A DNA stretch of 44,997 nt from Coprobacter sp. (lineage in GTDB: Bacteria; Bacteroidota; Bacteroidia; Bacteroidales; Coprobacteraceae): the NCBI GenBank assembly GCA_022511245.1, contig JAFLRV010000002.1, positions 1 through 44,997 of the forward strand. Direction: 5' to 3'. Positions 1 to 44,997 of this stretch are shown here, piece by piece. How positions within the stretch are numbered: the stretch's first letter is position 1; the number at the start of each line of letters is the position of its first letter. Both the position numbers and the translations under genes were made by a program. The notes under the pieces were generated by a model that ran no database searches, was not told the DNA's origin, and worked only from the letters and a program-made list of their open reading frames with translations.

Positions 1-79
1 GATGGTGGAATGGTAGACACGAAGGACTTAAAATCCTTTGGCTATTGCAGCTGTGCGGGTTCAAGTCCCGCTCCGGGTA
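1..79 (+). tRNA. tRNA-Leu (anticodon UAA), 5' end truncated by window start
   Basis: Anticodon stem AAGGA/TCCTT with loop CTTAAAA (anticodon TAA). T-arm GCGGG-TTCAAGT-CCCGC, then acceptor TCCGGGT-A. The matching 5' acceptor strand is mostly outside the window. Confidence 0.93.
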
Positions 80-83
80 CAGC

Positions 84-124
84 ATCGGAAATCTTCCCCG
101 AAGGTTTCCGATTTCTGTTTTTTA
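84..124 (+). terminator. Rho-independent terminator after tRNA-Leu
   Basis: ATCGGAAA...TTTCCGAT with inner CTTC/GAAG stem, followed by a T-rich tract. Confidence 0.75.
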
Positions 125-220
125 TCCCGCCCCTTTTTCCGGCACCCTTTGGCCGGGAAGCAGACCGCCGGACGAAACGCACTTTTCGGAAAACGCACCT
201 TTCATACCCCCAAAATACAA

Positions 221-249
221 GAAAAGCGGAACCATCGGCTCCGCTTTTC
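221..249. terminator. Bidirectional terminator at the 3' end of the fimbrial operon
   Basis: GAAAAGCGGA-N9-TCCGCTTTTC, A-rich on one side and T-rich on the other. Confidence 0.7.
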
Positions 250-270
250 TCATTTCAGACAAGGTCCGGT

Positions 271-2964
271 TCAGTCCGGAATAAATGTTATCTCATAGAT
301 TCGCAGACTGGCTTCGGTATAGACATACAAATCCGTGAGGTCGTTAATTTCACCCTGCGTATGCAAATCATAGGTTACATTCCGCTCCGTATTCGGTGTA
401 GTCACAGCTACTCTACTTACGATACCATATCCCGACTGATAGAGAACGAGGTTTCTCGGGTCGCTGTTGCCGGCCGCAGAGCAGGTTCTCACCCGCACGG
501 TACCCGGCCGGTTCACCGTAAAACTGAAACTTCTCGTCGAGGTGTTTCCGGAGCCGTTGGTCTGGATATAGGGATTGTCCGTAGTGCCGGCTGTCACCCC
601 CTTACTGTTGCCTCCACCCCTAACGGTAAGGCCGGCGAATGAGAAGGTTGAGTAAAATGTCGACCCACTTCCCATGCAGCTGAAGAAAAACGGCTGGGTA
701 CCGAAATTCCAGGAATCGAAAACCTCCAACGGATAAGAGAGCGTACGGGGGAAACTCGGTTTATAGACGTTGGGATCACCTACCGGAGTAATGTTTATCG
801 TATGATAGCCGGTTTTCATATCGCCCGGTATCGGATAGTTGTAATGAATGCTTGGGTTTTCCGCTTCGACCCTTATGGGTTCCCGGTCGTCGATCTGGAG
901 CATATAGTACTCAGCCGGACCTATGGGAGACCAGCAGATATAGGTAGCCGTTCCTTTGACACCCCAAAATGCAGTGGTGGGCGAACTGTGATATCCATAA
1001 TTGTGGTCGGGAACAGGATTTATGCCGGTTATCGGGAACTCCTGCCGCCCGTCTTCCGGTTTCTGTTCAAAACCGCCCGTCTGGCCGCCGCATATACAGC
1101 CATCACTGTCGCCCACAGGTGTATTGAAAGAAAAATAAACGCCTCTGCGGTAGTTGTCGAGTTGCGACAAATCTGAAGTCGCTACCTTATAGTCCCCGAT
1201 AGTAAACGTTATTTCCAGCATACCGTCTTCGTCTCCTGTGAACGTGCCATTGAGGAATTCTTCAACCGACATGTCTCCCGAAGACCCGACCGTAATAGTC
1301 ACCTCATCCAGGAACGGACACTCTTCCATCGGTTTCATTTCCGTTCTGACCGGTTCCCATGCCGGATACCCCGCTGGGGCACCGGCAGGCGCCTTCCAGT
1401 CGCCGTAATTAGTCTCTCCCTCCGGAGTCTTCTCCCAGAAACGGAATGTTAACGATTCTATTCCTTCTATAGGGAGAGAAATGGTATTATACCATTCCTC
1501 ATCGGGGCCATAGATTTTGGTTACCCACAAGTTGCCTGCCAATCCGTCGTTATGGGGTTCATTTTTGTCTCCCCATATCGTTGCGTTCACCTGCATGGAG
1601 ATTTCATCTATACCGGCAATGTTGATATTGTAGGTATACGATGTGTTCCGGTTGCGCTGGTAGTCGAAGCCGTTATTGCCGGCCGTTCCGTTGATATTGC
1701 AGGCACAGCCCTCATGAATCGTGTAAGTCACCGTACCCTGGAAAGTCATATCCATGCCCATCGTATTATAATCTCTCGCCACGATATCAGCCTCGATAAC
1801 CATATACGAAGCCTTGTTGTTGAAGGGGTTGGAGGCATCATTGCACAACGACTTGAAAACGTCGTTCTCCGAATCGCCCGTGTTGACATACTTCTCCTCT
1901 CTCACGAAATGAGATTTCTCGTCCATACCGTTGCCCGGATATGATCTCGAACGGCCCCAGTGCTTGTTCTCATACTCCTGATACGAGAACGAGAAACTGT
2001 TTTCGTCCGTTCGGGAGGCCGACCGGAAGCCGTATGACGTGTAACCGCCGTCTATCAGGTCGGCGCTGTTGGCCGTATGGGCATCGTAATCGCCCTTTTC
2101 CGTGCGTATGGAGCCGGCGTTATCGGTCGTGTGTTCAGCCAGATAGACCTCCGTCGGGTTATTCACCACCTTATACCGAATATCTTTGAGTTCAATATTT
2201 TCGGCGGCCGTCACATTCACGTTGATTTCAGCCAGCAGTCTCTTGAGCCGGATAGCGCCGTCGGTTAAGCCCAACGTCGAATTTCCGTTGTCTGCAAAGC
2301 GTATTTTCACGTTGTCCTGACTCATGCTCCCGTCGGCATTGACGGTCGCTTTCACTCCGCCGGTCTGGACGGTATAGAATCCCATCATCAGCGGACAACT
2401 TTCGTCTTTTCCCAAGTTCCGGTTGGCACTTGTCGCCGAAGTGGCATCTACCGAGATGCGGCAGAAATCCTCAAACGTTTTCGCCTCCCGCAACAGGACG
2501 CGCAGCGAGTCAGTCCCGGTCTCACCGACCTTTTTCGCCTGAATGTTTTCGTAGTTGATGACCCCCACGATATAGGCCTCAGGATGCTGTTCATAATACC
2601 AGATGGCAACCTCCTCAGGGATAAAAGGCACATCGTTTCTCATCGTATAGCGGTTACCGTCGCTCTTTCTGGGGTGCGTGTCGGATTCTGTTCCCAAAAG
2701 TTCGCCCGTATAGGTATCGTAAACACCAATCCAGTACGAATCCACTTTCACCTGTGCGTTATCGCTGAAATCTACGGAACGGGTGACCACCGCCGGATCC
2801 GACGGCCCGAAAGGCACCGACAGCTTGCCGTACACCTTTTCACCCAGTTCGATGCTGTCGTTTCCTATACCTAAATCATCGTTACAGCCTGTAGCCACCG
2901 CACCGGCCAGCAGACATAACCCTGCGCCGCCCAGCCATCGCCGTATTCTCTCTTTAATATTCAT
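271..2964 (-). CDS. Large fimbrial-operon lipoprotein (DUF4906-like, putative tip/accessory subunit), paralogue of the upstream gene
   Basis: Lipobox-like AVATGC after MNIKERIRRW start. N-terminus aligns with the 3080-6037 product (LGEKVYGKLSVPFG...RSVDFSD..VDSYWIGVYDTYTGELLG). Start chosen at internal Met 2964; the ORF extends to 3009. Confidence 0.7.
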   Translation of the reverse strand: MNIKERIRRWLGGAGLCLLAGAVATGCNDDLGIGNDSIELGEKVYGKLSVPFGPSDPAVVTRSVDFSDNAQVKVDSYWIGVYDTYTGELLGTESDTHPRKSDGNRYTMRNDVPFIPEEVAIWYYEQHPEAYIVGVINYENIQAKKVGETGTDSLRVLLREAKTFEDFCRISVDATSATSANRNLGKDESCPLMMGFYTVQTGGVKATVNADGSMSQDNVKIRFADNGNSTLGLTDGAIRLKRLLAEINVNVTAAENIELKDIRYKVVNNPTEVYLAEHTTDNAGSIRTEKGDYDAHTANSADLIDGGYTSYGFRSASRTDENSFSFSYQEYENKHWGRSRSYPGNGMDEKSHFVREEKYVNTGDSENDVFKSLCNDASNPFNNKASYMVIEADIVARDYNTMGMDMTFQGTVTYTIHEGCACNINGTAGNNGFDYQRNRNTSYTYNINIAGIDEISMQVNATIWGDKNEPHNDGLAGNLWVTKIYGPDEEWYNTISLPIEGIESLTFRFWEKTPEGETNYGDWKAPAGAPAGYPAWEPVRTEMKPMEECPFLDEVTITVGSSGDMSVEEFLNGTFTGDEDGMLEITFTIGDYKVATSDLSQLDNYRRGVYFSFNTPVGDSDGCICGGQTGGFEQKPEDGRQEFPITGINPVPDHNYGYHSSPTTAFWGVKGTATYICWSPIGPAEYYMLQIDDREPIRVEAENPSIHYNYPIPGDMKTGYHTINITPVGDPNVYKPSFPRTLSYPLEVFDSWNFGTQPFFFSCMGSGSTFYSTFSFAGLTVRGGGNSKGVTAGTTDNPYIQTNGSGNTSTRSFSFTVNRPGTVRVRTCSAAGNSDPRNLVLYQSGYGIVSRVAVTTPNTERNVTYDLHTQGEINDLTDLYVYTEASLRIYEITFIPD

Positions 2965-3079
2965 TGCCGTATTGTTCTTTTTTCTTTTCTCTTTATTTCC
3001 GGACGGCAACCGTCCGACTCTCTTTTTTATTTGAAATTTCGGGGATGGCGCTATCGTGCGCCGTCCCCGAAACCGGTTC

Positions 3080-6037
3080 TTAATATACCGGTATAAATTC
3101 TATCCGCTGAATATAAATATTCTCTTCAGAACAGATGAGGAAGTCCGTTATATCATCCACCTCACCGGTGTACAATTCGGTATAATTGGCGAAGTTAGTA
3201 TAACTGCCGTCCACCGCTTGCGAGGCAACCTGAATATATTCCTTCGGATTCTGAGATACTTGGGTATTATAATAATAATAACTGAACTTCTCCTCATCGC
3301 CGTACATATATTTCGGTTTATACAGGAAAAGTCTCCGCGTGGAACCCGTTCCGCCGGTATGATAGGCATATACTCTGATATAGCCTTTCTTATTGACCGT
3401 CAGTTGGAAATATCCTCCTTTGTTAGCCTCTATCGTAGAGTACGGGAAGCCGGGCCGGCCCGTCTGGATATAGGAGTTGGAGCCGCTGAACTTACGGCCG
3501 CCCACCACCGTCAATCCGCCATAACCGAGCACCCGGTAAGCCCCGCTGTTTACCAACCCGTCACGGAAATAAGTGGCAATCGTTTCCGAAGAATTGGCCA
3601 TGCCTTCCGTAAAATTCCACGAGGCGTTGTCAAGGATGTGCAGGGCATGAGGCAGCGTACTGCTCTCACCGGGAATATACAGGTCCGGATTGCCGTCGGG
3701 CGTAAACACTACCGTATGATAACCCGCACTCAGCCGAGCCAGATTTTCCCCTTCGACAGGAACCAGATAAATGGCATCGTGGCCGTTGTAGATGCAATGC
3801 TCTGCATTGGTGGCATACAATGTCAGCTCCACATAGCTGTCGCTCGGGTCATAAATCTCTATTTTGAAGCGGTCCCGATAACCGAACCCATCGTCATAAA
3901 ATTTCAGATAAGCGCCCGTCGTTTTCGTGCCGCTCCAGAAGCACTGGTTTTCCGTATAACCGTACTGTTCGTAATAATTTTTCTGGAAATAAGGCGTGTA
4001 GTTATAGATATAATCGTTGTTGTATTTCGTATAGTAGCCGCTGATACTTGACAGATTGATATCATACTGCTGCTTATAGGAAGGCTTTATATCCAGATTG
4101 ACCACATTTCTGAGGTCGGCGGCCTCCTGTTCAAAAGCGATTAACCGGTCTCCCTGCCGGGTGCATCCGTCATAATCGGCAGCCCCCTTCAGGAACATAT
4201 AGAATCCGCGCCGGTTTTTCTCGGGCTGGCTTCTGTCTTCGGCCTCGTAGTTTTGGAAATAGATATAGAAGGTATAATAACCGGGATTCGTTCTGATTTT
4301 AGTGAGGAACTCCGAGAGTGTCATCGGGTTGCTGTCGTAATAGATTTCACTGAATCTGATTACATCGTCCAGCGCCGCATAAACCGACTCGTCGGTATCG
4401 AGTTTATCTCCGCCCTCGTAAATCCAGGGGAAACTATTCGGATTATCGCTGTTTCTTACCCATTCGCCGTAATTGATTTCGCTGCCGTCCAGTTTCTTTT
4501 CCCAATAGCGCCACATGAAGTTCCGGCACTCGTCATAAGTCAGCGTAAACGGAACGCTGGACGGATACTTGGCCTCTATGACTTGTACGCTGTTGTCCCA
4601 GAACTGGCCGGAAACGCCGTTGTTGTGCATAGAAGAGGTCGTCACATTGACCATCAGGTCATTCAGTCCGTTTATCGTTACATTATAAGTGTACCGTGTA
4701 TTCCGGATACGCTGAAAGTCATACAGGTTCCCGCTGGCCGAGCCGTCGGGCCGGCAGGCATAGCCTTCGTGGATGATATATCTTACCGTTCCCTGATATG
4801 AATGCTCCTCGTCAGAGGTGCTGACTTCGGCGCTCAGGATAAAATAAGAGGCGTTATTGTTGTAAGCGTGTTCTGCCGTAGGACACAGTGCTCTGAAAAC
4901 AGCCCCTTCCGGATTTTCCGGATTTTCCGGTTTGGAGAGCATTTCTTCCCGGTAGGCGTGCGGCCGGTTCGTATTTCCGTTGTAGCTCCGCCCCCAGTGC
5001 TTGTTCTCATAATACTGGTAAGAGAACGAATAGACATTGTTCTCGCTGTCGTAACCGGCACGGCTGAATCCCGTTGAAGTATAGCCGTCGTCCAAAAAAT
5101 CGGCGCTGTTGGGTGTCTCCGCCAGATAATCGGACTTCGAAGTACGGGTTCCCAGCGTCATCAATGTAGTATGTTCTTCGAGAAAAACCTCCTTCGGGTT
5201 GTTTACCACCCGATAAGATACATTATTCAAAGTGACGCCCTCTCCCGGAAATATATTCACGTTGATTTCGGCCATCAACCGCTGCAGCCTGACGGCACCT
5301 TCAGGCAATGACATGGCAGCGTAGTTTCCGTCCGTCGATGTCAGCCGGATTTTTATGTCGTCCTGGCTGACGCTTCCATCCGGGCTTACCGTCGTGTGGA
5401 GAGCCGTCCGTGACAACGTATAATAACCCATCATCAAAGGCTTCGGACTTAACCCGTTGCTCTCTTTCGGATTAGCCTTATCGGCTGAGGCCGTATTGAT
5501 TGAAATATCGTGCAAATCCGAAAAGTTTTCAGCTTCTTTCAGCAGGGTCTCCAGCAACTGCTCCTCTCCGCCCTGTTTTCGGGCCGTTATATCCTTGTAG
5601 TTTATCACACCTACGATATATACCTCCGGATGCGAATCATAGTAGTATATAGGTATTTCTTCGGCCACGAAAGGAGTCGTGCTCTTAACGGTATACCGTG
5701 TACCATCAGTCTTTCTCGGTACAGTATCACGGCAACCCACAAGCTCTCCGGTATAGGTGTCGTAAATACCTATCCAGTAGCTGTCGATTTTTATTTCGGC
5801 CTCGTCGCTGAAATCGACCGACCGCGAACGGGCTTCAGTCACCGGATTTCCCAGCGGCACAGACAAAGTGCCGTAAACCCGTTTGCCCAGTTTGACGCCG
5901 TCCGGTTCTATGTCCGGATCGTCCGAACAGCCGGTCAGCACTCCCGCCGGCAACAACAGCAGGAATAGGGCCGCCAATAGCCGGCTGAACTGCAATATGA
6001 TATTATTTTTCATCTTCATAAAATCTCTTCCCCGCAT
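3080..6037 (-). CDS. Large fimbrial-operon lipoprotein (DUF4906-like, putative tip/accessory subunit)
   Basis: 985-aa ORF, signal peptide with lipobox-like VLTGC; position and similarity to the neighbouring paralogue. Start may be at 6019 (MKMKNN). Confidence 0.7.
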   Translation of the reverse strand: MRGRDFMKMKNNIILQFSRLLAALFLLLLPAGVLTGCSDDPDIEPDGVKLGKRVYGTLSVPLGNPVTEARSRSVDFSDEAEIKIDSYWIGIYDTYTGELVGCRDTVPRKTDGTRYTVKSTTPFVAEEIPIYYYDSHPEVYIVGVINYKDITARKQGGEEQLLETLLKEAENFSDLHDISINTASADKANPKESNGLSPKPLMMGYYTLSRTALHTTVSPDGSVSQDDIKIRLTSTDGNYAAMSLPEGAVRLQRLMAEINVNIFPGEGVTLNNVSYRVVNNPKEVFLEEHTTLMTLGTRTSKSDYLAETPNSADFLDDGYTSTGFSRAGYDSENNVYSFSYQYYENKHWGRSYNGNTNRPHAYREEMLSKPENPENPEGAVFRALCPTAEHAYNNNASYFILSAEVSTSDEEHSYQGTVRYIIHEGYACRPDGSASGNLYDFQRIRNTRYTYNVTINGLNDLMVNVTTSSMHNNGVSGQFWDNSVQVIEAKYPSSVPFTLTYDECRNFMWRYWEKKLDGSEINYGEWVRNSDNPNSFPWIYEGGDKLDTDESVYAALDDVIRFSEIYYDSNPMTLSEFLTKIRTNPGYYTFYIYFQNYEAEDRSQPEKNRRGFYMFLKGAADYDGCTRQGDRLIAFEQEAADLRNVVNLDIKPSYKQQYDINLSSISGYYTKYNNDYIYNYTPYFQKNYYEQYGYTENQCFWSGTKTTGAYLKFYDDGFGYRDRFKIEIYDPSDSYVELTLYATNAEHCIYNGHDAIYLVPVEGENLARLSAGYHTVVFTPDGNPDLYIPGESSTLPHALHILDNASWNFTEGMANSSETIATYFRDGLVNSGAYRVLGYGGLTVVGGRKFSGSNSYIQTGRPGFPYSTIEANKGGYFQLTVNKKGYIRVYAYHTGGTGSTRRLFLYKPKYMYGDEEKFSYYYYNTQVSQNPKEYIQVASQAVDGSYTNFANYTELYTGEVDDITDFLICSEENIYIQRIEFIPVY

Positions 6038-6097
6038 TTTTTATCGGGTTTGTGCAGGGACGCTTCGTTAAAAACGTCCCTGCAAGTCTTGTCTGAA

Positions 6098-8788
6098 TTA
6101 GTTAAATTCCCAGTTTACCGTACGCTGGTCAGGTGCATTCACCTGGAAATCGATATTTCCCCGATTGTTGAAGCTGCCGTTGACGGTAAAGATATACTCG
6201 TGGTTACGCATAATGGGCCAATGCTGCTTCACGATGTCGAGGTCATACTCATATTTGTCCCAGCTCTCGCGGCCCGTAAAGTCGAAACTGCCCAAGTTGG
6301 CCCGGCCTCCTTCGGTGAAATAGAGGCGGTAGGCGGCGTTGTCGTCGAAGTTGTCTACCATATTGTCTTCGGCATTGTCCTTTTCAGGCCGACCGCCGTT
6401 GAAACGGAGCTCGACGTGAATTATCTTCGGTCGGTCGGAAATGTCGCCGGGATTATCGGCATCGGTGATGTTCTTTTCGGGAATATACATGATGTAGTGC
6501 CAGTAATCCTGGTCCTCTACTTCGGTGAAGCGGGCATAGTCGGAGCGGGAGATTCTCGTGTGCAGGATGCGGGGATACTCCGGTACGGTCTGTCCCGTAT
6601 GGGCGCGGGTCTGCCCTACCTGGTAGGTATCGAAATAGTCTACGTAAGCGGTACCCCGATTCCAGTCCCAGCCCCATTGCCGTTCCCAGATGCCGAAAGG
6701 CCATGCGGTGGTCTTGCGGTACTCGTTGAGTTTCTGCATATCGCTGTCGCCCTTGTTGCCGTCGGTGCCGATATAGACCGGACCGTACTGCATGATGTTG
6801 TCGATTTCGCCCTTGATACCCGGCGTGTTCTCGATGATGTGCTGTTCGTTCAGGTTACCTGCGGCGATGTAGTTCTGCAACCGTTTGACATCGGACATGC
6901 TCGACGGATTGAAGCCGTTCCAGATGATGTCGGTCGGGGTGAAGAAATCGACCGGAGTGATGCGGGCCGAACGGTTCATCGAACGCAGGAACACATGGGC
7001 CGGTTTCTTCGGGAAGGCCGATTTCAGCAGTTTCACCTCTACTCTCGACAGCGAGCGCAACAGCGAAACATTGCGGTAGCTGTACCCCTGTTTCTGGGCA
7101 TTGTTGAACTGCGACAGGTTGAACAGCAGTCCCGGCTCCCAGTATTCGCCTATCGGGTCGAAGTCCTGGATACCGTACATCGGTATGGGATAGTCCTTCG
7201 TCGGCAGGATGCCCCGGCGGTCTACATCGTAGAGGTGACGCGACTCGATATACTCGATACTGTAAATATCGATACACGGGAGACCCAATTTATCGTTCTC
7301 ATCCCTCTGGGCATCGGGGTCTTTTACCATATACAGATAAATGGGTTTCGGTTCGAAAGGTACATCGGCAATTTCTCCCGTAGAAAAAGTATTCGTGGTC
7401 GGGTCTATCTCAAATCGACATTTTTGGTTATCCTTCTGATAACCGGACGCATCATTTTCGGGCGTATTGTTTTGACCGACATGGGCATAAAGTTTCGCTC
7501 CGTGATGCGATTTGAATTTGATTCTTACATATCCGTCGGCATGGGCTGTAAAGCGGATAAAAGGATGATGTTCCAAATCATCGCTCTCACTCAAATTCAG
7601 TGGCATACCATTGTCATTATCTGCCATACTGATATTTTCAAACGAAAGCGATACAGCCGAAAACTTCATTTTTTCATCGGCATTGACATCGGGGTCGGGT
7701 TCGGCTGTCCGGGCCTCAGTATCCCAATAATTCAACCCTACGTACTGCGAAAGATACAAGTCATCATAACCCTTCATGCGATAAGTGTGGGAATGATTGT
7801 AACCGAAATCCTCACCATATTCATCTTTCATCATCTCCACTCTGGCCTCCTGATTCAGCCTGATCCATTCCTTCTTCTGATCATCACCTGCTTCCACTCC
7901 GAAATCCTGTTTTCCTGTGCCGTCATACGTCCCGTTAAAATACCACACCTGCCATAACTTTCTGTATTTTACATCGAAATGGTTTATTGCGTTACTTGGT
8001 CTTTTCGATTCCGGATTATTATAGGTGTTTTCTGTCACATTATAATTGTAACGGATGTCCTGCTCTGCTTCGGCGATGTTGCGGTGGTAGTTGCTTACCC
8101 ATTCGGTGTAAGGACCCATGTGGGGGCCGGTCTCGGTACGGTACACCAGGTGGTCGTATCCCCGAACGGCCAGGTTCTCGTAAACGTTGTCGAGCTGGGC
8201 GTGCGAAAGCAGCGAGATGTGGTCGCCCAGCAGTTTGCCAGACTCGTCTACCGTCAGGTTTCCATCGGCATCGACAGGTTCATGGAATTCGAAAGCGTCC
8301 CAATTGCCTCCGGTATTGACGTCGGCATCGTATGTCCAGTTGGCCAGTACGGCAATCTTGAACGGATTCTCCTCGATATAGTGGATAAGGTTCTTGTTAA
8401 TCGTTTTTACCGGAATCTTGATAAACCACTGGTTGTCGTTCCCATTGGCACTCTGACCGATAGGGATGGCCGTAGGTTTCGGAATCTGGAACAGGAAAGT
8501 CCCGTCGAGGTTAAAAAAGAGGATATACAGGTTCTCCGTGTTCACATATTCTTCGATGTCTTTCAGCCCGTTGACACCTATATCGCCCAATGCGGCACGG
8601 GTGGAGCCACCCGACAACTGGTTCAGGGAGAGGGTTATCCCCATAGCGTATTCATCTTCTGCTATCGCATAGATGCTGTCGTCTCCCATTCCCGGTTCGC
8701 CTATGTTGTCGTCGACGCAGCCGGCGAACGAGCTGCCCAGCAGCAGGCCGCCCAGCAGCATCGATATGTATTTCATTGATTTTTTCAT
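6098..8788 (-). CDS. Large fimbrial-operon lipoprotein, putative fimbrillin-like accessory subunit
   Basis: 896-aa ORF, lipobox-like SSFAGC, collinear with Mfa1/Mfa2-type genes. Confidence 0.65.
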   Translation of the reverse strand: MKKSMKYISMLLGGLLLGSSFAGCVDDNIGEPGMGDDSIYAIAEDEYAMGITLSLNQLSGGSTRAALGDIGVNGLKDIEEYVNTENLYILFFNLDGTFLFQIPKPTAIPIGQSANGNDNQWFIKIPVKTINKNLIHYIEENPFKIAVLANWTYDADVNTGGNWDAFEFHEPVDADGNLTVDESGKLLGDHISLLSHAQLDNVYENLAVRGYDHLVYRTETGPHMGPYTEWVSNYHRNIAEAEQDIRYNYNVTENTYNNPESKRPSNAINHFDVKYRKLWQVWYFNGTYDGTGKQDFGVEAGDDQKKEWIRLNQEARVEMMKDEYGEDFGYNHSHTYRMKGYDDLYLSQYVGLNYWDTEARTAEPDPDVNADEKMKFSAVSLSFENISMADNDNGMPLNLSESDDLEHHPFIRFTAHADGYVRIKFKSHHGAKLYAHVGQNNTPENDASGYQKDNQKCRFEIDPTTNTFSTGEIADVPFEPKPIYLYMVKDPDAQRDENDKLGLPCIDIYSIEYIESRHLYDVDRRGILPTKDYPIPMYGIQDFDPIGEYWEPGLLFNLSQFNNAQKQGYSYRNVSLLRSLSRVEVKLLKSAFPKKPAHVFLRSMNRSARITPVDFFTPTDIIWNGFNPSSMSDVKRLQNYIAAGNLNEQHIIENTPGIKGEIDNIMQYGPVYIGTDGNKGDSDMQKLNEYRKTTAWPFGIWERQWGWDWNRGTAYVDYFDTYQVGQTRAHTGQTVPEYPRILHTRISRSDYARFTEVEDQDYWHYIMYIPEKNITDADNPGDISDRPKIIHVELRFNGGRPEKDNAEDNMVDNFDDNAAYRLYFTEGGRANLGSFDFTGRESWDKYEYDLDIVKQHWPIMRNHEYIFTVNGSFNNRGNIDFQVNAPDQRTVNWEFN

Positions 8789-8813
8789 CGGATAATTCCT
8801 TTCAGATTTTAAA

Positions 8814-10259
8814 TTAGTAGTTCCACTCGTCTTCTACTACATGCCAGTCGAAAATATCGAAACCGGCACTGAACCAGCCGTCGTCTTCACGGCTGTCGAG
8901 CCAGAGCATCAGGTTGTAGTGGTCTTCCCGGTCAAGGTACTCCTGATTGTCCATATCCTTATAGTTCGAATTACGGAACTGGAGAGCCCACTTAACCAAC
9001 GGGATGGAGAAAATCACCTTGTTGTTGTTCTCGGTGTCTCTCACCACAATCACGGGATTATGGTCGGCCATGAGACGGGCAGTCGAAAGCTCTACCTGCA
9101 TATAGTTGCCTACAGTAGAACCGGCACCCACATCGGCACGGGTAGAAGCCGCACGGGAAATGGCAGCGTTGCCTATTACCGTACGATAGGGACGGTATTC
9201 CACCTCCTGAGCATCGTCCGAAATGCTGTTGTCGTGTTTCATCACGTCATTCCGGTCAACCATCGTAACGGCAAAACGGTTCTTCGCAAATTCCAGACCA
9301 TCCCGGTGCTGGAGAGTAAGGCTCACGTTGTTGGTGTTCTTGGTCAGTTCGACATCTTGAATCTGTTTTTCCGAATGTTTTTCAACGTAAGTGGCATTCG
9401 CATTCCGTCCATGGAACAACGGGGACAGGTTCTGATTCTGGTAGGCAGCGTGCAAGGCATCGGCCGATGTGGACATGGTGCATACCGTCTGGTAGTTGCG
9501 GCTGATTTCCGTATCGCCGGGAACCGTAAAATGACCGTTGTTGTTCGTCAAGCCGCACCAGGCAACGAATTCGTATTCGCCGGCAGGCAGGTCGGTAAGC
9601 TCCATCAGGTAATCGGGCGCAGTCAAAGGCACACCGTCTTCGTGGTATTTAGTTACAAAGGCTCCCGACGGGTCGAACACGTAAAGGTCTACCGATTTCA
9701 CTTGTCTGCTGAAACCGTCGACAAACTGCATGTTCTTGTCAAAAATAAATCTCACGTAGTAATTGCCCAGTTCGTCATCCGGTTCCGGCTCTTCCGGACC
9801 GATTTTCTTGAAGATGGCGGTGTACCGGGTCGTGGCTTCGGCCTTGATGTTCGTGATTTCGGTCAGTTTTTCGGTCAGGTCACCGTCGTTGGTGTCGTCG
9901 TGCCATTTCACGAAAGCGTATTCCGGATTGCTTTCCGTTGCGGTAAGGGTGTAGGCCTCGTTCTCTTTGATATCGATGCTTACGTAGATACCTTCCTGCG
10001 TTTCGGTGCTGTTCAGGGCATCGGCGTCGGCGCTCACGGCACTCGTACCTCCGCTGCCGGGATTGGTGCGCACGTAGATTCTGACGTAGCCGGGTTCCAG
10101 GTCGGGTTCCGGTTCGGGCTTGGGTTCTTCCACCGGATCGCAATCTTCTTCGAAATCGTAAATAATGTTGTCGCAAGCACTCATACCTGCCACGATGGCC
10201 AACGCCATGAATGATTTGCTCAGCGGACTCAGTATATTGGTCAAATTAAATTTTTTCAT
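8814..10259 (-). CDS. FimB/Mfa2-family fimbrial anchor subunit with extra N-terminal repeat-like domain
   Basis: Lipobox GMSAC followed by DNIIYDFEEDCDP; VRFIFDKNMQFVDGFSRQVKSVDLYVFDPSGAFV and LPAGEYEFVAWCGL are typical of FimB/Mfa2. Confidence 0.85.
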   Translation of the reverse strand: MKKFNLTNILSPLSKSFMALAIVAGMSACDNIIYDFEEDCDPVEEPKPEPEPDLEPGYVRIYVRTNPGSGGTSAVSADADALNSTETQEGIYVSIDIKENEAYTLTATESNPEYAFVKWHDDTNDGDLTEKLTEITNIKAEATTRYTAIFKKIGPEEPEPDDELGNYYVRFIFDKNMQFVDGFSRQVKSVDLYVFDPSGAFVTKYHEDGVPLTAPDYLMELTDLPAGEYEFVAWCGLTNNNGHFTVPGDTEISRNYQTVCTMSTSADALHAAYQNQNLSPLFHGRNANATYVEKHSEKQIQDVELTKNTNNVSLTLQHRDGLEFAKNRFAVTMVDRNDVMKHDNSISDDAQEVEYRPYRTVIGNAAISRAASTRADVGAGSTVGNYMQVELSTARLMADHNPVIVVRDTENNNKVIFSIPLVKWALQFRNSNYKDMDNQEYLDREDHYNLMLWLDSREDDGWFSAGFDIFDWHVVEDEWNY

Positions 10260-10277
10260 TGTTTGTTTGCTATATCG

Positions 10278-12401
10278 TTAATATAATTGGTCAACAGTTA
10301 TCTCTACGGTACGCCACGGGATGATTTCCACTTCTACACCGAGGCTTTTGTCGTCCGGTTCCGGATTCGGCACAATCGGCTGGTCCGGGTCGTCCACCGG
10401 AGTTCCCGGATGCTGTATCGAAGTTACCGTCAGGCGGTACCAGGTGTTGCGCACCACACCGTAGTCGCCCGTAGCCACAGCCGTAACCGGACTCGTTTCG
10501 AAGCTGGCGCTTTCCACGTTGTGTTTAATCGGCAGGGCATAGTACATGCGGCCCTCCTTGTAGTGTTTGGCCAGATTCGTAAAGCGGTAGATGTACGATA
10601 CCAGCTGCTCGTCGGAGATGGGCGACAAAGTGATTTTGCCCGTTGAGCTGTCCTTGTATCTTGCCTGCAAGGTAACGCCGTCTTTTTTCTTCAGCGATAC
10701 CCAACCGTCGCCGCCTTTGATAAAGGCCGGACCGAATTCGAAATATTTGTCCGCATTTTCGGCAAGGTCTTCGTGGGTAAGCGGATTTCCGTCGCCGTCG
10801 GCTATGGGAACTACATCGTCCAATACATGCTCGTCGCTGTTGATGTAATCCACAAACTCGCCCGGCTTGAACACGTTGGCAATCCGGTCGTCCTTCTTGT
10901 TGTAGTAGATGTTGGTCATCAAGGTGGCAATGGCCTGTTCTTTCAGGGCTTTTTCGCTCCAGTACAAGCCGTTCGAGAAATATTTGTCAGACACGCCCTT
11001 GATGAACCCGGTCTTGTCTATGTTGGTCAAATCGAGGTCTTGGTCCACCTCGTCGATGATGAACTGGGCCGTCAGGATGATGTGCGTTCCGCAGCGCAGC
11101 CAGGGCTGGGTAGCCAAATCCTGTTTACTCAGTATCGAGGCATCGAAGGTGTTCTCGAGCGAATATTTGTTGTCGGTTCTGTCGGTATATGCGCTGTAGG
11201 GTTTGTAAATCAGCGTATAGTCATCTTTGACAAGGCCTTCCGACGCATCGTAACCGGCAGAATAGATGGTATTTGTCGTAGCGGCTTTCACATTTACCGA
11301 ATCCAGAGCCATGCGGTACTGGTCGGGATAGGAGCCACCCGAATAGTTGGCGTCGAGCCCCCAGTAGGAGCGGAACAGACGGGGTGCGTTCCAGCCGATA
11401 TAGAAATTGTCGGCAACCGGCCACGGGAACTGTCCCGGTTTTTCCACCAGTGTCTTCACCAGATAGGTATCTTTTTCCAGCCCGTTCAGTCCCCAGTTGA
11501 CCAGATTGATTTTCCAGCCGGACATCACGTCTTTGTTGCTCCCTTCGGCCGGCGCATATTCCTGTCTTACCTTGAGCTTGTTGGGGCCCGTCAGGATAAT
11601 GGCTCCGGCGTCAGCGAAACGGCGGTTGCCCTCCTTGATGATAAGCGTGAATTTAGCCAGCAGACGTTCCACATAGAACATGGTGAGGTTCTCCGGCCGG
11701 ATGGCCTCCTCTATGGTCTCGTAGAAGACGGGGCCGGCGGGGTCCAAAGGCGTCAGCACGGAAATCGTGTCTGACTCCTCGCCCCGATAGGCGACCGACG
11801 ACATGGTGAAATATTTCTTACCGTCTTCACCGTCACACATGGCCAACGATTCGGGGTTGTCGGTGTCGACCTCGTTAAGGTAATTCAAAACGGTATTCAC
11901 GGCATCTGTTCCGGCTGCCGTCAGTCTGGCATCCAGCAGGCTCAGCCGGTCGGGGTCGGCGTTCAATATCACCAGAGCGTAGGCAGGCATACCTACAGAG
12001 CCGGCAGGTTTCCGGGCTATATAAATATTCGATGCCGTCTTCGAACCGGTATTCGATTTTTCCAGTTTAGCGCCCCCGAAGTAGGTGTAATCGCTGTTGA
12101 AGAACAGCACGCTATTGCATTCGGGATTGTCGATAATCGCACGCTCGTCGGCAGTACCTTTGTTGAACCACTCGAAACGTTCGTAATCGTCATCGTATTC
12201 CTTGTGGGTCGAACGGGTCTTTTCCTGCGCATCTTTCAATTCAAAGCCGAGATAACCTGCCCCACCTGAAATACCTGTGTCGGGATTCTTCGCCGCAGGG
12301 TCATCTATCAGCTCCTGTGTACAGCTCCACAGGCCCAACGATGCCGCCATAAACAGCGATACCCATAATTTCTGTTTCATTAATTGCATAACCTCCATCA
12401 A
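10278..12401 (-). CDS. Mfa1-like major fimbrial subunit
   Basis: 707-aa lipoprotein (LGLWSC). C-terminal YYALPIKHN...GDYGVVRNTWYRLTVTSIQHPG...IIPWRTVEI is typical of Mfa1/P_gingi_FimA family. Start may be at 12380. Confidence 0.82.
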   Translation of the reverse strand: MMEVMQLMKQKLWVSLFMAASLGLWSCTQELIDDPAAKNPDTGISGGAGYLGFELKDAQEKTRSTHKEYDDDYERFEWFNKGTADERAIIDNPECNSVLFFNSDYTYFGGAKLEKSNTGSKTASNIYIARKPAGSVGMPAYALVILNADPDRLSLLDARLTAAGTDAVNTVLNYLNEVDTDNPESLAMCDGEDGKKYFTMSSVAYRGEESDTISVLTPLDPAGPVFYETIEEAIRPENLTMFYVERLLAKFTLIIKEGNRRFADAGAIILTGPNKLKVRQEYAPAEGSNKDVMSGWKINLVNWGLNGLEKDTYLVKTLVEKPGQFPWPVADNFYIGWNAPRLFRSYWGLDANYSGGSYPDQYRMALDSVNVKAATTNTIYSAGYDASEGLVKDDYTLIYKPYSAYTDRTDNKYSLENTFDASILSKQDLATQPWLRCGTHIILTAQFIIDEVDQDLDLTNIDKTGFIKGVSDKYFSNGLYWSEKALKEQAIATLMTNIYYNKKDDRIANVFKPGEFVDYINSDEHVLDDVVPIADGDGNPLTHEDLAENADKYFEFGPAFIKGGDGWVSLKKKDGVTLQARYKDSSTGKITLSPISDEQLVSYIYRFTNLAKHYKEGRMYYALPIKHNVESASFETSPVTAVATGDYGVVRNTWYRLTVTSIQHPGTPVDDPDQPIVPNPEPDDKSLGVEVEIIPWRTVEITVDQLY

Positions 12402-12419
12402 ATTAGGGTGTATGTTTTT

Positions 12420-13880
12420 TTATTTTGAATATTGTTTAGCCAGTTTCAGTTTCTCCAGTTCGCCGGCTGCTGAGGCATGGCCTTTGGCGTCGGCCTGCTC
12501 CATGTACCAGATGGCTTTGCCGTAATCTTTCTGCAGACCGCAGAGGACGCCGCGAACGTAAAGGGCGTCGGCACTGCTGCCGGCACGGCTCAGATAACGT
12601 TCGGCCTGGTTGAGGTCTTCACGCTGCATGGCAGCCGTAGCGGCGTTGAGGATAGCTACCTCGTCGGTCGGGAACATCTTCACGGCCGTCTCCATCACCT
12701 CGTTGTATTCGGGAGTACCCGGTACGAGCGTGCCGGCCAGCAGGTACATCTCGTTCAACGACAGTTTCGAGGGATGCGTACGCATGAGTTCGGCAATTTC
12801 GCTGAGGTCACTGAATCCCCGTATGGTGTATTCGATGCGGTAATCCGAGTGACGCAGACCCGGATATACGGTTTCCAGCAGGAATTGGTACTGTTCGGGG
12901 TAGTCGGTCTGGAGTTTCCAGTTTTTCGCATCCGGCTCCATGTAAGAATCGATAAGAGCCAGAATACCTTCCCGGCCCGGCATGGTCGAATTCACCATAT
13001 ACTCACGGAGACCTTCCCAGTCTTCAGGCTCGTAAGAGGTCTGGATGAAACCGTAAGGGAACATATACAGCTGCTGCACATAGCTCCTCAGGGCTTCGGT
13101 ACGGCCTTTGGCCAGACGGATGTTGTTGTCGTAGGGGCCTTCGGGCGATGCGAAACCTTTGATTGACAGCGATTTCACCGTAATATCCTTGTCGTTGCGA
13201 ACCGAGTCGATGGTAGCGATGATTTTGGCCAGCTCCACCGAGTTGCGGCGGTAGTCGGGATAAATCGTGGTGAGGTTCACCGGGAAATCCACATAGGCAC
13301 GGCCGGCCAGTTCGCGGGTCTTCACCTCTTCGGCAACGGCGGCCTGGAAAATAAATTCCGGCTCGTAAATCACCATTCTGTAGCTGGCCAGATCGGCCGG
13401 AACATACTCGGCCGGAGTGGTACAGCCGGCACAGCCGTAATCGGTGCGCTGCAATATCAGCGTCGAGCCGTTCATCCAGCTGTCATATTCCACCGTCTGC
13501 GCATATTTCACCACGTTCTGACGGTCACCGGCACGCATCGAAATCTCTTCGGAGCCGCTGATCGGTCTCAGACCGTTGCGTTCGAACTGATACCAGCGGG
13601 TGCGGCCATATACCCCCACACCCGGCAGACGGAGCGTGTCCTCGCCGTTTACAATCATCGGCGTAAAAATGGCGGCCCGATTGCTCTTCACCTTTACGTC
13701 CGTAAGGTCTATCTCCATTTTTGCGGTGATTTCATCCAAGTTTCTCACCAGCGAAGTTCTTTTGCAGGCTACGTTTATCGGTTCTCCGAGCTGCTTCACT
13801 TCCTGAGCGGCGGCACTCTGGAACGATATGAATACCGCTGCGGCCGCCAAAATCCCTTTGAAAATATTTTTGCTTCTCAT
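12420..13880 (-). CDS. DUF3868/OmpA-like domain protein of the fimbrial operon
   Basis: 486-aa secreted protein; OmpA-like region (SLSIKGFASPEGPYDNNIRLAKGRTEALRSYV); operon position. Confidence 0.8.
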   Translation of the reverse strand: MRSKNIFKGILAAAAVFISFQSAAAQEVKQLGEPINVACKRTSLVRNLDEITAKMEIDLTDVKVKSNRAAIFTPMIVNGEDTLRLPGVGVYGRTRWYQFERNGLRPISGSEEISMRAGDRQNVVKYAQTVEYDSWMNGSTLILQRTDYGCAGCTTPAEYVPADLASYRMVIYEPEFIFQAAVAEEVKTRELAGRAYVDFPVNLTTIYPDYRRNSVELAKIIATIDSVRNDKDITVKSLSIKGFASPEGPYDNNIRLAKGRTEALRSYVQQLYMFPYGFIQTSYEPEDWEGLREYMVNSTMPGREGILALIDSYMEPDAKNWKLQTDYPEQYQFLLETVYPGLRHSDYRIEYTIRGFSDLSEIAELMRTHPSKLSLNEMYLLAGTLVPGTPEYNEVMETAVKMFPTDEVAILNAATAAMQREDLNQAERYLSRAGSSADALYVRGVLCGLQKDYGKAIWYMEQADAKGHASAAGELEKLKLAKQYSK

Positions 13881-13894
13881 TTTTCAGTCTTTTT

Positions 13895-14482
13895 TTAGAA
13901 TACATAAACCAGATTAAGAGCTGCCTTCGTGGGGCCGTAGTAAGTATGCTTCTGGTCCGAAGCCACCTTCTTCGCACAGCCTTGACAGTTGTAGAGGTCA
14001 TACCAGGTCTGGATGACACCGACGCCGATTTCGGCTTCGAAGTTCCAGTGCTTGTTGAGCACCCAGGTGTAACCGTAGGCAATGCCGCCTCCGACACCCC
14101 AGCCCTGAGCCCGGTAGTCGGTCAGCTGTGAAAAGTTCATGCCCAGAAAATCAGAAGCATGTTTGAAACGTCCCCAGTTGAACTGGCCGCCGATAGCGTG
14201 AATACCGAGAAAATGACCGGCGAATCGGTCGCAGAACCAATACCGGAGTTCAGGCTGAAGCATCCAGTGTTTCCACAACTGCTTGTCTATGTCCCAGTTG
14301 TTAAAATTTCCCGAAATGTCTAACGACCATTTCGGAGCCAACCCAAGCTCGAGGCCCAAGTTTACCGTTGCTGTTGCATCGTACAGGAGATTGGTTTTCA
14401 ATCCTGCCTTTTGCGCTTTCGCATTCATACCGGCAAAAGCTATTAAAACTGCTGCCAGCGTTAATCTGATTGATTTTGACAT
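13895..14482 (-). CDS. DUF3575-domain protein (fimbrial operon first gene)
   Basis: 195 aa, KAGLKTNLLYDATATVNLGLELGLAPKWSLDISGNFNNW typical of DUF3575. Confidence 0.85.
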   Translation of the reverse strand: MSKSIRLTLAAVLIAFAGMNAKAQKAGLKTNLLYDATATVNLGLELGLAPKWSLDISGNFNNWDIDKQLWKHWMLQPELRYWFCDRFAGHFLGIHAIGGQFNWGRFKHASDFLGMNFSQLTDYRAQGWGVGGGIAYGYTWVLNKHWNFEAEIGVGVIQTWYDLYNCQGCAKKVASDQKHTYYGPTKAALNLVYVF

Positions 14483-14492
14483 GGGTATTATT

Positions 14493-14552
14493 TTATTTGT
14501 TCGATATTATTCTGTATCCGGTAAATTTCAGATGTTCCAGCGGTTCACACAT
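14493..14552 (-). CDS. Possible 19-aa upstream ORF/leader peptide (MCEPLEHLKFTGYRIISNK)
   Basis: ATG...TAA within the predicted 5'UTR, ending 10 nt before the DUF3575 start codon. No homology evidence. Confidence 0.3.
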   Translation of the reverse strand: MCEPLEHLKFTGYRIISNK

Positions 14553-14586
14553 TTTCGCAAATTTTGAGATTCCAGCGGTTCACACA
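14535..14586. repeat. Direct repeat of TTCCAGCGGTTCACACA (14535-14551 and 14570-14586)
   Basis: Two exact 17-bp copies with 35-bp periodicity upstream of the fimbrial operon. Confidence 0.95.
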
Positions 14587-14673
14587 CAAAAAATGATAAT
14601 TTTTTTTTCGTTCTGTCCGGTTTTTCCGGTACCCACACGGCTCCTTGAACACTTTAAAATCGCAAATTGGGCG

Positions 14674-14681
14674 CAAAGTTA
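14674..14681 (-). promoter_or_regulatory. Putative -7 element for the fimbrial operon (TAACTTTG on the minus strand)
   Basis: Exact match to Bacteroidetes TAnnTTTG; no convincing -33 element. Confidence 0.5.
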
Positions 14682-14728
14682 ATATTAATATTAGCAAAAA
14701 GTCAGATTTTTTTCATTTTTTTCTGTTA

Positions 14729-14738
14729 GGGGGGGGGG
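14729..14738. repeat. Poly-G tract (G10 on +, C10 on -)
   Basis: ctgttaGGGGGGGGGGttaaat in the intergenic region between the fimbrial operon and the SPOR gene. Confidence 0.97.
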
Positions 14739-14842
14739 TTAAATAATGTTAACAAAATGAATTGCGGCAAGTTATAGCCTCCTGTCGCAACGGGAGGCAA
14801 AAGTTTTTCAAAAATAATAAGCCGGGTATCCGATTTATTTTA

Positions 14843-14850
14843 TACCTTTG
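14843..14850 (+). promoter_or_regulatory. Putative -7 element (TACCTTTG) for the SPOR-domain gene
   Basis: TAnnTTTG match about 55 nt upstream of the CDS. Confidence 0.5.
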
Positions 14851-14904
14851 TTTGGAAATTCCCGGACAGGAACAAATAATGTATATATTAAATAAGAGAA
14901 GATT

Positions 14905-15378
14905 ATGAAGAAAAACTGGTTATGGATGATTCCCGCAATGGCCCTCACACTGGGACTGGGTTCTTGCAAATCGAAAGAGAGTGCATACAAGGCCGCTTAT
15001 GAAAAGGCACAGGAAAAACCGGTAGTGGAAACACCCGCTCCTGAACCTGTCGTTGTCAAACCGGTGACCGAAACGCCCACCTCGACGATAAAAACAAGCA
15101 ACGAAAAAGTGACCACTGTCAATGCCAGTGACGCTTCAAAACTGAAACTCTTCAACGTAGTGGTAGGCAGCTTCTCGATGAAAACCAACGCTTCGGGTCT
15201 GCAGGAATCGCTCGTTGCCGACGGATACGATGCCTTTTTGGTTCAGAACCCGCAAGGGATGTACCGGGTAATCGCCGGCAGTTTCGATGAACGGACTTCG
15301 GCCACCAACCTGCGTGAAAGCATCAAATCCCGCTACCCCAACCGTTTCAACGACGCCTGGCTGCTGATTAAAGAGTAA
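14905..15378 (+). CDS. SPOR-domain lipoprotein
   Basis: Lipobox LGLGSC; C-terminal LFNVVVGSFSMKTNASGLQESLVADGYDAFLVQNPQGMYRVIAGSF is SPOR-like. Confidence 0.85.
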   Translation: MKKNWLWMIPAMALTLGLGSCKSKESAYKAAYEKAQEKPVVETPAPEPVVVKPVTETPTSTIKTSNEKVTTVNASDASKLKLFNVVVGSFSMKTNASGLQESLVADGYDAFLVQNPQGMYRVIAGSFDERTSATNLRESIKSRYPNRFNDAWLLIKE

Positions 15379-15527
15379 CCGCATACCGGATATTGTCCGG
15401 AGACCGGAAGAGGATTCTGCCCGAATCTCTTCCGGTTTTATTTTGTCAGAACAGCACAGGAAAATCTGTCTTATTTTCAGCAAAAAACACAAAATCGCTT
15501 CTTTTTTATTATTTTTTTGCCCGATTT

Positions 15528-15559
15528 ATTGGATTATTCTTTTACAAATTCTATATTTG
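15528..15559 (+). promoter_or_regulatory. Putative trp operon promoter
   Basis: ATTG at 15528-15531, 20-nt gap, TATATTTG at 15552-15559; close to TTTG-N19-21-TAnnTTTG. Confidence 0.65.
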
Positions 15560-15578
15560 CCGCAGAAAGAACAAAAAA

Positions 15579-15641
15579 ATGAACGCTGTTTTGACAACTC
15601 AATATTGGTGGTGGCGCAACTTGCAACTGAAAAAGTCGTGA
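15579..15641 (+). CDS. trpL: trp leader peptide MNAVLTTQYWWWRNLQLKKS
   Basis: 20-codon ORF with TGG TGG TGG, about 20 nt downstream of a promoter match, upstream of a terminator hairpin and trpB. Confidence 0.85.
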   Translation: MNAVLTTQYWWWRNLQLKKS

Positions 15642-15687
15642 GCAGCCGCCCTGTATACAGCAAACAATCCGAAACGAAATACAACCC

Positions 15688-15718
15688 AAAGGCCTGTCCG
15701 TCACGACAGGCCTTTTTT
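15688..15718 (+). terminator. trp attenuator terminator
   Basis: AAAGGCCTGTC-CGTCAC-GACAGGCCTTT followed by T run; perfect 11-bp stem between leader peptide and trpB. Confidence 0.85.
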
Positions 15719-15749
15719 CATAACCCCGAAAACAAAACATTATACTGCA

Positions 15750-16937
15750 ATGAAACCATACCCAATCGATTCTGACGGATTTTACGGAGAGTTCGGCGGT
15801 GCCTATATCCCCGAAATACTGTACGGCTGTGTCGAACAGCTGCGCAACAACTACCTTTCCATTATCGAAAGCGACGACTTCAGACAGGAGTTCGACAGCC
15901 TGCTGCGGGACTACGTAGGCCGCCCTTCGCCGCTCTATCTCGCCCGGCGGCTCTCGGAGCGGTACGGATGCCGCATCTACCTCAAACGGGAAGACCTCAA
16001 CCACACGGGCGCCCACAAAATCAACAACACCATCGGCCAGATACTGCTGGCCCGGCGACTCGGCAAGAAACGCATCATTGCCGAAACCGGAGCGGGACAG
16101 CACGGGGTGGCCACAGCGACCGTCTGCGCGCTGATGAACATGGAATGCGTCGTGTACATGGGCAAAACCGACGTGGAGCGGCAGCACATCAACGTGCAGA
16201 AAATGCAGATGCTCGGAGCCACCGTACGCCCCGTCACCTCCGGCAACATGACGCTGAAAGACGCCACCAACGAAGCCATCCGGGACTGGTGCTGCCACCC
16301 GGCCGACACGCACTACATCATCGGCTCCACCGTAGGGCCGCACCCCTACCCCGACATGGTGGCCCGGCTGCAGTCGGTCATCGGGGAGGAGATTAAAAAA
16401 CAGCTCGCCGAAAAAGAGGGACGGGAAAACCCCGATTACCTGATTGCCTGTGTGGGCGGCGGCAGCAATGCCGCCGGTACCATATACCCCTACCTCGACG
16501 ACGACAGGATAAAAATCGTGCTGGCCGAAGCAGGCGGCAAAGGGGTGAACTCCGGCATGTCGGCCGCCACCATACAACTGGGAAAAACCGGCATCATACA
16601 CGGCTCCCGCACGCTGGTCATGCAGAACGAAGACGGACAAATCGAAGAACCCTACTCCATTTCGGCCGGACTCGACTATCCCGGCATCGGCCCCATACAC
16701 GCCCATCTGGCCTCCACCGGACGGGCCCGGATTCTCGCCGTCGATGACGACGAGGCGCTGCAGGCGGCTTTCGAACTGACCCGGCTCGAAGGCATTATCC
16801 CGGCTCTCGAATCGGCACATGCACTGGGGGCACTGCCCAAAATCGGCTTCCGTCCCGGAGAAGTGGCCGTACTCACCGTATCCGGACGGGGAGACAAAGA
16901 CATGAATACCTATATTGATTATTATCATCAAAAATAA
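15750..16937 (+). CDS. trpB: Tryptophan synthase beta chain
   Basis: GEFGGAYIPEILYGC..., LKREDLNHTGAHKINNTIGQ motif. Confidence 0.97.
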   Translation: MKPYPIDSDGFYGEFGGAYIPEILYGCVEQLRNNYLSIIESDDFRQEFDSLLRDYVGRPSPLYLARRLSERYGCRIYLKREDLNHTGAHKINNTIGQILLARRLGKKRIIAETGAGQHGVATATVCALMNMECVVYMGKTDVERQHINVQKMQMLGATVRPVTSGNMTLKDATNEAIRDWCCHPADTHYIIGSTVGPHPYPDMVARLQSVIGEEIKKQLAEKEGRENPDYLIACVGGGSNAAGTIYPYLDDDRIKIVLAEAGGKGVNSGMSAATIQLGKTGIIHGSRTLVMQNEDGQIEEPYSISAGLDYPGIGPIHAHLASTGRARILAVDDDEALQAAFELTRLEGIIPALESAHALGALPKIGFRPGEVAVLTVSGRGDKDMNTYIDYYHQK

Positions 16938-16949
16938 ATACCTGAACAT

Positions 16950-18356
16950 ATGAAACGATATTCCTACCGAACCGTCAGCAAAAAGGTGCTGGGCGACCTG
17001 CATACTCCGGTAAGCATCTACCTGAAAGTACGGGATATGTATTCGCAGTCGGCCCTCATGGAAAGTTCCGACTACCACGCCGGAGAGAACAGCATGTCCT
17101 ATATCGCCCTCTGCCCGCTGGCCAGTATCGGGGTCAACAGCCACCGCTGTACGGCCCTCTATCCCGACGGCAGCAAGGAGACCGGAACCGTCGGCGAAAC
17201 CTTTACCGTAGAGACGGCGATAAACCGCTTTATGGAGAGATTCGACATCGACGGACCCGACAAAAACGTATGCGGACTGTACGGCTACACCACCTTCAAT
17301 GCCGTCAAGTATTTCGAACCGATTCCGGTGAAGGAGAGCCACGACGAACAGAACGACGCCCCCGACCTGCTCTACATCCTGTTCAAATACATCATCGTAT
17401 TCAACCATTTCAAAAACGAACTGACACTGGTCGAGATGCTCTCCGAAGGCGAAGAAAGCTCGCTCAACGAACTGGAAGCCGTTATCGGCAACCGCAATTT
17501 TTCGTCCTACGACTTTGCGCTGAACGGAGCCGAATACAGCACCCTCACCGACGAGGAGCACAAGGCCAACATCCGGAAAGGCATCGCCCACTGCCTGCGG
17601 GGCGATGTGTTCCAGATTGTGCTTTCCAGACGCTTCATCCAGCCCTTCTCCGGAGACGATTTCAAGGTGTACCGGGCACTGCGGTCGGTCAACCCCTCGC
17701 CTTACCTTTTCTATTTCGATTTCGGCGGATACCGCATCTTCGGCTCCTCGCCCGAAACCCACTGCAAAATAGAAAACGGCACGGCCTGTATCGACCCTAT
17801 CGCCGGAACCACCCGGCGCACCGGCGACCTGTGCAAAGACAAGGAACTCACCGAAAAGCTGCTCCGTGACCCGAAAGAGAACGCCGAACACGTCATGCTC
17901 GTCGACCTGGCCCGCAACGACCTGAGCCGCAACTGCCACGACGTCAAGGTGCTCTTTTACAAGGAGCCCCAGTATTACAGCCACGTCATCCACCTGGTAT
18001 CGAGGGTGTGCGGCGTGCTGGACGAAACCGCCGCCCCCGTCAGGACCTTCATCGACACGTTCCCGGCCGGGACGCTGTCGGGTGCACCCAAAGTGCGGGC
18101 CATGCAGCTCATCTCCGAGATAGAGCCGCACAATCGGGGAGCCTACGGCGGCTGTATCGGATTTATCGGGTTCGACGGCAACCTCAATCAGGCCATTACC
18201 ATCCGCACGTTTGTCAGCCGCAACAACGAACTCTGGTACCAGGCCGGAGGAGGCATCGTGGCCCACAGCAACGAAGAAAACGAACTCCAGGAGGTAAACA
18301 ACAAACTGGGCGCACTGAAAAAAGCCATCGACATCGCCGTCACATTAAAAAACTAA
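16950..18356 (+). CDS. trpE: Anthranilate synthase component I
   Basis: DPIAGTTRRTG, FPAGTLSGAPKVRAM, GAYGGCIGF motifs. Confidence 0.96.
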   Translation: MKRYSYRTVSKKVLGDLHTPVSIYLKVRDMYSQSALMESSDYHAGENSMSYIALCPLASIGVNSHRCTALYPDGSKETGTVGETFTVETAINRFMERFDIDGPDKNVCGLYGYTTFNAVKYFEPIPVKESHDEQNDAPDLLYILFKYIIVFNHFKNELTLVEMLSEGEESSLNELEAVIGNRNFSSYDFALNGAEYSTLTDEEHKANIRKGIAHCLRGDVFQIVLSRRFIQPFSGDDFKVYRALRSVNPSPYLFYFDFGGYRIFGSSPETHCKIENGTACIDPIAGTTRRTGDLCKDKELTEKLLRDPKENAEHVMLVDLARNDLSRNCHDVKVLFYKEPQYYSHVIHLVSRVCGVLDETAAPVRTFIDTFPAGTLSGAPKVRAMQLISEIEPHNRGAYGGCIGFIGFDGNLNQAITIRTFVSRNNELWYQAGGGIVAHSNEENELQEVNNKLGALKKAIDIAVTLKN

Positions 18357-18369
18357 CCAGCCAACAGAC

Positions 18370-18939
18370 ATGGAAAAGATTCTGATATTCGACAATTACG
18401 ACTCGTTCACCTACAATCTGGTGCATCTGGTCAAAGAACTCTCCCCGTCCCGTATCGAAGTACACCGCAACGACCGCATCCGGCTCGAAGAGGTGGAAAA
18501 ATTCGACAAAATCATCCTCTCTCCGGGACCCGGCATTCCCGAAGAGGCCGGACTGCTGCTGCCGCTCATCCGGACCTATGCCCCCGTCAAAAAGATACTG
18601 GGCGTATGTCTGGGTCATCAGGCCATCGCCGAAGCCTTCGGCGGAACGCTGACCAATCTCTCCGAAGTGTTTCACGGCGTACAGACGCCGATACGCATTA
18701 CCGCCGGCGACCGGCTGTTTCAGGGGATGAACCGGGAAATACCCGTAGGCCGGTACCACTCCTGGATTGTCAGCCGGGAAAACCTGCCGGAGGAGCTGGA
18801 AGTCACCGCAGAAGACGCAGAGGGACGCATCATGGCGCTCCGGCACCGGACATACGACGTGCGGGGCATCCAGTTTCACCCCGAATCGGTACTCACGCCC
18901 GACGGCCGCACGATGATTCAAAATTTCCTGACCGATTAA
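18370..18939 (+). CDS. trpG: Anthranilate synthase component II (glutamine amidotransferase)
   Basis: ILIFDNYDSFTYNLVHL, SPGPGIP, GVCLGHQAIAE, GIQFHPESVLT. Confidence 0.96.
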   Translation: MEKILIFDNYDSFTYNLVHLVKELSPSRIEVHRNDRIRLEEVEKFDKIILSPGPGIPEEAGLLLPLIRTYAPVKKILGVCLGHQAIAEAFGGTLTNLSEVFHGVQTPIRITAGDRLFQGMNREIPVGRYHSWIVSRENLPEELEVTAEDAEGRIMALRHRTYDVRGIQFHPESVLTPDGRTMIQNFLTD

Positions 18940-18949
18940 AAGACTCATT

Positions 18950-19945
18950 ATGAAAGATATACTGTACAAACTGTTCGAACACCGCTATCTCGACCGGGCC
19001 GAAGCCCGCCGCATCCTGCAAAACATAGCCGCCGGCCGGTACAACGACACCCAGATAGCCTCGCTGATTACCGTATTCCTCATGCGCAACATTTCGGTTG
19101 AAGAACTGACGGGGTTCCGGGAAGCACTGCTCGAAATGCGGGTTCCCGTCGACCTCTCCGAATACTGCCCCATCGACATCGTCGGTACCGGCGGCGACGG
19201 GAAAAATACCTTCAACATCTCCACCACCGCCTGCTTCGTGGTGGCCGGAGCCGGTTATCCGGTCGTCAAACACGGCAACTACGGAGCCACTTCGGTGAGC
19301 GGAGCCAGCAACGTCATGGAACAGCACGGGGTCAAGTTCACCACCGACACCGGCACACTGAAAAAGAGCATGGAGGAGTGCCGCATCGCTTACCTGCATG
19401 CACCGCTGTTCAACCCGGCACTGAAAGTCGTCGCCCCCGTACGCAAAGCACTGGCCGTGCGCACCTTCTTCAACATGCTGGGACCGCTGGTCAATCCGGC
19501 GATGCCGGCCTATCAGCTGCTGGGAGTGTATAACCTGCCGCTGCTCCGGCTCTACTCGTACACTTTTCAGGAGAGCAACACCCGGTTTGCCGTCGTGCAC
19601 AGTCTCGACGGCTACGACGAAATCTCCCTGACCTCCCAGTTCAAGGTAGCATCGTCCCGGAACGAAAAAATCTATCAACCCGAAGAACTCGGATTCCGCC
19701 GCTGCTCCGAAGCGGAGCTCGAAGGCGGAGACACCCCCAAAGCGGCCGCCCGCATCTTCGACAACGTGCTGCGGGGAACGGCCACCGAAGCCCAGACGAA
19801 CTGCGTCATCGCCAACGCCGCTTTTGCCATACAGGTCATCGAAAGCGACAAAAGCATCGGCGAGTGCATCGACATCGCCAGAGAATCGCTCGACAGCGGA
19901 AAGGCATACCGGACATTCCGGAAATTCATACAAATCAACAGCTGA
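18950..19945 (+). CDS. trpD: Anthranilate phosphoribosyltransferase
   Basis: DIVGTGGDGKNTFNISTTA, KHGNYGATSVSGASNVMEQ. Confidence 0.96.
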   Translation: MKDILYKLFEHRYLDRAEARRILQNIAAGRYNDTQIASLITVFLMRNISVEELTGFREALLEMRVPVDLSEYCPIDIVGTGGDGKNTFNISTTACFVVAGAGYPVVKHGNYGATSVSGASNVMEQHGVKFTTDTGTLKKSMEECRIAYLHAPLFNPALKVVAPVRKALAVRTFFNMLGPLVNPAMPAYQLLGVYNLPLLRLYSYTFQESNTRFAVVHSLDGYDEISLTSQFKVASSRNEKIYQPEELGFRRCSEAELEGGDTPKAAARIFDNVLRGTATEAQTNCVIANAAFAIQVIESDKSIGECIDIARESLDSGKAYRTFRKFIQINS

Positions 19946-19950
19946 CCGCC

Positions 19951-20736
19951 ATGAACATACTGGAACAAATCATCGCCCACAAACGCAACGAGGTCGAACA
20001 GCTCCGGAAAGCGGCCAACATAGACCGGCTGCTCGACAAGATGCCGGAGCACTGCCCCGTCCGCTCCATGAAAACGGTACTGGCCCGGTCGGCCACCGGC
20101 ATCATCGCCGAGTTCAAACGCAAATCGCCCTCCAAAGGGTGGATTCATCCCGACGCCCGTGTCGAGGAGGTGGTGCCGCTGTATGAGAAAGGCGGGGCGA
20201 CAGCCTCTTCGGTGCTGACCGACGAACGCTTTTTCGGCGGAACGCCCGACGACCTCCGCCGGGCACGGGAATGCGCCGGCATCCCCCTCCTGCGGAAAGA
20301 TTTCATCGTCGACGAATACCAGCTCTACCAGGCCCGTGCACTGGGAGCCGATGCCGTGCTGCTGATTGCATCGGCCCTCTCTCCGGAGACCTGCGCCCGG
20401 TTCACCGGGCTGGCACACCGGCTGGGACTTGAAGTGCTGCTGGAACTGCACGGGGAGGAGGAACTCGGTTATCTCGAAAACAGCGAAGCCGACATGATAG
20501 GGGTCAACAACCGCAACCTGACCACCTTCGTCACGGACGTAACCCACTCTTTCCGGATGATAGAGCGGCTGCCTGCCGAAAAAATCTGCATCTCGGAAAG
20601 CGGCATTTCCGCTCCCGATACGGTACGCCGGCTGCGGGAGGCCGGTTTTCGGGGATTTCTTATGGGAGAAAATTTCATGAAACACGAACAACCCGGAGCG
20701 GCACTGGCCGACTTCATCAAACAATTGGAAAAATGA
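19951..20736 (+). CDS. trpC: Indole-3-glycerol phosphate synthase
   Basis: MNILEQIIAHKRNEVEQ, IIAEFKRKSPSKGWI, GVNNRNLTTF. Confidence 0.96.
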   Translation: MNILEQIIAHKRNEVEQLRKAANIDRLLDKMPEHCPVRSMKTVLARSATGIIAEFKRKSPSKGWIHPDARVEEVVPLYEKGGATASSVLTDERFFGGTPDDLRRARECAGIPLLRKDFIVDEYQLYQARALGADAVLLIASALSPETCARFTGLAHRLGLEVLLELHGEEELGYLENSEADMIGVNNRNLTTFVTDVTHSFRMIERLPAEKICISESGISAPDTVRRLREAGFRGFLMGENFMKHEQPGAALADFIKQLEK

Positions 20737-21344
20737 TTGTCAAAGTTTGCGGAATGCGGGACGCCGACAATATCCGCCAAATCGAACCGCTCGGCATCCG
20801 GCTGATGGGATTTGTCTTTTATCCCCCCTCTCCCCGATACGCCGGAGAGCGGCCGGTATACCTCCCGGAAAACATCCTGAAAACGGGAGTATTCGTCAAC
20901 GCCGGATGGGATGAGATACAAGAAAAGAGAGTGCTTTTCGACCTCGATTACATACAGCTTCACGGCGGGGAATCGCCCGATTTGTGCGTCCGGCTGCGGG
21001 AAAGCGGCGTAAAAGTCATCAAAGCCTTTCCGGTGAAAACCGCCGAAGACCTGATACCCTGCCGGCATTACGCCGACGGATGCGACCTGTTCCTGTTCGA
21101 CACCCGTACCGAAGAGTACGGCGGCTCCGGACGCTCCTTTTCGTGGTCGGTGCTGGAATCCTATACCGGGCCGGTTCCGTTCCTGCTGAGCGGAGGCATC
21201 GGACCGGACGACATCGACAAAATCAACGCATTCCGGCATCCCTGCTGGGCCGGAGTCGACCTCAACAGCCGGTTCGAATCCCGTCCCGGCATCAAAAACC
21301 CGGAACAGCTGAAACACTTTATCGAAAATCTGAAAAAACTATAA
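20733..21344 (+). CDS. trpF: Phosphoribosylanthranilate isomerase
   Basis: VKVCGMRDADNI, YIQLHGGESPDLC, FLLSGGIGPDDI; overlaps trpC by 4 bp. Confidence 0.95.
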   Translation: MIVKVCGMRDADNIRQIEPLGIRLMGFVFYPPSPRYAGERPVYLPENILKTGVFVNAGWDEIQEKRVLFDLDYIQLHGGESPDLCVRLRESGVKVIKAFPVKTAEDLIPCRHYADGCDLFLFDTRTEEYGGSGRSFSWSVLESYTGPVPFLLSGGIGPDDIDKINAFRHPCWAGVDLNSRFESRPGIKNPEQLKHFIENLKKL

Positions 21345-22127
21345 ATGACCATGAACAGAATCAATACGCTTTTCAATCAAAAGAAACAGGATATTCTCTC
21401 GGTCTACTTCACCGCCGGATATCCCCGTACCGACAGCACCACAGACATCCTGCACGAGCTGCAAAGACAGGGGGTCGATATGGTCGAAATCGGCATCCCC
21501 TTCTCCGACCCTATGGCCGACGGACCGGTCATACAGGCCTCCTCGACACAGGCTCTGAAAAACGGCATGTCGCTCAAAAAACTTTTCAGCCAGCTGGAGA
21601 ACATCCGAGTCGGAATCAACATACCGCTCATCCTGATGGGCTATCTGAATCCCATCATGCAGTACGGATTCGAAAATTTCTGCCGGGACTGCGCCGAACG
21701 GGGCATCGACGGCATGATTATCCCCGACCTGCCGTTCCGGGACTACCTCGAATCGTTCAAGCCGGTAGCCGACCGGTATGACCTGCGTATCATCATGCTC
21801 ATCACGCCGGAGACATCGGAAGAGCGCATCCGGTTTATCGACGAACACACCGACGGGTTTATCTATATGGTGTCATCGGCCTCCACTACCGGAGCGCAAA
21901 GCAGTTTCGCCGGAGCCAAAGAGGCCTACTTCCGCCACATCGAAGGGATGCAGCTGCGCAATCCCCGACTGGTGGGATTCGGCATCTCCAACCGGGAGAC
22001 GTTCGAGACGGCCTGCCACCACGCTTCGGGCGGCATCATCGGAAGCAAATTCATTGAACTGCTGCAGGAAAAACCGGATATAGAAACGGCGGTAGGCGAA
22101 CTGCTGCACCGCATCGGACGGCACTAA
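21345..22127 (+). CDS. trpA: Tryptophan synthase alpha chain
   Basis: [37 protein letters not shown]. Confidence 0.96.
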
Positions 22128-23092
22128 AACGTAACGGTAAAGGCAGGTACCGGGCCGGAGGGTTTCCAGTCGGGCCCGGCCTGCAACAGCCGGATAACCT
22201 CTTGTGCCGCTTCCGGCGAAAAACTCTTCACTACGGTAAAATTGCCGGGACGTCCTTTCCGGTCGACCACGAACCGGAGGACCACCGCACGGGCCGTATC
22301 CCGACCGGCCGTATCGGAAACCAGGTCGATGTGGCGGCGAATGTAATCGTAACAAGCCTCATATCCTCCCGCCGGAACCGGAAGTGCCGCCGTCAGGACA
22401 GATGCGGCCGATGCGGACTCCGACATTTTCCGACGGCTCTGTACGGTCACCATACCGGCCACCGCCTCATCCGACACCACAGCCGGTTGTTCCGCAAGCT
22501 CCGGACGGGACGCCGCCAACGGCATGGTTTTCTCTTTTCCGGCAGCGGCCACCGCCTGTTCCTCAACCGCAACGACCGCATCGGCCAAATCGGCGACAGG
22601 AAGCGCATCGGCGACATCGGCCCCTATGGTCTCTTCTGCGCTCCGGACGGGACGCTTATCGGCCGGAGCCGGTGTCTTCACCGGCCGGGAATCCTCCGGA
22701 ACCGGGCTGTATGACGAAACCTCCGCCTCCTCTTCCGGCTCCGACCCGGAATCATCGGCAGCGGGGTAGTCCGGACGGACGACAGGATGCTCCAAAACAG
22801 CCATACGCTGTTCGGGCAGGTCATACCGGGTAAACAGATATATCGAAACCGACAGAAACAACAGCGAGACTGCCGCCACAGCAGCGGCATACAGCGGCAA
22901 GCGGTTGCGGCGGGCCGTACGGCGGGAGACCTCCTGCCGCAGGAGCGACAACCGGCGAAGCGCATCGGCCCCGTCGGTTCCGTCATACCCGTCGAGCGCA
23001 TCCGACAGAAAGGCATCCTGCATCGCCTCCCGTTCCAGCCGGTGAGCCTCCGCTCCCCGACGCCGGCCTTTTATATAGGACAGTAACCCCAT
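22124..23092 (-). CDS. Membrane protein with TonB C-terminal-like domain, downstream of ECF sigma (possible anti-sigma/transducer)
   Basis: Single TM ([23 protein letters not shown]), Pro/Glu-rich linker, TonB-like C-terminus ([44 protein letters not shown]). ORF may start at 23116. Confidence 0.75.
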
Positions 23093-23661
23093 TCCTTTGT
23101 CGTTTTTTCGATACACAATTTCAAATTTCGTTTTCCGTTCTGGATATAGCTTTTCACGCTTTTCAACACATAACCGGTCTCATCGGCAATCTCGGCATAA
23201 GATTTCTGCGCCAGAAAAAAGGCCCGGATACTTATCCGCTGCTCTTCCGGCAACCGGTCGAGACAATGATGCAGCGCCCGCAGCTGCTCTTCATCGCCCT
23301 CCTCGCCCAGCAGGTCGAGAAACTCGTCCGAATCGGCCGGGAAAGCGGCCCAATCGACCGGAATCTCCCGTTCTTCCCGCCGCAACAGTTGCAGACAGTG
23401 GTTCCGGACCACACTGTACAGCCACGTTCTAAACCGGTCGATTTCGTACTGGCGCACCTTGACGGTCAATTCCTCGAAAAGCTGCATGACCGCATCTTCG
23501 GCATCCTCCGCCGAACGCAGGTATTTCAGGCATACGCCGTACACCAGCGGAATATACCGGTCATACAATATGCCGAAATATTCCGTCTCTCCGGAACGAA
23601 GATACCGCCGAAGCAGCTCCTCGTCGCTCTCTGACGCTGTACGTTGCCGGAAAAGAAACAT
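23071..23661 (-). CDS. RNA polymerase sigma-70 factor, ECF subfamily
   Basis: ELLRRYLRSGETEYFGILYDRYIPLVYGVCLKYL...AEDAVMQLFEEL; region 4 RLPEEQRISIRAFFLAQKSYAEIADETG. The ORF starts at 23706, but MFLFRQR at 23661 is preferred. Confidence 0.88.
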   Translation of the reverse strand: MFLFRQRTASESDEELLRRYLRSGETEYFGILYDRYIPLVYGVCLKYLRSAEDAEDAVMQLFEELTVKVRQYEIDRFRTWLYSVVRNHCLQLLRREEREIPVDWAAFPADSDEFLDLLGEEGDEEQLRALHHCLDRLPEEQRISIRAFFLAQKSYAEIADETGYVLKSVKSYIQNGKRNLKLCIEKTTKEWGYCPI

Positions 23662-23677
23662 CTGCCTGTTTTTTTGA

Positions 23678-23709
23678 TAAAGATACATTTTTCGACACAA
23701 TTCCATAAA
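23678..23709 (-). promoter_or_regulatory. Candidate ECF-type promoter upstream of the sigma gene
   Basis: TTTATGGAATT-N11-TGTATCTTTAT on the minus strand; same layout as the divergent copy at 23742-23774. Confidence 0.55.
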
Positions 23710-23741
23710 AAAACAGTCCGAAAAAAATTTTTTTCACTCCG

Positions 23742-23774
23742 TTTATGGAATTTCAGCCGCCGTTGCATCCATAA
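23742..23774 (+). promoter_or_regulatory. Candidate ECF-type promoter upstream of the VWA gene
   Basis: TTTATGGAATT-N11-TGCATCCATAA; identical 11-mer, identical spacing and matching downstream element to the sigma-gene copy. Confidence 0.55.
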
Positions 23775-23813
23775 AGAAACGAACCGATTTATTCACCCAA
23801 AAAAACAGAACAT

Positions 23814-25700
23814 ATGAAAACAACCCGAATTTTCACCACCACAGCCATGACACTTCTTTTAATCTTTGTTTCCGCATGGGGACTGATGGCCTCCGCACGG
23901 GCCGAAATACCCGATTTCAAGGTGTCGGGCATCGTGACCGACGCCTCGACCGGACAGCCGCTCGAAGGAGTGTCCGTCACTATCGCCGGAACGCCCGTAT
24001 GCGTCCTGACCGAACCCGACGGCAGCTATACGCTGACAACGAAAGAAAACTCGATGCTGCAATTCGCCAAACCGGGATTCAAAACCCGGAAAGTACGGGC
24101 CGACCGCTCCCCGCTGAACATCGGGCTGCAACCGCTGTCCCGTACGGTCGCCGAAGCGGAGGCGTGCATCATGATGGACAGAGTGGCGGAAAAGCGCTGC
24201 GACGTCACCGCCCGTCACCAGATGAAAATGAACTGTATCGTTCCGCAAGCCGCCTGTATGGGAATGGTTTCGGCCGAAGAGTACGGCTCGTTTGCCGAAA
24301 ACCGGTTCCTGACGCCGCTTAAAAATCCGCTTTCGACCTTTTCGACAGATGTCGACGGGGCCTCCTACGCCAACATGCGCCGGTTTGTCAATCGGGGGGA
24401 ACTGCCGCCGCAGGATGCCGTGCGGGCCGAAGAGTTTGTCAATTACTTCTCCTACGACTACCCCCGTCCGCAAGGCAATGACCCGGTACGCATCAGCGTC
24501 GAAGCGGGGGCCTGCCCTTGGGATGAAACGCACCGGCTGGTGCGCATCGGCATCAAAGCCAGAGAGATACCCGCCGAAAGTCTGCCCGCCGCCAACTTCG
24601 TCTTTTTAATCGACGTATCCGGCTCGATGAGCGGCGCCAACCGGCTCGGGCTGGTGAAATCGTCGCTCAAACTGCTGGTCAACAACCTGCGGGACAAAGA
24701 CCGGGTGGCCATCGTCACCTATGCCAACAACACCGCCGAAGCGCTCCCCTCCACACCCGGCAGTGAAAAACAGAAAATCAAGGATGCCATCGAGAATCTG
24801 GAGGCCGGAGGAGCCACCGCCGGAGGAGCCGGCATACAGATGGCCTACAAAATCGCCGAGAAAAATTTCATTGCCGACGGCAACAACCGCATCATCCTCT
24901 GCACCGACGGCGATTTCAATGTCGGCGTCAGCGACGATCGGGGGCTGGAAAACCTCATCTCCGCCAAACGGAAAACAGGAGTCTGCCTGACGGTATTAGG
25001 ATACGGCATGGGGAACTACAAAGACCGCAAAATGCAGATTCTGGCCGAAAAAGGCAACGGGAATCATGCCTATATCGACAACCTGCAAGAGGCCAACAAG
25101 GTGCTGGTCAGCGAGTTCGGCAGCACCCTTTACACGGTGGCCAAAGACGTAAAACTGCAAGTCGAGTTCAATCCGGCCAAAGTGGCGTCGTACCGGTTAG
25201 TAGGATACGAAAGCCGGTTGCTGAACGACGAAGATTTCAACGACGACACACGGGATGCCGGCGAGATGGGTGCCGGACACACCGTAACGGCTCTTTACGA
25301 AATCATACCGGCCGACGGCAAACGCAAGATACAGGACCTGCCGGGCAGCATAGACCCGCTCAGATACCAGCAGACCGAACCGGCCGCCCACCCGTCCCGG
25401 CTGATTGCCTCGCCGGAAATGCTGACCGTCAAGCTACGTTACAAACGGCCCGGTGAAGAAAAGAGCCGGTTGCTCGAACAGCCGCTGACCGACAACGGCG
25501 GTGACAACGTGTCGCCCGACTTCCGCTTTGCATCGGCCGTTGCGATGTATGCCCAGCTGTTGCGCGACTCCGATTTCAAAGGGAACGGCTCCTACGAAAA
25601 AGTAATCCGAATCGCCCGGCAGGGTCTCGACAACGACCCGGAGGGTTACCGGCGGGAATTTATCCGGCTGGTTCAGACGGCATCGGGACTCGGAGAATAA
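23814..25700 (+). CDS. VWA-domain protein (YfbK/DUF3520-like) with N-terminal CarboxypepD-reg-like domain
   Basis: VSGIVTDASTGQPLEGVSVTI...; FVFLIDVSGSMSGANRLGLVKSSLKLLV; TLYTVAKDVKLQVEFNP. Confidence 0.9.
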   Translation: MKTTRIFTTTAMTLLLIFVSAWGLMASARAEIPDFKVSGIVTDASTGQPLEGVSVTIAGTPVCVLTEPDGSYTLTTKENSMLQFAKPGFKTRKVRADRSPLNIGLQPLSRTVAEAEACIMMDRVAEKRCDVTARHQMKMNCIVPQAACMGMVSAEEYGSFAENRFLTPLKNPLSTFSTDVDGASYANMRRFVNRGELPPQDAVRAEEFVNYFSYDYPRPQGNDPVRISVEAGACPWDETHRLVRIGIKAREIPAESLPAANFVFLIDVSGSMSGANRLGLVKSSLKLLVNNLRDKDRVAIVTYANNTAEALPSTPGSEKQKIKDAIENLEAGGATAGGAGIQMAYKIAEKNFIADGNNRIILCTDGDFNVGVSDDRGLENLISAKRKTGVCLTVLGYGMGNYKDRKMQILAEKGNGNHAYIDNLQEANKVLVSEFGSTLYTVAKDVKLQVEFNPAKVASYRLVGYESRLLNDEDFNDDTRDAGEMGAGHTVTALYEIIPADGKRKIQDLPGSIDPLRYQQTEPAAHPSRLIASPEMLTVKLRYKRPGEEKSRLLEQPLTDNGGDNVSPDFRFASAVAMYAQLLRDSDFKGNGSYEKVIRIARQGLDNDPEGYRREFIRLVQTASGLGE

Positions 25701-25802
25701 CCGTTCTTTCCCACCTACCGGATGCTGAAAACAGGATAAAATACCCGGCCGGACAACCTTTGCCTTCCGGAACTTGTTCTTTAGGAAAACAACACCTTGT
25801 TT

Positions 25803-26813
25803 ATGAACACGAAAGAACAGTACTGGAAATATTCGCTCATCGCCCTCATTCTGCTGCTGGGTGTTATCCTGTTTCTCAAATCGACCCCTTTTCTCGGCGG
25901 CATACTGGGTGCGTCCACCATTTATCTGCTGGTACGCAACCAGATGCTGTACCTCACCGAAAAGAAAAAAATGAAACCCGGACGGGTCGCCCTGCTGTTG
26001 CTGGGAGAATCGGTGCTGGTGTTTCTCATTCCGCTCTCGCTCATCATCTGGCTGCTGATATACAAACTGCAGAACATCAACCTCGACCCGAACGATTTGA
26101 TACTGAAAATCGGTCATGTCATCGACAACATCGAAACCAAAACCGGATACAATCTTCTCGACCGGAACACCCTCTCGTCGATAGCGTCGAAACTGCCGGA
26201 AATCGGCCAAATGCTGATGAACAGCATTACAGGCCTTACCGTCAATCTCCTGGTGCTGCTGTTCGTACTCTATTTCATGCTGACCGGCGGACGCCGCATG
26301 GAACAGTATTTTTACGACCTGCTCCCGTTCAATCCCCAAAACAAAAAGAATGTGGCACGGGAAATCGAGGTCATCGTGCGCTCCAACGCCATCGGTATTC
26401 CGCTGCTGGCCCTGATACAAGGTGCCGTAGCCTATCTGGGGTACCTCATCTTCGGTGCGCCCAACGCCCTGCTGTTCGGACTGCTGACCTGCTTCGCCAC
26501 CATTGTCCCCATTATCGGCACCTCCGTCGTCTGGATTCCGCTCTCGCTCTACATGGGGCTCGACGGACACTGGGGAATGGCGGCCGGCATGGCGGCATAC
26601 TGCCTGATTATACTGACCAACGTCGACAACCTGACCCGCTTTATCCTGCAGAAGAAACTGGCCGACACCCACCCGCTCATTACCATTTTCGGCGTAGTCA
26701 TCGGACTGTCGCTGTTCGGGTTCATGGGCATCATTTTCGGCCCGCTGATGCTGTCGATATTCATCCTCTGCATCGACATTTTCAAAAAAGAGTATCTGGA
26801 AAAACAGCGGTAG
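25803..26813 (+). CDS. AI-2E family transporter (PerM/YdiK-like permease)
   Basis: Multi-TM; GIPLLALIQGAVAYLGYLIFGAPNALLFGLLTCFATIVPIIGTSVVWIPLSL; GFMGIIFGPLMLSIF. Confidence 0.9.
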   Translation: MNTKEQYWKYSLIALILLLGVILFLKSTPFLGGILGASTIYLLVRNQMLYLTEKKKMKPGRVALLLLGESVLVFLIPLSLIIWLLIYKLQNINLDPNDLILKIGHVIDNIETKTGYNLLDRNTLSSIASKLPEIGQMLMNSITGLTVNLLVLLFVLYFMLTGGRRMEQYFYDLLPFNPQNKKNVAREIEVIVRSNAIGIPLLALIQGAVAYLGYLIFGAPNALLFGLLTCFATIVPIIGTSVVWIPLSLYMGLDGHWGMAAGMAAYCLIILTNVDNLTRFILQKKLADTHPLITIFGVVIGLSLFGFMGIIFGPLMLSIFILCIDIFKKEYLEKQR

Positions 26814-26853
26814 GCTGTCCGGCGGCGGAACGGGCGGGAATCACCGTCCTGCG

Positions 26854-27552
26854 TTACAATTTCCCTTCGTCGGCAAAACTGTAATAACCGTCGTCGCAAA
26901 ACACCAGATGGTCGAGCAGACGGATATCGAAAATCAGGGCGGCTTCCTTTATTCTGCGGGTCAGTTCGATATCGGGACGGCTGGGCATTCTGTTGTTGGA
27001 CGGATGATTGTGACACAGCACGATACCGGTAGCCGGCATGCGAAGCGCCGCTTTCATGACCATGCGCACATCTACGGGCGTAAATGAAATGCCGCCCTGC
27101 CCCACCCGCAGCAGGTCGAGGACCTTGTTGGAGGCGTTTACCAGCGCTATCCAGAATTCTTCGTGAGGCTGGTCGGCCAGCAGGGGATAAAACAGTTCGT
27201 AGATGTCCCGGCTGCAGGTCAGCTGTTTCCGCTCTTCGGCCTCTTCGCTCTTGCGGCGGCGGCCCAGCTCCAGCGCCGCCATAATGCTGATGGCTTTGGC
27301 CTCGCCAATACCCTCGAACGAACCGGAAAGGTCGGCGACACCGAGTTTGCCCAGCCGGTTAAGACTGTTTCCCACCTCGTTCAGGATGCGCTGCGACAAC
27401 TCCACAGCCGTCTCGTTCTTGTTTCCCGACCCGATAAGGATGGCGATAAGTTCGGCATTGCTTAAAGAGCGGATGCCCTTTTGCAGCATTTTTTCACGTG
27501 GACGGTCTTCCAGCGCCCACTCGCTGATAGTGAGTTTTTTCGGTTTTTCCAT
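26854..27552 (-). CDS. radC: RadC family protein (JAB/MPN domain)
   Basis: DRPREKMLQKGIRSLSNAELIAILIGSG; VLCHNHPSNNRMPSRPDIELTRRI. Confidence 0.93.
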   Translation of the reverse strand: MEKPKKLTISEWALEDRPREKMLQKGIRSLSNAELIAILIGSGNKNETAVELSQRILNEVGNSLNRLGKLGVADLSGSFEGIGEAKAISIMAALELGRRRKSEEAEERKQLTCSRDIYELFYPLLADQPHEEFWIALVNASNKVLDLLRVGQGGISFTPVDVRMVMKAALRMPATGIVLCHNHPSNNRMPSRPDIELTRRIKEAALIFDIRLLDHLVFCDDGYYSFADEGKL

Positions 27553-27564
27553 TCTGTCCGCCTG

Positions 27565-28560
27565 TTATTTTCCTTTGCGCAGCCGCACCTCTTCGGCCTC
27601 GTCACGTCCCCGTCCCAACAGGACTTTCAACACGAAAGCCCGAATAAAACCGATTCCGTATCCGCCCAACTGCACGACACTGGTCACCACCGACAGTGCG
27701 GCAATCTTCAGGCGGCGGGTCTCTATCCACGAAACCGCAAACACGGCCAGCAGATAGAATGCCAGAGGCAAAAGGGCATATATCCAGAAGAACGACACCG
27801 CCACCATCGCCGCCACACCGAGCACGAACAGAGCCGGAAAGAAATGCACCGCTTTCAACGTATCGGGATAGAGAAGATACAACGAAATGCGGGACATGCC
27901 GAAGATATAAATCTGACGGCAGAACTTCCGCAACCCCGTCCGCCGTTTGTGATAGACATAGGCGGGCCGGATGAGCCGGATGGAAAATCCGGCCTTGCGG
28001 ATGCGGGTACTCATGTCGATGTCTTCGCTGAACATCTCCCGGAAACCGCCGACTGTCTTGTACACCCGCCGGGAGAACCCCATATTGAACGTGCGCGGGG
28101 TAAACTTCTCCAGCGACATTTTGCCGCCCCGAATGCCGCCGGTCGTCAGAAACGAGGTCATCGAATAATTAATTGCTTTCTGTATGTCGGTAAAGGAATC
28201 GTGCGCATTGTCGGGCCCGCCGAAACAATCGGTATATTCCCGCTCCAGCTCTCCCTTTAACGTTTCGAAATAGGTTTCGGGAATAACGCAGTCGGAGTCG
28301 AAAAAAAGAAAATATTCCCCCGACGCCCGCTCCATGCCGTAATTGCGGGCGATGCTCCGCCCTTCGTTCTCTTTATAATAATAATGTATATCGAGAGCAC
28401 CGGCATACTCGTCGGCCACGTTGCGGCAAGGCTCGGTGGAGCCGTCCTCGACCAAAACCAGTTCGAAATCGCCGGACGTCTGCCGGCAGAGACTCTCCAG
28501 CAAATCCCGGACCTCGCCGGGCCGGTTGTACACAGGGACAATAACCGAAAAATAGGGCAT
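27565..28560 (-). CDS. Glycosyltransferase family 2
   Basis: YFSVIVPVYNRPGEVRDLLESLCRQT; FFDSDCVIPE. ORF extends to 28566. Confidence 0.9.
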   Translation of the reverse strand: MPYFSVIVPVYNRPGEVRDLLESLCRQTSGDFELVLVEDGSTEPCRNVADEYAGALDIHYYYKENEGRSIARNYGMERASGEYFLFFDSDCVIPETYFETLKGELEREYTDCFGGPDNAHDSFTDIQKAINYSMTSFLTTGGIRGGKMSLEKFTPRTFNMGFSRRVYKTVGGFREMFSEDIDMSTRIRKAGFSIRLIRPAYVYHKRRTGLRKFCRQIYIFGMSRISLYLLYPDTLKAVHFFPALFVLGVAAMVAVSFFWIYALLPLAFYLLAVFAVSWIETRRLKIAALSVVTSVVQLGGYGIGFIRAFVLKVLLGRGRDEAEEVRLRKGK

Positions 28561-28678
28561 AGGCAATCTATCTCTTGTTTACAGCTTGTTACAAAGATAC
28601 ATTTTTTTTAATGACCGGCGGCCGTCCGGCGTTTTTTTCTATTTTATTTATATATTTGCCTGACTTTAAAGAGACCGC

Positions 28679-29698
28679 ATGAGCAAACCACGCATCGAAT
28701 ATATCGACATCGCCAAAGGAATCTGCATCATCCTTGTCGTGTATGCCCACATCGACGAACAGATTCTCGACCACCGCATCGGTGTGTTTTTCGATTCGTT
28801 CCGGATGCCGCTCTATTTCTTCCTGTCGGGACTTTTTTTCAAATGTTATTCCGGATGGGCCGAGTTTGCCGTCAAGAAATTCAATCGCCTCGTGGTTCCG
28901 CTGTTTTTCTTCTTCCTGTTTGCGTTTCTGGTCGATTTGGCCGTCGCCGGAATCCAATTCCAGACAGGCGACAGCCGGGCGCTGGCGGAGTTTGACTGGC
29001 GCATCTGGCAACCGCTCCGGAGCGGCGGCGGAGGGCCACACAACCCGCCGTTGTGGTTCCTGACCTGCCTGTTCGAAATCAATCTGCTCTATTACCTCCT
29101 GCACCGGCGGCTAAGCGGCCGGTGGATGCACGCCGCCGTCGTGCTTATTTCCGTCATCGGGTGGGAACTGGCCAGCCACCGCCTGCTGCTGCCCTACAAA
29201 ATGACTTCGACGCTGGCGGCACTGCCGTTTTTCCACGCCGGAGCCGTCTTTCGCCGGGCCGGATGGCTGGAAGAGAACCGGCGGCGGGACATCGGCGGAT
29301 ACCTGTCCATTCTGCCGCTTTCGGCACTGGTGTGGTTCATCGCCCGGCCCATCTATACCTCGCAGGCTTACTTTCCCGGCCCCTATTGGGTGCTTTACAC
29401 GGCCGGCATCGGCGGGTCGCTGGCGATTCTGTTCCTGTCGAAAGGGATAAAACGGCTGCCGGGAGTGCGTCAGCTGGGGCGATACTCGCTTATCGTCTTC
29501 GGCACCCACTGGCCTTTGCTGAAAGCGGCCGGCGACTGGATTTATCCGCTCATGGGCGAATCGGCGGCCGGTCATCTGCTGGTACTGGGCATCGTGCTGG
29601 CCTGCGAAGCCGTTCTTATCCCGGTCGGCATCCGCTGGTTTCCCCGCTTTACCGCCCAGCAGGAACTCATCCCCTCGTCCCGGTTCCGGAAAGCATGA
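28679..29698 (+). CDS. Acyltransferase family 3 / fucose 4-O-acetylase-like membrane protein
   Basis: RIEYIDIAKGICIILVVYAHI; multi-TM; PLYFFLSGLFFK. Confidence 0.88.
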   Translation: MSKPRIEYIDIAKGICIILVVYAHIDEQILDHRIGVFFDSFRMPLYFFLSGLFFKCYSGWAEFAVKKFNRLVVPLFFFFLFAFLVDLAVAGIQFQTGDSRALAEFDWRIWQPLRSGGGGPHNPPLWFLTCLFEINLLYYLLHRRLSGRWMHAAVVLISVIGWELASHRLLLPYKMTSTLAALPFFHAGAVFRRAGWLEENRRRDIGGYLSILPLSALVWFIARPIYTSQAYFPGPYWVLYTAGIGGSLAILFLSKGIKRLPGVRQLGRYSLIVFGTHWPLLKAAGDWIYPLMGESAAGHLLVLGIVLACEAVLIPVGIRWFPRFTAQQELIPSSRFRKA

Positions 29699-29708
29699 CC
29701 CGGACAGA

Positions 29709-30386
29709 TTACTCCGTCCGCTTTTTCCTGGACAGATACCGCTCCAATCCGTGTCGGCGGAGGTTGCACGCCGGACAATGGCCGCACCCCTCGCCGGGAA
29801 TGCCGTTGTAACAGGTAAGAGTCTCGTACCGCACCACATCGAAAACGCCCAGTTCGTCCGACAAAGCCCAGACACCCTCCTTATCCAGGCGCATCAACGG
29901 GGTATGTATCTCGAAAGAGGTGTCCATCGCCAGATTGAGGCTCACATTCAACGACCGGATGAAGGTGTCCCGGCAATCGGGATAGCCGCTGAAATCGGCT
30001 TGGGAAACTCCGGCCACCAAATGCCGGATGCCCCGCTGAAAGGCCAGTACGGCGGCAAAAGTGAGAAATATCATGTTGCGTCCCGGCACAAACGTATTGG
30101 GATAGCTGCCGGCGGGCTGTTCCTCGTCCATCTTCATCGCCGGATTGGTGAGCGCATTGTCGGTCAGCTGCGACAGCAGCGACAGGTCGAGCACCTCGAA
30201 CGGCACCTGCGCCCGTTCTGCAATGCGCCGGGCCACCTCCACCTCCAGAGCATGTTTCTGTCCGTACACAAAACTGACGGCCTGTACCGACTCGAACCGG
30301 GACAAAGCCCAGTAGAGACAAGTGGTCGAATCCTGTCCGCCCGAAAAACAGACCAATGCGGTCTCTTGCAGTTTCTTGTTCGTCAT
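29709..30386 (-). CDS. queC: 7-cyano-7-deazaguanine synthase QueC
   Basis: [20 protein letters not shown]-terminal zinc motif [27 protein letters not shown]. Confidence 0.95.
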
Positions 30387-30398
30387 AAAGCAATCAAG

Positions 30399-30427
30399 TA
30401 AAAAAAGCGCATCTCCGGATGCGCTTT
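30399..30427 (-). terminator. Terminator between efp and queC
   Basis: GCGCATC-TCCG-GATGCGC with a T run in the minus direction. Confidence 0.7.
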
Positions 30428-30454
30428 CTTATTATTACAATTCGGTATCGTGAC

Positions 30455-31018
30455 TTATCTTACACGTCCTACATAAGTTCCTTCACGGGTATCGACCTCG
30501 ATAATTTCACCTTCGTTGATGAACAGCGGCACCCGCACGGTAGCACCCGTTTCCACCGTTGCCGGTTTCAGGGTGTTGGTGGCGGTATCGCCTTTGAGAC
30601 CCGGTTCGGTGTAGGTTACCTGCAACTGAACTTTTACCGGCAGTTCGGCATACAGGATGGTATCGGTAGAGGTATCGGACACGACTTCGGCCACCATTCC
30701 CTCTTTCAGAAAATCGACACCGGTAATCTGCTCCCGTGAAATGGGGTGCTGGTCGAAAGTTTCCTGATTCATGAAGATGTAATCTTCTCCCTCCTGATAC
30801 AGATACTGATAGGGACGGCGTTCCACACGCACGTCTTCCAGTTTTTCACCGATATTGAAACGACGTTCCAGCACATAACCGTCGACAACGTCTTTCAGTT
30901 TGGTACGCATAAACGTGTTTCCCTTTCCCGGTTTTACATGCAGGAAGTCGATGCAGAAATACAATTTGCCGTCCATGCGGATTGCAGTTCCGATTTTAAT
31001 GTCTTGAGCATTAATCAT
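30455..31018 (-). CDS. efp: Elongation factor P
   Basis: MINAQDIKIGTAIRMDGKLYFCIDFLHVKPGKGNTFMRTKLKDV. Confidence 0.96.
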   Translation of the reverse strand: MINAQDIKIGTAIRMDGKLYFCIDFLHVKPGKGNTFMRTKLKDVVDGYVLERRFNIGEKLEDVRVERRPYQYLYQEGEDYIFMNQETFDQHPISREQITGVDFLKEGMVAEVVSDTSTDTILYAELPVKVQLQVTYTEPGLKGDTATNTLKPATVETGATVRVPLFINEGEIIEVDTREGTYVGRVR

Positions 31019-31142
31019 AATTTCGTTGACTTAATGTGATTATTATTCAGAATTATACTTTAATCTCTGTTTTCTTCGATGACAAAAGTAATGTAAATCA
31101 AGAAAAAACCCAAAAAGAATCTGCAAAAAAATAAAGTATTGT

Positions 31143-31173
31143 TTTGTCTATTCAAAAAAAGTCTCTATTTTTG
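31143..31173 (+). promoter_or_regulatory. rpmH promoter
   Basis: TTTG-N19-TATTTTTG, exact Bacteroidetes consensus. Confidence 0.75.
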
Positions 31174-31212
31174 CAGTCCGAATTTCGAATAATAATGTAA
31201 ATAAATACGGCA

Positions 31213-31365
31213 ATGAAAAGAACATTTCAACCCTCAAACAGAAAGAGAAAAAACAAACATGGCTTCCGTTCGAGAATGGCTACCGCCAACGGTCGCAGAG
31301 TATTGGCCAGCCGTCGTGCCAAAGGCAGAAAGAAATTGACGGTTTCTGACGAATATCACGGATAA
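31213..31365 (+). CDS. rpmH: 50S ribosomal protein L34
   Basis: Translated by hand: [50 protein letters not shown]. Below the size cutoff of the ORF track. Confidence 0.97.
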
Positions 31366-31385
31366 GATATTTAAACAAGAGATAC

Positions 31386-31420
31386 AAAAAAGGTTCGGAT
31401 GACACATCCGGACCTTTTTT
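31386..31420. terminator. Bidirectional terminator between rpmH and the helicase gene
   Basis: AAAAAAGGTTCGGAT-N5-ATCCGGACCTTTTTT (one G-U). Confidence 0.8.
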
Positions 31421-31434
31421 GCTTATATCCGGTT

Positions 31435-34400
31435 TCAGACTTTCACGATTTTCGACAGCTCGACATACCAGATGTAACCGGTCACCGACGCATATCCCAT
31501 CTCCCGAATCAGCGAGACATAACGCTCTACCTGCCGGCAATAGGACTCCCGCTCCACTTTTCCGAACTTATAGTCGATAACGGTCACCTCACCGTCGGAA
31601 AGAACGACCCGGTCGGGCCGGTAAAAAAGTCCGTCGGGCCGCAGTATCTCGATTTCATTGAGCACCTGCACATCCGGTGCGAACCAGCGGCTCACTTCGG
31701 GAGCGGAAATCCAGGTCCGGATATGCGATACGGCCTCGTCGGCCTCACCGGAAGTCAGCTGTCCCGAAAGAACATAGGGCCTTACCGCTGCCGACAAATC
31801 TTCGGCGCTGCGAATCGTACTCAATATCTCGTGCATCAGTATCCCGTACCGGCGGATTTCCCGGTCTCCGAAAAAGCCTTTGCCGTACAGGCGCAGCTGC
31901 AACCGGTCCTTAAAATCGACCGAGCGGTAATCGGGCATGTTCCGCTCCCGGTCCGGTTCGGGAACAGCCTCCGCAGCCGGTGCCGGCGCCTGTCCCAGTT
32001 CAAATGTCAGGGACTCCTTGTCGTAATGCAGGCTCAAATCGATTAAATCCCGACCTTTTTCTCCGGCTGCGGTCTCTATCTCAGTGTCTGGAGAGGTGAC
32101 ACAATGATAAATCAACGACGATATGGTCGATATCTTTTTCTTTTCCGGATTTTTCGACTTGGGCATAATCAGAATCAGCTCCTCTTCGGCCCGGGTGAAA
32201 GCGACATAGGCCAGATTCAGATTGTCGATATACGAATGTATCTTTTCGTGGAAATAGTCCGTTGCATAAATGGATTGCGCCAAAGTCTCCTTGTAACGCA
32301 CCGGCACCAACGGCAACCAGTCAAAAGGCGGTTCTCCGGGACGGCACCACAAAATATGGGATTTAAAGCGGGTATCAACGTCCAGTTTCCAGTCACAGAA
32401 GGGAATAATGACGGTCTTGAATTCCAGCCCTTTGGACTGGTGTATCGTCATGATGCGTATGGCATTCTGGGAGGCCGGAGTCGATATGGTTTTGTTCTTT
32501 CCCCGCTCGTCCCACCACTGCAAAAACGAGGTCAAATCGGACGAATAACGGCTCGTGTACGAAAGCACCATATCCTGAAAGGCCTGTATATACACCTGGC
32601 TGCTCTTGTCGGAGGACGGAAAATATTCGATAATCTTCTCGCACATCTCAAACAGGGAACGGCTCCTCAACGCATCGAAAACAGCATCGATACCCATCGG
32701 GCCGGACAGCACATCCTCCTCCGGTCCGGAGAAACAGCACCGGAGCGCTTCCGACGGATTCTCCTTCCGCTGAAAAGCTGCATATTCATATACGGCCTGC
32801 GCACGGGCAATGGCGGAACCCGGATTCTGCAAATAGCGCAATATGCTGATTATCAATCTTACAACAGGAGCATTGCCCAAGCACAACGCCTCGTCAGAAA
32901 TCACATCGAAACGGTAACGGGGGTCGGTATTCTCCTTTTTGCAGGCCAGCAGCTTATCGGCTATCATCCGGCCATCCTCGTTCGTCCGCACCAAAAAGGC
33001 AATATCCCGCAACTGCACGCCCCGATCCTGCAACTGCCGGAGAATATCGGGGAGGTCATCAAGCACCTCTTCTTTCCAAGAATCCGAATCTTCTTTAAAC
33101 AAGAGACGGATATGGCCGGACTCCGGACAACGGCCCGGAGCGACATGCTGGTTAATATCGGCATAAACGTCCGTAATCTTCCGGTCGAAACCGTTTTCGA
33201 CACTCACCCCGGCCGAACGGGCCAAAGAGGTGTTCATCTGCTCCTGCAGCACCTTCGCCGCCCGCTGGAACAGGGCATTGTTGAAATCGATAATCAAAGA
33301 GGCACTGCGCCAGTTGGTATTCAGCCGCACATGCTGCAGCTGCTGTGCATCGAATGACCGTTGCAGACCGCTGTGCAACAGATTCCAGTCGGAATTGCGC
33401 CAGCGGTAAATACTCTGCTTGACATCCCCCACGATGAAACTGCGATGGCCCCGGTCGAGACTCTCCTCGAAGAGCGGTCTGAAATTGTCCCACTGCATAC
33501 TCGAAGTGTCCTGGAACTCATCAATCATCAGGTGGTCGATGCGGCTGCCTATCTTTTCATAGACAAACGGGGTATCGCTTCCGTCGATAATCCGGTGGAG
33601 CAGTTCGGTGGTATCGGAAAGCAGCAGCAGATTGTGTTCCTGCTCATAGGCCTTTACATTCCGGTCGATATCGCTCAATATGCCCAGCGTATAAAAATCA
33701 CGGGAGGTCTCTACGGCCGCCAGATAACGGGGATAACGCCGGCTGAATAAATCGACGGCCTCTTCCACACAGCAGTTCAGACCGCCCTCATAGACGGCTT
33801 TGATATCTTCCACCAGCTTCGAAGATGCTTTTTTTGTGTACCATTCCGACAGATTCCCGGCCAAGCCGCGAAAAGTTGCTGTCGGCAGTTTCACCTCCCC
33901 CGATGCCCATTTCGAAAAATGGGAAAAAGAAGTATCCCCATTTTTAAAATCGGACATCTGCAGGCCGAAACGGGCTATCAGCTGTTCCCCTTTCCGGCCC
34001 AGCTCCTGCAAATCGTGTTCGAAATCCCGCTGAATCTGCCGCAAATCTTTTTTGTAAGCATCCATAAACGCCTTGTCGGCCGTCAGTTTCAACAGCTCCC
34101 GACTACTCTGCCTATAAGATTCCTTAAATATCTCGTCCGAAAGGGTTTTTATATTTTTGCGGATGTCCCAGCTCTCGGCATTCTCTACCTTCTCCTCCGA
34201 AAACTTCAACAGCCAGTCGAGCAGTTCCCGGCTGGAAACATCCTCCAGCCCGAACAGCATCCGGTCGATGGCCTCCGACAGCACATGGGTGTTGTCTATC
34301 TCCAGATTATAACCGCCCTGCAACCCGATTTCCCGTGTAAACGCACGGGTAGTCTGCTGGAAAAAACGGTCGATGGTATCCACGTTGAACGACGAGAAAT

Positions 34401-34695
34401 CGTGGAGCAGCGAAAAGAGAATCTCCTGCGCCCGCCGCTGCAAATCGGAGGCGTTGAGCCGGAGTTTCGCCGTAAGGTCATCGAAATATTTCGACCGCCG
34501 GACATCGTGCGACAGCACAAACAGTTCCTGCACGATACGCTGTTTCATTTCGCCGGTCGCCTTATTGGTGAACGTAACGGCCAGAATACGGCGGTAGGCC
34601 TCTTTCTCCGAAGAAGAAAAAAGCAGTCTCAAATATTCCAGCGCCAGATTGTATGTCTTGCCCGAACCGGCTGAGGCTTTGTAAATCTTCAACAT
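31435..34695 (-). CDS. UvrD-family helicase with C-terminal PD-(D/E)XK nuclease (AddA/RecB-like)
   Basis: KIYKASAGSGKTYNLALEYLRLL (Walker A); MIDEFQDTSSMQWDNF; IMTIHQSKGLEFKTVIIPF; C-terminal RPDRVVL...VIDYKFG...Y..QVERY. Confidence 0.92.
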   Translation of the reverse strand: MLKIYKASAGSGKTYNLALEYLRLLFSSSEKEAYRRILAVTFTNKATGEMKQRIVQELFVLSHDVRRSKYFDDLTAKLRLNASDLQRRAQEILFSLLHDFSSFNVDTIDRFFQQTTRAFTREIGLQGGYNLEIDNTHVLSEAIDRMLFGLEDVSSRELLDWLLKFSEEKVENAESWDIRKNIKTLSDEIFKESYRQSSRELLKLTADKAFMDAYKKDLRQIQRDFEHDLQELGRKGEQLIARFGLQMSDFKNGDTSFSHFSKWASGEVKLPTATFRGLAGNLSEWYTKKASSKLVEDIKAVYEGGLNCCVEEAVDLFSRRYPRYLAAVETSRDFYTLGILSDIDRNVKAYEQEHNLLLLSDTTELLHRIIDGSDTPFVYEKIGSRIDHLMIDEFQDTSSMQWDNFRPLFEESLDRGHRSFIVGDVKQSIYRWRNSDWNLLHSGLQRSFDAQQLQHVRLNTNWRSASLIIDFNNALFQRAAKVLQEQMNTSLARSAGVSVENGFDRKITDVYADINQHVAPGRCPESGHIRLLFKEDSDSWKEEVLDDLPDILRQLQDRGVQLRDIAFLVRTNEDGRMIADKLLACKKENTDPRYRFDVISDEALCLGNAPVVRLIISILRYLQNPGSAIARAQAVYEYAAFQRKENPSEALRCCFSGPEEDVLSGPMGIDAVFDALRSRSLFEMCEKIIEYFPSSDKSSQVYIQAFQDMVLSYTSRYSSDLTSFLQWWDERGKNKTISTPASQNAIRIMTIHQSKGLEFKTVIIPFCDWKLDVDTRFKSHILWCRPGEPPFDWLPLVPVRYKETLAQSIYATDYFHEKIHSYIDNLNLAYVAFTRAEEELILIMPKSKNPEKKKISTISSLIYHCVTSPDTEIETAAGEKGRDLIDLSLHYDKESLTFELGQAPAPAAEAVPEPDRERNMPDYRSVDFKDRLQLRLYGKGFFGDREIRRYGILMHEILSTIRSAEDLSAAVRPYVLSGQLTSGEADEAVSHIRTWISAPEVSRWFAPDVQVLNEIEILRPDGLFYRPDRVVLSDGEVTVIDYKFGKVERESYCRQVERYVSLIREMGYASVTGYIWYVELSKIVKV

Positions 34696-34720
34696 AATTC
34701 CGAATCCCTTTCCTTCCCGG

Positions 34721-35065
34721 TTAAACGATACGCACTTTATATTTCGCCTTCGTCAGCACCTCCTCCACCTGTTTCCGGAAATCGCCCTGTATCAGGATTT
34801 CGCCCCCTTTGGCCGAACCGCCCACACCGCACCGGGTCTTCAGCATGCGGGCCAGCTCCTTCAAATCGGATTCGGCTCCGACAAACCCCGTTATCAACGT
34901 GACCGATTTACCGTTCCGGTGCCGCTTGTCGAGCGTTATCCTCAACTGCTGCTGCTCCGGAGGAAGGGTAACAGTCTCTTCCTCCCCGTCGTGTTCGTAA
35001 CAAAAATCGGGATTGGTCGAATAGACGATATTCAATCGCTCTTTCCAGTCGTTGTTTTTAGCCAT
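34721..35065 (-). CDS. SUI1/eIF1-family translation initiation factor (YciH-like)
   Basis: LRITLDKRHRNGKSVTLITGFVGAESDLKELARMLKTRCGVGGSAKGGEILIQGDFRKQVEEVL. Confidence 0.93.
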   Translation of the reverse strand: MAKNNDWKERLNIVYSTNPDFCYEHDGEEETVTLPPEQQQLRITLDKRHRNGKSVTLITGFVGAESDLKELARMLKTRCGVGGSAKGGEILIQGDFRKQVEEVLTKAKYKVRIV

Positions 35066-35237
35066 GCGTTCACTCTATTGACACCGAAACATTCTGTCGT
35101 CGGCGATAATCCATATATTTGCCTTCAAATTTAATACAGATAAAGATGGTTACCAAAAAAACTCCGATTAAAAAAAATGATTACTTTTGTAGTAACCGGG
35201 AACAACCCGTTTTTAGTCACTTTTTCACCCGAAAAGA

Positions 35238-35852
35238 ATGAAAATTATCGCTGTCGGCTGGAATTATCGCCAGCACAATAAAGAGATGAATCGAGCGTTA
35301 TTACCAAAAGAGCCCGTTATCTTTATCAAACCGGATTCGGCTCTTTTAAAAGACGGCAAACCGTTTTTCCTCCCCGATTTCTCGGAGAGAATCGAATACG
35401 AGACAGAACTGGTGTTCCGCATTTCCCGGCTGGGGAAAAATATCGCCCCCCGATTCGCTCACCGGTACTATGACGCCGTTACGGTGGGCATCGATTTCAC
35501 GGCACGGGACCTGCAGGCCAGACTGAGAGCGAACGGAGAACCTTGGGAAATCTCCAAAGGATTCGACTCATCGGCCGTTATCGGGACATTCATCGAAAAA
35601 GAAAAAATCGCAGACACGGCCCGGCTGCCTTTCTCGCTTTCGATTAACGGCCAGACCGTACAAGAGGGGAACAGTGAAGATATGATATTCGGCATCGACG
35701 AGATTATCGCTTACGTCAGCCGGTTCTGCACGCTCAAAATCGGAGACCTGATTTATACAGGAACGCCCGCAGGTGTAGGCCCCGTAACGATAAACGACCG
35801 GCTGGAAGGATATCTGAACGGCGAAAAAGTCCTCGATTTTTATGTAAAATAA
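35238..35852 (+). CDS. Fumarylacetoacetate hydrolase family protein
   Basis: IIAVGWNYRQHNKEMN; FIKPDSALL; YETELVFRI; DFTARDLQ; GTPAGVGP. Confidence 0.93.
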   Translation: MKIIAVGWNYRQHNKEMNRALLPKEPVIFIKPDSALLKDGKPFFLPDFSERIEYETELVFRISRLGKNIAPRFAHRYYDAVTVGIDFTARDLQARLRANGEPWEISKGFDSSAVIGTFIEKEKIADTARLPFSLSINGQTVQEGNSEDMIFGIDEIIAYVSRFCTLKIGDLIYTGTPAGVGPVTINDRLEGYLNGEKVLDFYVK

Positions 35853-35867
35853 AACAGAAAAACAACT

Positions 35868-38800
35868 ATGCGGCATCGCACTCTCTTCAACCCGGCATTA
35901 TCGCTCCTCCTGCTGCTTACCCTCTTTGCGGCAGGACACCTGTCTGTTCAGGCAGCCACCGGAGAAGCCGCCTATACCCGCCATTCGAAACTGGAGTCGG
36001 GGCTATGGGTAAGAGTGAGCGTACCCGACAACGGCATATATCAGATTTCATACGACGATTTGCGGAAATGGGGATTTTCAGACCCCGCCAAAGTAAAAGT
36101 TCACGGCTACGGCGGTAAAATGCTGTCCGAAGACTTTTCGGCACCCTATACCGACGACCTGCCCGAAATACCGGTGTACCACCACAACGGCCGCATCCTG
36201 TTCTATGCACAAGGCATCGTCTCGTGGAAATACGATGCAGCCAAACAAATGTTCGTCCACGAACGGCACGCCTATTCGGTCGCCGGGCACTATTTCCTCA
36301 CCCAGAACGATGACGAACCGGTCACTTTCGAACCGGACAATACCCCCGACAATGCAGCACTGACGCCCGTTACGGTATTCGACGATTACGCCCTGTACGA
36401 AACCGAATCGGTCAATCTGGGGAAAACCGGACGTGTATTTTACGGCGAAGATTTCCGCTATACCACCCAACGCACCTTTTCCTTCGACATTCCCGGCATG
36501 ACCGAAGAAACCCGGACGGTACGGATGCAAGTCGATTTCGCCGCCAAAGCAACCAGCACCAGCCAGCTGACCCTCCTACACAACGGGAGCCAGATTAACC
36601 GTTACACCATCAAAGCCATAACCAGCAAAAACGACCTCTCCTATAAAAACGCCGAACTGCTCTCGACCGATGACGAGTGGGAAAGCGACCTGTCGGCGAC
36701 CGACAAAATTACCCTCGACTACAAAGGCACCGACGTCCGCAACGCCAACCTCGACTTCATCCGGCTCACCTTCAGACGGCAGTTGCAACTGTACGGCAAC
36801 AAAGTGCAGTTCCGGAACATCGAGGCACAGTCCCGGCCGATGCGGTATGCCATCAACACTGCCGCACCGCTCCAGATCTGGGATATTACCGACCCGGTAC
36901 ATCCCCGTACGATACCGGCCAAATCACAAAACGGGAAATACAGTTTCACCGCCAGAGAGACGGGACTGAAAGAGTACATCGCCTTCAATCCGGGCGGCAC
37001 ATTCCCGTCGGTCACATTCGTCGAAACCGTCGCCAACCAGAACCTGCACGGCTGGGAGAGAGCCGACCTGACGATACTCGTCCCCCCTGCGCTGGCCGGC
37101 GAAGCCGAACGGCTGGCCCGCCACCACGAATCGAAAGACAACCTCTCCTGCCGGATTGTCTTTCCCCAGCAGATATACAACGAGTTCTCCTCCGGAACCC
37201 CCGACGCCACAGCCATACGGCGCTTTATGAAAATGTTCTACGACCGGGCCGGCGACGATGAGTCGCAACGTCCCCGCTACCTCCTCCTCTTCGGAGACGG
37301 GACATACGACAACCGTCTCATTTCCAGCGAATGGAGCAACTTCAAGGACAATTTTATCATTTCGTACCAGTCGGTCAGCGGACTGAACGAAAGAAACTCT
37401 TACGTCTCCGACGACTATTTCGGATTCCTCGATGACCACGAAGGCGTAAACCTCGCCAGCGACCAGCTGGACATCGGAATCGGCCGGTTCCCGGTCCGTA
37501 CCCTCGACGAGGCGCAAATCGCCGTCGACAAAGTAATCGCATATGCCAACAGCACCGATTTCGGCATATGGAAAAACAACCTCTGTTTCGTCGCCGACGA
37601 CGGCAACGCCTCCCAGCACATGATTACCTCCAACAAGCTGACCGACCTGATTGAAACCAATCAGCCCGAATTTTACTGCAACAAGATATACATCGATGCG
37701 TTCAACAAAGTCACCTCCACATCGGGGTCGACCTATCCGGACGCCAAAAAGAAATTCTTCGACCTGCTCGACGACGGCCTGCTGCTGGTCAATTACTGCG
37801 GACACGGAAGCACCAAAGGCTGGACCGCCGAGAAAATACTGGAATTGAACGATATCCAGAAAATGTACCTCAAACGGCTGCCGTTGTTCATTACAGCCAC
37901 CTGCGACTTCAGCCGGTTCGACGACATCGCCTACTCCGGCGGAGAATACATGTTTCTCAACCCCAAAGGAGGGGCGATAGCCATGTTCACCACGACCCGT
38001 GTCGTCGAATCCTACGGCAACGAACTGATGAACATCGGGCTCATCTCCCACCTCTTCGACCGGGACGGGAACGGAGAACGGCTGCGCATGGGCGACATCA
38101 TGAAACTGGCCAAACGAAGCATTACCGGCAGCAACGAGAACAAGCTGAACTTCGTCCTGCTGGGCGACCCCGCCCTGCAACTGGCCTACCCCGAACACAA
38201 ACTGGTAGTCACCGAGATAGACGGCCAGCCGGTCGACGACACCTCCGCATCGGACATCCAGTTCAAAGCACGGGCTATGGTTGAGGTCAAAGGTGAAATC
38301 CGGCACTTCGGGAACAACGAAAAAATGACCGGCTACAACGGCATCATCTACCCCCGTCTCTACGATTCACAGACCACCGTGACGACACACGGAAACGGGA
38401 CCGACGGCTCCGATATGACCGGAACACCCTATACGTTCAAGGAACGCACCAATCTGCTGTACACCTCCAAAGAGTACATCACCGACGGAGAATTCTCTTT
38501 CCGGTTCAAAATGCCTAAAGAGCTGAACTACTCCAACGAAGCGGGATACCTGAATCTGTATGCCGGTTCGGTCGAAGACGGAGAGGCGTTCGGAGCCTGT
38601 TCGCATTTCATTATCGGAGGGTCTGACAACACGGCAGCCGAAGACCACGAAGGCCCCGTTATCCATACCATGTATCTCAACACCTCCGGCTTCAAGGACG
38701 GCGACACCGTCAACGAAAATCCCGTGTTCTTCGCAGAAGTGGAAGACCCGTCGGGCATCAACCTGTCCGGCATCGGGATGGGGCACAACATGACAATCAA

Positions 38801-39311
38801 CATCGACGACTCGGAATACACCGAATATGTACTGAACAGCTATTTCGACCCCGAACCCGGCGTGTACGGGAAAGGAAACGTCATGTTCGAAATTCCCGCA
38901 CTGCCCGACGGAGAGCACCTCCTCACCTTCAAGATATGGGATACCGAAGGAAACTCTTCGGAAAAGACGCTGACCTTCATCTCCCGGAAAGGGATGAAAC
39001 CGCACATCTTCGAAATGTACGTCGATAAAAACCCCGTGCGGGACGTCGCCCGGTTCTATATCCGGCACGACCGGCCCAACACCAACATGTACGTATCCAT
39101 GTACATCTACAACCTGTTCGGCGAACAGGTGTGGACATTCAAGGACGAAGGAAAATCGGACATGTGGACCTCTCCCGTCATTCAGTGGAACCTGACCGAC
39201 AACGCCGGACGGCGTGTCAATCCGGGAGTGTACGTCTACAAAGCGATGATATCGACCGACGACGAACACGAAGCCACCCAAGCAAAAAAAATAATCGTAC
39301 TGGGGCAATAA
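35868..39311 (+). CDS. porU: Type IX secretion system sortase PorU (C25 gingipain-like)
   Basis: LLLFGDGTYDNR; LLVNYCGHGSTKGWTAEKIL; PLFITATCDFSRFDD; followed by porV. Confidence 0.93.
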   Translation: MRHRTLFNPALSLLLLLTLFAAGHLSVQAATGEAAYTRHSKLESGLWVRVSVPDNGIYQISYDDLRKWGFSDPAKVKVHGYGGKMLSEDFSAPYTDDLPEIPVYHHNGRILFYAQGIVSWKYDAAKQMFVHERHAYSVAGHYFLTQNDDEPVTFEPDNTPDNAALTPVTVFDDYALYETESVNLGKTGRVFYGEDFRYTTQRTFSFDIPGMTEETRTVRMQVDFAAKATSTSQLTLLHNGSQINRYTIKAITSKNDLSYKNAELLSTDDEWESDLSATDKITLDYKGTDVRNANLDFIRLTFRRQLQLYGNKVQFRNIEAQSRPMRYAINTAAPLQIWDITDPVHPRTIPAKSQNGKYSFTARETGLKEYIAFNPGGTFPSVTFVETVANQNLHGWERADLTILVPPALAGEAERLARHHESKDNLSCRIVFPQQIYNEFSSGTPDATAIRRFMKMFYDRAGDDESQRPRYLLLFGDGTYDNRLISSEWSNFKDNFIISYQSVSGLNERNSYVSDDYFGFLDDHEGVNLASDQLDIGIGRFPVRTLDEAQIAVDKVIAYANSTDFGIWKNNLCFVADDGNASQHMITSNKLTDLIETNQPEFYCNKIYIDAFNKVTSTSGSTYPDAKKKFFDLLDDGLLLVNYCGHGSTKGWTAEKILELNDIQKMYLKRLPLFITATCDFSRFDDIAYSGGEYMFLNPKGGAIAMFTTTRVVESYGNELMNIGLISHLFDRDGNGERLRMGDIMKLAKRSITGSNENKLNFVLLGDPALQLAYPEHKLVVTEIDGQPVDDTSASDIQFKARAMVEVKGEIRHFGNNEKMTGYNGIIYPRLYDSQTTVTTHGNGTDGSDMTGTPYTFKERTNLLYTSKEYITDGEFSFRFKMPKELNYSNEAGYLNLYAGSVEDGEAFGACSHFIIGGSDNTAAEDHEGPVIHTMYLNTSGFKDGDTVNENPVFFAEVEDPSGINLSGIGMGHNMTINIDDSEYTEYVLNSYFDPEPGVYGKGNVMFEIPALPDGEHLLTFKIWDTEGNSSEKTLTFISRKGMKPHIFEMYVDKNPVRDVARFYIRHDRPNTNMYVSMYIYNLFGEQVWTFKDEGKSDMWTSPVIQWNLTDNAGRRVNPGVYVYKAMISTDDEHEATQAKKIIVLGQ

Positions 39312-39377
39312 TTCGAAAATTTATCTGTTCTATATTATACCGGCCCCACCTTAAAAAAGGCTGATTAAAAACGATAT

Positions 39378-40592
39378 ATGAAACCGATACGAAAACATAT
39401 CATAGCGACGGCAGCGATGCTTTGCGGAATCATCGCTGCCTCGAACGCTCAAAACAGCGCAACGGCAAAGAACGAGTTCAACCCCATTACCACCGGCGTG
39501 ATGACGCTGGGAATCAACCCCGACGCCAGAGGGGGCGGTATGGGAGACTTGGGCGCCGCCACCGACCCCGATGTCAACTCCCAATACTGGAATCCGGCCA
39601 AATACGCCTTCGCTTACAGCAGTGCCGGCGTAGCCCTCTCCTACACCCCCTGGTTGCGCAAACTGGTCAACGACATCAACCTGGCCTATCTCGCCGGATA
39701 CTGGAAATTCGGGAACAACGACCTGCAGGCACTCAGCGCATCGCTGCGCTATTTCTCGCTGGGCTCCATCAACATTACCGATGACGGCGGCAATACCATC
39801 AATTCCATCAACCCCTATGAAATGGCGGCCGATATCGGGTACTCCCGCAAACTCTCCCAAAGCTTTTCGATGGGCGTCGTATTCCGGTTCATCTACTCCG
39901 ATCTCGGCTACAACATGGGGAACGACGGAAGCGCATCCGACGCCAAAGGAGGCGCCGCCTTTGCGGCCGACATTGCCGGCTACCAGACCCTCTACCCCAT
40001 TATCGGCCGCAGCGAATGCCAGTGGTCGTGGGGATTCAACATCTCCAACATCGGCTCCAAAGTCTCTTACGACGGCGGCAATACCAGCGCATTTCTGCCC
40101 ACCAACCTCCGGCTGGGAACCTCTTTCCTGTTCCCGCTGGCCGACTACAACACGCTGTCGCTCAACCTCGACGTCAATAAACTGCTGGTTCCGGCCAAAC
40201 CCCGCCGGGAAGACTACGACGACATCGACGCCTACAACACCGCCGAAGACAAATACGAAAGCATGTCACCCATAACCGGCATCTTCAAATCGTTTGCCGA
40301 TGCGCCCGGAGGATTCAAGGAAGAAATGAGAGAAATCAACTTCTCGGTAGGAGCCGAATACTCCTACAACCAGCAATTCTTCCTGCGCGCCGGATATTAC
40401 AACGAAAACAAATACAAAGGCAACCGTAAATTTTTCACCTTCGGCGCCGGATTTGCGCTGAATGTGTTCCGGCTCGATGCCGCCTACGTTCTGGCAGCAG
40501 CACAAAGCAGCCCGCTCGACCAGACCCTGCGGTTCAGCCTCGCATTCGACATGGACGGCATCCGGGACCTCGTCGGCCGCCGCAGAAGATAA
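39378..40592 (+). CDS. porV: Type IX secretion system outer-membrane protein PorV (LptO)
   Basis: FNPITTGVMTLGINPDARGGGMGDLGAATDPDVNSQYWNPAKYAF; FadL-like; downstream of porU. Confidence 0.94.
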   Translation: MKPIRKHIIATAAMLCGIIAASNAQNSATAKNEFNPITTGVMTLGINPDARGGGMGDLGAATDPDVNSQYWNPAKYAFAYSSAGVALSYTPWLRKLVNDINLAYLAGYWKFGNNDLQALSASLRYFSLGSINITDDGGNTINSINPYEMAADIGYSRKLSQSFSMGVVFRFIYSDLGYNMGNDGSASDAKGGAAFAADIAGYQTLYPIIGRSECQWSWGFNISNIGSKVSYDGGNTSAFLPTNLRLGTSFLFPLADYNTLSLNLDVNKLLVPAKPRREDYDDIDAYNTAEDKYESMSPITGIFKSFADAPGGFKEEMREINFSVGAEYSYNQQFFLRAGYYNENKYKGNRKFFTFGAGFALNVFRLDAAYVLAAAQSSPLDQTLRFSLAFDMDGIRDLVGRRRR

Positions 40593-40607
40593 ACACCCCG
40601 TTGACAG

Positions 40608-41087
40608 ATGAAAATACGCACAGGATTCGGATTCGATGTACACCGGCTGACCGAAGGCCGGGAACTGTGGCTGGGCGGCATCCGTCTTGACCACACGAAA
40701 GGACTGCTGGGTCACTCCGATGCCGACGTACTGATTCATGCCCTGTGCGATGCCCTGCTGGGAGCCGCCAACCTGCGGGATATCGGCTACCATTTCCCCG
40801 ACACCGCCGGCGAATACAAAAACATCGACAGCAAAATACTGCTCCGCCGGACCATGACCCTCCTCCGGGAAAAAGGATACGAACTGGGAAATGCCGACAT
40901 CACCGTATGCGCCGAACGGCCCAGACTCAACCCGCATATCCCCCGCATGCAGGAGACACTGGCCCAAGTCATGGACACCGATACCGACAACATATCGATA
41001 AAGGCCACCACCACCGAAAAACTGGGATTCACCGGACGGGAAGAAGGAATCGCCGCCTACGCCGCCGTACTCATTGTAAAACCCTGA
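40608..41087 (+). CDS. ispF: 2-C-methyl-D-erythritol 2,4-cyclodiphosphate synthase
   Basis: RTGFGFDVHRLTEGRELWLGGI; GHSDADVLIHALCDALLGAANLRDIGYHFPD. Confidence 0.96.
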   Translation: MKIRTGFGFDVHRLTEGRELWLGGIRLDHTKGLLGHSDADVLIHALCDALLGAANLRDIGYHFPDTAGEYKNIDSKILLRRTMTLLREKGYELGNADITVCAERPRLNPHIPRMQETLAQVMDTDTDNISIKATTTEKLGFTGREEGIAAYAAVLIVKP

Positions 41088-41127
41088 CGGTTGACCGGCC
41101 CGCTCCCCCGCACACTGTTCCGCAAGA

Positions 41128-41211
41128 TATCAACAGCCGCATGCCCGGTTGTTGACAACTGCGTTGATATGCCCCCTTTCCACCTCCGGTTATCAACAAC
41201 CCTTGTTGACA
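41128..41211. repeat. Cluster of five TGTTGAYA-type motifs in mixed orientation
   Basis: 41128 TATCAACA, 41150 TGTTGACA, 41162 CGTTGATA, 41191 TATCAACA, 41204 TGTTGACA. Confidence 0.7.
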
Positions 41212-41351
41212 GATGCACCAAAGAAACACACACCTCGTTTATTTACAACCGATTAGGATATAAACATCTGTTCATATCCGGCGGAAGGGCGGGAAAATGC
41301 CGTCCCGACGCCGAAAGCCCCCTATTTATTCAAAAAAATTAATCCGGAAAT

Positions 41352-41384
41352 TTTGCTGCAATCATAGAATAAATTATACCTTTG
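41352..41384 (+). promoter_or_regulatory. mdh promoter
   Basis: TTTG-N21-TACCTTTG. Confidence 0.7.
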
Positions 41385-41425
41385 TACAAGTGAAAAAGTT
41401 ATATAACAAATAAAAAATATTCATT

Positions 41426-42367
41426 ATGTCAAAAGTAACTGTCGTAGGCGCAGGAAATGTAGGCGCAACCTGTGCAAATGTATTGGCATTCAAAGAAGTT
41501 GCCGATGAAATCGTAGTGTTGGACATCAAACAGGGTGTATCGGAAGGCAAAGCCCTCGATATGATGCAGACCGCCGCCCTGCTGGGATTCGATTCGAAAA
41601 TAACCGGAGTAACCAACGATTACGAAAAAACCGCCGGTTCCGATGTAGTCGTTATCACGTCGGGAATCCCCCGCAAACCGGGTATGACACGGGAAGAGCT
41701 GATTGGCGTGAACGCCGGTATCGTGAAATCGGTGGCCGAAAACATTCTGGCCCACTCGCCCAACGCCATCATCGTATGTGTGAGCAACCCGATGGACACC
41801 ATGACATACTTAATCAAGAAAGCCACCAACCTGCCCAAAAACCGCATCATCGGTATGGGAGGCGCACTGGACAGCTCCCGCTTCAAATGCTACCTGAGCC
41901 AGGCTCTCGAAGCCAACCCCAACGAAGTGGAAGGCGTTGTTATCGGCGGACACGGTGACACCACCATGATTCCGTTGACCCGTCTGGCTACCTACAAAGG
42001 AGTTCCCGTTTCCCAGTGGCTGGATGCCGAAACGCTGGCCAAAGTGGCAGCCGACACGATGGTAGGCGGTGCTACCCTGACCGGTCTGCTCGGAACTTCG
42101 GCCTGGTATGCTCCCGGTGCCGCTGCCGCATTCGTTGTGGAATCGATTATCCACGACCAGAAAAAACTCGTTCCCTGCAGCGTATATCTGGAAGGCGAAT
42201 ACGGCCAGTCCGACATCTGCATCGGCGTACCCGTTATTCTTGGCCGCACCGGCTGGGAAAAAGTGGTCGATTTCAAACTCAACGCCGAAGAACAGGCCGC
42301 TTTCGAAAAGAGCGCCGAAGCCGTTCGCAAAACCAACAGCGTATTGACCGAAATCAATGCACTTTGA
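41426..42367 (+). CDS. mdh: Malate dehydrogenase
   Basis: KVTVVGAGNVGATCANVLAFKEVADEIVVLDI; VCVSNPMDTMTYL; GGHGDTTMIPL. Confidence 0.95.
   Translation: MSKVTVVGAGNVGATCANVLAFKEVADEIVVLDIKQGVSEGKALDMMQTAALLGFDSKITGVTNDYEKTAGSDVVVITSGIPRKPGMTREELIGVNAGIVKSVAENILAHSPNAIIVCVSNPMDTMTYLIKKATNLPKNRIIGMGGALDSSRFKCYLSQALEANPNEVEGVVIGGHGDTTMIPLTRLATYKGVPVSQWLDAETLAKVAADTMVGGATLTGLLGTSAWYAPGAAAAFVVESIIHDQKKLVPCSVYLEGEYGQSDICIGVPVILGRTGWEKVVDFKLNAEEQAAFEKSAEAVRKTNSVLTEINAL
42302..42367 (+). repeat. Left copy of 66-bp direct repeat (3' end of mdh including stop)
   Basis: 65/66 identical to 44067-44132. Confidence 0.97.
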
Positions 42368-42404
42368 TATAGAAGCCCGAAAAAAGACTTCTGGATATAA
42401 ACGT

Positions 42405-42437
42405 GAACCCTAAAGTTTAGGCTTTAGGGTTCTTTTC
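42405..42437 (+). terminator. Terminator after mdh
   Basis: GAACCCTAAAG-TTTAGG-CTTTAGGGTTC followed by TTTT. Confidence 0.8.
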
Positions 42438-42526
42438 TTTGGAAAACATTCCGGACACGCCGCAACATAAGAAAAAAAGCTCCTCTCCCCCTGTTAATAC
42501 TCAATTTTTTGTAATATCCGACATTA

Positions 42527-42577
42527 TAATCGCAAAAATTTGTATTTTTACTCCCGTTTAATCGCAATTATTTGTAT
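42527..42577. repeat. Tandem 19-bp operator-like sites TAATCGCAAWWATTTGTAT (42527-42545 and 42559-42577)
   Basis: 17/19 identical, 32-bp periodicity; the second copy overlaps the Fic ATG at 42576. Confidence 0.85.
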
Positions 42578-44063
42578 GGCAGTAAAAATCGATTTCCAAA
42601 AAGAAATTATATTCGGCTCCTCAGACCCGAATATTTCCCGGATTATTACCCAAAAAGAAAAAAACGGATTGTTACGAAAAGTAGCCCCCCGTATTTACAC
42701 AACAAACCTTTCAGACAGCCTTGAGAATATTGTGAGACGCAATCTCATGGATATTTTGGTTTACAGATATCCGGAAGCAGTCATCAGCCACCGCAGTGCA
42801 AAAGAAATGCGACCGACAGCTACCGGAGACTTTTTCCTGACCACCACAACCACAAGACGGGTTACCGATTTGCCGGGCATTGTTCTGAATTTTACCAAAG
42901 GTCCCAAAGCTTCTTCCCATGACATTCCGTTTATGGGGATACACATATCCGGAGAGTACCGGTATATGCTGGAAAATATGCAAATATCACGAAAATCGGG
43001 GGATGAATCCCGTGTGTTGCCTATAAATGTCATTGAAAACAAACTGGAACAAATCCTGCTGACAGGCGGAGAAATACGTCTGAACCAATATCGGGATGAA
43101 CTAAGAACCATTTCCGAAGAATTGGGCATGTCTGCCGAGTTTGCCAAAATCAACAGCATCATATCCGCCCTTCTTTCAACTCACGATGTCCGGATTTTAA
43201 AAACGGAATCAGCAAAAGCGATAGCTGCCGGAAACCCGTTCGATTCTTCTCGAATCGAGCTTTTCGAATTATTGTTCGATGAGATAAAAGACCGGTATTT
43301 TATCATCCGAAACAACCGCAACACGGATGAAGAGTCATTTCGGTTGTTTTCTTTCTTCGAAAGCTATTTTTCAAACTATATCGAAGGAACCGAATTCGAA
43401 GTGGAAGAAGCAAAAGCTATCGTGGATTCCGGCATTCCCATGCCCCGTCGGGACGAAGATTCACACGATATTCTCGGCACATTCAAAGTACTTTCGAACC
43501 GGGCCGAAATGAATCGGATTCCGTCTTCTCCCGAAGAGTTGTTTTCCATTCTGAGCCATCGTCACGCCATATTGCTTGAAGGCAGAGCAAACATGAATCC
43601 CGGCATATTTAAAACCCAAAATAATCGGGCCGGACAGACGGAATTTGTCGATTACCGATTAGTCAAAGGGACACTGTCGCAGGCATTCAAATATTACGCT
43701 GCACTGACCGACCCTTTTGCAAAAGCCATATTCATGATGTTTATCATAAGTGAGATTCACCCGTTCAATGACGGTAACGGGCGCATAGCACGAGTTATGA
43801 TGAATGCCGAACTGGTACGGGCCAATCAATCCCGAATTATTGTGCCTACCGTTTTTCGGGAAGATTATATCCTCGCCTTAAGACGACTGACCCGCCACAA
43901 AGATGCATCGGTATATATCAATGTCATGACAAAACTTCATCAGTTCAGCGACAATCTCTACGGTACCGATTTTACAGAACTGAAAAACTACCTTGCGGCC
44001 TGTAATGCTTACGAAGAACCTTCGCAGGCCAAACTGCAAATCATAAACCGCTCTATAACGTAA
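42576..44063 (+). CDS. Fic-domain protein (class II, SNYIEG inhibitory motif) with AbiEi-like winged-helix N-terminus
   Basis: HPFNDGNGRIAR Fic motif; SNYIEG matches (S/T)xxxE(G/N). N-terminal SRIITQKEKNGLLRKVAPRIYTTN...EAVISHRSA resembles AbiEi-type wHTH. Start placed at MAVKIDF. Confidence 0.88.
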   Translation: MAVKIDFQKEIIFGSSDPNISRIITQKEKNGLLRKVAPRIYTTNLSDSLENIVRRNLMDILVYRYPEAVISHRSAKEMRPTATGDFFLTTTTTRRVTDLPGIVLNFTKGPKASSHDIPFMGIHISGEYRYMLENMQISRKSGDESRVLPINVIENKLEQILLTGGEIRLNQYRDELRTISEELGMSAEFAKINSIISALLSTHDVRILKTESAKAIAAGNPFDSSRIELFELLFDEIKDRYFIIRNNRNTDEESFRLFSFFESYFSNYIEGTEFEVEEAKAIVDSGIPMPRRDEDSHDILGTFKVLSNRAEMNRIPSSPEELFSILSHRHAILLEGRANMNPGIFKTQNNRAGQTEFVDYRLVKGTLSQAFKYYAALTDPFAKAIFMMFIISEIHPFNDGNGRIARVMMNAELVRANQSRIIVPTVFREDYILALRRLTRHKDASVYINVMTKLHQFSDNLYGTDFTELKNYLAACNAYEEPSQAKLQIINRSIT

Positions 44064-44066
44064 CCA

Positions 44067-44132
44067 TTCGAAAAGAGCGCCGAAGCCGTTCGCAAGACCA
44101 ACAGCGTATTGACCGAAATCAATGCACTTTGA
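44067..44132 (+). repeat. Right copy of 66-bp direct repeat (detached mdh 3' end)
   Basis: ttcgaaaagagcgccgaagccgttcgcaagaccaacagcgtattgaccgaaatcaatgcactttga; one synonymous difference (AAA/AAG) from mdh. Confidence 0.97.
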
Positions 44133-44153
44133 GAATACAAACCTATTTAAAAT

Positions 44154-44190
44154 AAAGAGGGAGACTAAAAAAGTCTCCCTCTTTGTTTTT
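44154..44190 (+). terminator. Terminator downstream of the right repeat (possibly the ancestral mdh terminator)
   Basis: AAAGAGGGAGACT-AAAAA-AGTCTCCCTCTTT followed by a T-rich tract. Confidence 0.85.
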
Positions 44191-44289
44191 GTTATTCAAT
44201 ATGTTAAAATAGCATCTAATTTTTTATCCGTCAATCGAATTAATCATGAAAAAATTTACCTTTAATAAGTGCCAGTGATAAAATTTACT

Positions 44290-44297
44290 TATCTTTG
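44290..44297 (+). promoter_or_regulatory. Putative -7 element TATCTTTG upstream of the long leader
   Basis: TAnnTTTG match; weak -33. Confidence 0.4.
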
Positions 44298-44638
44298 CCT
44301 CGTCTAAGCGGAAGAAAAATGCCGCAAGACCAAGAAGGCATTAGCAAAATCCAGCCCCAGAAATCCGGCCAAGATTAAGGAAGTGGAGAGACTGATGCTC
44401 ACTTTTGCTTTTGTATACTTATAACATGTCATAAGTAATACGAGGCAAGGCGTGAGAATTTGTTTTCATCAGCCCATTCTTTCGTAGGTTTCCTTGGCCG
44501 GAAGCCGACCCGAAGGAATTTTTTTCTTTTTGTCGGTTTTGCCTCTGGGGTAATGGACGTGAGCTAACAAGTCTCGCGTCTTCTTGTTTTATAAACTTTA
44601 TTGCCGAGTTGGCGAGACTTGCAAGCACAAGGAGAAAA
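44298..44638 (+). other. Unexplained leader region with several complementary segments
   Basis: No convincing ORF on the plus strand; complementary pairs 44295-44303/44440-44448, 44364-44373/44493-44502, 44556-44563/44573-44580 and 44568-44577/44612-44621. Confidence 0.4.
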
Positions 44639-44997
44639 ATGAAAAAAAATTTACTTTTATCGTTGATTTTATTCGCTTTATTAATAATTGGACTGGGAGG
44701 ATGTAATTCTCATAATAGCAAAAATCAAGTCGAATATATTCCTGTTCAAGAAAATAAAGGCGACAAATGGGGCATGATAGGTCCCGACGGAAAAATGCTT
44801 TTTGAAAATGAATTCGAAAATGCACCGTCTGTGGTTGTAAATGGCGTGTTTTTTGTCGAAGAAAACAAAGGTATCTCCCTTTATAAGGCTGACAAAAAAC
44901 CGCAACTTATTCCCGGATGTGAAGATTTGATAGCCACAGGCTATCATACTGAAGGATTTATTCCTATTGTAAGAAAAGATGAAAGAATCTCGTTATT
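44639..44997 (+). CDS. WG-repeat lipoprotein, truncated by window end
   Basis: Translated by hand: MKKNLLLSLILFALLIIGLGGCNSHNSKNQVEYIPVQENKGDKWGMIGPDGKMLFENEFENAP... with lipobox GLGGC, WG-type repeat and AGGAG upstream. Missing from the ORF track because it runs off the end. Confidence 0.8.
   Translation, partial: MKKNLLLSLILFALLIIGLGGCNSHNSKNQVEYIPVQENKGDKWGMIGPDGKMLFENEFENAPSVVVNGVFFVEENKGISLYKADKKPQLIPGCEDLIATGYHTEGFIPIVRKDERISL

Follow-up and report, generated by a model that had tools for sequence, protein, structure and literature searches.

A very probable ribosome-mediated attenuator of the Bacteroid-trp family ahead of trpBEGDCFA in Coprobacter sp., with a predicted antiterminator strand that contains the leader stop codon

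Some Bacteroidetes attenuators were reportedly predicted by Vitreschak et al., writing in FEMS Microbiol Lett in 2004. In 2010 Weinberg et al. included Bacteroid-trp among the probable cis-regulatory RNAs of Bacteroidetes (PMC2864571), and elsewhere the motif was compared to the E. coli trp leader and noted upstream of the trp operon of Flavobacterium psychrophilum (PMC6414381), an organism with signs of leader-peptide attenuation and with predicted attenuators (PMC9723704). The attenuators of F. psychrophilum share phylum and type of control with the locus described here and, in the case of Bacteroid-trp, also its position at the trp operon; the main texts of PMC9723704 and PMC6414381 give no switching structure. 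A description of the antiterminator was likewise not found in the main texts of the literature searched, and the supplement to Weinberg et al. (2010) may describe more.

The locus lies in a window of 44,997 nucleotides (the whole stretch of Coprobacter sp. DNA that was analysed), and all its features given below are on the forward strand. A Bacteroidetes-type promoter with the -7 element TATATTTG (15552-15559) and a weak -33 element (TTG at 15529-15531) precedes a leader ORF (15579-15641, ATG at 15579), recognized from the sequence and its conservation in relatives, which encodes the 20-residue peptide MNAVLTTQYWWWRNLQLKKS followed by a stop codon and contains three putatively regulatory Trp codons in a row (TGG TGG TGG, 15606-15614). 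Downstream, sequence and folding indicate an intrinsic terminator (15688-15718) with arms at 15688-15698 and 15705-15715, a 6-nt loop and a T-run to 15718, whose perfect 11-bp hairpin has a predicted stability of -17.9 kcal/mol. The operon trpBEGDCFA (15750-22127) follows, with trpB at 15750-16937, trpE at 16950-18356, trpG at 18370-18939, trpD at 18950-19945, trpC at 19951-20736, trpF at 20733-21344 and trpA at 21345-22127. Promoter, WWW leader ORF, terminator and operon all lie where the initial annotation had placed them, as read from the sequence and, for the gene order, supported by NCBIfam. The fold of the leader region is better than that of 200 out of 200 dinucleotide shuffles (z = -3.1).

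When compared with Rfam RF01692 (Bacteroid-trp), the leader of the window gave a full-length match (1-131) of 37.7 bits with E = 0.003-0.005, which is below the curated cut-off of 49 bits, so that this copy is missed by default scans. The homology is nevertheless clear, because the leaders of two loci from the same genus (L083 and L085) match RF01692 at 78 bits, above the cut-off. Among 14 related Trp loci tested, eight were above the threshold and six, like the window copy, are missed by the current model. Judged by sequence homology, the leader is a diverged member of the known family. This settles the doubt of the initial annotation as to how far attenuation had been described in this lineage, the element belonging to RF01692, which is listed in PMC2864571.

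For comparison, trpB loci were fetched from 80 genomes and from four of the same genus; alignment A1 comprises 42 sequences, and model searches yielded a larger set, with 105 distinct leaders. The nearest relatives belong to Bacteroidales. In nearly all the Bacteroidales loci fetched, trpB is preceded at a distance of about 110-280 nt by a leader with two or three consecutive Trp codons, after which comes a hairpin, and TAnnTTTG, the -7 element, stands at similar spacing upstream of the leader in 44 out of 46 cases, which together argue that the arrangement of leader and hairpin is not due to chance. The relatives thus keep the Trp-rich ORF and the hairpin, as would be expected of the attenuator proposed initially. 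The ORF is kept ahead of trpB or trpE throughout Bacteroidales as well as in further families of the class, and its in-frame Trp codons persist even where they are interrupted, as in WHWH (L124), WRWRW (L130) and WSW (L129). All 11 pairs of the terminator show double changes among the relatives. In some Prevotella-like genomes (L037, L039, L040, L045 and L046) the hairpin is conserved without a good U-tract; termination may there be weak or be brought about by other means.

A covariance model was built from the terminator and the protector hairpin P2 (see below) and used to search genomes. In the genome of the window it found one copy of the attenuator and no others, the next best match having E = 2.7. 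At E up to 0.01 there were matches in 186 of the 295 genomes and 124 of the 183 genera of a sample of the order, and at the stricter E of 1e-4 in 62 of the 297 genomes of a sample of the phylum. Of 107 matches examined (106 from relatives plus the window), 101 precede trpE (56), trpB (36), trpB2 (7) or trpD (2), while the remaining six include several that resemble trpB read in another frame; outside Bacteroidales the matches examined are mostly before trpE. In the first loci fetched from Flavobacteria and Cytophagia (L049-L082), trpB was not preceded by a comparable trp leader. Within Bacteroidales the element is widespread; it is also present elsewhere in the class and is sometimes tandem: in L120-L125 and L139 two complete Trp attenuators, each with leader and terminator, stand in series ahead of trpE or trpB, the first leader of L124 being the one that reads WHWH. 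In L129, L130, L133 and others the same architecture precedes a gene for a TrpB-like protein (TrpB2), with the antiterminator strand almost wholly rewritten.

The initial annotation had identified no strong antiterminator by eye. A clear one exists, and it was noticed on reading the aligned leaders: GTCGTGA (15635-15641), which includes the stop codon of the leader (15639-15641), is complementary to TCACGAC (15701-15707), formed by the terminator loop and the first 3 nt of the 3' arm. Within the whole 45-kb window the sequence is restricted to these two places. Taken alone, the window would show a perfect 7-bp match of this sort by chance with a probability of about 0.8%; the case for the antiterminator rests on the relatives. 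In alignment A1 the five core pairs are formed in 42 of 42 sequences, four pairs of the helix show double changes, and in the proposed register 89% of the cells are paired, compared to 22-54% in slid registers. In the first set, permuted partners equalled the native ones in 4 out of 10000 cases; among the 105 leaders, the covariation has z = -13.6 (0/5000 permutations). Some helices have been rewritten wholesale with the complementarity kept, namely to CTGTGAA:TTCACAG (L129), TTGTAA:TTACAA (L130), CCGTGAG:CTCACGG (L120) and TCGGGAG:CTCCCGA (L160). The stop codon overlaps or is near this strand, from here on called strand B, in 45 of 46 leaders.

Strand B (15634-15642) is at the same time the 3' arm of P2, a protector hairpin whose 5' arm (strand A, 15620-15628) starts a few nucleotides beyond the last Trp codon. 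P2 is in turn enclosed, together with the Trp codons, by a closing helix P1, in which the codons immediately preceding the Trp run (15585-15589) pair with sequence past the stop codon (15657-15661). In the window, the pairing probabilities in the absence of a ribosome are 0.96 for P2 and 0.91 for P1. Both helices covary among the 105 leaders, P2 with z = -9.7 and P1 with z = -14.7 (0/5000 permutations in each case; z about -9 for P1 in the first set), as does the antiterminator, so that the covariation sought across related genomes was found for all three; RNAalifold independently recovers P2 and the terminator. With the terminator as positive control z was -20.8, and four negative-control pairings were flat (z from -1.1 to +0.6); the permutations disrupt clade structure along with pairing, and the flat negative controls argue that clade structure does not cause the signal. 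That strand B has two mutually exclusive covarying partners is the hallmark of an attenuator. The 1:2 pairing of GGTGGC with GCCGCC considered initially does form in the predicted fold of the window and is almost without comparative support (z = -2.1, where the real helices reach -9.7 to -14.7); as a conserved helix it was rejected.

It is possible, if rather improbable, that within a ribosome-mediated attenuator the main task of P1 and P2 is not protection but to make RNA polymerase pause and so to synchronise the ribosome. The 1:2 hairpin of E. coli serves as both pause signal and protector, and P1 has the Trp codons inside it and shows strong covariation, features that would hardly be required for protection alone. 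P2, however, uses exactly the strand that the antiterminator needs, as a protector should. The two roles are compatible.

Strand B might also be read according to the geometry of the Proteobacteria. There the terminator's 5' arm is bound (2:3 pairing) by a strand located at the stop codon or beyond it, and the complementarity of GTCGTGA and TCACGAC would be incidental. Such is the design of E. coli, whose strand 2 favours the 5' arm when given the same treatment (-10.2 versus -4.9 kcal/mol), and in Bacteroides, too, the 5' arm has a potential partner (-13 kcal/mol) in the stretch that follows strand B. Among the 105 leaders, however, strand B pairs with the 5' arm no better than expected (z = +2.5, with 4974 of 5000 permutations as good or better) and the region downstream of it with z = -1.1, as opposed to z = -13.6 for loop plus 3' arm. 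An antiterminator against the 5' arm was therefore rejected, and we regard this geometry as very unlikely here.

How a switch through strand B could work was modelled by snapshot folding, in which the transcript is folded up to the emergence of the antiterminator partner with the ribosome footprints masked. For the window, the probability of the antiterminator was 0.00 without a ribosome; with a ribosome stalled at the first Trp codon it was 0.99, with one stalled at the last it was 1.00, and with one at the stop codon it was again 0.00. The medians for 46 leaders, in the same order, were 0.00, 0.93, 0.97 and 0.00. The zero values at the stop codon follow in part from the procedure itself, which masks strand B there. 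Two leaders (L044 and L045) showed no switching in this model. At equilibrium, with the whole 3' arm out, the full terminator (-24.2 kcal/mol) beats the antiterminator (-16.4 kcal/mol) even in the stalled state, from which it follows that the switch would have to be kinetic.

In the mechanism that we propose, a ribosome would translate the 20-codon peptide while RNA polymerase transcribes the leader. If charged tRNA-Trp is plentiful, the ribosome would reach the stop codon and, since the antiterminator strand embeds this codon, mask strand B directly; with the ribosome departed or never loaded, strand B would be held in P2, closed by P1. In either case the terminator could form and transcription would end ahead of trpB. 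With Trp-tRNA scarce, the ribosome would stall at one of the three Trp codons and cover strand A, the 5' arm of P1 or both; the freed strand B could then capture the terminator loop and the start of the 3' arm once these have emerged, the terminator would fail to nucleate in time, and the operon would be transcribed. Actual termination, its dependence on Trp, the stalling of the ribosome and the kinetic control are what we infer from the computations. Conservation, covariation and snapshot folding make ribosome-mediated trp attenuation the best supported reading, and we consider it highly probable that the leader attenuates transcription of the trp operon in this way, as a diverged Bacteroid-trp RNA that switches by means of strand B as proposed.

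That the Trp-rich ORF is there by chance, next to a plain terminator or an attenuator sensing by other means (T-box, TRAP protein, riboswitch), is hardly credible: a strong terminator ahead of trpB alone would lower expression and nothing specific favours this reading, whereas an Rfam search of the leader gave no meaningful score for T-box, riboswitch or other families except Bacteroid-trp, a TRAP array is absent because the leader has one GAG and zero TAG triplets, and the Trp codons are conserved jointly with the position of the stop and the helices. Elsewhere in the window, at 4335-4365 of the reverse strand, there is an Rfam match to IRE_II (31.5 bits, threshold 30), which in a bacterium is most likely due to chance.

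Leaders of other amino acid pathways were seen on the way. The genome of the window has a His-rich leader MILVALHHAHHHHLTL with a terminator-like hairpin ahead of hisG (L220, contig C203, upstream of 9629), which by eye copies the 3' arm of its terminator, the classical geometry. An Asn-rich leader (NNNQNNSSNNN) with a terminator precedes asnA (aspartate-ammonia ligase) in L137 (about 13339-13462 of G120:C1047, reverse strand) and is possibly an asparagine attenuator; no such Asn-rich leader was found upstream of asnA in the genome of the window (L219). A Cys-rich leader (CICCCC) with a terminator stands ahead of a cysE-like serine O-acetyltransferase gene in L128 (about 14345-14487 of G276:C135), and an Ile/Leu-rich one (ILLSILIILLG), also with a terminator, ahead of leuA in L136 (about 23907-24061 of G027:C40, reverse strand).

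The kind of attenuator and the family are already known; the geometry of the antiterminator is a new detail. With RF01692 the locus shares its occurrence in Bacteroidetes ahead of trp genes, the leader with Trp codons and, in the consensus, the same closing helix and protector hairpin; the Rfam model differs in ending at the 5' arm of the terminator, without terminator and antiterminator. That the trp attenuators of Bacteroidetes constitute a class distinct in structure, where the strand with the stop codon copies the apex of the 5' arm of the terminator and, capturing loop and 3' arm, blocks the terminator, and of which some species stack two, is a proposition for which we see an even chance. 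If it is true and undescribed, ribosome-mediated attenuation would have a further variant, in use across a phylum. The mechanism proposed here gives a testable model to a motif whose switching mechanism is missing from the main texts found, in a dominant phylum of the gut, where the supply of tryptophan matters to host and microbes.

With trpL of E. coli the locus has in common a leader peptide with Trp codons, a terminator, a mutually exclusive antiterminator and a protector, and in both the terminator is more stable than the antiterminator at equilibrium (for the E. coli trp leader, the same treatment gave -21.4 kcal/mol at full length and -15.6 kcal/mol for the antiterminator before the 3' arm emerges). 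The initial annotation had called the attenuator classical-looking, which holds for the switching logic but not for the geometry. In E. coli the partner of the switch strand is the terminator's 5' arm, whereas here strand B contains the leader stop codon, imitates the 5' arm and pairs with the loop and the 3' arm, and there is an additional helix, P1, that closes around the Trp codons. The logic would be the same as in E. coli, wired differently.
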